Shown here piece after piece: positions 1-36,939 of a DNA stretch of 36,939 nucleotides; positions within the stretch are counted from its first letter, which is position 1; every line of letters starts with the position of its first letter. Location: positions 1 through 36,939 of IMG/VR virus record IMGVR_UViG_3300036853_000144; one strand, written 5' to 3'. The notes under the pieces are model-generated. The model saw nothing but the letters and a program-made list of their open reading frames with translations, made no database searches and was not told where the DNA came from. The stretch comes from a virus. Both the position numbers and the translations under genes were made by a program.

Positions 1-127
1 GTGATCGCCGCTGGACCGGGCGTACCCGATGCGACACTGCAAACCATCGTGGAAAAGACGATTCAGAAGTTTTGGCCGGTGACACCGGCGCCCGCGGCGA
101 TGGCCTATTACCCGCCGGGATATCAAG
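1..127. repeat. Terminal direct repeat, left copy
   Basis: Bases 1-127 are identical to bases 36813-36939. An exact overlap of 127 bases is what a k-mer assembler leaves on a closed circular contig. The gene that crosses the joint stays in frame (74 codons before the repeat on the right end). I read it as an assembly overlap on a circular or circularly permuted genome of about 36,812 bp, not as a biological terminal repeat. Confidence 0.93.
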
Positions 128-159
128 CCCCCCCGCCCCCGCCCCCGGTTACGCAATAA
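1..159 (+). CDS. C-terminal part of the small late protein that crosses the genome joint
   Basis: This frame is open from base 1 and stops at TAA 157-159. It is the continuation of the gene that starts at 36591. Joined through the 127-base overlap, the protein is 126 residues long. The end is proline-rich (a run of prolines broken by one alanine, then Val-Thr-Gln). The gene is the last-but-one of the rightward late operon and is followed 12 bases later by the gene at 172. I do not recognise the family. Its place directly after the tail fibre suggests a virion or fibre-associated role, which is inference only. Confidence 0.85.
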   Translation: MIAAGPGVPDATLQTIVEKTIQKFWPVTPAPAAMAYYPPGYQAPPPPPPVTQ

Positions 160-171
160 AGGAGGTGTGGC

Positions 172-366
172 ATGTCGGAAATCACCGTATACGTAAACGC
201 GTTCCCCGAGGATGTGGGGTTTGGCGATACAACAATCACGATCAAGGAGGATGACGCCGATCGCGCCGAGTTTCTCGAGCAATGCGAGGCGTTTTTCAAG
301 GCCCGCGATCGGCCCGCGGAAGCCGATCGGTTCCATCAGGCGATTATGCAGACCCCCTCGGATTAA
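172..366 (+). CDS. Small acidic protein of unknown function
   Basis: The product has 64 residues and begins MSEITVYVNAFPEDVGFG. It is acidic, with a probable N-terminal beta-strand pair and a C-terminal helix rich in Glu and Ala. A strong ribosome binding site (AGGAGGTG, 161-168) precedes ATG 172 by a short spacer. This is the last gene of the late operon once the genome is closed. Its stop codon overlaps the stop of the convergent gene at 363-533 by four bases, so no terminator fits between them. No family is recognised. Confidence 0.8.
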   Translation: MSEITVYVNAFPEDVGFGDTTITIKEDDADRAEFLEQCEAFFKARDRPAEADRFHQAIMQTPSD

Positions 367-533
367 CTACGTTGCTTCTTTTTCGTCTTGACCGGGGGAC
401 GCCCTTGGGGCACCGTATAGGCAGGTTTGTCCCAATAACGCTGCTTGCAACTCGGGCAATGCTTGGGCTTGGCGTCTATGCGGGGTATCCATTGGTGCCC
501 GCATCGCAAGCACGTGTAACGAGTTAAAGCCAT
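363..533 (-). CDS. Zinc-ribbon protein, 56 residues
   Basis: The minus strand encodes MALTRYTCLRCGHQWIPR followed by a second knuckle. The two CxxC pairs, Cys8/Cys11 and Cys26/Cys29, are spaced like a rubredoxin-type zinc ribbon. The C-terminal tail is strongly basic (KTKKKQRS). Such mini zinc ribbons are common in phages, where the usual guess is nucleic-acid or protein binding. There is no Shine-Dalgarno sequence. Instead a TATGAT box (plus-strand 542-547) ends 8 bases before the ATG, so the message may be leaderless. It converges on and overlaps the end of the gene at 172-366. Confidence 0.82.
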   Translation of the reverse strand: MALTRYTCLRCGHQWIPRIDAKPKHCPSCKQRYWDKPAYTVPQGRPPVKTKKKQRS

Positions 534-541
534 ATCACATC
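534..541 (-). promoter_or_regulatory. Short gap between a TATGAT -10 box (542-547) and the start at 533
   Basis: Reading leftward, TATGAT (5 of 6 to TATAAT) is followed by 8 bases and then the ATG of the zinc-ribbon gene. Transcription would start at or next to the start codon. I see no convincing -35 box at 17 bases, so the promoter call rests on the -10 element and on the repeated pattern elsewhere in the window. Confidence 0.4.
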
Positions 542-580
542 ATCATACACTTTTTTTCTGAAAGCTCTTGCATCCCGTCT

Positions 581-610
581 TTAAGTACGTTATCTTGATT
601 ATGTACTTAA
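581..610. promoter_or_regulatory. Operator-like inverted repeat in the divergent intergenic region
   Basis: TTAAGTAC (581-588) and its exact complement GTACTTAA (603-610) are separated by 14 AT-rich bases. The centre-to-centre distance of 22 bases places both half-sites on the same DNA face, as for a dimeric repressor. The repeat lies between the leftward zinc-ribbon gene (start 533) and the rightward early genes (first start 650), so it could control either or both. A transcription terminator is less likely because there is no GC-rich stem. Confidence 0.5.
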
Positions 611-649
611 TAGACGCGAGTCTCAAAAGCGCCAAAGGAAAAAAAGCAA

Positions 650-868
650 GTGCAGTTGATTGAATATTCACCGTGGGATCTCGATTACGATGATCCGAAC
701 GACGAACCGATTTGCCGGTGCCCCGAATATATCGGGACAACCCACGTAGTGTTTTGCAAGGCGTGCCACGCCTGGACCGATGATATTGAGTTGTTCGCAA
801 TGGACGCCGCGGAGAAAAAGCCCGCGGCGATCGCCGTTTCCGCGCACACGATGGCGGAGGTGGCCTAG
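650..868 (+). CDS. Small protein with CxC and CxxC motifs
   Basis: The product has 72 residues and a GTG start at 650, preceded by AAAGGA (634-639). Four cysteines, Cys-x-Cys near residue 23 and Cys-x-x-Cys near residue 36, could bind one zinc ion. The rest is acidic. The stop TAG shares its last base with the GTG of the next gene at 868, so the two are translationally coupled. It opens the early rightward block that holds the nuclease and the PP-loop enzyme. No family is recognised. Confidence 0.75.
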   Translation: MQLIEYSPWDLDYDDPNDEPICRCPEYIGTTHVVFCKACHAWTDDIELFAMDAAEKKPAAIAVSAHTMAEVA

Positions 869-1479
869 TGGAGAAGATACTTTTTCAAACGAACGTCCCG
901 GTTGAGCTTGCCTTGCGTTTTACCGCGGGCAAGCCAACCGAATCGAAGTTTGGCAACGGAACGCAGTATATGTACTCGGCAACGGATGGCCGTGTCTTTT
1001 TCGTATCCGAGCCCGCGGGCAAAACGATCGATGAGCAACTCAAAGCGCTCGAGGTGCAACCGGGGGATATCATCACCATCACGAAAGCGGAAGTGGACAC
1101 GGGCCGCGGCAAGAAAGCCGTGCGGTGGCAAGTGGCTCAAGTGAACGACGCGATCGAACCGGCCCCGGTCCCGGTGGCGGTTCCGAAGAAAGCGCCCGTC
1201 TCGATCGCCCCCGAGCCCGCAATGGGCGAACGCCCCGATGGTACATACGCCGTCCCGGTGTTGGCCCCGGCCCCCGCCCCCGTTGTAACGTACGATCAAC
1301 AACCCGAATGGGCCAAGCTGTTACTCACGCAAACCAACGCGATTTGCGATGTTTACGCCGCGGCAGTGAAACACGCATCCCGCCATGAGGGACTCATCAA
1401 ACCTGAGACGGTCCAAAGCATCTTGATTTCGGCGTTTATCAACATCACGAAAAACTCAACTCTCGGGGGTGCCCGATGA
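868..1479 (+). CDS. Putative OB-fold / ssDNA-binding-like protein
   Basis: The product has 203 residues and a GTG start overlapping the previous stop. Residues 1-95 look like a small beta-barrel, with repeated strands ending in a run that fits an OB-fold single-strand binding domain. A proline-alanine rich linker (about 95-145) and a helical C-terminal domain (about 148-203) follow. Its position immediately upstream of a RecB-like nuclease fits a role in recombination or replication. I have no signature residue for SSB, so the fold and the function are inference from pattern and context. Confidence 0.45.
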   Translation: MEKILFQTNVPVELALRFTAGKPTESKFGNGTQYMYSATDGRVFFVSEPAGKTIDEQLKALEVQPGDIITITKAEVDTGRGKKAVRWQVAQVNDAIEPAPVPVAVPKKAPVSIAPEPAMGERPDGTYAVPVLAPAPAPVVTYDQQPEWAKLLLTQTNAICDVYAAAVKHASRHEGLIKPETVQSILISAFINITKNSTLGGAR

Positions 1480-2477
1480 GTTGCCGCACCAAGTGGACCG
1501 GCCCCGCCGAAACCACGCCCAAGGATAATCTCGAGGCCCTCTTGCGGGCCTCTCTAACGCTATCGGACAAACGCCCCGATTGGATGCGGGATGGTTGGAC
1601 GGTGGGCGTGCCGGTAGTAGTCTCGGGGGCTAATCCTGTGGGGGAGAAGTCCCCGAATCAGGCGGGGGTGTTGGTTCTGCCACCCCCGCCCCCAAAACGG
1701 CCCGCGGTGGCCCGCGGCAACGCGATCGCCTCGGTGCTATCCCCGTCCCAAGTTAACGGATACCTTGATTGCAGCGCCCGTTGGCATTACAAGTACGTGG
1801 CGGGCTTGCCGTGCCCGTCAACGGGCAAGCAAGTCAGAGGAAAAGTTGTGCACGCCCTCGTATCGTATTTCTTCCGCGAAAAGATGCAAGGCCGCACGCC
1901 CGATGCCGAGGCGTTGGCGGAATCCTATTCCGAGATTTGGGATATGGAAACGCCCACCGCGGAGTTCGGCGCAAACGAGAACGTGCCCGAGCTTTACAAC
2001 ACCGGGGCGCAACTCGCGGCCCTCTATATAAAAGAGGCGGGGCAACATATCCAACCGCGGGCCACCGAGTTAGCGGTTGAGGGCACGATCGGCGGGGTTG
2101 CGGTGCGGGGCGTGGTGGATTTGTTGTGCGAGGATACCGCCGGTAAGGTAATCGATTTGAAAACCTCGAGCCGCACGCCCTCGGGTGTTGCCGCGGGCCA
2201 CGCGTTGCAGCTTGCCACGTACGCGCAGTTAGCGCCGAATGCCTCGGGCCTAGTGCAAATCGACACTCTTGTAGCAACTAAACAAGCCCGCTTGCACACG
2301 ATCGAATATCAGGTGAGCGATGCCGATCGCCGGTTGACCGAGCGGTTATACCCGAGCGTGCAGGAATCGATGCGCCGGGGCGTGTATCTTCCGAACCGCG
2401 GGAGCATGTTCTGTAACCGCACCAATTGCGCTTTCGCTGAGGCGTGTACCGCGGAATTTGGAGGAATCGTTGAATAA
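1476..2477 (+). CDS. PD-(D/E)XK nuclease, RecB/Cas4-like with Fe-S cysteines
   Basis: The product has 333 residues and its ATG overlaps the previous stop (ATGA). The RecB-family core is visible: His126 after a GxxxH pattern, Glu202, Asp215 in GVVDLL, Asp227-x-Lys229 in VIDLKTSS, and the Gln245/Tyr249 motif. One cysteine before the core (Cys99) and three after it (Cys313, Cys318, Cys324) match the 4Fe-4S arrangement of AddB and Cas4 nucleases. The family cuts DNA ends as a metal-dependent exonuclease. Here it probably acts in phage recombination or host DNA degradation. The N-terminal 80 residues, with a proline run, are not part of the domain. Confidence 0.88.
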   Translation: MSCRTKWTGPAETTPKDNLEALLRASLTLSDKRPDWMRDGWTVGVPVVVSGANPVGEKSPNQAGVLVLPPPPPKRPAVARGNAIASVLSPSQVNGYLDCSARWHYKYVAGLPCPSTGKQVRGKVVHALVSYFFREKMQGRTPDAEALAESYSEIWDMETPTAEFGANENVPELYNTGAQLAALYIKEAGQHIQPRATELAVEGTIGGVAVRGVVDLLCEDTAGKVIDLKTSSRTPSGVAAGHALQLATYAQLAPNASGLVQIDTLVATKQARLHTIEYQVSDADRRLTERLYPSVQESMRRGVYLPNRGSMFCNRTNCAFAEACTAEFGGIVE

Positions 2478-3240
2478 AGACCGTACGCAAGTTTGGAGTT
2501 GTGGAGGTGGCACCCAATCGGGTGCCATTGCCGCTTTGATCGCACTGGGGAAGCTTCCCAAACCCGATATCGCGTTCATGATCAACGTGGGCCGGGAACG
2601 GTCATCGACGTGGCCGTTTGTGGAGCAATTCATCCGCCCGCAACTCGCACTCGCCGGGGTGGAGTTGGCGATCGTGGACTCACAGGAATACGCCGATATT
2701 GATTTATTTTGGTCCGAGGAAAGCAACGCCATCATGTTGCCGGGGTTTACGACCATGAACGGGGGCAATAGCAAGATGCGCCCGTTCTGTAGCGGCAAAT
2801 GGAAGCGGGATGTGAGTTCGCGGTACTTGCGGGCGCGTGGTGTGGAATCCGCCCGCGTTTGGATCGGCATTTCTCTTGATGAGGCGCAACGCGTGCGGAG
2901 TCAATCGAAGCTATGGCTCGAGTTATGGTATCCGCTCATTCGCGAGGTGCCAATGCGCCGTTATCAATGCGTTGAAGTAATCCGTTCGCAAGGTTGGGAC
3001 GGGCATATCCCGCACTCGGCTTGCTTTATGTGCCCGAATCATAGGGATGACGAGTGGATTGAAATGAAGTTGCATTGGCCCGCGGATTTCCAAGCCGCGT
3101 GTGACATTGAAACGGAAATTCGGGAGCGGGACAAGACGTTTTACCTGCACCAATCGTGCATCCCGCTTGCGGATGTGGATTTCCTCGCGCAAACAACTAT
3201 GTTTACCGAGCGTGGCTGTACGGAGGGGTGTTTTACGTAA
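2470..3240 (+). CDS. Phage PAPS-reductase-like PP-loop ATPase superfamily protein
   Basis: I chose TTG 2470 because GGAGGA (2460-2465) is well placed for it; an earlier in-frame TTG at 2458 would add four residues. The product is about 256 residues. A PP-loop (SCGGGTQS) near the N-terminus binds ATP in the adenine nucleotide alpha-hydrolase fold. Later motifs typical of phage members follow: PFCSGKWK, a GISLDEAQR segment, and SACFMCP with paired cysteines. True PAPS reductases reduce sulfate esters. The substrate of the phage paralogues is unknown, and sulfur or nucleotide modification is the usual guess. Its start overlaps the nuclease gene. Confidence 0.8.
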   Translation: MNKDRTQVWSCGGGTQSGAIAALIALGKLPKPDIAFMINVGRERSSTWPFVEQFIRPQLALAGVELAIVDSQEYADIDLFWSEESNAIMLPGFTTMNGGNSKMRPFCSGKWKRDVSSRYLRARGVESARVWIGISLDEAQRVRSQSKLWLELWYPLIREVPMRRYQCVEVIRSQGWDGHIPHSACFMCPNHRDDEWIEMKLHWPADFQAACDIETEIRERDKTFYLHQSCIPLADVDFLAQTTMFTERGCTEGCFT

Positions 3241-3244
3241 GAGT

Positions 3245-3694
3245 TTATTCCGCGGGCGTTACATCGATCGTTTGTGCAGCATTGCCGTTTCGGGCTTCCC
3301 GTGCGGCAATTGCTTTTTGTATCCGATCGTTTAAACTCTGGCGGGCGTTATTGATTTCTAACGGCGGGCCGGTAAACGGCAAAGTTTCCGCCGAGTGCAC
3401 CATCACAATGTCACGCATCACCGATATAAATACGCGCCCATCCTCGGGCGTTACGTCCCCCGATGCCATCTTGCCGAGCAAATCGTGCATCGCCTCACGA
3501 ACATCGGCAACGTTGCGTGTGGGGCGCAAGGCGAGTTGGACCGGCCCGCTTTTTGGCAGGGGCCATATGCGGTCAAGGATCAGCTTGGCCGCGGTCATGT
3601 CCCCGGCACGTGCGGCAACGAGCACGCTCTCGAGGATTTCGACGGCGTGGGCTTTTGCCATCCGGTTCAGGCGTTTGCGTGGTTCCCCCACCAT
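3245..3694 (-). CDS. DUF5681-like phage protein
   Basis: The product has 149 residues from ATG 3694; a TTG at 3718 would add eight. The central segment (EILESVLVAARAGDMTAAK, then LILDRIWP and a conserved helical stretch) resembles DUF5681-type proteins, which are often found in phages of Proteobacteria and Acidobacteriota and are sometimes suspected of being small-terminase-like. It is all helical apart from the loop. It lies leftward between two rightward blocks and ends four bases from the stop of the PP-loop gene. A near-perfect promoter places transcription start at its ATG. Confidence 0.65.
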   Translation of the reverse strand: MVGEPRKRLNRMAKAHAVEILESVLVAARAGDMTAAKLILDRIWPLPKSGPVQLALRPTRNVADVREAMHDLLGKMASGDVTPEDGRVFISVMRDIVMVHSAETLPFTGPPLEINNARQSLNDRIQKAIAAREARNGNAAQTIDVTPAE

Positions 3695-3701
3695 GTGGCT
3701 G

Positions 3702-3731
3702 ATTATACGGTTTTTCAATGGGTTGGTTCAA
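3702..3731 (-). promoter_or_regulatory. Sigma-70 promoter for the DUF5681-like gene, apparently leaderless
   Basis: Reading leftward, TTGAAC (plus-strand 3726-3731) and TATAAT (3702-3707) are separated by 18 bases. The TATAAT box is a perfect match and ends 7 bases before the ATG at 3694. Transcription would therefore begin at the start codon itself, and no Shine-Dalgarno sequence precedes it. Confidence 0.65.
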
Positions 3732-3751
3732 GCGGGGACGGTTTTGGCGGT

Positions 3752-3783
3752 GGTTTGGCGGAATGTTCCGCCAAACCGGTTCC
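3752..3783. repeat. Palindrome upstream of the double-HTH gene (copy 1)
   Basis: GGTTTGGCGGAA (3752-3763) and its exact complement (3766-3777) flank two bases. An 18-base block, TTCCGCCAAACCGGTTCC (3766-3783), recurs exactly at 4004-4021. An extra half-site TTTGGCGG lies at 3743-3750. The palindrome sits about 30 bases before the GTG at 3805, where a repressor or replication initiator would bind. Confidence 0.85.
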
Positions 3784-3792
3784 AGGTGTTGC

Positions 3793-3798
3793 TAGAAT
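3793..3798 (+). promoter_or_regulatory. TAGAAT -10 box next to the double-HTH gene start
   Basis: TAGAAT ends 6 bases before the GTG start at 3805. There is no Shine-Dalgarno sequence and no good -35 hexamer at the usual distance, where the palindrome lies instead. This may be a leaderless, operator-covered promoter. Confidence 0.4.
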
Positions 3799-3804
3799 GC
3801 CCGC

Positions 3805-4230
3805 GTGGCGAAAAAACAGGAATTGCAACTGGTAACGCAGGAATTGGCCGCACGCAAGCTAGGCGTCAGCACGCGGCGTATTCGCGAAATGGCTCTTGAG
3901 GGGAAGTTGCCGCGGCATCGGGCGGTTGATCCCGCCACGCGCCGAGAGGTGTACATGTTTGCAGCGCAGGATGTAGATAGACTCGGCGGTACTTTGGCGG
4001 AAGTTCCGCCAAACCGGTTCCTATTGCCCGCATCGCCCGCCCCGAGCGATACGTTATGGCTCTCGGTGTCCGAGGCCGCGGCGTATTCGGGGATTGCCGA
4101 AAAAACGCTATTGCGCCTCATCCGCGAGGGGAAGTTGCCCGCGATCGATCAACACGTGCGTGGGGACAAGTGGCGCATCCGCCGAAAAACGTTAGAGGAG
4201 TTCGATGGGTCCAGTCCCGCCAAACGGTAA
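3805..4230 (+). CDS. Double helix-turn-helix DNA-binding protein (excisionase/MerR-like)
   Basis: The product has 141 residues and a GTG start. Two HTH_17-type winged domains are visible, at about residues 10-58 (QELAARKLGVSTRRIREMA) and 82-136 (LSVSEAAAYSGIAEKTLLR). A short linker joins them. The linker (residues 63-72) is encoded by the second copy of a palindrome that also lies upstream of the gene. The gene overlaps the primase gene by 26 bases. Context suggests a replication initiator or an autoregulator of the replication operon. Excisionase is the usual annotation of such domains, but no integrase is present. Confidence 0.78.
   Translation: MAKKQELQLVTQELAARKLGVSTRRIREMALEGKLPRHRAVDPATRREVYMFAAQDVDRLGGTLAEVPPNRFLLPASPAPSDTLWLSVSEAAAYSGIAEKTLLRLIREGKLPAIDQHVRGDKWRIRRKTLEEFDGSSPAKR
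3993..4021. repeat. Palindrome inside the double-HTH gene (copy 2)
   Basis: TTTGGCGGAA (3993-4002), one base, then its complement TTCCGCCAAA (4004-4013), continuing with CCGGTTCC to 4021. The right-hand 18 bases equal 3766-3783. It encodes the linker between the two HTH domains. A further half-site CCGCCAAA lies at 4217-4224, giving six copies of the 8-mer within 3743-4224. Confidence 0.85.
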
Positions 4231-5908
4231 CGGCAACGGTAACGGCCTTTCGCGCAAGGGCCGGTGGGCGAAAGGTTACGCCCAGGTGATGGGAATACCT
4301 GTGTTCCCACTGGGCGATCGCACGAAGTTGCCGCGCCCCAAATCGCACGGGCATCTGGATGCGACAACCGATCTTGCCCAAATCGAGGCGTGGTGGACGA
4401 AATGCCCGAACGCCAATGTGGCGATGCGGTGCACGCTCTATTTCGTGTTCGACGTGGACCCTCGCAACGGCGGGGACGAATCCTTGCGATTGCTGATTGC
4501 CGAACACGGCCCGTTGCCCGATACGTTGTCGCAAATCACGGCCCGCAAGGGGACGCAATACTTTTTCCTGCAACCCGATCAACGTGAGGTGACGGGGTGC
4601 GTGGGCCTTTGGGACGGGATCGATATCAAGGGCGCGAAAGGCTACGTGGTGTTGCCCCCGTCCGAGACGCCCGATGGGGTGTATGCGTGGGACGGAGAGA
4701 AAAACCCCCAGGATCAACCCATACTGCCCGCCCCCGAATGGTTGCTCACGGCGATCTTTGAAAAACAATCGAACGATGCGGAGAATGCCCCGGCAAGCGA
4801 CACCGGGGCCGCGGACACGCTCGAGCTCGCCGCGATGGTGGCTAAGGCCATGCCGGCCGAGGGGGAGCGTCACGATACGTTTCTGGCGATTTCCGGTTTC
4901 CTTGCCCGTCGCCGGTGCCCTGAGGACAAATGCCGCGAACTGATCCGTGCGGTGTACAGGTACCTCTGGAAAGGGCAAGCCAAATTCACCGAGGCCGATA
5001 AGGACGTGTCGTATACCTACGCCCGCTATACGCAAGGCGATAAGGTTACCGGGTATTACACGCTCAAGGATGGCGGGTTTCCGAAAAACGTATTACGTGC
5101 CCTCGGCGATTGGGCCGAAGCGCATCACGATCAGGAAATCGTGGACGCCGCGGCGGATGCCGCGCCCGAGGATTTGCTCGGGTTTATCAACAAAGACCGG
5201 ATGTTGGCGCAACGCGGGATCGAGTTTACCTACGGTATCGAACGGGTGGGAAGCGGATTACAGGCCGATGTTTGGATAGGTGGCGAGCAGGGGCGCGTCA
5301 AGTGGGAGTCGATCGGGGATTTGCTCAAGCTCGACAAAACCCGTGAGGCGGTGGCGACGTGCTTAGGCGTAAACCTGATTCCCACGCGGGAAGCGCAAGC
5401 GGATTGGCAGCATGTTGCCCACTCGATCCTGCAATTGGCGCGGGGGGAGCGGTTGAGTAAAGCCGATGCCCTGCGGGCCGAGGTGCAAAACCTGGCCGCC
5501 ACCGCCTTGCGGCAGTCCTACGAAAAAGTGACGTTGCGCGAGGATTTGGGGTTGTTGTGGGAAGCCCTCAAGATCTACACACCGGTCGATTCGGTGCTCG
5601 ATTCCCGCGGGCACATCACAATCATCGATTTCCCGCAGTGCGTGTATCTGTACAACGGGGCTATCCACGTCTATGCGCCGTGCCTGTACGCGATTCAGCG
5701 GTTGCGCCGCATCCAGGGCCGTCTGACGTTGCGCGAGATCACCGAGGGCTTGCATTCGGCGGGATTCGGCCATCAGCGGTTGAAGGTGCGTATAGAGGGC
5801 GCTGATGCCAAGGCGTATCAGTGCTGGATGTATGTAGGGCCGATGACCGCGCTTGCGCCTTACTGGGAGCCGCACCAACCCCACGAAGAAGGGGCTATGG
5901 AGTTATAA
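4205..5908 (+). CDS. Bifunctional DNA primase/polymerase (PrimPol) domain protein
   Basis: The product has 567 residues. Residues 20-190 form a PrimPol domain: the metal-binding Asp83-x-Asp85 in VFDVDPRNGG, and DIKGAKGYVVLPPS near residue 140. The histidine usually found in the GGRHLYF-type motif is Gln118 here (KGTQYFF). Residues 200-310 look like the PriCT helical primase domain. The C-terminal 250 residues show no Walker motif, so there is no fused helicase. It should make primers or copy DNA at the phage origin. Its start overlaps the HTH gene, and 11-bp iterons begin two bases after its stop. A short NGNGNG run near the start is a simple-sequence repeat. Confidence 0.85.
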   Translation: MGPVPPNGNGNGNGLSRKGRWAKGYAQVMGIPVFPLGDRTKLPRPKSHGHLDATTDLAQIEAWWTKCPNANVAMRCTLYFVFDVDPRNGGDESLRLLIAEHGPLPDTLSQITARKGTQYFFLQPDQREVTGCVGLWDGIDIKGAKGYVVLPPSETPDGVYAWDGEKNPQDQPILPAPEWLLTAIFEKQSNDAENAPASDTGAADTLELAAMVAKAMPAEGERHDTFLAISGFLARRRCPEDKCRELIRAVYRYLWKGQAKFTEADKDVSYTYARYTQGDKVTGYYTLKDGGFPKNVLRALGDWAEAHHDQEIVDAAADAAPEDLLGFINKDRMLAQRGIEFTYGIERVGSGLQADVWIGGEQGRVKWESIGDLLKLDKTREAVATCLGVNLIPTREAQADWQHVAHSILQLARGERLSKADALRAEVQNLAATALRQSYEKVTLREDLGLLWEALKIYTPVDSVLDSRGHITIIDFPQCVYLYNGAIHVYAPCLYAIQRLRRIQGRLTLREITEGLHSAGFGHQRLKVRIEGADAKAYQCWMYVGPMTALAPYWEPHQPHEEGAMEL

Positions 5909-5909
5909 G

Positions 5910-6068
5910 TGGCTCACCCTGGCTCACCCCTGGCTCACCCCTGGCTCACCCCAAAAATGCCCACGCAAGTCGGTGTAACGAAAGCGTGGCTCACCCTGGC
6001 TCACCCATTTCTCGCGCGCGCGTAATTTTTCATGTTCGATTGTCTTAGTACTCTTCTGTATTCAGTAC
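5910..6068. other. Candidate replication origin: iterons plus AT-rich segment
   Basis: Four tandem copies of TGGCTCACCC(C) lie at 5910-5919, 5920-5930, 5931-5941 and 5942-5952. Two more lie at 5987-5996 and 5997-6006. A GCG-rich dinucleotide stretch and then an AT-rich stretch (about 6021-6065) follow, the latter containing a small inverted repeat GTACT/AGTAC (6048-6052, 6064-6068). Iterons beside an AT-rich unwinding region directly after a primase gene are the classic layout of a replication origin. No experiment supports this; it is a structural inference. The rest of the gap to 6128 shows no gene. Confidence 0.6.
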
Positions 6069-6128
6069 GCGCGGGTGACGCACGAGGCCTGGAAAAACCT
6101 TTAGCTTCTAAATCGGATTAGGACGCGA

Positions 6129-6401
6129 ATGGCCGGGAACGCCAACTCGGGCGGTTGGAACCGCACCCCCGCGCAATGCTCGGTGTGCGGCGCCTGGTGC
6201 GAGGGGACGCGCCGCGCCTATCGCCACTGCCAGCAAAAAGGATTGCAGCGGGTGGCCGGTTTCATCTGGCGTGGGCATGAGACGCCGCAACGCAGACTCG
6301 AGCGGCGCATGGCCGAGTTGCGGGCCGATCCATTCGCGATGCGCGAAATCCACGAACTGGCGTGGGTGTTGGCGGAATGGATTGGAGGGGAACAGTGTTA
6401 A
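6129..6401 (+). CDS. Small cysteine-rich, probably zinc-binding protein
   Basis: The product has 90 residues. Cys17, Cys20, Cys24 and Cys34 lie within 18 residues (CSVCGAWC and a later YRHC), which suggests a zinc knuckle. The C-terminal half is a basic then acidic helix. There is no strong ribosome binding site; AGGA about 8 bases upstream is the best candidate. It is the first gene after the putative origin and is coupled by overlap to a tiny membrane peptide gene. No family is recognised. Confidence 0.7.
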   Translation: MAGNANSGGWNRTPAQCSVCGAWCEGTRRAYRHCQQKGLQRVAGFIWRGHETPQRRLERRMAELRADPFAMREIHELAWVLAEWIGGEQC

Positions 6402-6490
6402 GCGAACACGCGCGTTGGCTGATCATCGTGCCCGTATACATCGCCCTCGCCTTGATCCTGGCGGTTGTAGTTGGAAGGCGATTGCGATGA
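6395..6490 (+). CDS. 31-residue single-span membrane peptide
   Basis: A GTG at 6395 follows GGAGGGG (6384-6390) at good spacing and overlaps the previous stop. The peptide starts MLSEHARW, has about 20 hydrophobic residues (LIIVPVYIALALILAVVV) and ends GRRLR. The charge pattern puts the C-terminus in the cytoplasm. It could be a small membrane regulator or a holin-like or antiholin peptide. The function is unknown. Confidence 0.6.
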   Translation: MLSEHARWLIIVPVYIALALILAVVVGRRLR

Positions 6491-6516
6491 AAACCTGAAC
6501 AAAAAGGAGAACCGAA

Positions 6517-6924
6517 ATGATTGGAGTGCAGAGCGAACGCGGGGCGCGTCCCCGCGCCGCGGCTGTCGAAACGGCATCGGGCGCGGCCCGCCTCGATATC
6601 TATCAAGGCGACGACGAGGCGTGGGTGGTGGATGTGGATAACGACGACGGCACGCCCGCCGATCTGACGGGCTATACGACGAAAGCGCAAATCCGCCGAA
6701 CCGTGGCCGATAGCGCCCCCACGGTAGAAGCGGAGTTGATCACGGCGTTGGTAACCCCGTCGCAAATCAAGCTCGAGTTGCCGCACGCGATTACCGGCAC
6801 GCTCGGCGGGAGTTACGTGTGGGACCTCGAGATCACCTCGCCCGCGGGCATCGTGGTCACGATTCTCGCCGGGGACGTGATCGTACGGAAAGAAGTAACG
6901 CGTGCGGCGGGGGTGGCCCGATGA
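6517..6924 (+). CDS. Beta-sandwich virion-type protein (BppU N-terminal-like)
   Basis: The product has 135 residues with a good ribosome binding site (AAAAAGGAGA just upstream). Residues 25-130 show the pattern of phage baseplate or fibre-anchoring domains: a charged IYQGDDEAW strand, an ADLTGYT turn, AQIRR, and a final GSYVWDLEI pair of strands. Such domains plug accessory proteins onto a tail. It opens a coupled cassette of adhesin-like genes that lies far from the main tail operon. Assignment to the BppU-like family is by pattern only. Confidence 0.55.
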   Translation: MIGVQSERGARPRAAAVETASGAARLDIYQGDDEAWVVDVDNDDGTPADLTGYTTKAQIRRTVADSAPTVEAELITALVTPSQIKLELPHAITGTLGGSYVWDLEITSPAGIVVTILAGDVIVRKEVTRAAGVAR

Positions 6925-7691
6925 GTTGCGAATTCCGAGCGACGTTGCGCCCCGTGGGGAAGTTTCGCGTCACGTTGGCCCAAGCGTTCCCCGTCTCGGG
7001 CGGGGGCGCGGTTTCGAGCGTGTTCACGCGCACCGGGGACGTAGTCGCGCAGACGGGCGATTACACCGCGGCGCAAGTGACCGATGCGGTATCCGAGCTC
7101 GGCACGTACCCCGATCCCGCGTGGATTCCCTCCTATGCGTATGGCAAGCTCACCGGGACGCCCGCCACGTTTCCGCCCGCGGCGCACGTCCATGATGCCG
7201 CGGATGTGGCAAGCGGCGTGCTCGATCCCGCCCGCGTGCCCGCGTTGCCCTATGCGCCTACGGTACATACGCACGGTGGGGCGGATATTACAAGCGGCGT
7301 GGTGGCCCCGGCGCGTTTGGGCACGGGCACCGCGGATGCGACGGTGTATCTGCGCGGGGACGGGACGTGGGCCGCGCCCGCGTTTGCGCCTTTGGTGCCC
7401 GCTATCAACGCGCAGACGGGGACGGCCTACACGTTGACGGCGGGCGATAACGGCAAGATCGTGACGCTCAATAACGCCGCGGCGATCACACTCACCGTGC
7501 CCGCGGGACTCGGCGCGGGGTTCAGCGTGCTGCTTATCCAACTCGGCGCGGGCAAGGTGACGGTGACGGCCTCGGGCGTAACCATCGTGCAGCGGCAATC
7601 GTTCCTGAAAACTGCGGGGCAATACGCGGTGGCAAGCGTGCTTGCGTATGCGGCGAACGTGTTCGTGCTGAGCGGGGACGTAGCGGCGTGA
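6921..7691 (+). CDS. Short tail-fibre-like protein sharing modules with the main fibre
   Basis: I chose ATG 6921 (ATGA overlap with the previous stop); a longer frame upstream is not needed. The product has 256 residues. It contains fibre-type repeats: SVFTRTGDVVAQTGDYTAAQ, a HVHDAADV motif, a second HTHGGADI copy, and VYLRGDGTWA. The C-terminal 90 residues are a smooth beta-rich domain. The first 120 residues closely match the main tail fibre at 33864, even at DNA level (47 of 49 bases identical at 7160-7208 versus 34400-34448). It is probably an alternative or accessory receptor-binding fibre. Confidence 0.75.
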   Translation: MSCEFRATLRPVGKFRVTLAQAFPVSGGGAVSSVFTRTGDVVAQTGDYTAAQVTDAVSELGTYPDPAWIPSYAYGKLTGTPATFPPAAHVHDAADVASGVLDPARVPALPYAPTVHTHGGADITSGVVAPARLGTGTADATVYLRGDGTWAAPAFAPLVPAINAQTGTAYTLTAGDNGKIVTLNNAAAITLTVPAGLGAGFSVLLIQLGAGKVTVTASGVTIVQRQSFLKTAGQYAVASVLAYAANVFVLSGDVAA

Positions 7692-8626
7692 GTATCAGCG
7701 TAAAACCGTCGATCCTCGGCGTGCATATCCCGCAAGGCGTGCCGGGGGCGGGGCCGCATTTGCACTGGCGGATCTATGTAACGGCGACTCAGACCAACGT
7801 CAACGCCGTAGGCATCGCGGACCTGCAACTTTACAATGCTGCCGGGACATTGCTATCGACGGGCGGGATAGCGACGGTATCAAGTTTTTTCCAATCGGAC
7901 CCTACCTACAATGCCGATAAAGCGTTTGACGGCAGCGTGACAACCTTCTGGAATTCAAATATTCCGCCGTCAACCACGCCGCAGTGGATTGCATACCAGA
8001 TGCCCGCGCCGGGGGAAGTGGCCGTTATCCGGTTGACGCCGCGTGGCGGCAGCTCCTTTATCACCACGCAGTCGCCGTCGCAGTTCAAATTGCAATATTC
8101 CGATGATGGCTCGGCGTGGTTTGACGCGCAGTCGTATGTCACCAGTTGGAGCAATGAGGTGTTCGCCCACTCGTTCTCTGTAGGTACGCCAGCCGCTGGG
8201 GCATATTGCAACTGGCGGATAGTGGTTCTCGCGAACCAAAGCGGGACGGCGCCAAGCGGCGCGGAAGTCCAGTTGCGGGAAACGCCGGGCGGGCCGGATC
8301 TTTCGTCGCCGCTTGCGTGGCATGGAATGTCCAGCGATGCGTTCGGGGGTGGGTTCACGGGCGAAAAGGCGTTCGATAACAGCCTCTCGACCATATGGGC
8401 TGCGGCAAATCCGCCACCCAACAACTGGCTGATGAACTGCCTTAGTCGCACCGTCGCCATTGTGGAAATCACATGGCAAGCGCGGAATGATGGTTTCTAC
8501 ACCCAAAGCCCCACCAGTTTCAAAATGCAGGGATCGAATGATGGCATGAACTGGACGGACGCGTGGAATGGCACGTTCGCTACGTGGACGGCGGCAGCGC
8601 AGATTCAGACTGCGACAAAACCATGA
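7688..8626 (+). CDS. Double discoidin (F5/8 type C)-like carbohydrate-binding protein
   Basis: The product has 312 residues and a GTG start overlapping the previous stop. Two similar halves, about residues 25-165 and 170-305, each show the galactose-binding-like pattern: a KAFDGS(V/L)TTFW-type motif (AFDGSVTTFW, then AFDNSLSTIW), a W-x-A strand, and a QSPxxFKxQxSxDGxxW motif (twice). The family binds cell-surface glycans. In a phage this is probably a virion adhesin or decoration. The base composition is less GC-rich than its neighbours, which hints at separate acquisition. There is no signal peptide. Confidence 0.75.
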   Translation: MSISVKPSILGVHIPQGVPGAGPHLHWRIYVTATQTNVNAVGIADLQLYNAAGTLLSTGGIATVSSFFQSDPTYNADKAFDGSVTTFWNSNIPPSTTPQWIAYQMPAPGEVAVIRLTPRGGSSFITTQSPSQFKLQYSDDGSAWFDAQSYVTSWSNEVFAHSFSVGTPAAGAYCNWRIVVLANQSGTAPSGAEVQLRETPGGPDLSSPLAWHGMSSDAFGGGFTGEKAFDNSLSTIWAAANPPPNNWLMNCLSRTVAIVEITWQARNDGFYTQSPTSFKMQGSNDGMNWTDAWNGTFATWTAAAQIQTATKP

Positions 8627-8937
8627 GCGGTAAACCGGAACAAAAGCGCTTGGTATTCGAGGGCGCGTTGGTGGTTGCCCTCTTACGCCACCGAAAACTG
8701 GATGTGGTGTTGAGTCCCGATAGCGCCCGTGACGCGTGGCCCGAGGATATGCGCCTGATACGTGCCGACTGGGACGGGGGGCGCATCGTGTGCACGCTCG
8801 AGGCCGCGGCGTGGCCGATGGCCGGGGATTGGCTCGAGTTGCTCTACCGCCCCTCGCCCCCGCCGATCGTTCGCACGGTGCAAATCGCAAAGGATGACGA
8901 TACGCACGCGGGCGAGATATGGAGTGATGCGAAATGA
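8623..8937 (+). CDS. Hypothetical protein of the adhesin cassette
   Basis: ATG 8623 overlaps the previous stop, giving 104 residues. The N-terminus is basic, and strands rich in Val and Leu follow (residues 11-70). There is a Pro-rich loop near residue 80. It looks like a small beta-rich domain. It is coupled to both neighbours by four-base overlaps. I do not recognise it; a chaperone or accessory virion role is only suggested by the company it keeps. Confidence 0.65.
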   Translation: MSGKPEQKRLVFEGALVVALLRHRKLDVVLSPDSARDAWPEDMRLIRADWDGGRIVCTLEAAAWPMAGDWLELLYRPSPPPIVRTVQIAKDDDTHAGEIWSDAK

Positions 8938-9329
8938 AAAACGTTATCGCAGGGGACAAACGCCGCGGCACGCGGGCCGTGGACGATACCGAGGCCCTCG
9001 GGGCGATCAACTTGTTTTTCCGCGGGGCGTTCGGGGGAACGCTCACCGCTATCGGCGTGCGCCGTGATCCGAGCACGCCCACGTTCCTAGTTGATACCGA
9101 TCGCGGGGACGTGGAATTCTCGCTTTTCCAAACAAGCACGTTAACACCGGGGGTGCGGTATATCAACATCCGCTTGCGCGTGCCCGCGGCGTGGGATGCC
9201 GAGGGGGTAATGATGCGGGCGTTGTTTCACAACATGCCGAGACTCGGATTGTGTTACGAGGCCCGTGCGGATGACCGGCGTGTGCATACGTGGGTGGGTC
9301 TATGGGACGAATTCTTTACGCGCTATTAG
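8934..9329 (+). CDS. Hypothetical protein of the adhesin cassette
   Basis: The product has 131 residues from ATG 8934, overlapping the previous stop. Beta-rich segments (GTLTAIGVRRD, TFLVDTDRGDVEFSLFQ, YINIRLRVPAAW) suggest a compact globular domain. It has one cysteine and no signal peptide. The next gene starts inside its 3' end, so the exported LamG protein is translated from the same message. No family is recognised. Confidence 0.65.
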   Translation: MKNVIAGDKRRGTRAVDDTEALGAINLFFRGAFGGTLTAIGVRRDPSTPTFLVDTDRGDVEFSLFQTSTLTPGVRYINIRLRVPAAWDAEGVMMRALFHNMPRLGLCYEARADDRRVHTWVGLWDEFFTRY

Positions 9330-10813
9330 TGTGGGCCGCGATCGCCGCGGCGCAAGACGGCCTCGTTGCCTACTGGCGGTTTGACGAAGCATCGGGCGCG
9401 ATCGCGATCGATTCGGCGCACCCCGGCAAGTACGTTAAGAACGTGGACACCGATCAGTATTACCCCGATTACGGGCAGTACCCCGGCACGATCACCGGGG
9501 CGAAATGGACCGGGGGACAAGTGCACCTCGGGCTCGAGTTCGACGGGCACTCGAAGGTGGTAACCGCGCCGATCGCGCTAGGCACAACGTTTTCGGTTTC
9601 GGCGTGGGTGAAGCCAACCGCGGAAGCCGTCAACACGCCGTATGCCTACTTGCGGATATTCGAGACGGCGTATGACCAAGGGGTGTATCTCGGGACGGAT
9701 ATGAGCGGCACCAAGTACAAGTTGATTGTGAACGCGGGCTATGGCTCGAGCGGGGATTGTCAAGACGCGTTCGGGTGCGCCTCGGGGGGCAAGCCGATCG
9801 CGGGCAAGTGGCAACTCGTCACCGGCACGTTTGACGGCGCGTTTGCGCGACTGTACGTGGACGGGGTGCAAGTGGCGTTCGACGCGGGGACGGCCACGCC
9901 GCGGACGTTGACGGTGTCGATCGGCGCATATGCCTATTACCCCGATGCCGGTTACGACTGGCGCGGGGGCATCGATGATGTTCGTTTGTACAATCGGGCG
10001 TTGACGCCCGCCGAGGTGTTGGTCTTATACAACCAAGCGTCCAACTCGCGCATCCCGCCCATCCGCATCGAAAAGATGGCGTGCCGCGAATTGAATTTCT
10101 TAGGGCACAACACTCGAGCGTTGACGTGCGCCCTCAAGGCGAATAACAAGGCGTGGCGGGGGACGATTCAAGTGAAGCTTGCCCCGAACGATGCCGAGCC
10201 CGAGTTGCCCCCGCTCAACTATGCGTGGCCGGTAACGCTCGAGACAGACGGCACGTATGCGGTGCACGCGGTGGCGATTTATGATCAAGCCAAACCAAGG
10301 GCGATTTTGGGTGTGGATTTTTATGGTACTGGTGTCAGTGCAAATTGGACAAGTCATACTGAGCCCCGGTCCGTATTGGTTCAATCCTTGGACACGCCTT
10401 GTCCTACGTTGGAGCCATGCGCTTCAGGACTCTATCCCCCGCCCATGATCGTTACCGAGATGGTGTGCGAGGCATCGCCCGTTGACACAACTACGCAAGC
10501 GGTCACGTGCGGCATAAGCGCAAATCAGAACACGTACTCGGGGACGTTGAGAGTCAACTTTAATGACGGGGCGCACGATGACCAACGCGTGACGGTGAAT
10601 CAACCGATGATCGGCGGGGCGATCACCTATTGGGGCGTGGTGGCGGTTGCCACCGATGGGGCGCAACCGGTGGAAAGTGTCGAATTCATAGCGGAGTCCC
10701 CGCTAGCGAATTGGACGCCCGAAAAGACCACGCCCTATCCCCCGGTTACGCGCAAGCCCACCACCGTGCACGGTTGGCTATGCCGGTGGTTTGGGTTGCA
10801 CTGTCCGAAGTGA
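9302..10813 (+). CDS. Exported LamG-like (concanavalin A-like) protein with paired cysteines
   Basis: From ATG 9302 the product has 503 residues (GTG 9290 would add four). It begins with a clear Sec signal peptide: MGRILYALLVWAAIAAA, with cleavage likely before Gln18. Residues 20-245 are a LamG/LamG_3 lectin-glucanase fold (LVAYWRFDE start; GIDDVRLYNRALTPAEV end). Two related domains of about 100 residues follow, each with one cysteine pair (Cys261/276 and Cys389/403). The 10 cysteines occur in close pairs, including Cys494/501 at the C-terminus, as expected for an oxidising compartment. A phage tail protein would not need export, so this is more like a host-surface or periplasmic cargo protein that binds glycans. 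It overlaps the previous gene by 28 bases. Confidence 0.8.
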   Translation: MGRILYALLVWAAIAAAQDGLVAYWRFDEASGAIAIDSAHPGKYVKNVDTDQYYPDYGQYPGTITGAKWTGGQVHLGLEFDGHSKVVTAPIALGTTFSVSAWVKPTAEAVNTPYAYLRIFETAYDQGVYLGTDMSGTKYKLIVNAGYGSSGDCQDAFGCASGGKPIAGKWQLVTGTFDGAFARLYVDGVQVAFDAGTATPRTLTVSIGAYAYYPDAGYDWRGGIDDVRLYNRALTPAEVLVLYNQASNSRIPPIRIEKMACRELNFLGHNTRALTCALKANNKAWRGTIQVKLAPNDAEPELPPLNYAWPVTLETDGTYAVHAVAIYDQAKPRAILGVDFYGTGVSANWTSHTEPRSVLVQSLDTPCPTLEPCASGLYPPPMIVTEMVCEASPVDTTTQAVTCGISANQNTYSGTLRVNFNDGAHDDQRVTVNQPMIGGAITYWGVVAVATDGAQPVESVEFIAESPLANWTPEKTTPYPPVTRKPTTVHGWLCRWFGLHCPK

Positions 10814-10977
10814 GTTTTCATACGGGCCTTATTGATAAGGCAAATTCACTTAAGGAGGAAATCCTATTGCGCGTTTTGGTTACTTGCATGTAGGTAGTAG
10901 TTGGTAGTTTGATTCCACGCGGGGGCGGTTGTTTAGCGGCAACCGCCCCGTTATGATGGCGGGCGGATGGGCAGAGA
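10814..10977. other. Intergenic region with two hairpins, a micro-ORF and a possible promoter
   Basis: A small hairpin, GCCTTAT-TG-ATAAGGC (10826-10841), follows the LamG stop. A consensus ribosome binding site AAGGAGG (10852-10858) stands 8 bases before TTG 10867, which opens an 8-codon frame (ending TAG 10891-10893). A strong stem, GGGGCGGTTG (10922-10931) with CAACCGCCCC (10940-10949), follows. TTGTTT (10929-10934) and TATGAT (10952-10957), 17 bases apart, could be the promoter for the gene at 10978. There is no T-run after the stem, so simple Rho-independent termination is doubtful. A leader-peptide attenuator is possible. Confidence 0.4.
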
Positions 10978-11382
10978 ATGAGGTTAACCGATTGGCTAGC
11001 GGTGTGGGCGGATTATCTCGCCACGGTGCCCGAGGCCGAGCGGGAACGTATTGCCGCATTGCTGGCGGAAGCGGAAGGGGCGCGGGATGTCTATTGGAAC
11101 GCGCTTGCTTGCGCCGAGGATGCTCTTGGCGAGGTTCTTAAAGGACTACCCGTGCATTGGCCCACGGGGCGTGAGGGGCAAGTAGTGGGTTTAGACACCA
11201 TTGATAAAGTGTGGCATTACCGGGCCGAGTGCAGTTTTGAAGAAAACATCACGCAATTGGAGCAAACCTGTTTGCAGATGCATTTCGATGAGATGGAAAG
11301 GCCCGATCTCGAGGTGGGACTTAGCGCGACGTTGCACAATGTGGATTCCAGTTTCCTAAGAAAATTGCGGATAAAGTCATGA
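10978..11382 (+). CDS. Hypothetical helical protein
   Basis: The product has 134 residues from ATG 10978. The first half is amphipathic and helical (WADYLATVPEAERERIAAL), and the second half is mixed. Three or four cysteines are scattered without a motif. The ribosome binding site is weak (GGGCAGAG). Its stop overlaps the ATG of the following mini zinc protein (ATGA), so it leads a coupled run up to the methyltransferase. No family is recognised. Confidence 0.65.
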   Translation: MRLTDWLAVWADYLATVPEAERERIAALLAEAEGARDVYWNALACAEDALGEVLKGLPVHWPTGREGQVVGLDTIDKVWHYRAECSFEENITQLEQTCLQMHFDEMERPDLEVGLSATLHNVDSSFLRKLRIKS

Positions 11383-11504
11383 TCAAGACGCAACGCGCCT
11401 TATGCCGCGTGTGCGGCGAGGTGAAGCGGTGCGTGGAATGCCCCGGTTTCGGTTGGATTTGCACGCTGTGCAAGCGGTTGGAGATGGCATCAACGCGCCG
11501 ATGA
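11379..11504 (+). CDS. 41-residue zinc-ribbon protein
   Basis: ATG 11379 overlaps the previous stop. The peptide has six cysteines: CRVC near residue 9, two single cysteines (Cys18, Cys21), and CTLC near residue 28. The two CxxC knuckles fit a small zinc ribbon. It ends by overlapping the next ATG at 11501. It is too short for most gene finders. Its coupling on both sides supports it being real. Confidence 0.65.
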   Translation: MIKTQRALCRVCGEVKRCVECPGFGWICTLCKRLEMASTRR

Positions 11505-11587
11505 GTGTTGCCGCAAAACGGATCTGTGCGGGATGTAAGCGAATGCAAGATAAGCATCGTTATCTATCTTTAAAGCTATATGAGTGA
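11501..11587 (+). CDS. 28-residue CxxC peptide
   Basis: ATG 11501 overlaps the previous stop TGA (11502-11504). The peptide MSVAAKRICAGCKRMQ continues to LYE and stops by overlapping ATG 11580. A single CxxC could form half of a zinc site, perhaps in a dimer. The evidence is limited to the coupled start and stop and the cysteine pattern. Confidence 0.45.
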   Translation: MSVAAKRICAGCKRMQDKHRYLSLKLYE

Positions 11588-11783
11588 ACTGTTAGCATCC
11601 CGTATCCGCATGGCGGCGCGGCAACTCGCGTCCGATGCCGAGATATGCCGCATATGCCGGATCAAGCCCGAGCAACTCGAGCGTTACCGCGGCGTCATCG
11701 ATTCGCTGCGGGCCGAGACAATGGTGAGTCTCAAGATGGAGCGGGCGCGGTTAAAGGCGCGGCAAACGCGCAAGGATGAGTAA
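11580..11783 (+). CDS. Small helical protein, HTH-like
   Basis: The product has 67 residues with ATG at 11580. A short helix-turn-helix-like stretch (DAEICRICRIKPEQLERYR) is followed by a long basic helix (MVSLKMERARLKARQTRK). It stops in the base where the methyltransferase gene starts (TAATG, 11781-11785). It could help the methyltransferase or bind DNA on its own. No family is recognised. Confidence 0.6.
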   Translation: MSELLASRIRMAARQLASDAEICRICRIKPEQLERYRGVIDSLRAETMVSLKMERARLKARQTRKDE

Positions 11784-13111
11784 TGCGATTAGTCGAACAT
11801 ATCGAACGGCGGGCGTTGACCACGCTATCGCCCTACGCGCATAACGCCCGCATCCATAGCGCGGAGCAAGTGGCGCAAATCGCGCAATCGATCAAGACGT
11901 TCGGATTTAACAATCCGATCCTGATTGACGGCGAGGGCGGGATTATCGCGGGCCACGGGCGATACGCCGCGGCGTTAAAGCTCGGGATGGACGCCGCGCC
12001 GGTGATTGTGCTTGATCACTTGAGCGATCGCGAACGGCGGGCGTACATCATCGCGGATAACAAGCTTGCCGAGAATGCTACGTGGGACGATGCCGTACTT
12101 GCGGCAGAGCTCGCCGCGTTGAATGAGGAGGAGTTTGATTTATCCATCCTCGGGTTCGATGACAAGGCCCTCGAGAAATTATTGGCCGAGGATGAACCGG
12201 AGGTGCCCGAGGATGACGGGCTCGCGCCGCAATTCGAGCGGTTGAAGGAATTGCAAGCGAAATGGGGCACGGCCCGCGGGCAACTCTGGGAATTCGGCAA
12301 TCTGAAGCATCGTTTGGTTTGCGGGGATTGCACCGATGCCGGTGACGTGGCGGCGCTTATGGACGGGCGCAAGGCGCAATTGTGCTTTACGTCCCCACCG
12401 TATGCGTCTCAGCGCAATTACATGGCACCAATCGAGGATTGGAACGCGCTCATGCTCGGCATGTCGCGGAATCTGCCGATGGCGAAGGACGGGCAAGTGC
12501 TTGTCAATCTCGGCTTGGTTCACAACGAGGGCGAATGGTCGGATTACTTCTGGCAGTGGATTGAAGCGATGCGGCACATGAGTTGGCGGCGATTTGGTTT
12601 TTACGTGTGGGATCAAGGCCCGGGATTGCCGGGGGTATGGGCGGGCCGGTTTGCGCCATCACATGAGTTTGTATTTCATTTCAATCGTGAGTCACGGTTG
12701 CCGAATAAGATTGTAGATTGTGTGTCAGCGGGGCGTGTAATTCACAGCACGGGGATGCGTAATGCCGCTGGGGTAGCACAAATGAAAACCGGCGCGGGAA
12801 AACTAGTCAATGAAACGAAAATCCCGGATTCCATCATTGCCGTAATGCGCCATATGGCGCGTGGTATTGAAATGGATCATCCCGCTGTGTTTCCGGTGGC
12901 GCTTGCCGCATTCATGGTTGAAGCATGGACGAATCGAAACGAATTGTGCTACGAACCATTCGCGGGATCGGGTACACAATTCCTTGCCGCGGAGCGTTTG
13001 CGCCGTACATGCTACGGATGCGAAATCGCGCCCGAGTACTGCGCGGTGATCTTAGAGCGTATGACCGAGGCGGGCATGACGCCACACCGGATTGATCCGA
13101 GTGGATCGTGA
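11783..13111 (+). CDS. ParB-domain / beta-class DNA methyltransferase fusion
   Basis: The product has 442 residues. Residues 10-95 are a ParB/sulfiredoxin-like domain with the GHGRYAAA motif (57-64). Residues 170-435 are an N6-adenine or N4-cytosine methyltransferase: the catalytic TSPPYA (residues 203-208) precedes the AdoMet-binding EPFAGSGT (391-398), the order seen in beta-class enzymes. This fusion is common in phages and mobile elements. No restriction enzyme gene is next to it, so it is probably an orphan that protects phage DNA or alters regulation. The segment around 12660-12960 is richer in AT than the rest, which suggests a recombined target-recognition region. Confidence 0.88.
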   Translation: MRLVEHIERRALTTLSPYAHNARIHSAEQVAQIAQSIKTFGFNNPILIDGEGGIIAGHGRYAAALKLGMDAAPVIVLDHLSDRERRAYIIADNKLAENATWDDAVLAAELAALNEEEFDLSILGFDDKALEKLLAEDEPEVPEDDGLAPQFERLKELQAKWGTARGQLWEFGNLKHRLVCGDCTDAGDVAALMDGRKAQLCFTSPPYASQRNYMAPIEDWNALMLGMSRNLPMAKDGQVLVNLGLVHNEGEWSDYFWQWIEAMRHMSWRRFGFYVWDQGPGLPGVWAGRFAPSHEFVFHFNRESRLPNKIVDCVSAGRVIHSTGMRNAAGVAQMKTGAGKLVNETKIPDSIIAVMRHMARGIEMDHPAVFPVALAAFMVEAWTNRNELCYEPFAGSGTQFLAAERLRRTCYGCEIAPEYCAVILERMTEAGMTPHRIDPSGS

Positions 13112-13256
13112 AAAGGAGCTTGCGCGTTGCGATGCCGAAATCGCACGGGTTCTTGCGACGGCAGACGGGCACGCCGATAAGGATTACCTGCTCCTGCTCG
13201 GCCTGGCCGATTGGGCGGCAGAGCGGGCGATCATTGTGGCGCTGATGGAAGCGTGA
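13101..13256 (+). CDS. 51-residue helical protein
   Basis: GTG 13101 overlaps the methyltransferase stop by 11 bases. The peptide begins MDREKELARCDAEIARVL and is predicted to be two helices with a leucine-rich second half. There is no clear ribosome binding site, so translation probably depends on coupling. It is the last gene before the terminator at 13332-13363. Its function is unknown. Confidence 0.55.
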   Translation: MDREKELARCDAEIARVLATADGHADKDYLLLLGLADWAAERAIIVALMEA

Positions 13257-13331
13257 CCGTTTGGATAAGCTGTAAGGCGGGAGGGTAACGCTATCGCGGA
13301 AACGTACCAGACGGGACGATTAGAGCAGAAG

Positions 13332-13363
13332 AAAACAGGCGGATCGGGTGATCCGCCTGTTTT
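13332..13363. terminator. Bidirectional Rho-independent terminator
   Basis: A perfect 14-bp stem, AAAACAGGCGGATC (13332-13345) and its complement (13350-13363), with loop GGGT. The stem has an A-run on one side and TTTT on the other, so it works in both directions. It separates the rightward methyltransferase block from the leftward cargo genes. Confidence 0.88.
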
Positions 13364-13382
13364 GCGTGTTCGGTGGGATGTG

Positions 13383-13562
13383 TTATCGGCCTTCCTCGAT
13401 GTACTTCTTCTTGAGCCACTCGCGTATGTCGCCGAGAATCGCAAGACAGCATTCAAGCTCTTGTTCCGACATGGCCTCGTGCAACCGCTGTAATTCGGCC
13501 TCATCGGTTGGCGTGACTTGGCCCACGGTCAGGTCAAGGTAGCGTTGGCAACGGGGCGTCAT
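13383..13562 (-). CDS. 59-residue hypothetical protein downstream of secreted cargo
   Basis: I chose ATG 13562, two bases after the stop of the upstream gene; a longer frame upstream reads through that gene and is a shadow. The product is helical and acidic in the middle, with a pair of adjacent cysteines (ECCLAI). Its end (WLKKKYIEEGR) nearly matches the end of the neighbouring secreted protein (WLKKYIEKSR), also at DNA level. No function is known. Confidence 0.6.
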   Translation of the reverse strand: MTPRCQRYLDLTVGQVTPTDEAELQRLHEAMSEQELECCLAILGDIREWLKKKYIEEGR

Positions 13563-13599
13563 GATTACCGGCTCTTTTCGATGTACTTCTTGAGCCACT
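13396..13599. repeat. Repeated gene 3' end (13396-13420 and 13578-13599)
   Basis: TCGATGTACTTCTT is followed by GAGCCACT in both places, with an in-frame three-base insertion in the first copy. The repeat encodes the C-termini of the two leftward genes. It suggests partial duplication or gene conversion between neighbours. Confidence 0.65.
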
Positions 13600-13972
13600 T
13601 GGCTAGCGATTCCGAGCTCGATTGCTTGCCGCGCCACGAGGAACCGTTGTCGTACTGGTAGGCGTAAACCACCGCGCCGGTTTTCGCGTTGACGATTCGC
13701 ATCGATGCGTTTTCGCTTGAGCGTAAATCGCCTTTGACAAGAATTTTGGCCCAACCTGCCTTTTGCGTTTCCTGTGCGGTTTCGATTACGAAATCGGCTT
13801 GTTCGCGGTCCACTACGATGGTGACCGGCACGCGCTTGTTCATGATCGCGGCGCTCACGTAGGTTTCAAACCCGTTGGCCGGTGCGACGTACATCTTGGA
13901 GTTGGCGGCAATCGGCTCGAGGGCAAACATCGACGCGGCAACCGCGATAAAACACACTACTGCTTTCTTCAC
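13565..13972 (-). CDS. Secreted protein resembling an Acidobacteriota family
   Basis: The product has 135 residues with a GTG start at 13972. It begins with a signal peptide (MKKAVVCFIAVAASMFAL), with cleavage likely after residue 23. The body (SKMYVAPANGFETYVSAAI, VPVTIVVDREQADFVIE, AGWAKI, VVYAYQYDNG) follows a pattern I know from small secreted proteins abundant in Acidobacteriota genomes. Their function is unknown; a periplasmic role is inferred. In a phage this looks like host-derived cargo. A possible leftward promoter, TTGAAA then CATCAT 18 bases on, lies near 14035-14065. Confidence 0.7.
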   Translation of the reverse strand: MKKAVVCFIAVAASMFALEPIAANSKMYVAPANGFETYVSAAIMNKRVPVTIVVDREQADFVIETAQETQKAGWAKILVKGDLRSSENASMRIVNAKTGAVVYAYQYDNGSSWRGKQSSSESLAKWLKKYIEKSR

Positions 13973-14094
13973 TTCTGTTCTGATTCCTTAAGTTTGAGTT
14001 GACGTGGTGTTTGTTCCCGTCATGCTTACTATGATGCCACAAGAACTTATAGAGTTTCAAGTATTTCTAGAAGTTATTTATGTTCAATGAATGC

Positions 14095-14100
14095 TAGAAT
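14095..14100 (+). promoter_or_regulatory. TAGAAT -10 box before the coiled-coil gene
   Basis: TAGAAT ends 8 bases before ATG 14109 with no Shine-Dalgarno sequence between. The surrounding 14040-14100 is AT-rich. No good -35 is seen at 16-18 bases. It matches the leaderless-like pattern seen at other first genes in this window. Confidence 0.4.
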
Positions 14101-14108
14101 GATAGGGT

Positions 14109-14417
14109 ATGACCTGGGAACAGATGCACGAAACGATGGCTTTCCTGCTAGCAAGCCAAGCGTCTCACGATGCACAGATTGAAAAGCTGATTGAGAATCA
14201 AGCCAAACTTCAGGATTCGATGAGGGAATGGCACGAGGATCGGCAGCAGATGAACAAGACCATGCTGAACCTGATTGAACGCCAGAATGCCACATTCGAG
14301 CGTTTGGACAAGATGGAATCAGCCGCCGAGCAACGCAGCAAGGAGGCCGATGCGCGAATGACACGCCTCGAGAAGCTGTTCGAGCGCTCGATCACTCGCG
14401 GGCAGAACGGGAACTAA
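14109..14417 (+). CDS. Coiled-coil protein
   Basis: The product has 102 residues, almost all helix with heptad spacing of hydrophobic residues from about residue 20 to 95, and repeated Met/Asn/Gln. It resembles short coiled-coil proteins of unknown role found in Acidobacteriota and Cyanobacteria. The start ATG 14109 has a -10 box just upstream instead of a ribosome binding site. It is followed four bases later by a ribbon-helix-helix gene, so the pair may form an operon. Confidence 0.65.
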   Translation: MTWEQMHETMAFLLASQASHDAQIEKLIENQAKLQDSMREWHEDRQQMNKTMLNLIERQNATFERLDKMESAAEQRSKEADARMTRLEKLFERSITRGQNGN

Positions 14418-14421
14418 CGCG

Positions 14422-14598
14422 ATGCCTCCTATTCCCGAAGGAAAAAAGACGCTGTACAATATCGTGCCGGCAGAACTGGCCGAGGCGATTGATCAGTATC
14501 GATTCAAGCGGCAATTCCGGTCTGTTAATGCCGCGGTGGTTCATCTCTTGCGTTATGCCGTCAAGGCAAACCCGCCGAAGCCCGAGGAGGTGAAGTGA
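14422..14598 (+). CDS. Ribbon-helix-helix (Arc-like) DNA-binding protein
   Basis: The product has 58 residues from ATG 14422. The strand LYNIVPA is followed by two helices (ELAEAIDQYRFKR and NAAVVHLLRYAVK), the fold of Arc/CopG dimers that insert a beta ribbon into the major groove. It is probably a transcriptional regulator. The last 38 bases overlap the 3' end of the leftward winged-helix gene. Confidence 0.65.
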   Translation: MPPIPEGKKTLYNIVPAELAEAIDQYRFKRQFRSVNAAVVHLLRYAVKANPPKPEEVK

Positions 14599-15121
14599 TT
14601 TGATCAAACCACGCATCGCTCGAGAGGGGATGCGGCACCCGAGCGGCGTATTGTTCGTAAGATTCGCTTTCCTTGTACGTCAGAACCGGCCCCGGTTCGC
14701 GTTGATAAGGAATATAAGACGCCCGCGGCCTGTAGTGCGGCGGGGGTTTGTAGTTGTCTATAGGTTTATAAGGATGGCCCCCGTCACGCTTGTCAGGGGT
14801 GGGGGGAGCGGCGCAATAGGTATAGGTGAGGTAATAGACCGCGGTATGGCCGGGGTTGACGATCGAATACACCACGCCCCGCGCCTTGAGCAAATGCAGG
14901 ATGCGGTAAATCGAGCGTTCGCTGTATCCGGTGTAGCGGGCAAGCTCGGGCACGCTGATGCGCCCGTTGCGCGTGGACGTCTGGCACGCCGCGTTGATCG
15001 CGATGTAGAGCTTACATTCCGCGGGCGTTACATCGGTGAACGCGTCCAACCGGCGCGGCGATCGGACCCACGGCACGGGGCGCGGCGTGCGAATCCAGGC
15101 GAGGGCCGCGGTTGGCCTCAT
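14561..15121 (-). CDS. Winged-helix DNA-binding protein
   Basis: The product has 186 residues, ATG at 15121. Residues 25-95 form a winged helix: TPAECKLYIAINAACQ, then ISVPELARYTGYSERSIYRI with the recognition helix, then LKARGVVYSIV as the wing. This fits replication-initiator or regulator types with a GntR/MarR-like N-domain. The C-terminal half is rich in Pro and Tyr and looks disordered. It runs against the two rightward genes at 14109-14598 and converges on them. A role in lysogeny or replication control is possible but unproven. Confidence 0.7.
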   Translation of the reverse strand: MRPTAALAWIRTPRPVPWVRSPRRLDAFTDVTPAECKLYIAINAACQTSTRNGRISVPELARYTGYSERSIYRILHLLKARGVVYSIVNPGHTAVYYLTYTYCAAPPTPDKRDGGHPYKPIDNYKPPPHYRPRASYIPYQREPGPVLTYKESESYEQYAARVPHPLSSDAWFDQITSPPRASAGLP

Positions 15122-15410
15122 CGGGCACCCGCCGTCTTGCCCCGGCCAAGATAATTACAGGAATCCGTATGATACGTCTTGCACGGCGGATGTGGTGTTG
15201 GTAGACTGGTCATGGTTTGTGCTAGACCGGACGTGCCGCCTCAAGGCACACAAAAAGCGTTTGATTGGCGCCAACCAATCATTCGTTAGTGATTCGAGTT
15301 AATGGGCCACCGCTTCAACAACGGTGGCCTTTGCATTTCCGAACTATCTTATAACAACGGCTACACAAAAGGAATGTTTTGTTTTGAGGCGCATTGTACA
15401 CATAATGCAC
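15122..15410. other. Divergent control region between winged-helix and RHH genes
   Basis: No gene is convincing here. A hairpin, GGCCACCG (15305-15312) with CGGTGGCC (15322-15329) followed by TTTGCATTT, resembles a weak terminator. A GATTGG/CCAATC inverted repeat lies near 15263-15280. An imperfect stem CTGGTC/GACCGG lies near 15210-15235. The promoter of the RHH gene occupies the right end. Confidence 0.5.
15305..15332 (+). terminator. Hairpin with short T-run
   Basis: An 8-bp perfect stem (15305-15312, 15322-15329) with a nine-base loop and TTT directly after it. It would stop transcription entering from the left before the RHH gene. The T-run is short, so efficiency is uncertain. Confidence 0.5.
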
Positions 15411-15419
15411 ATGGTGCAT
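15379..15419 (+). promoter_or_regulatory. Promoter with operator palindrome at the RHH gene start
   Basis: TTGTTT (15379-15384) and CATAAT (15401-15406) are 16 bases apart. The palindrome ATGCAC-ATG-GTGCAT (15405-15419) overlaps the -10 box and the start codons. Ribbon-helix-helix repressors bind such short palindromes, so the downstream RHH protein may repress its own gene. Confidence 0.55.
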
Positions 15420-15662
15420 ATGCCCCACAAACCTGACCGTACAATCGAAGGCACATTGCGGGCGTTTGTAAATAAGCTGATCGTTAACGTGCCAATGCCG
15501 GAAGCTTTCGTATCCAGAATTGACCGCTGGCGGTATGCGAATAAAATGCCGAGCCGTAGTGAGGCTATCCGCGTATTAATCGAGCGCGGGTTATCGCTCG
15601 GGAAACTCGACGTGCCGTCGAAGCCGCCGAACAACAAAACGCCGAAAAAGCCCGCCGATTAA
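15411..15662 (+). CDS. Ribbon-helix-helix transcriptional regulator
   Basis: Several in-frame ATGs exist (15405, 15411, 15420). I give 15411, and 15420 is equally likely; there is no Shine-Dalgarno sequence. The longer GTG frame from 15324 runs through a terminator hairpin and is rejected. The core (LIVNVPMPEAFVSRIDRW, then MPSRSEAIRVLIERGL) is a typical CopG/MetJ-like ribbon and two helices. The C-terminus is Lys/Pro-rich. It probably controls itself, and perhaps the nearby late promoter. Confidence 0.72.
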   Translation: MVHMPHKPDRTIEGTLRAFVNKLIVNVPMPEAFVSRIDRWRYANKMPSRSEAIRVLIERGLSLGKLDVPSKPPNNKTPKKPAD

Positions 15663-15780
15663 ATTTCCCATCCAAAACATCCTCCGGTGGGTGTCGTAAA
15701 CCGAGGGTCCGCGGTTACATCCGCAAAATTACGCGTAAGCGAAAGACATTACTACACTGTTTACAGGAATCACTCTTAAC

Positions 15781-15809
15781 TTGACAGAGTCAACTCACGG
15801 CAATACAAT
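15781..15809 (+). promoter_or_regulatory. Near-consensus sigma-70 promoter, probable late operon promoter
   Basis: TTGACA (15781-15786, 6 of 6) and TACAAT (15804-15809, 5 of 6) are exactly 17 bases apart. The -35 box is part of an inverted repeat, TTGAC-AGA-GTCAA (15781-15793), which could be an operator. It points at the terminase and structural genes, leaving a leader of about 265 bases. Confidence 0.8.
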
Positions 15810-15896
15810 CAAAACCGAATCGTAAATCGGATCTGGGGCGATACGAATTCCATCCGAAACGGCCCGCGCCGATCGGGTGAAAACCGCGTGAACAGG

Positions 15897-15923
15897 GCGC
15901 ACTGTCACGCGTGGGCGTTTTTT
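15897..15923 (+). terminator. Attenuator-like hairpin in the late leader
   Basis: GCGCAC (15897-15902) pairs imperfectly (one mismatch) with GTGGGC (15911-15916). Six T residues follow at 15918-15923. It lies about 85 bases after the promoter, so it could terminate early unless an antiterminator acts. The stem is short. Confidence 0.35.
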
Positions 15924-16080
15924 CGATTAGAAAAGGCGTTCGGTTGTATCCCGCCTGCCCCCGGTGCCATCCTCGAGCCCCATCAGGGCCGGGGCGAGTG
16001 TCACGACAATTCCGTTAATCCAATCCACTGTATCGGAACGATACGACACGTGTATTTAGCCTTAAGGGAGCGTGTTGCCG

Positions 16081-16458
16081 ATGAAGAAGTACCGTATTTT
16101 TAACGCGGATGGAGAAAAGATTAAAGACGTGGACAGGCAAACGATGCAACACATGCTTGATTACGGACAAATCAAACGAATGCCCGCCACCCGTGATTAT
16201 CAGTTAGTCACAAACAGCGTCTTAAAACGGGGCCGCACCAATATATCGGATGGCTCGAAAGCCTCGCAGGCATGCGGTTTATCCCAGGTGATGACGTGGC
16301 GAAAAGGCATCTCTTATAAATTCAAGCAGATAGATGTTCGCGAAATTATATTCTTCAACGGGGCCTCCTGGCTACCGTTCACCGAAGCCCTCGAGAATGC
16401 GTGGTGTATTGTCGGTACGCCCCAGCGCGCCAAAACGGTTATCCCGAACGGGCCGTGA
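16081..16458 (+). CDS. Hypothetical protein just before the large terminase
   Basis: ATG 16081 has AAGGGAG (16064-16070) ten bases upstream; GTG 16072 would be too close. The product has 125 residues. It is basic and mixed alpha/beta, with a helix-turn-helix-like stretch (SKASQACGLSQVMTWRKG). It ends by overlapping the terminase start. The position is that of a small terminase or packaging-site protein, but the sequence does not match a small terminase family I know. Lower GC than the late genes. Confidence 0.6.
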   Translation: MKKYRIFNADGEKIKDVDRQTMQHMLDYGQIKRMPATRDYQLVTNSVLKRGRTNISDGSKASQACGLSQVMTWRKGISYKFKQIDVREIIFFNGASWLPFTEALENAWCIVGTPQRAKTVIPNGP

Positions 16459-17759
16459 GCATTCTGGACCGGTTGCCGGTTGGGGCGACCATCGAAGACA
16501 TCGAAACCGCGATCGCGGGTTTGTCCGATGCCGCGGCGCGGGCGCTCGATGAAGAGCTCCGGTACGATTGGCCGGTTTGGGCCCGCCCCGAGCAACGGTT
16601 ACCCGAGGGCGACTGGAGCACATGGCTGATCCTTGCGGGGCGCGGGTTCGGCAAGACGCGCACCGGGGCCGAAACCGTTCGGATCTGGGCGCGTAACCCG
16701 AACGCCATCATTGCCTTAGTCGGACCCACCGCGGCAGACGTGCGGGACGTGGTGATTCAAGGCGAATCGGGAATCCTAAAGGTGTTTCCGCCAGACGAAC
16801 AACCCGTGTACAAGCCTTCCCTCCGCAAACTGCAATTCCCGAGCGGCGCGATCGCGTTTACGTATTCTGCGGAGGAGCCCGAGCGGTTGCGCGGCCCGCA
16901 GCACACACACGCGTACCTGGACGAACTGGCGGTATACGAAAACATAGAGGATTTGTGGAGTAACCTGCTTTTCGGGTTGCGCCTCGGAAGCCACCCCCGC
17001 ATCGTGGTGACCACCACGCCGAAACCGAGCGGGTTTCTCCGTTCGATGGTGGCCGATGCCAAAACGCACGTGACGCGGGGTTCGACATTCGCCAACGCCG
17101 CGAACCTGGCGCCGGGGATGCTTGCCGAGATGCGGCGCCGGTACGACGGCACGCGTGTGGGCCGACAGGAATTGATGGGGGAAATCCTCGAGGAGGCCGA
17201 GGGCGCGTTGTGGACGCGTTCGCAACTCGATCAGAACCGCGTGGCCGAGGCACCCGAGTTGACGCGCATCGTAATCGCGATCGATCCCGCGACAACTTCA
17301 GGGGAAAATGCCGATGAGTGCGGCATCGTGGCCGCGGGCCTCGGCGTGGACGGGGAAGGTTACGTTTTAGATGACGGTTCGTGCCGGTTGCCCCCGAACC
17401 AATGGGCCGCACGTGCGCTTTCGATGTTCGATAGGTTTGACGGGGACCGGATCATCGCAGAGGTCAACAATGGCGGCGATCTAGTCGAATCAGTGATCAG
17501 AACGCAACGCATCAACGTGCCCTACGAAAAGGTGCACGCCTCTCGAGGCAAGACGGCCCGCGCCGAACCGGTGGCCGCACTATACGAACAAAAGCGGGTG
17601 CACCATGTGGGCGCCTTTCGTGCCCTCGAGGATGAAATGTGCAATTTTGTCCCCGGCAAACTGAGCGGTTCGCCAAACCGCGCCGATGCGTTGGTGTGGG
17701 CGATATCGTATTTGATCCCGTCGAAATCGGTTCACAAGGGCCGCGTTCTATGGATGTAG
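16455..17759 (+). CDS. terL: Terminase large subunit
   Basis: I use GTG 16455, which overlaps the previous stop; the longer frame from 16401 is not needed. The product has 434 residues. Walker A is GRGFGKT (62-68) and Walker B ends in Asp156-Glu157 (HAYLDEL). The RNase H-like nuclease has Asp277 (AIDPATTSG), Glu336 (IIAEVNNGG) and Asp411 (NRADALVWA). It packages DNA into the prohead using ATP and cuts concatemers. The sequence style (LAGRGFGKTRTGAE) is that of headful-type terminases related to those of gene transfer agents. That fits a circularly permuted genome. Confidence 0.95.
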   Translation: MSILDRLPVGATIEDIETAIAGLSDAAARALDEELRYDWPVWARPEQRLPEGDWSTWLILAGRGFGKTRTGAETVRIWARNPNAIIALVGPTAADVRDVVIQGESGILKVFPPDEQPVYKPSLRKLQFPSGAIAFTYSAEEPERLRGPQHTHAYLDELAVYENIEDLWSNLLFGLRLGSHPRIVVTTTPKPSGFLRSMVADAKTHVTRGSTFANAANLAPGMLAEMRRRYDGTRVGRQELMGEILEEAEGALWTRSQLDQNRVAEAPELTRIVIAIDPATTSGENADECGIVAAGLGVDGEGYVLDDGSCRLPPNQWAARALSMFDRFDGDRIIAEVNNGGDLVESVIRTQRINVPYEKVHASRGKTARAEPVAALYEQKRVHHVGAFRALEDEMCNFVPGKLSGSPNRADALVWAISYLIPSKSVHKGRVLWM

Positions 17760-17769
17760 TGAGGCGCGT

Positions 17770-17961
17770 ATGACAAAAGTACAGGCGCAAGCGTTATCGA
17801 CTGCTAGCGAATACCGCGAGGCAATGATCCTCGTTGGCATTCACCGCGGATTGCAACCCGAGGATGCCATCCGGTTTGCCGATCAATGCGTTGCCGAGCA
17901 ACGCAAGACCGAGGATGAGGCCGCAATACGGCGCAAGGCCGCGGCCAAGTTAAGGCGATAA
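17770..17961 (+). CDS. Small helical protein between terminase and portal
   Basis: The product has 63 residues, ATG 17770, with GAGGCG just upstream. It is a two-helix protein: YREAMILVGIHRG and a charged helix rich in Glu, Arg and Lys. No family is recognised. It is in line with the late genes, 10 bases after terL. Confidence 0.6.
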   Translation: MTKVQAQALSTASEYREAMILVGIHRGLQPEDAIRFADQCVAEQRKTEDEAAIRRKAAAKLRR

Positions 17962-18012
17962 CCCCGGCCGGTGGTCCCCACACACATCACGCAAGTAATG
18001 GAGGTGTGGCGC

Positions 18013-18231
18013 ATGGACCGGTTATCGATTTATGCCGCACGCCGCGCCGCGGTAACCGAGGAACAAATCGAACGAACGGCCCGCTTGCTCGAGCAAACGG
18101 GTTGGTACATGCCGATTATGGTTGATCCGTTCGGGAGCGTGTTAGACGGCACCGTGCTGTACCTTGCCGCGGCGCGCCTCGGGTACGAACGCGTGCCGGT
18201 GGTGGTGATCGGGTTTGAAGAAGGGGGATGA
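18013..18231 (+). CDS. ParB-like mini-domain protein
   Basis: ATG 18013 follows GGAGGTG (18000-18006); earlier starts in the frame lack a ribosome binding site. The product has 72 residues. The second half (GWYMPIMVDPFGSVLDGTV, then LAAARLGYERVPVVVIG) matches the core of the ParB/sulfiredoxin fold: a PI-V strand, a G-x-(V/I)-x-D-G turn, an AA-x-x-LG helix and a VPVVV strand. The usual catalytic or CTP-binding GHRR is replaced by DGTVLY. Its role in the head operon is unknown. Confidence 0.6.
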   Translation: MDRLSIYAARRAAVTEEQIERTARLLEQTGWYMPIMVDPFGSVLDGTVLYLAAARLGYERVPVVVIGFEEGG

Positions 18232-18232
18232 C

Positions 18233-18445
18233 ATGAAAGTGACGGCGATTAAAGATTTCACGTTGGCGGGGGAAACCCACGCCAAGGGCGAGGTATTCGA
18301 GGTGGACGATATGCGCGGGCAAGCGTGGGTTATCGCGAAGGTGGTGCGGGAATTTAAAGAGGGGGACGCCCCGCCCGAATCGCCCGCGGGCGAGGGCGCA
18401 AACCCGAAAACGCGGCGCATCATCGATGAGGAAACGGACGAGTAA
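18233..18445 (+). CDS. Small SH3-like protein of the head operon
   Basis: ATG 18233 has AAGGGGG upstream, giving 70 residues. The first 40 residues (MKVTAIKDFTLAGETHAKGE, then a short strand and helix) resemble small beta-barrel proteins often found beside phage portal genes. The C-terminus is acidic and likely disordered. The role is unknown. It starts two bases after the previous stop. Confidence 0.6.
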   Translation: MKVTAIKDFTLAGETHAKGEVFEVDDMRGQAWVIAKVVREFKEGDAPPESPAGEGANPKTRRIIDEETDE

Positions 18446-18457
18446 CGCAAACGCGTG

Positions 18458-19942
18458 ATGCCACTACTTGAGCGGTTCTTACCGGCGCGTTGGCGGAAAA
18501 AGGATGATCCCCCGGCCCCGCCGATCATCAATGATGGCGATCGTAACCTGCCATCGATTCGGATACTCCGCGGCCCGTATCAAGTGGAGGGCGCGGGCGG
18601 GGGATACGGCGGGTGGGGGTTGGGGTTTTCCTCACTTACGTTCCAGACGCAAGCCCGCGACGGGTACTCGCGCAATAGCGACGTGTACGCGTGCGTGAGT
18701 TTGATTGCAGAGGCCGCATCGCAAGTCAAGTGGTGGGACGATACACCGGGGACGAAAGCGATCACGCCGCGGGAATTGCTGTACGTGGCGATGCGGAAAT
18801 CGCTTACAACATTACGCGCCGATGTTGACAAGGTGAGTACCGCGAAGGATTACGCCGCGGCGTATCAACGCAACCTGCAAAAGGCCACCGATCCCAAAGC
18901 ATCGGTGGCGTTGCTCATGCACGCGGGCGGATCAAGCTTTATCAACGCGTGGGTTTCTTCGCTACTGATCTCGGGCGATGTGTATGTAGAGCTCGAGATG
19001 GAGGGCAACACGGTTAAGCAGTTGCACATTTTGCGCCCCGATTGCGTGCAGTACGTGCTTAACAAAAACGGCAATTACGAGGATGAAGAAAGCGCACTCG
19101 ACTATTGGAAGGTTTCCGCGTTCGGGCGCACGCCCCGGCGCGTGGACAAGCAGTTCATGATGCATAGCAAGCTCTTCAACCCCCTGCACCCGATCGACGG
19201 GATGGCCCCGTTAGATGCGGCGATGGTCAACGTGTTGCTACAAAACGAAGGCGTCGAAAGCGTGCGCCGGTCGTTGCAGCGCGGCGCGGTGGATGGGTGG
19301 ATAGAGTTGGCGAAGGATTCCGAATGGTCTGATGAGCAACTCATGGCCCTACGGCAAAAGATCCGATCGGCCAAGATGCAAGGCGAGGAATTAACGCTCC
19401 AATACGCGCAGTGGCACGAACGCGGGATCAAGCCAAGCGAATCCTCTTACGCCGATACGCAATCGTTGAGCAAACGCGATATCGCAAGCGTTTACCACGT
19501 TGATCCGGTACTCATCGGGGATATGCAGGGCCGCACGTATGCAACCTATCGCGAATCGCGCCGCGGGCTGTACATGGAAGCCGTCATCCCCGCCCTCACG
19601 TTGTTAAAGGACGATTGGAATCGCGTCATCGGGCCAAAGCTCAATTCCCCGTTGACGTTCGATAAAGACAGTCTTGACGCGATCACCGCGGCAAGAGAAG
19701 AGGCCACCGATCGCGTGGTCAAGCTATGGCAGACGGGCCTTATCGATCGCACCGAATCGCGGGCGGATTTGCTGTATGATCCCATCCCCGGTGATGAGGG
19801 CGTGTTCTATGCGCCCGCGTCGTTTGTGCCGATGGCCGAACCGGGGGCCGAACCGGTGGCCGCACCGCCCCCAGAGAAATCCTTAAGTGATTGCGTACGT
19901 GAGGCCGAGGCTGAACTGCGAGTCGTGAGACTAGTACGGTAA
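18458..19942 (+). CDS. Portal protein, HK97 family
   Basis: ATG 18458 gives 494 residues (GTG 18455 is an alternative). The phage portal family is recognised from the N-terminal stretch with NSDVYACVSLIAEAASQVKW, the central YVLNKNG and LHPIDGMAPLDAA segments, and the QSLSKRDIASVYHVDPVLIG motif followed by a long helix (YMEAVIPALTLLKDDWN). Twelve copies form the ring through which DNA enters the head, and TerL docks on it. Next comes the head morphogenesis gene, as in many siphophages. Confidence 0.92.
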   Translation: MPLLERFLPARWRKKDDPPAPPIINDGDRNLPSIRILRGPYQVEGAGGGYGGWGLGFSSLTFQTQARDGYSRNSDVYACVSLIAEAASQVKWWDDTPGTKAITPRELLYVAMRKSLTTLRADVDKVSTAKDYAAAYQRNLQKATDPKASVALLMHAGGSSFINAWVSSLLISGDVYVELEMEGNTVKQLHILRPDCVQYVLNKNGNYEDEESALDYWKVSAFGRTPRRVDKQFMMHSKLFNPLHPIDGMAPLDAAMVNVLLQNEGVESVRRSLQRGAVDGWIELAKDSEWSDEQLMALRQKIRSAKMQGEELTLQYAQWHERGIKPSESSYADTQSLSKRDIASVYHVDPVLIGDMQGRTYATYRESRRGLYMEAVIPALTLLKDDWNRVIGPKLNSPLTFDKDSLDAITAAREEATDRVVKLWQTGLIDRTESRADLLYDPIPGDEGVFYAPASFVPMAEPGAEPVAAPPPEKSLSDCVREAEAELRVVRLVR

Positions 19943-19947
19943 CCCCA

Positions 19948-20718
19948 ATGAGCGGTCTTAAAGCGCCCATGCGGCACGCTCGCTACTACCGCGAAATCGA
20001 GCAATACATGGAAACCCGTACCGATGGGTTCACCATGCGGGCCGATCGGATCTTTAACGCCGAGGCGCGGCGCATCGCCACCGCGTATGAGCAGGGGGGC
20101 GCATCCGCGGCGTTGGCCGCGCCCGATGAAAAAGAGTGGCTCGAGTATCTCAACCGGTTGTGGATTACCACCGCGCCCGAGGCCGCGGGGATTACCGATC
20201 ATTGGTTGACCGGGGGCGCAAAAGCCGATATCCCCGTGAAAGAAAAAGTGGCCGTTGCGGCCCGCAATCGCATTCGGCAACTCGGGCCCGATAAGGCCCG
20301 CGGCATCGTGCAGACTTCGCAAGAAATTATCGTGAACACGCTTGCTACTGCCGAACCGGCAAGCGGGGGCCGCACGCTGTTACTCGCGTTGATCAACGCG
20401 TATTCGGACAAGGCGAAAAAGCGGTCGCGCAAGATCGCCTATAGCGAAGTCCACGAATCGACCAACTACGGAACGATGGAAGCCGCAACGAGTTTGTATC
20501 GGGCCGTGGACAAGGTGTGGGTGGCCACACCGGACAACCGCGTGCGGGATGCCCACATAGCGGCGCAAGGGCAACGCCGTCAACTTGACCAATTCTTTTT
20601 AGTGGGGGGCGATCGCCTCAACTTCCCCGGTGACTCGAGCCTCGGGGCCTCGTTGTCGAACACACTCAATTGCCGGTGCATAGTTACCTACCAGGCACGC
20701 ACCGATCGAAGGGAATAA
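19948..20718 (+). CDS. Head morphogenesis protein, SPP1 gp7 / Mu gpF family
   Basis: The product has 256 residues. The C-terminal third holds the family signature: SEVHESTNYGTMEAA, VWVATPDNRVRDAH, and a terminal NTLNCRCIVTY. The first 160 residues are helical. The family is a minor capsid component bound to the portal and helps DNA entry or ejection. It starts five bases after the portal stop and is followed directly by an Ig-like gene. Confidence 0.88.
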   Translation: MSGLKAPMRHARYYREIEQYMETRTDGFTMRADRIFNAEARRIATAYEQGGASAALAAPDEKEWLEYLNRLWITTAPEAAGITDHWLTGGAKADIPVKEKVAVAARNRIRQLGPDKARGIVQTSQEIIVNTLATAEPASGGRTLLLALINAYSDKAKKRSRKIAYSEVHESTNYGTMEAATSLYRAVDKVWVATPDNRVRDAHIAAQGQRRQLDQFFLVGGDRLNFPGDSSLGASLSNTLNCRCIVTYQARTDRRE

Positions 20719-21069
20719 ATGCGTACAGTCAACGTAAACCGGATGGAAACGGAAGTGGGGCAGGGCAGCACGGGCGTGCCCGTTGCCGGTTCGACGCCGC
20801 AATCCGCGGCAGTGTCAACGGCGTTCGCGCAACCGCTTGCCGTGGTGGTCACCGATGGGGGCGGCAACCCGTTGCAAAACGTGGTGGTCATGTATACCGT
20901 CCCCGGTTCGGGCGCATCGGCCACGCTGAGCTCACCCACCGCGGTAACAAATACCACCGGTACTGCCAGCGTAACGGCAACGGCCAACGCCACCGCGGGC
21001 ACGTATGTGATCACGGCGGGCGTGATGGGGTTGGTGCAACCTGTGGTTTTCAACTTGACGAACACATAA
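20719..21069 (+). CDS. Bacterial Ig-like (BIG_1-type) domain protein, possible capsid decoration
   Basis: The product has 116 residues and its ATG touches the previous stop. Residues 20-116 form one Ig-like domain: FAQPLAVVVTDGGGNPLQN, then a strand with GSGASATLSS, and TTGTASVTATANATAGTYV. The same wording is typical of the large Ig-repeat proteins of Acidobacteriota. There is no signal peptide. Its place between head morphogenesis and prohead protease suggests a capsid-surface decoration that binds glycans or cells, as Hoc does in T4. That role is inferred. Confidence 0.75.
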   Translation: MRTVNVNRMETEVGQGSTGVPVAGSTPQSAAVSTAFAQPLAVVVTDGGGNPLQNVVVMYTVPGSGASATLSSPTAVTNTTGTASVTATANATAGTYVITAGVMGLVQPVVFNLTNT

Positions 21070-21072
21070 GGC

Positions 21073-21104
21073 GCTAAAGCGAAGACGCGCTAAAGCGAGA
21101 ACAA
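21073..21104. repeat. Tandem 16-bp direct repeat
   Basis: GCGCTAAAGCGA occurs at about 21073 and again 16 bases later, each followed by a short AG/AC stretch. It lies in the 51-base gap before the prohead protease. No function is apparent. Confidence 0.55.
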
Positions 21105-21120
21105 GCAAGAGGGGGACGTA

Positions 21121-21813
21121 ATGGAATATTTGGGCGGGTTTTCCTTCGCAGTCAAGGAGATTGACGCGATGGGTGAAATCGAGGGGTATGCATCGACGTT
21201 CGGCAAGGTGCCCGATCGGCAAGGCGATGTAGTCAAACGCGGCGCATTCGTGGAGTCGATCGCGGAAACCAAGGGTAAGTTTCCCCTGCTGATGGGCCAT
21301 GATACCGGCAGAATTTGCGGGTTCTCTGTCCACGCCGAGGAGGATTCGCACGGGTTGAAAATACGCGGGCAACTCGCGCTTGATGCCGATGAAGGGCGCA
21401 ATTGTTACGCAATCGCGAGACTCGCGCATCAACTCGGGACGCCGCTGCGGATGTCGATCGGCTATATGATTCGCGAGGGCGGCTCGGAGTGGGACAAACT
21501 CGGGCGCATCCGCACACTCACAGCCGTCGATTTACTGGAGACGAGTTTTGTAGCCGTACCTGCAAACGATAACGCCCGCGTGACCGGCGTTAAGGATTGC
21601 AGCAAGTGGACGAAACGGGAGTTTGAACAACACCTACGGGACGTAGGGTTTTCAGATGTAGCGGCAAAGCGCATCGTTGCCGCGGGATATGACGCGCTTG
21701 ATCAACGGGACGTTGACGGGGCGAAGGATGCAGCGGAAGTGGTGGACGCCCTCCGCATGTTCGTGTTCGATACCCAAATAAAGGAGTCATGGAAATGTCT
21801 GCAAGCGCGGTAA
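21121..21813 (+). CDS. Prohead maturation protease, HK97 (U35) family
   Basis: The product has 230 residues with a GA-rich ribosome binding site (AAGAGGGGGA). Residues 1-160 carry the protease domain: EGYASTFG, DRQGDVVKRGAF, catalytic His60 in LLMGHD, and catalytic Ser112 in RMSIGY, followed by ETSFVAVPAN. The C-terminal 70 residues are helical and may be the scaffold-like or autocleaved part. It trims the delta domain from the capsid protein after assembly. It overlaps the start of the capsid gene. Confidence 0.92.
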   Translation: MEYLGGFSFAVKEIDAMGEIEGYASTFGKVPDRQGDVVKRGAFVESIAETKGKFPLLMGHDTGRICGFSVHAEEDSHGLKIRGQLALDADEGRNCYAIARLAHQLGTPLRMSIGYMIREGGSEWDKLGRIRTLTAVDLLETSFVAVPANDNARVTGVKDCSKWTKREFEQHLRDVGFSDVAAKRIVAAGYDALDQRDVDGAKDAAEVVDALRMFVFDTQIKESWKCLQAR

Positions 21814-23081
21814 TGTCACCCGATCAAATCAGCGAGGTCAAATCTCTGCTTACGCAGATGACCGAGCAATACAAGCGCGTCGATGCCGAGTGCAAGCAGC
21901 TCGGGGACGCGAAATCCGAGACGAAAGAAAAGATCGACAAGCTCACCGATGCGATCGTTGAGATTCAATCGAAGCATGGGGCCGAGGCGCAAAAGCGTAT
22001 CGATACGCTCGAGGCCAAGGTGACCGATTTAACGAAGAATTACGTGGAGCCAATCAAACCGTTCGGGCAGCGGGTGTGCGAGGAGAAATCCTTTATCGCC
22101 TATCTCGAGAGCGGGCAAAAGAACGGTTTCCACATGACGCTGAAAGCGAACGCCTCGTTGCGGCGTAGCCTCGGCGGCTTGTCGCTGAAGGATATTACGG
22201 GCCTCTCGGGGTTGTTGCCCGAGGCGCAAGCCGCGATCGCCGCGGGGCCGCGGGCATTGATCGGGGTACGCACGCTGATCCCGCAAGGCCGCACCACCGC
22301 GGGTGCGGTGTCCTACTTGCGCGAGACGGCGTTTACCAATAACGCCGCGCCCGTGGCCGAGGCCGCGCCCAAGCCGCAATCGGATAAAACGTTTGCAGCG
22401 GTGACGGCCCCGGTGGAAGTGATCGCCACGTACTTCAAGGTGAGTAGGCAAGCGTACGAGGATATACCGGGGTTGAGTGCACAAATTGAGAACAACGGCA
22501 TTTACGGAGTGGCCGCGGCAGAGGATAATCAACTGCTGAACGGCAACGGCACCTCGCCCCAGTTGAACGGGCTTTTGCGTAACGCCGTGGTTGCGCCCGC
22601 CCCGCCCGCGGTGGTTGCGCCCGCGCCCGTCAACACGTTGATCGACGCAATCGGGTATGCGGTATTCGACCTGGCCGCGAAAGGGTACATGCCCGATGGG
22701 GCGGTGGTCAACCCGGTCGATTACGGCGCGGTGGCGTTGCTCAAGAATTCGCAAGGCAACTACCTATTCGCCAACCCGATCGATTACAGCGCGATCCCGC
22801 GGTTGTGGGGCGTGCGTATCGTGCAATCGAGCAAGATCGCCGCGGGCACCGGCCTCGTTGGGGCGTTCCAGGGCAACTCGCTTTTGCTCGATCGCGAAGA
22901 AGTCAATGTTCAGGTAGCTTCCCAGAACGAGGACGATTTTATTCGCAACATGCTGACGATACTCATCGAGGAGAGGTTGGTGTTGCTGGTCTATAACGTA
23001 GCGGCGTTTGAAAAGATCGTTACGCCCGCGGCGGTATTCGGCACCACCGAGGCCCCGAACGAATCGCGGCGCAATAAGTAA
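21795..23081 (+). CDS. Major capsid protein, HK97 fold
   Basis: ATG 21795 is eight bases after AAGGAG (21781-21786); ATG 21789 is only two bases after it. The product has 428 residues. Residues 1-85 are a coiled-coil delta (scaffold) domain rich in Glu, Lys and Gln. The capsid domain follows from about residue 100, with SYLRETAFTNNAAPVAEAA, a VSRQAYEDIPGL stretch, and the late P-domain part (GAFQGNSLLLDREEV). The protease upstream should remove the delta domain. There is a large hairpin 25 bases after the stop. Confidence 0.93.
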   Translation: MSASAVMSPDQISEVKSLLTQMTEQYKRVDAECKQLGDAKSETKEKIDKLTDAIVEIQSKHGAEAQKRIDTLEAKVTDLTKNYVEPIKPFGQRVCEEKSFIAYLESGQKNGFHMTLKANASLRRSLGGLSLKDITGLSGLLPEAQAAIAAGPRALIGVRTLIPQGRTTAGAVSYLRETAFTNNAAPVAEAAPKPQSDKTFAAVTAPVEVIATYFKVSRQAYEDIPGLSAQIENNGIYGVAAAEDNQLLNGNGTSPQLNGLLRNAVVAPAPPAVVAPAPVNTLIDAIGYAVFDLAAKGYMPDGAVVNPVDYGAVALLKNSQGNYLFANPIDYSAIPRLWGVRIVQSSKIAAGTGLVGAFQGNSLLLDREEVNVQVASQNEDDFIRNMLTILIEERLVLLVYNVAAFEKIVTPAAVFGTTEAPNESRRNK

Positions 23082-23105
23082 ACAAGCGGTTTGTGTGTTT
23101 GTACA

Positions 23106-23141
23106 ACGGGCGGGCGTGGTTGCTACCATTCGCCCGCCCGT
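23106..23141 (+). terminator. Strong hairpin after the capsid gene
   Basis: ACGGGCGGGCG (23106-23116) pairs perfectly with 23131-23141, 11 bp. The loop contains a smaller TGGT/ACCA stem (23117-23120, 23125-23128). There is no T-run after it. It may reduce readthrough or stabilise the capsid message so that more capsid than connector is made. Confidence 0.6.
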
Positions 23142-23160
23142 CTATTTCGCGTAGCGTACG

Positions 23161-23319
23161 ATGCCAAAACAAAAGCCGAAAATCACGCCCCGCAACAAAG
23201 CCGTCACACCCCCTGAGAACAAAGCGATGATCCCGCCCGAGAATAAACAGGCGCTCTCGCCGTGGGATGCGCGGTTGCAGAAACCACCGCGTAAGAAAAA
23301 GAAAGGCCCGAGCAAATGA
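23161..23319 (+). CDS. 52-residue Lys/Pro-rich protein
   Basis: ATG 23161 to TGA 23319. The peptide begins MPKQKPKITPRNK and has a repeated PPENK motif and a basic end (PPRKKKKGPSK). It probably is unstructured and binds nucleic acid or the capsid. Its stop overlaps the next ATG at 23316. It has no close ribosome binding site. No family is recognised. Confidence 0.6.
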   Translation: MPKQKPKITPRNKAVTPPENKAMIPPENKQALSPWDARLQKPPRKKKKGPSK

Positions 23320-23876
23320 GGTGCGCCGCGATCACAACGTTGGTTACCCCGGTGGGGTTGCCGGTCACGGTGCAAGAGTTTGTCGATCACGCCCGCATCA
23401 ACGGCATCACGGTTGACGTGCAACCCGAGCTATTGAACCGGCAACTGGCCGCGGCCACGCGGCGGGCCGAGTTGTTTCTAAGGCGATCGATATTGACGCA
23501 AACGCTCAAGGCGTTGTTCGTGCCCGATACCGGGGACTCGCAACTCTTACTCTTGCCGCGGGGCACCGTGCAGTCGGTTACCTCGGTGATCACCACCTCG
23601 GGCGCGGTGGTGATACCGCCCACCGATTACACGCTCGAGTACAACACGCTGAAGCTTGCCGCACCCGCTTACGGGAGCGTTGAGGTTACCTACGTATCGG
23701 GTTACGGGCCCGATGCCGATAGCGTGCCCGATGCGGTGAAAGATGGAATCCTCGAATACGCCACCACGCTATACGACGATAGGGCCGGGGCGCGTGAGGG
23801 CCGGTATAGTTCAAGTCTCGAGGGGTTGCCCAAAGGCGTGCGGGATTTGTGGCGCGGTGAGCAAATCGAAGTATGA
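23316..23876 (+). CDS. Head-tail connector, gp6-like
   Basis: The product has 186 residues, ATGA overlap at both ends. The N-terminal half is helical (VTVQEFVDHARI, RQLAAATRRAELFLRRSI), then a beta section (GTVQSVTSVI, DYTLEYNTLKL, VEVTYVSGYG), then a helix (DAVKDGILEYATTLYDDR). This is the layout of HK97 gp6 / phi-E125 gp8 connectors that form a ring under the portal. Confidence 0.85.
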   Translation: MRCAAITTLVTPVGLPVTVQEFVDHARINGITVDVQPELLNRQLAAATRRAELFLRRSILTQTLKALFVPDTGDSQLLLLPRGTVQSVTSVITTSGAVVIPPTDYTLEYNTLKLAAPAYGSVEVTYVSGYGPDADSVPDAVKDGILEYATTLYDDRAGAREGRYSSSLEGLPKGVRDLWRGEQIEV

Positions 23877-24208
23877 CCGCTCGAGAATTACGCGAATGGG
23901 TGGCCGTCTTTTTGCCCGAACTGGCACCCGATGGGCAAGGGGGCGCACGCGAGACAATCCCCGCGGGGTTGGTGTATGACCGGCCCGCCGCGGTTCGCGA
24001 AATGACGGGCTCGGAAGGCCCCGCGAACGATCAAACCTCGCAACGCGTCACGTACGAAATCACCATTCGCTATGACGTGGCAATCACCACCGCCCACCGC
24101 GTTTGGTGGCGGGGGATGTACTTGGACATAGGGGATATCCGCAACGTCGATATGCGTGATACGTGGCTCACGCTCAATTGCACTCAGCGTGAGGCGGGGG
24201 CCGCGTGA
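23873..24208 (+). CDS. Head closure / head-tail adaptor (SPP1 gp16-like)
   Basis: The product has 111 residues. The pattern of the phage head-tail joining family is seen: AAVREMTGSEGPANDQTS, VTYEITIRYD, and HRVWWRGMYLDIGDIRNVD. It plugs the connector after packaging. The start overlaps the gp6-like gene (ATGA) and the stop overlaps the next GTG. Confidence 0.82.
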   Translation: MTARELREWVAVFLPELAPDGQGGARETIPAGLVYDRPAAVREMTGSEGPANDQTSQRVTYEITIRYDVAITTAHRVWWRGMYLDIGDIRNVDMRDTWLTLNCTQREAGAA

Positions 24209-24426
24209 TCATGTTCGGGATGGTTGATCCGACGTTGACCGAGGCGCGGCGCGTAATGTGGGCGGTGGCCGATGCCACCGGTTCGGGGTTCGAGGTGCAA
24301 CTCGAGTGCGGGCATCAGTTCTGGGTGGCAGTGCAACCGGGGGCGAACTCGCATTGCGGCGCGTGCCTCGAGCAACTGGTAAGGCAAATCCGCGACGTGC
24401 AAGCGCATCAGGAACCGCGGCAATAA
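24205..24426 (+). CDS. Small protein with CxH...CxxC zinc-like motif
   Basis: GTG 24205 (overlap) or ATG 24211 gives about 72 residues. The segment LECGHQFW then HCGACLEQL holds Cys, His, Cys, Cys in zinc-ribbon order. It sits between two head-tail connector genes and would be made in the same message. It may be a structural zinc protein. No family is recognised. Confidence 0.65.
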   Translation: MIMFGMVDPTLTEARRVMWAVADATGSGFEVQLECGHQFWVAVQPGANSHCGACLEQLVRQIRDVQAHQEPRQ

Positions 24427-24432
24427 ACAGCA

Positions 24433-24918
24433 ATGGGGTTGGGGGCGAATATCGAGGGCGGGTTGGCGTTGCGGCGCAACCTGCACGCGCTATCGCTCAT
24501 GTTCCCCGAGGTACTGAGGGCCGCGAACGAAGCAACCGCCCTTGATATCGTGCGTGAGGCCGAGCGCAACATTCGGGATAACGATTCGATCGCCTCGGGG
24601 GATTTGCTCGGTTCGATCCAATCAAGCGTTTCCGATGACGGGCTCACGGTGGCGGTTGGCAGTACATCGAAGTATGCGCCCTATGTGGAGTTCGGCACGC
24701 GCCCGCATTGGCCCCCGATATCCGCGATAGCGCGGTGGTGCGTGCTGAAGGGCATCCCGGTAAGCGCGGCGTTCCCGATCGCCCGCAAGATATCCGAAAA
24801 GGGCACGCCCGAGCAACCGTTCTTAAGGCCCGCGGCCAAGGTGGCCTCGGAACGTCATACGGCGCGGGTGAAAGTGATGCTCAAAGCCGCGTTGCGGGGA
24901 TTCAGGGCAAGTAAATGA
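24433..24918 (+). CDS. HK97 gp10-like tail completion protein
   Basis: The product has 161 residues. The family hallmarks are helices at 15-50, SGDLLGSI, the YAPYVEFGTRPH motif (near residue 77), and TPEQPFLRPA near 130. It belongs to the HK97-gp10 family at the head-tail interface. The stop overlaps the ATG of the membrane protein gene. Confidence 0.88.
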   Translation: MGLGANIEGGLALRRNLHALSLMFPEVLRAANEATALDIVREAERNIRDNDSIASGDLLGSIQSSVSDDGLTVAVGSTSKYAPYVEFGTRPHWPPISAIARWCVLKGIPVSAAFPIARKISEKGTPEQPFLRPAAKVASERHTARVKVMLKAALRGFRASK

Positions 24919-25157
24919 AGGACAAGTTTCGCACCTTGGACGATAAGGCGATGCCGGGGTTGCCCCCGCCCCCGCCGATGTTGTTTCCCGTCGAACCGAA
25001 AGGAGTGAAAATGCCGGTAACGTTTTCGTTAGTGCTGTTAGTTCTCGCGTTGTGCTGTTTTTTACTCGCCGCGTTCAATACCACCCCCTCGGCCCGCGTT
25101 AACCCGCTTGGGTTGGGGTTGTTTCTAGTCACGGTGGCGCAACTGGTGCGGCCATAA
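24915..25157 (+). CDS. Small membrane protein, two transmembrane segments
   Basis: ATG 24915 overlaps the previous stop and gives 80 residues. An internal ATG at 25011 has its own ribosome binding site (AAAGGAG at 25000-25006), which would yield a 48-residue form. The N-terminal part has a run of prolines. Two hydrophobic spans (FSLVLLVLALCCFLLAAF and LGLGLFLVTVAQLV) follow. Dual starts on a two-span membrane protein recall holin/antiholin pairs, but its place among the tail genes is unusual for one. The function is inferred only. Confidence 0.65.
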   Translation: MKDKFRTLDDKAMPGLPPPPPMLFPVEPKGVKMPVTFSLVLLVLALCCFLLAAFNTTPSARVNPLGLGLFLVTVAQLVRP

Positions 25158-25160
25158 ACC

Positions 25161-25550
25161 ATGTTGCCGCTTGCCGAGGTGCAAAAGGCCGTCTACGACG
25201 CGTTGACGGTGGCGGTGGCCCCGGTGCCGGTACTCGATCGCGGCCACAACGAGACGTTCCCCTATTACACCTTGGGGGAAACGATTTCGGGCCACGCCGA
25301 TACGTTGACCGAACAAGGCGTGGACATTGAGGTGACCGTACACGCGTGGTCACGGCAACCGGGGATGCAAGAGTGTGAGCAAATGATGGCACTCGCAAAA
25401 GATGCAATTGATCGGCGCGTGTTGCCGGTACTCGGGTTTCAATGGGTAACCGCGATTTGGGATTACGCGCAGACGATGCGTGATCCCGATGGGGTTACTC
25501 GTCACGGAATCTTGCGGTTTCGTGTTCTGACGTTTCAAACCACAACTTAG
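25161..25550 (+). CDS. Tail terminator / tail completion protein (DUF3168-like)
   Basis: The product has 129 residues. The order LAEVQKAVYDAL, FPYYTLGE, DIEVTVHAWS and the C-terminal RHGILRFRVL matches DUF3168 proteins, which cap the tail tube and join it to the head. The last four bases overlap the 3' end of the antisense HNH gene. The major tail protein gene is 850 bases further on, separated by that insertion. Confidence 0.85.
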   Translation: MLPLAEVQKAVYDALTVAVAPVPVLDRGHNETFPYYTLGETISGHADTLTEQGVDIEVTVHAWSRQPGMQECEQMMALAKDAIDRRVLPVLGFQWVTAIWDYAQTMRDPDGVTRHGILRFRVLTFQTTT

Positions 25551-26362
25551 AGTTTGCGTTTACGAATTGCGTAATGAATGTTGTTGAGAGTCACATTGAA
25601 TTGTTTGGCGAGGGCCTCTTGCGTGTACTCGCCCGTGGCATACAAGCGCCGAATTTCGGCGGTTTGTTCCAACGTGAGAGTGGCCCGCGGGCGGGCGTTG
25701 TGGATAGGGCCATCAAGATCGGGCCAGTTGACGCCGCGTACAAGTAGCCCGATCGCGGCTTGCGTAACGCCGAATCGTTTTCCTAAAGCAGTTTGGGAAG
25801 TAGTCCCCATAGCGTAAAGGTGGCGGATTTGTGCAACTTCCGTAGTGGTGAGTTTCTGGCGGGCGCGGCGTGGATCGCGCAACGGGAGTTTGTGGCGTTT
25901 GAGAAGGCGCAATAAATGACTACGGCTAATGTGATGGCGTTTGGTGATTTCCGGCAGGGGTACTCCGTTACGGTGGTCGGCGAAAATCTTTTCGAGACGC
26001 TTGATGTTGTAGTAAATCGGTTGACCGACACGTCCGAAGCCATGCCGGTTTTTGTCAACGCAATCGCGCATGTTGTCCTTTTGCGTTCCGAGAAACAAAT
26101 GCGCGGGATTGACGCACCGGGGCATGTCGCATGTGTGGCAGAGATACATGCCCTTGGGAATATCGCCGCGGGTGAGTAACCATGCAACGCGGTGGGCTTT
26201 TGCCATTGACGTTGTGGTTCGGCCTAGTTGGCCCTTGTTCACTAAAAATTGGCCGTATCCGTTCACGTCGATGGAAGCCACCCACCACCAACATTTATCA
26301 GGATCGGTTTTGTCAACCTTGGACCAAAATCTTAGCTCAAGTGGGCTTATTGGTTTTGCCAT
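25547..26362 (-). CDS. HNH homing endonuclease with HTH repeats
   Basis: The product has 271 residues, ATG 26362. Residues 55-105 hold an HNH_3-type nuclease: AHRVAWLL, then CHTCD (His76), CVNPAHLFLGT (Asn85, His88) and KDNMRD. The cysteines Cys75, Cys78 and Cys83 belong to the motif. The C-terminal half has two repeated resolvase-like HTH units (TQEALAKQFNVT is the second). It is a free-standing homing nuclease that cuts and invades phage DNA. It lies antisense inside the late operon. Confidence 0.88.
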   Translation of the reverse strand: MAKPISPLELRFWSKVDKTDPDKCWWWVASIDVNGYGQFLVNKGQLGRTTTSMAKAHRVAWLLTRGDIPKGMYLCHTCDMPRCVNPAHLFLGTQKDNMRDCVDKNRHGFGRVGQPIYYNIKRLEKIFADHRNGVPLPEITKRHHISRSHLLRLLKRHKLPLRDPRRARQKLTTTEVAQIRHLYAMGTTSQTALGKRFGVTQAAIGLLVRGVNWPDLDGPIHNARPRATLTLEQTAEIRRLYATGEYTQEALAKQFNVTLNNIHYAIRKRKL

Positions 26363-26373
26363 ATAGTAGTTTT

Positions 26374-26379
26374 ATTATA
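26374..26379 (-). promoter_or_regulatory. TATAAT box for the HNH gene
   Basis: Reading leftward, TATAAT (perfect) ends 11 bases before the ATG at 26362. No -35 match at 17 bases and no Shine-Dalgarno sequence are visible. The leader would be four bases or less. Confidence 0.45.
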
Positions 26380-26388
26380 ACCAATTGA

Positions 26389-26403
26389 AAGGAGGGTAGA
26401 TCT
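26389..26403 (+). promoter_or_regulatory. Ribosome binding site that points to an ACG start
   Basis: AAGGAGG (26389-26395) stands eight bases before ACG 26404. A stop codon in the same frame at 26386-26388 excludes any earlier start, and no ATG, GTG or TTG occurs in frame until GTG 26476. Confidence 0.75.
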
Positions 26404-27009
26404 ACGTCTAAGTTTACCGGCAAAGGGGCCGAAATTCTCGTAAAAGGCGGGGGTGCCACGCCCACATATACCGCGGTGGCCCAAGTGCAAGAGATAGGCG
26501 ATATCGGGGTGACCGCGGAAGAAGTGGACGTTACCACGTTGGACGCAGGGGATTACCGCGATTTCATTCAAGGATTTAAAGACGCGGGCGAATGCGAAAT
26601 GACGGTCATCTGGGATTACAACGTTGTTTCGCATTCCGATGATCCCGATGGGCTCATCGGTTTGTTCGATGTTGGGGATGTACGCGATTGGGCGATCAAG
26701 TACAACTCGGGCGCGGTGGGTGGCGTTGCCTACGGCCTGTTCACCGGTTTTATCAGGGATATGACCTATGGCGCGTTGAATCCCGATGACGCGCAAACGA
26801 TATCTCCGGTTATTCGGATCACGTCCCCGATCACGATTGCCGATGTACTGCCCGCCACGCAAGAAGCATTGGACGCCGTTTACAAGAAAGGGCGGGACAT
26901 TCGGGAGAAACGCAGACGTGAGGCCGCGGCACGCCGCGCCGCACAAAATCCGCGGCCCGCGCCGGTCCCCGCGGGCGCAACCCCGGCAACGCCTGTACAA
27001 ACCCTATGA
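26404..27009 (+). CDS. Major tail (tube) protein, apparent ACG start
   Basis: From ACG 26404 the product has 201 residues. The frame reads SKFTGKGAEILVKGGG immediately after the ACG, and VAQVQEIGDIGVTAEEVDVT follows, which is the usual N-terminus of phage tail tube proteins. Starting at GTG 26476 would delete the first 24 residues. Other signs are DFIQGFKDAGECEMTVIWDY and a last basic/Pro-Ala-rich tail. It polymerises into the tail tube. The ACG may be a true non-canonical start or a T-to-C error. Confidence 0.85.
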   Translation, partial: TSKFTGKGAEILVKGGGATPTYTAVAQVQEIGDIGVTAEEVDVTTLDAGDYRDFIQGFKDAGECEMTVIWDYNVVSHSDDPDGLIGLFDVGDVRDWAIKYNSGAVGGVAYGLFTGFIRDMTYGALNPDDAQTISPVIRITSPITIADVLPATQEALDAVYKKGRDIREKRRREAAARRAAQNPRPAPVPAGATPATPVQTL

Positions 27010-27551
27010 CAAAAGACCGCAATACTGTACTGCAAAGCTCGGTCCCCATTACGCTCGACGGCAACGAGTACGTGCTTCGTTATCGGGCGTTCGCGTTTAT
27101 CGCGTACGCCGAACGCACGGGCGGGGACTTGCTATCCGATATGCAAGCGATGGGACGCCGTTTGACGCGCCCCGCCCAAATCGCGGACGGGGACGGGGGC
27201 GCGGATGCGCCCGCCCCGGTTTCTCTCGAGTTGGGTGTAACATTCAAAACTCTATGCGATGTGTTGTGGGTGGGGTTGCTGGACGCGCAACCGGATATCA
27301 CCCGCGATCAGGCGCAACGCATGTTCGGGTTTGAGGATTTCCGAATGGTGGCGGAAACGATCACGCGGGCGATCAGTTCGGTGATGCCCTCGAGAGTTGC
27401 CGAACGCCCTACAAACGCCCCGATAGTGGAGACACTGCCCTCGCATTCGGGGTTGACCAATGGCATCGCCTCGCCTCAAGTCTCCGCGCCGCTTGCGGAA
27501 TCACCGCAACCGAATTTCTCGAGCTCACCCCCGCCGATATTTGGTACTTAA
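27006..27551 (+). CDS. Tail assembly chaperone, upstream frame
   Basis: The product has 181 residues. Residues 10-130 fit a tail chaperone of the lambda gpG kind: SSVPITLDGNEYVLRYRAFA, an Ala/Glu helix, FKTLCDVLWVGLLDAQPD and MFGFEDFRMVAETITRAI. The last 40 residues are Pro/Ser-rich and look like frame readthrough after the shift site. It binds the tape measure protein before tail assembly. The minus-one frame continues the protein to 27793. Confidence 0.8.
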   Translation: MTKDRNTVLQSSVPITLDGNEYVLRYRAFAFIAYAERTGGDLLSDMQAMGRRLTRPAQIADGDGGADAPAPVSLELGVTFKTLCDVLWVGLLDAQPDITRDQAQRMFGFEDFRMVAETITRAISSVMPSRVAERPTNAPIVETLPSHSGLTNGIASPQVSAPLAESPQPNFSSSPPPIFGT

Positions 27552-27793
27552 ACGATGCCATCGGGGCGCGTAACGCCCGTGAGGATTGGTACACGGCCCG
27601 TGTCGTAGCGATGGTGGCCGCGGCAAACTCCAAGCAGCATAAATATCAACCCCGAAAATACATGCTGCAATCGAGCCTCACGCGGCACGCCGCGCCCGAT
27701 GCGGAAGATCGCGAACCGTTGACGGGGGAGCAAGTTATGGATGCGTTCCGGCGCATCGGATTTCCGGTTGTCGATTTAAGGGAAGCGAACTAA
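27452..27793 (+). CDS. Tail assembly chaperone, minus-one frame extension
   Basis: The left boundary is approximate; this frame is open from 27335. It reads VDQWHRLASSLRAACGITAT, then EFLELTPADIWYLNDAIGAR, the classic C-terminal part of G/T chaperones. It has no start codon before ATG 27611, so a minus-one ribosomal shift from the frame at 27006 is the best reading. No textbook X-XXY-YYZ slippery heptamer is visible in 27335-27551. Candidates are GGGG at 27449-27452, AAAC at 27413-27416 and TTTC at 27339-27342. It ends one base before the tape measure ATG. Confidence 0.68.
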   Translation, partial: VDQWHRLASSLRAACGITATEFLELTPADIWYLNDAIGARNAREDWYTARVVAMVAAANSKQHKYQPRKYMLQSSLTRHAAPDAEDREPLTGEQVMDAFRRIGFPVVDLREAN

Positions 27794-30700
27794 ATGGGAT
27801 CGTCTGGAATTTCGATCGGCACGATTTGGCTCGAAATCGAAGCACGCATGGATCAAGCCATGCAAGTGCTTCAGGATTTCGGGGACGCCACCGATGGGTT
27901 CATTAAAGAGCAACAGGACAAATGGAAAAGCCTCGAGAACATCGGCTCGGGGTTTCTCACGATCGGCGCGGGCCTCACCGCGGGCATCACCGCGCCGTTA
28001 ACGGGCCTCGGCGTGGCCGCGGTGGGGGCCGCGGAAGGGATCAATACCGCCAAGGTGGCGTTTACCACGATGCTCGGCAGTGGCGAAAAAGCCGATGCCA
28101 TGCTGAAGGATTTGCAATCGTTCGCCGCTACGACGCCGTTTGAGTTCACCGATCTGGTAAGCGCGGCCCAACGGATGAAAACCTTGGGCTTTTCCGCGGA
28201 ACAAATCATCCCCACGCTACGCACGATCGGTGACACCGTGGCCGCATCGGGCGAAATGTCGAAAGAAAAAATCGACGGGATTACTACCGCCCTCGGGCAA
28301 ATGCAACTCAAGGGCAAGGTATCCGCCGAGGAAATGTCGCAGTTGTCCGAGCGGGGCGTTGACGCGTGGGGCGCACTTGCCAAAGCCGCGGGTGTGACGG
28401 TGCCCGAGGCAATGAAGCTTGCGGAAAAGGGCGCGTTCGACGCATCGCAAGCGGTGCCCGCCATCCTCGCCGGTATGGCCGAAAAAGCGGGCGGTTCGAT
28501 GGAAGCCATGTCGAAAACGCTTACCGGCCAATGGAGCAATTTTAAAGACACCATCACCCAAGCTCTGATTCCGATCGGCCAAGCATTGATACCGGCCCTG
28601 CAATCGTTGCTTCCGATTTTGACAAGCGTTTTGGACAAGGTGGTCGAAGGCGCAAAGTGGTTTAACGACTTGCCCGAACCGATCAAGAATTCGGCCATTG
28701 CCATTGCGGCGATGGCCGCGGCGATCGGGCCGTTGATCGGGGCCGCGGGCGCGGTTCTATTGGCGGTTACATCGTTAAGCGGTGCCCTTGCCCCGATGGG
28801 GTTCACGATTACAACGGTTACCGCGGCCATCGGCCCGTGGGTGATCGCGATCGGGTTGGCCCTCGCCGCGTTAGTGGCCCTCGGGACTTGGGTTTATCAG
28901 AACTGGGACCCCATCGTAGCGGTACTCACGCAAGCGTGGGATGGGTTAACCGAGGCGTGGACCGCTGTATGGGGCGTCATTCAGGGGGCCTTGATCACGG
29001 CGTGGAATGCGATCGCGGGCGCGGTTAATGTGGTGTGGCAACCGATCAAGGCATTTTTCAGCACGATATGGGATGCCATCGGCCCTTACTTCGTGGGCGC
29101 GTGGAATGCGATCGCGGGTGCGTTGAGTAGCGTTTGGGACGGGATTAAATCGGTTGCCACTACAGTTTGGAATTGGGTCATCGGGTTGTTTGACAGTTTC
29201 ATTGAGGCCGCGAAAAAGATTCCCGGTGCGGCCAAGTTTTTCAACCTAGACGCCGCGTGGGGCAGTGTCAAAAAGCTTGGCGACGAAACCAAGGGCACCA
29301 CCACCGAGGTAAAGAAAGCCGCGGTGGAATTCCCCAAGATGACGGTGGGCGCATCCGACGTTGGCAAGGCCACCAAAAAGGCCGCGGATGATGGGGTGAA
29401 ACCGCTTCACTTCCATATCAATGCGCTAGAACAGGCGATTAAAGACGAACAAGCGGCATTGCTCAAAGGGCATCAGGATTTCAAGAAGTGGGCCGATGCC
29501 CACAAGGATGCCGAATCGCAGATACCGAAACTCACTGAGGTATCGGATGAGTTGAACGCATCCATTACGCGCATCATCGACAACATGAAACACGTACCGC
29601 CCGCGTTTCTGAGTGCCGAGACGCAAGCGAAAACGTCGATGGATGCATCGGTGAAATCCGTACAGGACGTGGACGCCGCGTGGAAAACACTAGGCATCAC
29701 GCGATCGGCGGAATTGACAACAACCGCTGCCGATACCAAAACCGCGTACAACACGATTCTTACCGATGCCACCGCATCCATCAATGACATTCAGCGGGCA
29801 TGGGTGGCGATGGAAACCGCGGATATTGCCGCATCCAAGGCCGCGGGCGAAACGATCAACGCCGATCGCTTGAAAGCGTTGCAAGACATGAAAACAACGC
29901 TTGATACCGAGTTGCCCAAGCAGAAATCCTCATGGGAAGGATTCGGCACGCAAGTGTCTACCATCATCACCAACTTTGCCCAAGATATCGGCAAATCGTT
30001 ATTCGAGGGCGATCTAAGTTGGGGTGAGAAATGCAAATCCATGCTGAAATCCCTTGGTAGCGCAGTGGTGTCCAGTTTTGTCGAACCGGCCACCGCGGCC
30101 ATCGGCAAATTCGTAAGCGAAACGATCGCGGATTTGATCGGCGGCAAGGGATTGGGCGGGGTGATGGAATCCCTCAAGGGTATCGGTTCGACCATCGGCG
30201 GGTTATTCGGTAGCGGGGGCAAGGGCGCGATGGATGCGGTTGGCAGTGCCGCGGGTGGCGTGTCGGATGCCGCGGGGGGTGCCGCAAGTACGGTTGGCAA
30301 GATCGCCGGTTCCGCGGTCACGGGGATTGTAGGCGCGGTAAGCGGTGTCGTAAGCGCCGTATCGGGGATCATCTCCAACTTTCAAATGGCGCGGCAGGAA
30401 ACCTCATTAAACGCGATCGAACACAACACCCGCTATTCGATGATGTTTTTGGGCGAACGCGGGGACGGGGGCATCCTCGGCGTGCTGTTCAAGGTGCAGG
30501 AAAATACCCAATACCTGCAAGGGCAACTCGACATTATCAGCGGATACCTCGGCCCGATGAAAGACGTGTTCACGCGGATTGAATCGCCTATCAATATAGC
30601 CGCGCAAAAGCTCACCGAGATTTTAATGTGGGAGCAGGACACCACCAATTACCAACGATTGCAGCTTGACGCGATCACGCAAGCCATCCGCGAAAACGGC

Positions 30701-30826
30701 ACCTGGCTCGAGCGGTTGTCTTACGGTCAAGAGAAATTGGTGCAGGTTACCGTCACCGGTAGCGATCCCAACACCGTAGCGGCAAAAGTGGCCGCGCAAC
30801 TCCGCTTGCAGGGGGCAACGGCGTAA
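27794..30826 (+). CDS. Tape measure protein
   Basis: The product has 1010 residues. Residues 25-260 are the conserved tape-measure N-domain (AFTTMLGSGEKADAMLKDLQ, the SERGVDAWGALAKAAG region). Several hydrophobic segments follow (about 300-360). A Trp-rich repeat region (360-470) contains repeated WNAIAGA and W-x-x-I-x motifs. The C-terminus is helical, with a glycine-rich hydrophobic stretch near 800-860. It sets tail length and forms a channel for DNA. By the common rule of about 0.15 nm per residue the tail would be about 150 nm long. Confidence 0.93.
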   Translation: MGSSGISIGTIWLEIEARMDQAMQVLQDFGDATDGFIKEQQDKWKSLENIGSGFLTIGAGLTAGITAPLTGLGVAAVGAAEGINTAKVAFTTMLGSGEKADAMLKDLQSFAATTPFEFTDLVSAAQRMKTLGFSAEQIIPTLRTIGDTVAASGEMSKEKIDGITTALGQMQLKGKVSAEEMSQLSERGVDAWGALAKAAGVTVPEAMKLAEKGAFDASQAVPAILAGMAEKAGGSMEAMSKTLTGQWSNFKDTITQALIPIGQALIPALQSLLPILTSVLDKVVEGAKWFNDLPEPIKNSAIAIAAMAAAIGPLIGAAGAVLLAVTSLSGALAPMGFTITTVTAAIGPWVIAIGLALAALVALGTWVYQNWDPIVAVLTQAWDGLTEAWTAVWGVIQGALITAWNAIAGAVNVVWQPIKAFFSTIWDAIGPYFVGAWNAIAGALSSVWDGIKSVATTVWNWVIGLFDSFIEAAKKIPGAAKFFNLDAAWGSVKKLGDETKGTTTEVKKAAVEFPKMTVGASDVGKATKKAADDGVKPLHFHINALEQAIKDEQAALLKGHQDFKKWADAHKDAESQIPKLTEVSDELNASITRIIDNMKHVPPAFLSAETQAKTSMDASVKSVQDVDAAWKTLGITRSAELTTTAADTKTAYNTILTDATASINDIQRAWVAMETADIAASKAAGETINADRLKALQDMKTTLDTELPKQKSSWEGFGTQVSTIITNFAQDIGKSLFEGDLSWGEKCKSMLKSLGSAVVSSFVEPATAAIGKFVSETIADLIGGKGLGGVMESLKGIGSTIGGLFGSGGKGAMDAVGSAAGGVSDAAGGAASTVGKIAGSAVTGIVGAVSGVVSAVSGIISNFQMARQETSLNAIEHNTRYSMMFLGERGDGGILGVLFKVQENTQYLQGQLDIISGYLGPMKDVFTRIESPINIAAQKLTEILMWEQDTTNYQRLQLDAITQAIRENGTWLERLSYGQEKLVQVTVTGSDPNTVAAKVAAQLRLQGATA

Positions 30827-33442
30827 ATGCGGGTGCGGTGCGCGATCAACGGCAACGATACGAGTTACTCGACACTCGTTGAATCCGCCACCATCAATCA
30901 GGATTCGACGCAAGCCATTTCGACGTGCAGCGTCTCGTTTCTTCAGGTTTACGGTGAGGCTCACTACGACGTGGACAGTTACTACAGCCGAGCGGCGTTT
31001 TACGCGCAACCCCCGCAAGAGTGGTCCGAGCTTACGCTATTCGACGCCGATACGAACAAGCTCTTATTCGGCGGCTTCTGCATGCGAATTGAGCGGGAGT
31101 TGGAAGGGCCCCACCTGATACGGGCGGTGGAGGCATCCGATTGGGGGATCTTATTCGAGAGAACACTGATCACGGCCACGTGGCCCGATGGCACGCCCGA
31201 TAGCACGATCATTCGCGATTGCTTGGCAACGGTGCCCGAGTTCACCGAGGGCACCGTTGTGACATTGACCGCCAACATGGGCGAAATCGAAGTAAAAGAC
31301 GCCAAGGTGCGGGATGTATTAGATCAGGTGTGCGAGTTGACGGGCGCGGAGTGGCACGTCTCGTACGACGGCAAACTGCAATATTATTCGATCGGTTCGA
31401 TCGTCCCCCCGTTTATCCTCTCCGATCATCCCGACGGTGTAACGCGGGTGGGGTTCGGCCTCGAGAACTACCAAACCGATTTCGCGAGTGCCGCGAATCG
31501 CGTACGCGTGATCGGGGCGCTCGAGTCGGGCAACACCGAGGTTACGGCGTTTGCCGAGGATATTACGTCCCAAACCCGCTATGGCGTGCTTTCGATTACG
31601 CTAGTCGATCGCAATATCGCGGATACGATAACCGCGCAGTTGTGGGCCCGCACCGAACTCGCCAAGCGTGCGTGGCCGGTGCCCACGTTAACCGCGGCAG
31701 TCTATACGCCGGGGTTGGCCCGCGGGCAAACGGTGCAAATCGAATCGTTGCGTTACGGCGTGGGCGGGACATACGTGCTGCGATCGCTTTCGATCGTGAT
31801 CATCGCGCCCGATCCTTACCGCATCCCCGAGACGGGCCACGTGCTGAAGTACACCGCGGGGTTCGGGATGCGCGAACCGGATCTCGTTTACGCGATACGG
31901 CGTATGCAACGGCGTCCCGTGGACCGTACGATACAGCCCGCGGCAGTGATTCCGCCGGGGGCGATCACGGGCGGGAACTTCGCCTCGGGGATCAACCCGA
32001 TCTATACCGTAACGCGGATGCCGAGCGGGGCCGAGTGGGGCCAATACCCGATGGATGCGGTGTTTTTCAATACTGCCGATATGGCGTTGTACCGGCGCAC
32101 CGGTCCCTCGAGTTGGACGACCAAGGTGCCGGTCACCGAAATCGAAGGGCAAATTGAGGCGATCAAGATTTTAAAGCCGGGATCGGTGACCGAAACCATC
32201 CTTGCCGATGGAAGCGTAGTAACGGCCAAAATTCCCGATGGGGCGATCAAAGGCCCGAAACTCTCGGCGGGCTCGGTCGAAGCGAACGCGATCGCGGCCA
32301 ACGCGATCTACGCCGAGGCCATCCAATCGGATGCGATCAAATCCCGGCACATTACCGCGGGCGAGGTAACCGCGGGCAAGCTCGGGGCGTTGGCCGTACT
32401 TGCGGGCAACATCGCGGCGAACGCGGTAGAAGCGGGCACGATCGCCGCGGGTGCGGTGCGGGCGGGTTCGCTTGCCGCCGATGCCGTTACCGCGGGCACG
32501 ATCGCTGCGGGCGCGATACGGGCCGAGGATGCGGTGTTTGCCGTGGCCGCAATCAAGGATGCCGATATCGCGAATTTGTCCGGCGATAAGATTAAGGCCA
32601 ACTCCATAGATTCAACTAAGCTCAATGCGGTTGAGATCTCGGTTGGGTGGGCACCGCCCGGTGTGAATGACAAACCGGGGCGCGTTGCGGTGTATGGGAG
32701 TAGCGGCACCGTAATTGCGCTGATGGGAAACCTTGCGGGCGCGGGCGCGGCGGGTTCATACGGTATTTGGGCCAAGCTCGGATCTTTCGGGGGCACCGGA
32801 TATACGGACGCCCCGTTCTATACGGACAACACAGGCAACCTATTCCTCCGCAATGCGGATTTCCAAGTAACGAGCGGGGCGCAATCGGTACAGATCACGA
32901 ACAAGACGTTTGACCCGAGTTATTCGAGTATCGGCGTCAACGTGTATGACGGGGTTAACCGCTCATGGTTGGTGGGCCGCGGCGTTGTGAGTTACAACAA
33001 CGCGGGGCAGGTACTCGCCGCGTGCATCACGCATCCCGTGGATACCAATGCAGGGCAAGTCTACGTGCAGAAACCGGGGGGATTCAATACCTATTGCATG
33101 ATGGACGGGCAACTGGGGCGCATCCGCGCCGATAACGGATTCGTGGTGGGCAGTACTCGCGTGATCGATGACACCGCGGCGTTTATCGGGCCGAGCGTAA
33201 ACGTTGCCGGAAACGTGAAGGGCGGCAGTTTCAACGTGGCCTCGGGCAACCTTGCCGTGATCAACACCTCGGGCACGTTCATCGGCGCGGGCGTCAGTAC
33301 GCCGAATAACGGACATAGCGCCGCGGGCTTCAATCCGTTCGTGGGCGGCGTGCAATACAACGGCGTGACCACCGCCTCGTTTACGACCACCGATGGGAAA
33401 ACCGTCCAGGTGCGTGGTGGCGTAATCGTGCAGGTTATTTAA
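30827..33442 (+). CDS. Tail-tip hub protein with a C-terminal fibre domain
   Basis: The product has 871 residues and starts one base after the tape measure stop. Residues 1-370 look like a baseplate hub / distal tail domain (gp27-like). Residues about 455-590 are a repetitive stretch of A-x-x-I-x-x-x-A-I/V-type units with AG at each turn (a beta-solenoid-like shaft). Residues 610-871 are a fibre tip. It anchors fibres on the tail and may contact the host first. Confidence 0.75.
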   Translation: MRVRCAINGNDTSYSTLVESATINQDSTQAISTCSVSFLQVYGEAHYDVDSYYSRAAFYAQPPQEWSELTLFDADTNKLLFGGFCMRIERELEGPHLIRAVEASDWGILFERTLITATWPDGTPDSTIIRDCLATVPEFTEGTVVTLTANMGEIEVKDAKVRDVLDQVCELTGAEWHVSYDGKLQYYSIGSIVPPFILSDHPDGVTRVGFGLENYQTDFASAANRVRVIGALESGNTEVTAFAEDITSQTRYGVLSITLVDRNIADTITAQLWARTELAKRAWPVPTLTAAVYTPGLARGQTVQIESLRYGVGGTYVLRSLSIVIIAPDPYRIPETGHVLKYTAGFGMREPDLVYAIRRMQRRPVDRTIQPAAVIPPGAITGGNFASGINPIYTVTRMPSGAEWGQYPMDAVFFNTADMALYRRTGPSSWTTKVPVTEIEGQIEAIKILKPGSVTETILADGSVVTAKIPDGAIKGPKLSAGSVEANAIAANAIYAEAIQSDAIKSRHITAGEVTAGKLGALAVLAGNIAANAVEAGTIAAGAVRAGSLAADAVTAGTIAAGAIRAEDAVFAVAAIKDADIANLSGDKIKANSIDSTKLNAVEISVGWAPPGVNDKPGRVAVYGSSGTVIALMGNLAGAGAAGSYGIWAKLGSFGGTGYTDAPFYTDNTGNLFLRNADFQVTSGAQSVQITNKTFDPSYSSIGVNVYDGVNRSWLVGRGVVSYNNAGQVLAACITHPVDTNAGQVYVQKPGGFNTYCMMDGQLGRIRADNGFVVGSTRVIDDTAAFIGPSVNVAGNVKGGSFNVASGNLAVINTSGTFIGAGVSTPNNGHSAAGFNPFVGGVQYNGVTTASFTTTDGKTVQVRGGVIVQVI

Positions 33443-33463
33443 AAAAACGTAAAAGGAGTCCTG

Positions 33464-33874
33464 ATGAAAATCGAACATCGGTTGTCCCCCGCGGATGCCG
33501 CGTGGGTGCAATCGGCAATGCGGCAGTCGAACGAGATGCGGCAACACTACTTGGCTGCGATGGGGCGGGTGCGCGAAATCGAACTGGAAGCGTCCACGCT
33601 GAACCGTATGCTCGAGACGCAACGGGCGTTGATCCAGCAACGCGATCGCTTGCCCGAGTCTCGCACGCCGTATCTGTTCAACCCCGAGGGAACGGCCTTG
33701 GTTGGCGAAAGCGACGATACCGCTTTAGCGCAAACCCCGCAAATGGGGGTGGGCGCCGGCGTCCCCGCCGAGGTGGGGGAGTTGCTCGGGCAACCACCCG
33801 CCGAGGAGGGGGAAACCGAACGATCGCAAACGGGGGTAGCGATGATCAACGGGAGCGGGGCACATGGCGGATGA
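33464..33874 (+). CDS. Coiled-coil linker protein
   Basis: The product has 136 residues with AAAGGAG at good distance. Residues 5-65 are a coiled coil (MRQSNEMRQHYLAAMGRVRE, LNRMLETQRALIQQRD). The rest is acidic and Gly/Ala-rich. Its stop overlaps the tail fibre start. It may be a fibre-attachment or chaperone protein. Confidence 0.65.
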   Translation: MKIEHRLSPADAAWVQSAMRQSNEMRQHYLAAMGRVREIELEASTLNRMLETQRALIQQRDRLPESRTPYLFNPEGTALVGESDDTALAQTPQMGVGAGVPAEVGELLGQPPAEEGETERSQTGVAMINGSGAHGG

Positions 33875-36572
33875 CCTGATCAAACCGGGGGGCAACGGCG
33901 TGCCGGTGTTGCCGTTTTCGTTCCGGTTGCGGGCTTCGCCCTACGTGGTGCCCGCGGGTTGGCCCCCCGATGTTGCGCCGAACCAACTCATCGAAGCCGA
34001 TCACCTCAACCGGATACGGACAAGCGTCTATTCGTGGCCGGGGGACGTGGACGGGCTCGGGCATACTCTCAGCAACGTCAACTTGGTCAACGCTACCGGG
34101 GTGATGCATGACCCGATGACAACCGCGGGGGATATCATCGCCCGCGATACGACGGGGCCGTCACGGTTGCCGATCGGCACCTCGGGGCAAATCCTAATGG
34201 TTGATACCGCGCTCCCGTCGAAGGTGAAATGGGCCACGCCCGCACCGGTTGTGGCAAGCGTGTTCGGGCGCACAGGCGTGGTGGTTGCGGCGATCGGGGA
34301 TTACTCCGCGGCGTTGGTCACCAACGCGGTAGACGCCACGCAATCGTACGTCAACCCCGCGTGGATCACATCGCTAGCGTATGGAAAGCTTACCGGCGTG
34401 CCCGCCACGTTTACGCCCGCGGCGCACGTCCACGATGCCGCGGATGTGACCACGGGGCGGTTCAACACTGCACGCTTGGGCTCGGGCATTGCGGATGCGA
34501 ACGTCTACTTGCGCGGCGATGGCTCATGGGCCGCGGTGGCCGGTGGCGGGGGCGGGGGCGCGGTGGCAAGCGTGTTTGGCCGCACCGGGGCCGTTGTGGC
34601 ACAGGTTGGCGATTACACCGCGGCGCAAGTCTCGGGCGCGGTGGTTGATCCCACGATCGCCATTGGTGATTTGCTGGTACGGGGCACCACCGCGATCGGT
34701 AGGCTACCCTTGGGCGCGAATGGTCAAATTTTGACCGCGGATAACGCTGTAGCGGGTGGCGTGCGGTGGGGCACGGCACCGGGGGGGCCGGGGTTGCCGG
34801 GGGGCTTGACCAACGGCGATATCGCGCAATGGAAATCGGGTGCTTGGCAGATTGTGCCGGTGGGCACAACCGGACAAGTGCTCATGGTGGATACGGCGGG
34901 CAACGGTTTGCGTTGGGGCGCGGGTGGTGGCGGAAGTCAAACGCCGTGGCTTACCGATGTGGACGCGGCCAACCATGCGCTTAACAATGTTTCCTCGATT
35001 ATCAGTAACGGGCCGATCAAATCGAATGCGGGCGGGTTTGTGTTTCCCGATGGGAGTACGCAAGTATCCGCGGCGGGACAATCCCCGTGGAATGTCGATA
35101 TCGATGCCAACAACCACACGTTGACGCGATTGGGGCGGGCACCGCTTGCGGCAGTGAGTAGCGTGGGTGCGGGGTTAAGCCTCGCGTTTACGGAATCGAA
35201 CGTAATCAATCTCGATATCGCTACGAGACGCACGGCATTGGGCACGGGGCATACCTTTATCGAGCACCGCATCCAGCGGGGCGTGGATGGTACGCCGCAA
35301 GGCTATATCGCGATGCGCTCGGGCACGCCCGCGGTTGTGATTGGCTATGGCGTGGCGGATTTTGTGACGGTGACGAGTGCGGGCAATGTGGGCATCGGGA
35401 CGGCAAGCCCAAACAAGCGGCTCGAGGTTTTCGATGCCGCGGTAACGCAACTCAATATCATGACCGGCAACAATAGCGGTGCGATTGGCCTTGCGACAAA
35501 TAACAATGTTGGCGCAATTCAAGGGTATACAGGTGTGGTGGGAACAGCGATTGCGCCGATTTCATTGCAACCGGGGGGCGGGAACATTGGTATCGGCACA
35601 ACCACGCCGAGGGCTGCGTTAGATTTCGGAATGAATATATCTGTAGACTTGCTCCACTTGTACGACAACGGAAACAACAAGTATGGCATGGGCATTCAAA
35701 CCAACGAGATGCGCCTATATGTTGATCCAGCGGGTGCGATCACGTTTGGGCACACCACGTACGCGAACGTATTCACGGAACGAATGCGTATTCATCAGAA
35801 TGGCGGAGTAGGTATCGGAACGGCTTCGCCCGCGGAAAAACTCCATGTCACCGGCAATATAGCGTTGCATTCCGGTAATAACGCCAGTTATTACCGCCTG
35901 TTCTGTGAAGCTGATCAGACGGCGTTACGGATTGGCTATTGGGAAGCGGGCGCGTGGTATGGGGGGACACCCGCTATAAGCCTTGGATACAGCGGGGATG
36001 TAACCGTCCACAAAACGCTTTACGCGGATCACATCTCGAGTAGCGGCACCGTTAACCTGAACTACCATGCGTCAGTAAACGGCAATCTATATTGCTCGGG
36101 CGAAGTGCGGGCCTCGGGCGCATCTTACCTTCAGGCAACCAACGTTACCGATCTTTTCGTGGAAAACAGCAGTGGTAGCGGTGGTACACAGTTTCGCCTT
36201 GATGGGTTTCAGGATCATTTCTATCTGGTAACCACGGGCGGTGGCGATATCAAATTCCAGGTGGTTGGTGTGGATGCGTTGACGGTGGCAAGCGGTGCGA
36301 TTACCGCGGGCGTAAACATGCAATGTTTGCACTCGGGCCTCAGCGGGTTGGCGTGCGGAACGGCGATCGGTGGCGGCACTTACGGTGCGATCTATTGGGA
36401 CTCGAGCGATGCCTCGATCAATATCTATCATTCCTCGATTGCAGGATTCCCGTTGAAAATCCGAATGGATGGCGGGATTGCGGCGTATTACCTCGCCAAT
36501 GTGCGCGGGGATGCGGGACCGGCCAACTCGGGGCGTTTGTATCGCACCGGCAACCAACTCATGATTTCGTAA
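33864..36572 (+). CDS. Main tail fibre protein
   Basis: The product has 902 residues, ATG inside the previous gene. The N-terminus (residues 1-70) is the attachment part. Residues about 130-260 contain two GRTG-type repeats with HVHDAADV and VYLRGDGSWA, shared with the fibre at 6921. Residues 500-660 contain three GxxGIGTxxP repeats (near 507, 573 and 647), a hallmark of long fibre shafts. The C-terminus forms the tip; no S74 chaperone is evident. It is the likely receptor-binding protein. Confidence 0.88.
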   Translation: MADDLIKPGGNGVPVLPFSFRLRASPYVVPAGWPPDVAPNQLIEADHLNRIRTSVYSWPGDVDGLGHTLSNVNLVNATGVMHDPMTTAGDIIARDTTGPSRLPIGTSGQILMVDTALPSKVKWATPAPVVASVFGRTGVVVAAIGDYSAALVTNAVDATQSYVNPAWITSLAYGKLTGVPATFTPAAHVHDAADVTTGRFNTARLGSGIADANVYLRGDGSWAAVAGGGGGGAVASVFGRTGAVVAQVGDYTAAQVSGAVVDPTIAIGDLLVRGTTAIGRLPLGANGQILTADNAVAGGVRWGTAPGGPGLPGGLTNGDIAQWKSGAWQIVPVGTTGQVLMVDTAGNGLRWGAGGGGSQTPWLTDVDAANHALNNVSSIISNGPIKSNAGGFVFPDGSTQVSAAGQSPWNVDIDANNHTLTRLGRAPLAAVSSVGAGLSLAFTESNVINLDIATRRTALGTGHTFIEHRIQRGVDGTPQGYIAMRSGTPAVVIGYGVADFVTVTSAGNVGIGTASPNKRLEVFDAAVTQLNIMTGNNSGAIGLATNNNVGAIQGYTGVVGTAIAPISLQPGGGNIGIGTTTPRAALDFGMNISVDLLHLYDNGNNKYGMGIQTNEMRLYVDPAGAITFGHTTYANVFTERMRIHQNGGVGIGTASPAEKLHVTGNIALHSGNNASYYRLFCEADQTALRIGYWEAGAWYGGTPAISLGYSGDVTVHKTLYADHISSSGTVNLNYHASVNGNLYCSGEVRASGASYLQATNVTDLFVENSSGSGGTQFRLDGFQDHFYLVTTGGGDIKFQVVGVDALTVASGAITAGVNMQCLHSGLSGLACGTAIGGGTYGAIYWDSSDASINIYHSSIAGFPLKIRMDGGIAAYYLANVRGDAGPANSGRLYRTGNQLMIS

Positions 36573-36590
36573 AAAGGAGACTTTTGTTTT

Positions 36591-36939
36591 ATGGCGGATT
36601 TAACTTTAAGCGATAGCGCGATAAGTATCGAGCAAAACTCATGGTTTCGCGCCCGCGTGCGATCGGCAACGAGCAAGTATGCAAATTACCTGCTCAACAC
36701 TCCCACCGATGACCCGATCTATTCGGACAAGATCGCCGCGGGATTGCGGATTTCGCAATCCGCGGATATGGTTGTCAATCAATTGATGTTCACGATGGCG
36801 GGCGATGCGGAAGTGATCGCCGCTGGACCGGGCGTACCCGATGCGACACTGCAAACCATCGTGGAAAAGACGATTCAGAAGTTTTGGCCGGTGACACCGG
36901 CGCCCGCGGCGATGGCCTATTACCCGCCGGGATATCAAG
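36591..36939 (+). CDS. Small late protein crossing the genome joint, N-terminal part
   Basis: ATG 36591 with AAAAAGGAGA (36571-36580) upstream. The frame runs off the window and continues at base 1 (stop 159), for 126 residues in all. The N-terminal half (SWFRARVRSATSKYANYLL, then a Asp/Pro-rich segment) is helical. It is next after the tail fibre. No family is recognised. Confidence 0.82.
   Translation, partial: MADLTLSDSAISIEQNSWFRARVRSATSKYANYLLNTPTDDPIYSDKIAAGLRISQSADMVVNQLMFTMAGDAEVIAAGPGVPDATLQTIVEKTIQKFWPVTPAPAAMAYYPPGYQ
36813..36939. repeat. Terminal direct repeat, right copy
   Basis: This copy is identical to bases 1-127. It lies inside the small late gene and preserves its frame. 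See the left copy for interpretation. Confidence 0.93.

Follow-up and report, generated by a model that had tools for sequence, protein, structure and literature searches.

A near-identical pair of palindromes as putative operators of an early HTH-primase operon in a phage genome

Two near-identical palindromes were found at the start of the HTH-primase operon of an uncultured phage, one just upstream of a gene whose product carries two HTH domains and the other inside that gene, in the stretch that encodes the linker between the domains. Judged from sequence, the balance tips slightly towards these palindromes being two operators of an autoregulated early operon, with putative binding by a regulator that is probably the double-HTH protein itself. 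The first-pass annotation had proposed either a replication origin within the gene, laid out as in lambda O, or an autorepressor using both sites; the lambda-like origin was not supported, whereas autoregulation through both sites, with binding still putative, is the best-supported reading.

The palindrome pair in an apparently complete phage genome

The window, that is the whole virus record of 36,939 bp, has an AT content of 41% and begins and ends with the same 127 bases (an exact terminal direct repeat, 1-127 = 36813-36939). The genome therefore appears complete, and it is probably that of a phage, 36,812 bp long and assembled as a circle. Genes for an HK97-type portal, terminase, tape measure and tail completion are present, matches to the integrase families PF00589 and PF00239 number zero across the whole record, and scans with the terminase and a PAPS-reductase-like protein returned no close phage relatives. 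Elsewhere in the record, 11783-13108 encodes a DNA methyltransferase with a fused ParB-like N-terminal domain, and the minus strand at 14561-15121 encodes a winged-HTH protein that is weakly like the phage replication-initiation family phrog_270 (E 0.007) and also weakly like TrmB/MarR-type HTH domains, making it another candidate initiator or regulator. A 20-bp exact repeat, ATTCCGCGGGCGTTACATCG, occurs at 3247-3266 and 15016-15035 in two minus-strand genes, in the 3' end of the divergent gene (Table 1) and in the 5' part of this winged-HTH gene, and encodes DVTPAE in both.

The 8-mer TTTGGCGG/CCGCCAAA has six exact copies in the record, the number noted earlier, and all of them lie inside 3743-4224. 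The number of copies is unremarkable over the whole record (six versus 3.6 expected); their clustering has a Poisson estimate of P ~1e-11 for six in 482 bp, for a word that was chosen post hoc. The copies at 3743-3750 and 4217-4224 are lone half-sites, the latter in the overlap of the HTH and primase genes, and the full palindromes have the positions ascribed to them, before the gene and in its linker-coding region (Table 1). They had been described as sharing 18 bases: the pair is present, but the longest exact run common to both is 19 bases, GTTCCGCCAAACCGGTTCC, and their spacers differ by 1 bp. The centres are separated by 238.5 bp, and residues 63-73 of the double-HTH protein (TLAEVPPNRFL) are specified by the linker palindrome and the flank on its right.

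Table 1. Features of the palindrome region, the HTH-primase operon and the DNA behind it
Feature	Position	Strand	Details
Divergent gene	3245-3694	-	ATG 3694; faint DUF5681 similarity below cut-off
Predicted promoter of divergent gene, TTGAAC-18-TATAAT	3702-3731	-	+1 ~3695; 1 found versus 0.2 expected
Single half-site TTTGGCGG	3743-3750	+	given as 11 bp ahead of the left arm of the upstream palindrome
Shared block, copy 1	3746-3783	+	38 bp, upstream of the double-HTH gene
Upstream palindrome GGTTTGGCGGAA-TG-TTCCGCCAAACC	3752-3777		12-bp arms, 2-bp spacer; proposed operator 1
Extended -10 box TGCTAGAAT of HTH-primase operon	3790-3798	+	2 in record versus 0.07 expected
Double-HTH gene	3805-4230	+	GTG start, 141 aa; HTH1 3847-3981, HTH2 4057-4203
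Shared block, copy 2	3985-4021	+	37 bp, inside the double-HTH gene
Linker palindrome TTTGGCGGAA-G-TTCCGCCAAA	3993-4013		10-bp arms, 1-bp spacer; proposed operator 2
Prim-Pol primase gene	4205-5908	+	ATG 4205, 567 aa; PF09250, E 3.5e-34
Third partial copy AGTCCCGCCAAAC, half-site	4213-4225	+	in HTH/primase overlap; repeat family D2, 92%
Four iterons TGGCTCACCC(C)	5910-5951	+	10-11 bp apart, directly past the primase stop
Two further TGGCTCACCC iterons	5987-6006	+	followed by a 54% AT stretch, 6007-6120

The likeness between the two sites is wider than the palindromes themselves. The shared block is identical in 35 of 38 columns with one 1-nt gap, and includes flanks (GGCGGT and CGGTTCC) that lie outside the palindrome symmetry, while beyond the block edges the DNA is unrelated between the copies (p 0.22 for the right flank, 0.94 for the left). 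No other perfect inverted repeat in the record combines arms of at least 9 bp with a spacer of 2 bp or less. When the record was shuffled 20 times with dinucleotides preserved, the arms of the longest repeat of this kind usually measured 8-9 bp, and single shuffles reached 10 and 11, so each palindrome alone is moderately unusual; the strong signal is the near-identical pair. Synonymous recoding of the gene produced an equally long inverted repeat six times in 5000 trials, and it recreated the 19-base match with the upstream DNA once in 5000. A third full site was found nowhere else in the genome, as expected for a local operator pair.

The double-HTH protein and its operon

Palindrome 1 lies between divergent genes, each with a predicted promoter and a +1 at or beside the start codon. 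The promoters were assigned from consensus and spacing, and the start of the divergent gene was picked from promoter and sequence. For the HTH-primase operon the predicted +1 is the GTG at 3805, and both divergent messages are apparently leaderless, since each -10 box stands only 6-7 bases ahead of its start codon. Palindrome 1 is centred at -40.5 of this predicted +1 and spans -53 to -28, a position suited to a repressor or a class II activator. The second copy of TGCTAGAAT, at 14092-14100, is upstream of an ORF at 14109-14417 and may mark another early promoter. Downstream, the primase gene has a Shine-Dalgarno-like GAGGAG and does overlap the end of the HTH gene, as reported earlier, by 26 bp.

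The whole double-HTH protein scores 68.7 bits against PF12728 (HTH_17; curated cut-off 27), with 51.8 bits for HTH2 and a weak 21.1 bits for HTH1 alone. Its matches in Pfam, PHROGs and NCBIfam are HTH_17, MerR, Cox and excisionase only, and an O-type (Phage_rep_O) domain is absent from it in the same three collections. HTH1 and HTH2 match each other with only E 0.14 in BLASTP, but they are of the same domain type (E 3e-5 in a profile comparison). Structure prediction from a thin alignment (pTM 0.41 for the whole model) gave helices for HTH1 and a well-predicted winged HTH for HTH2, with low confidence in residues 60-80, the palindrome-encoded linker, and modest confidence in residues 38-60 of the first half. 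The fold matches, none of them significant by E-value, were BldC, MerR-type regulators, RdfS, Pukovnik Xis, Tn916 Xis and TraN, and a search of solved structures by sequence gave a chance match only. A true excisionase role is unlikely because the genome, complete as it looks, has no recognisable integrase. Searches of viral contigs, phages, plasmids and approximately 300 genomes of one phylum found no double-HTH homologue with this linker, and the matches that they returned were to HTH2 only or to other multi-HTH proteins, for example at locus L054.

Primase homologues from genomes of two phyla yielded 24 loci for which the neighbourhoods were listed. By inspection, the primase gene in 18 of these distant loci is immediately preceded, and often overlapped, by a small HTH gene, and a family scan of the 18 upstream proteins found HTH_17 in 16 and AlpA in four. 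The HTH-before-Prim-Pol layout is thus common, and the gene pair in the window is ordinary in that respect; the double-HTH gene appears to occupy the slot that a single HTH_17 or AlpA gene holds before Prim-Pol in many mobile elements. A fused HTH pair with a palindrome in the linker was seen only here among the inspected loci. Perfect, near-spacerless palindromes upstream of the HTH gene occur at L039 (13-bp arms) and L043 (9-bp arms); their sequences are unlike those of the window and most other loci have no such palindromes, so they lend weak support to operators at HTH genes of this kind.

Putative operators and how the second may have arisen

In this reading the double-HTH protein, a fused pair of excisionase/MerR-type HTH domains, would bind two sites, probably as a dimer. 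One would be operator 1, which lies across the -35 region of the protein's extended -10 promoter and on its other side looks towards the divergent promoter; the other would be operator 2, within the protein's own gene. Control would thereby extend to the regulator itself, to the primase coupled to it and possibly to the divergent gene. At the distance between the two sites, action by looping or as a roadblock may apply. According to the predicted model, the second site falls in the low-confidence linker, where the protein sequence can presumably best yield to the DNA sequence.

The main point against one rigid dimer at both sites is the difference in spacers, since 1 bp turns one half-site by ~36 degrees, which is unusual for one dimer binding both sites; it is speculation that two HTH domains on a flexible linker might tolerate the difference. 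Excisionase-type proteins often bind direct repeats or, in the case of TraN, a site that has no repeats. Long perfect palindromes are atypical for such binders, which counts against the double-HTH protein as the one that binds here, and the binder could be another phage regulator or a host regulator.

Operator 2 may have entered the linker by copying of the operator block, or by fusion of tandem HTH genes that each bore an operator. An old fusion would need later convergence or conversion of both operators. Recent tandem duplication of a whole operator-HTH unit is unlikely because the copies cease to resemble each other outside the 38-bp block and the likeness between HTH1 and HTH2 is only a distant one. 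At L046, one HTH_17 gene is followed by a second small HTH-looking gene without a Pfam match, which is a possible picture of the pre-fusion state. The fuller proposal, that the regulator binds an operator coding for its own interdomain linker, left there by fusion of operator-HTH units, and that evolution must keep both linker and palindrome, is tentative and is itself judged rather unlikely.

There is a lesser but real chance that the palindromic block was copied locally into a tolerant linker and is non-functional or selfish there, with the upstream copy alone, or neither copy, being bound. The shared block includes asymmetric flanks that a palindrome does not need, the difference of 1 bp between the spacers is compatible with drift or with repair of the frame, and a linker tolerates extra residues. 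However, the arms of the linker copy are still perfectly complementary, and scans with the core palindrome, which gave 13 isolated matches in 84,980 species genomes and five in viral contigs with no shared flanks, lent no support to a dispersed (REP-like) repeat family in these collections; a host-wide repeat family may still exist.

The candidate replication origin

It is improbable that the palindromes form a replication origin at which the double-HTH protein or the primase would act as initiator. The lambda origin, in the middle of gene O, consists of four iterons and an AT-rich tract (PMC7466680), and the likeness to it is that here, too, the coding sequence of a DNA-binding protein contains putative sites for protein binding, which specify part of the product. 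The differences are that the two palindromes stand far apart, that the protein belongs to an unrelated family and that an AT tract is lacking: the double-HTH gene contains a single palindrome and no iteron array, and AT content is 46% at 3700-3805 and 44% at 3985-4025 against 41% in the record. The gene does adjoin a primase, its double HTH sets the protein apart from a typical single-domain excisionase, and palindromic initiator sites exist, RepB of pAL5000 being an instance cited in PMC7157519; but the missing array, AT-rich tract and O-type domain, and the distance between the sites, all argue against an origin at this position, and an iteron array is found just 3' of the primase instead, where the origins of phage-inducible chromosomal islands (PICIs) lie (PMC6092414).

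This array comprises six exact TGGCTCACCC iterons in non-coding DNA (5910-6006), with 10-11-bp spacing within each of its two sets. In PICIs, the origin immediately 3' of the replication gene has two iteron sets around an AT-rich region (PMC6092414). The match in position is good; the AT-rich part is only suggestive here, as the 35 bp between the iteron sets are 49% AT and the stretch after them is 54%. A search of other viral contigs for the pair of 10-mer iterons gave no match. Because the iterons match the PICI position and the palindromes have neither array nor AT tract, the likely origin is placed at ~5.9-6.1 kb, with the array behind the primase as the best candidate. The origin assignment is corrected to that extent, and the iteron array after the primase is the place to seek the origin of this phage.

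Control at the RNA level, through transcript hairpins that act in attenuation, stability or as a translation barrier, is about as improbable: predicted folding is stronger for the upstream region than for its shuffled versions (-32.7 kcal/mol, z -2.7) and less clearly so for the linker copy (z -1.6), but a predicted +1 at 3805 excludes hairpin 1 from the HTH mRNA and the conserved asymmetric flanks would go unexplained. An intrinsic terminator at either palindrome was rejected, as no T-run follows, and no known RNA family was matched in Rfam.

Comparison with known regulators

The AlpA/xis - pri-rep - ori module of PICIs likewise has a small HTH regulator upstream of a primase and iterons in non-coding DNA immediately 3' of the replication gene (PMC6092414). 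In the PICIs of E. coli, AlpA switches on its own promoter as well as replication of the island (PMC6092414), and control of its own expression is what is proposed for the double-HTH protein. The locus described here differs in belonging to an apparently complete phage genome without a recognisable integrase, in its two fused HTH domains, in the operator-like copy inside the regulator gene, and in its Prim-Pol, in which no helicase domain is recognised: the C-terminal 317 aa have no Pfam match and no recognisable replication initiator/helicase (rep) part.

TraN of pIP501 is an example of a single chain whose two HTH units of this type can fill neighbouring major grooves, and it binds a 34-bp AT-rich site near oriT without inverted repeats (PMC4981023). 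The likeness lies in two excisionase/MerR-type HTH units in one chain, with a weak fold match. A TraN-like internal dimer would have two mirrored HTH folds packed via a central barrel; here there are two HTH domains by sequence, joined by a low-confidence linker in a model whose pTM of 0.41 is too low to place them relative to each other. No operator in its own gene is described for TraN (PMC4981023), whereas a putative one is found here in the linker.

In gal and lac, one operator lies at the promoter and a second inside coding sequence, 100-400 bp apart. The internal operator there is in an enzyme gene, whereas in this phage it would lie in the gene of the regulator itself and encode the interdomain linker. 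Operators in coding sequences are known, but one that encodes the linker of its own putative binder would, if true, be a compact instance of one piece of DNA under selection for two functions. It would also, if true, hint at how tandem regulator genes might become two-domain regulators.
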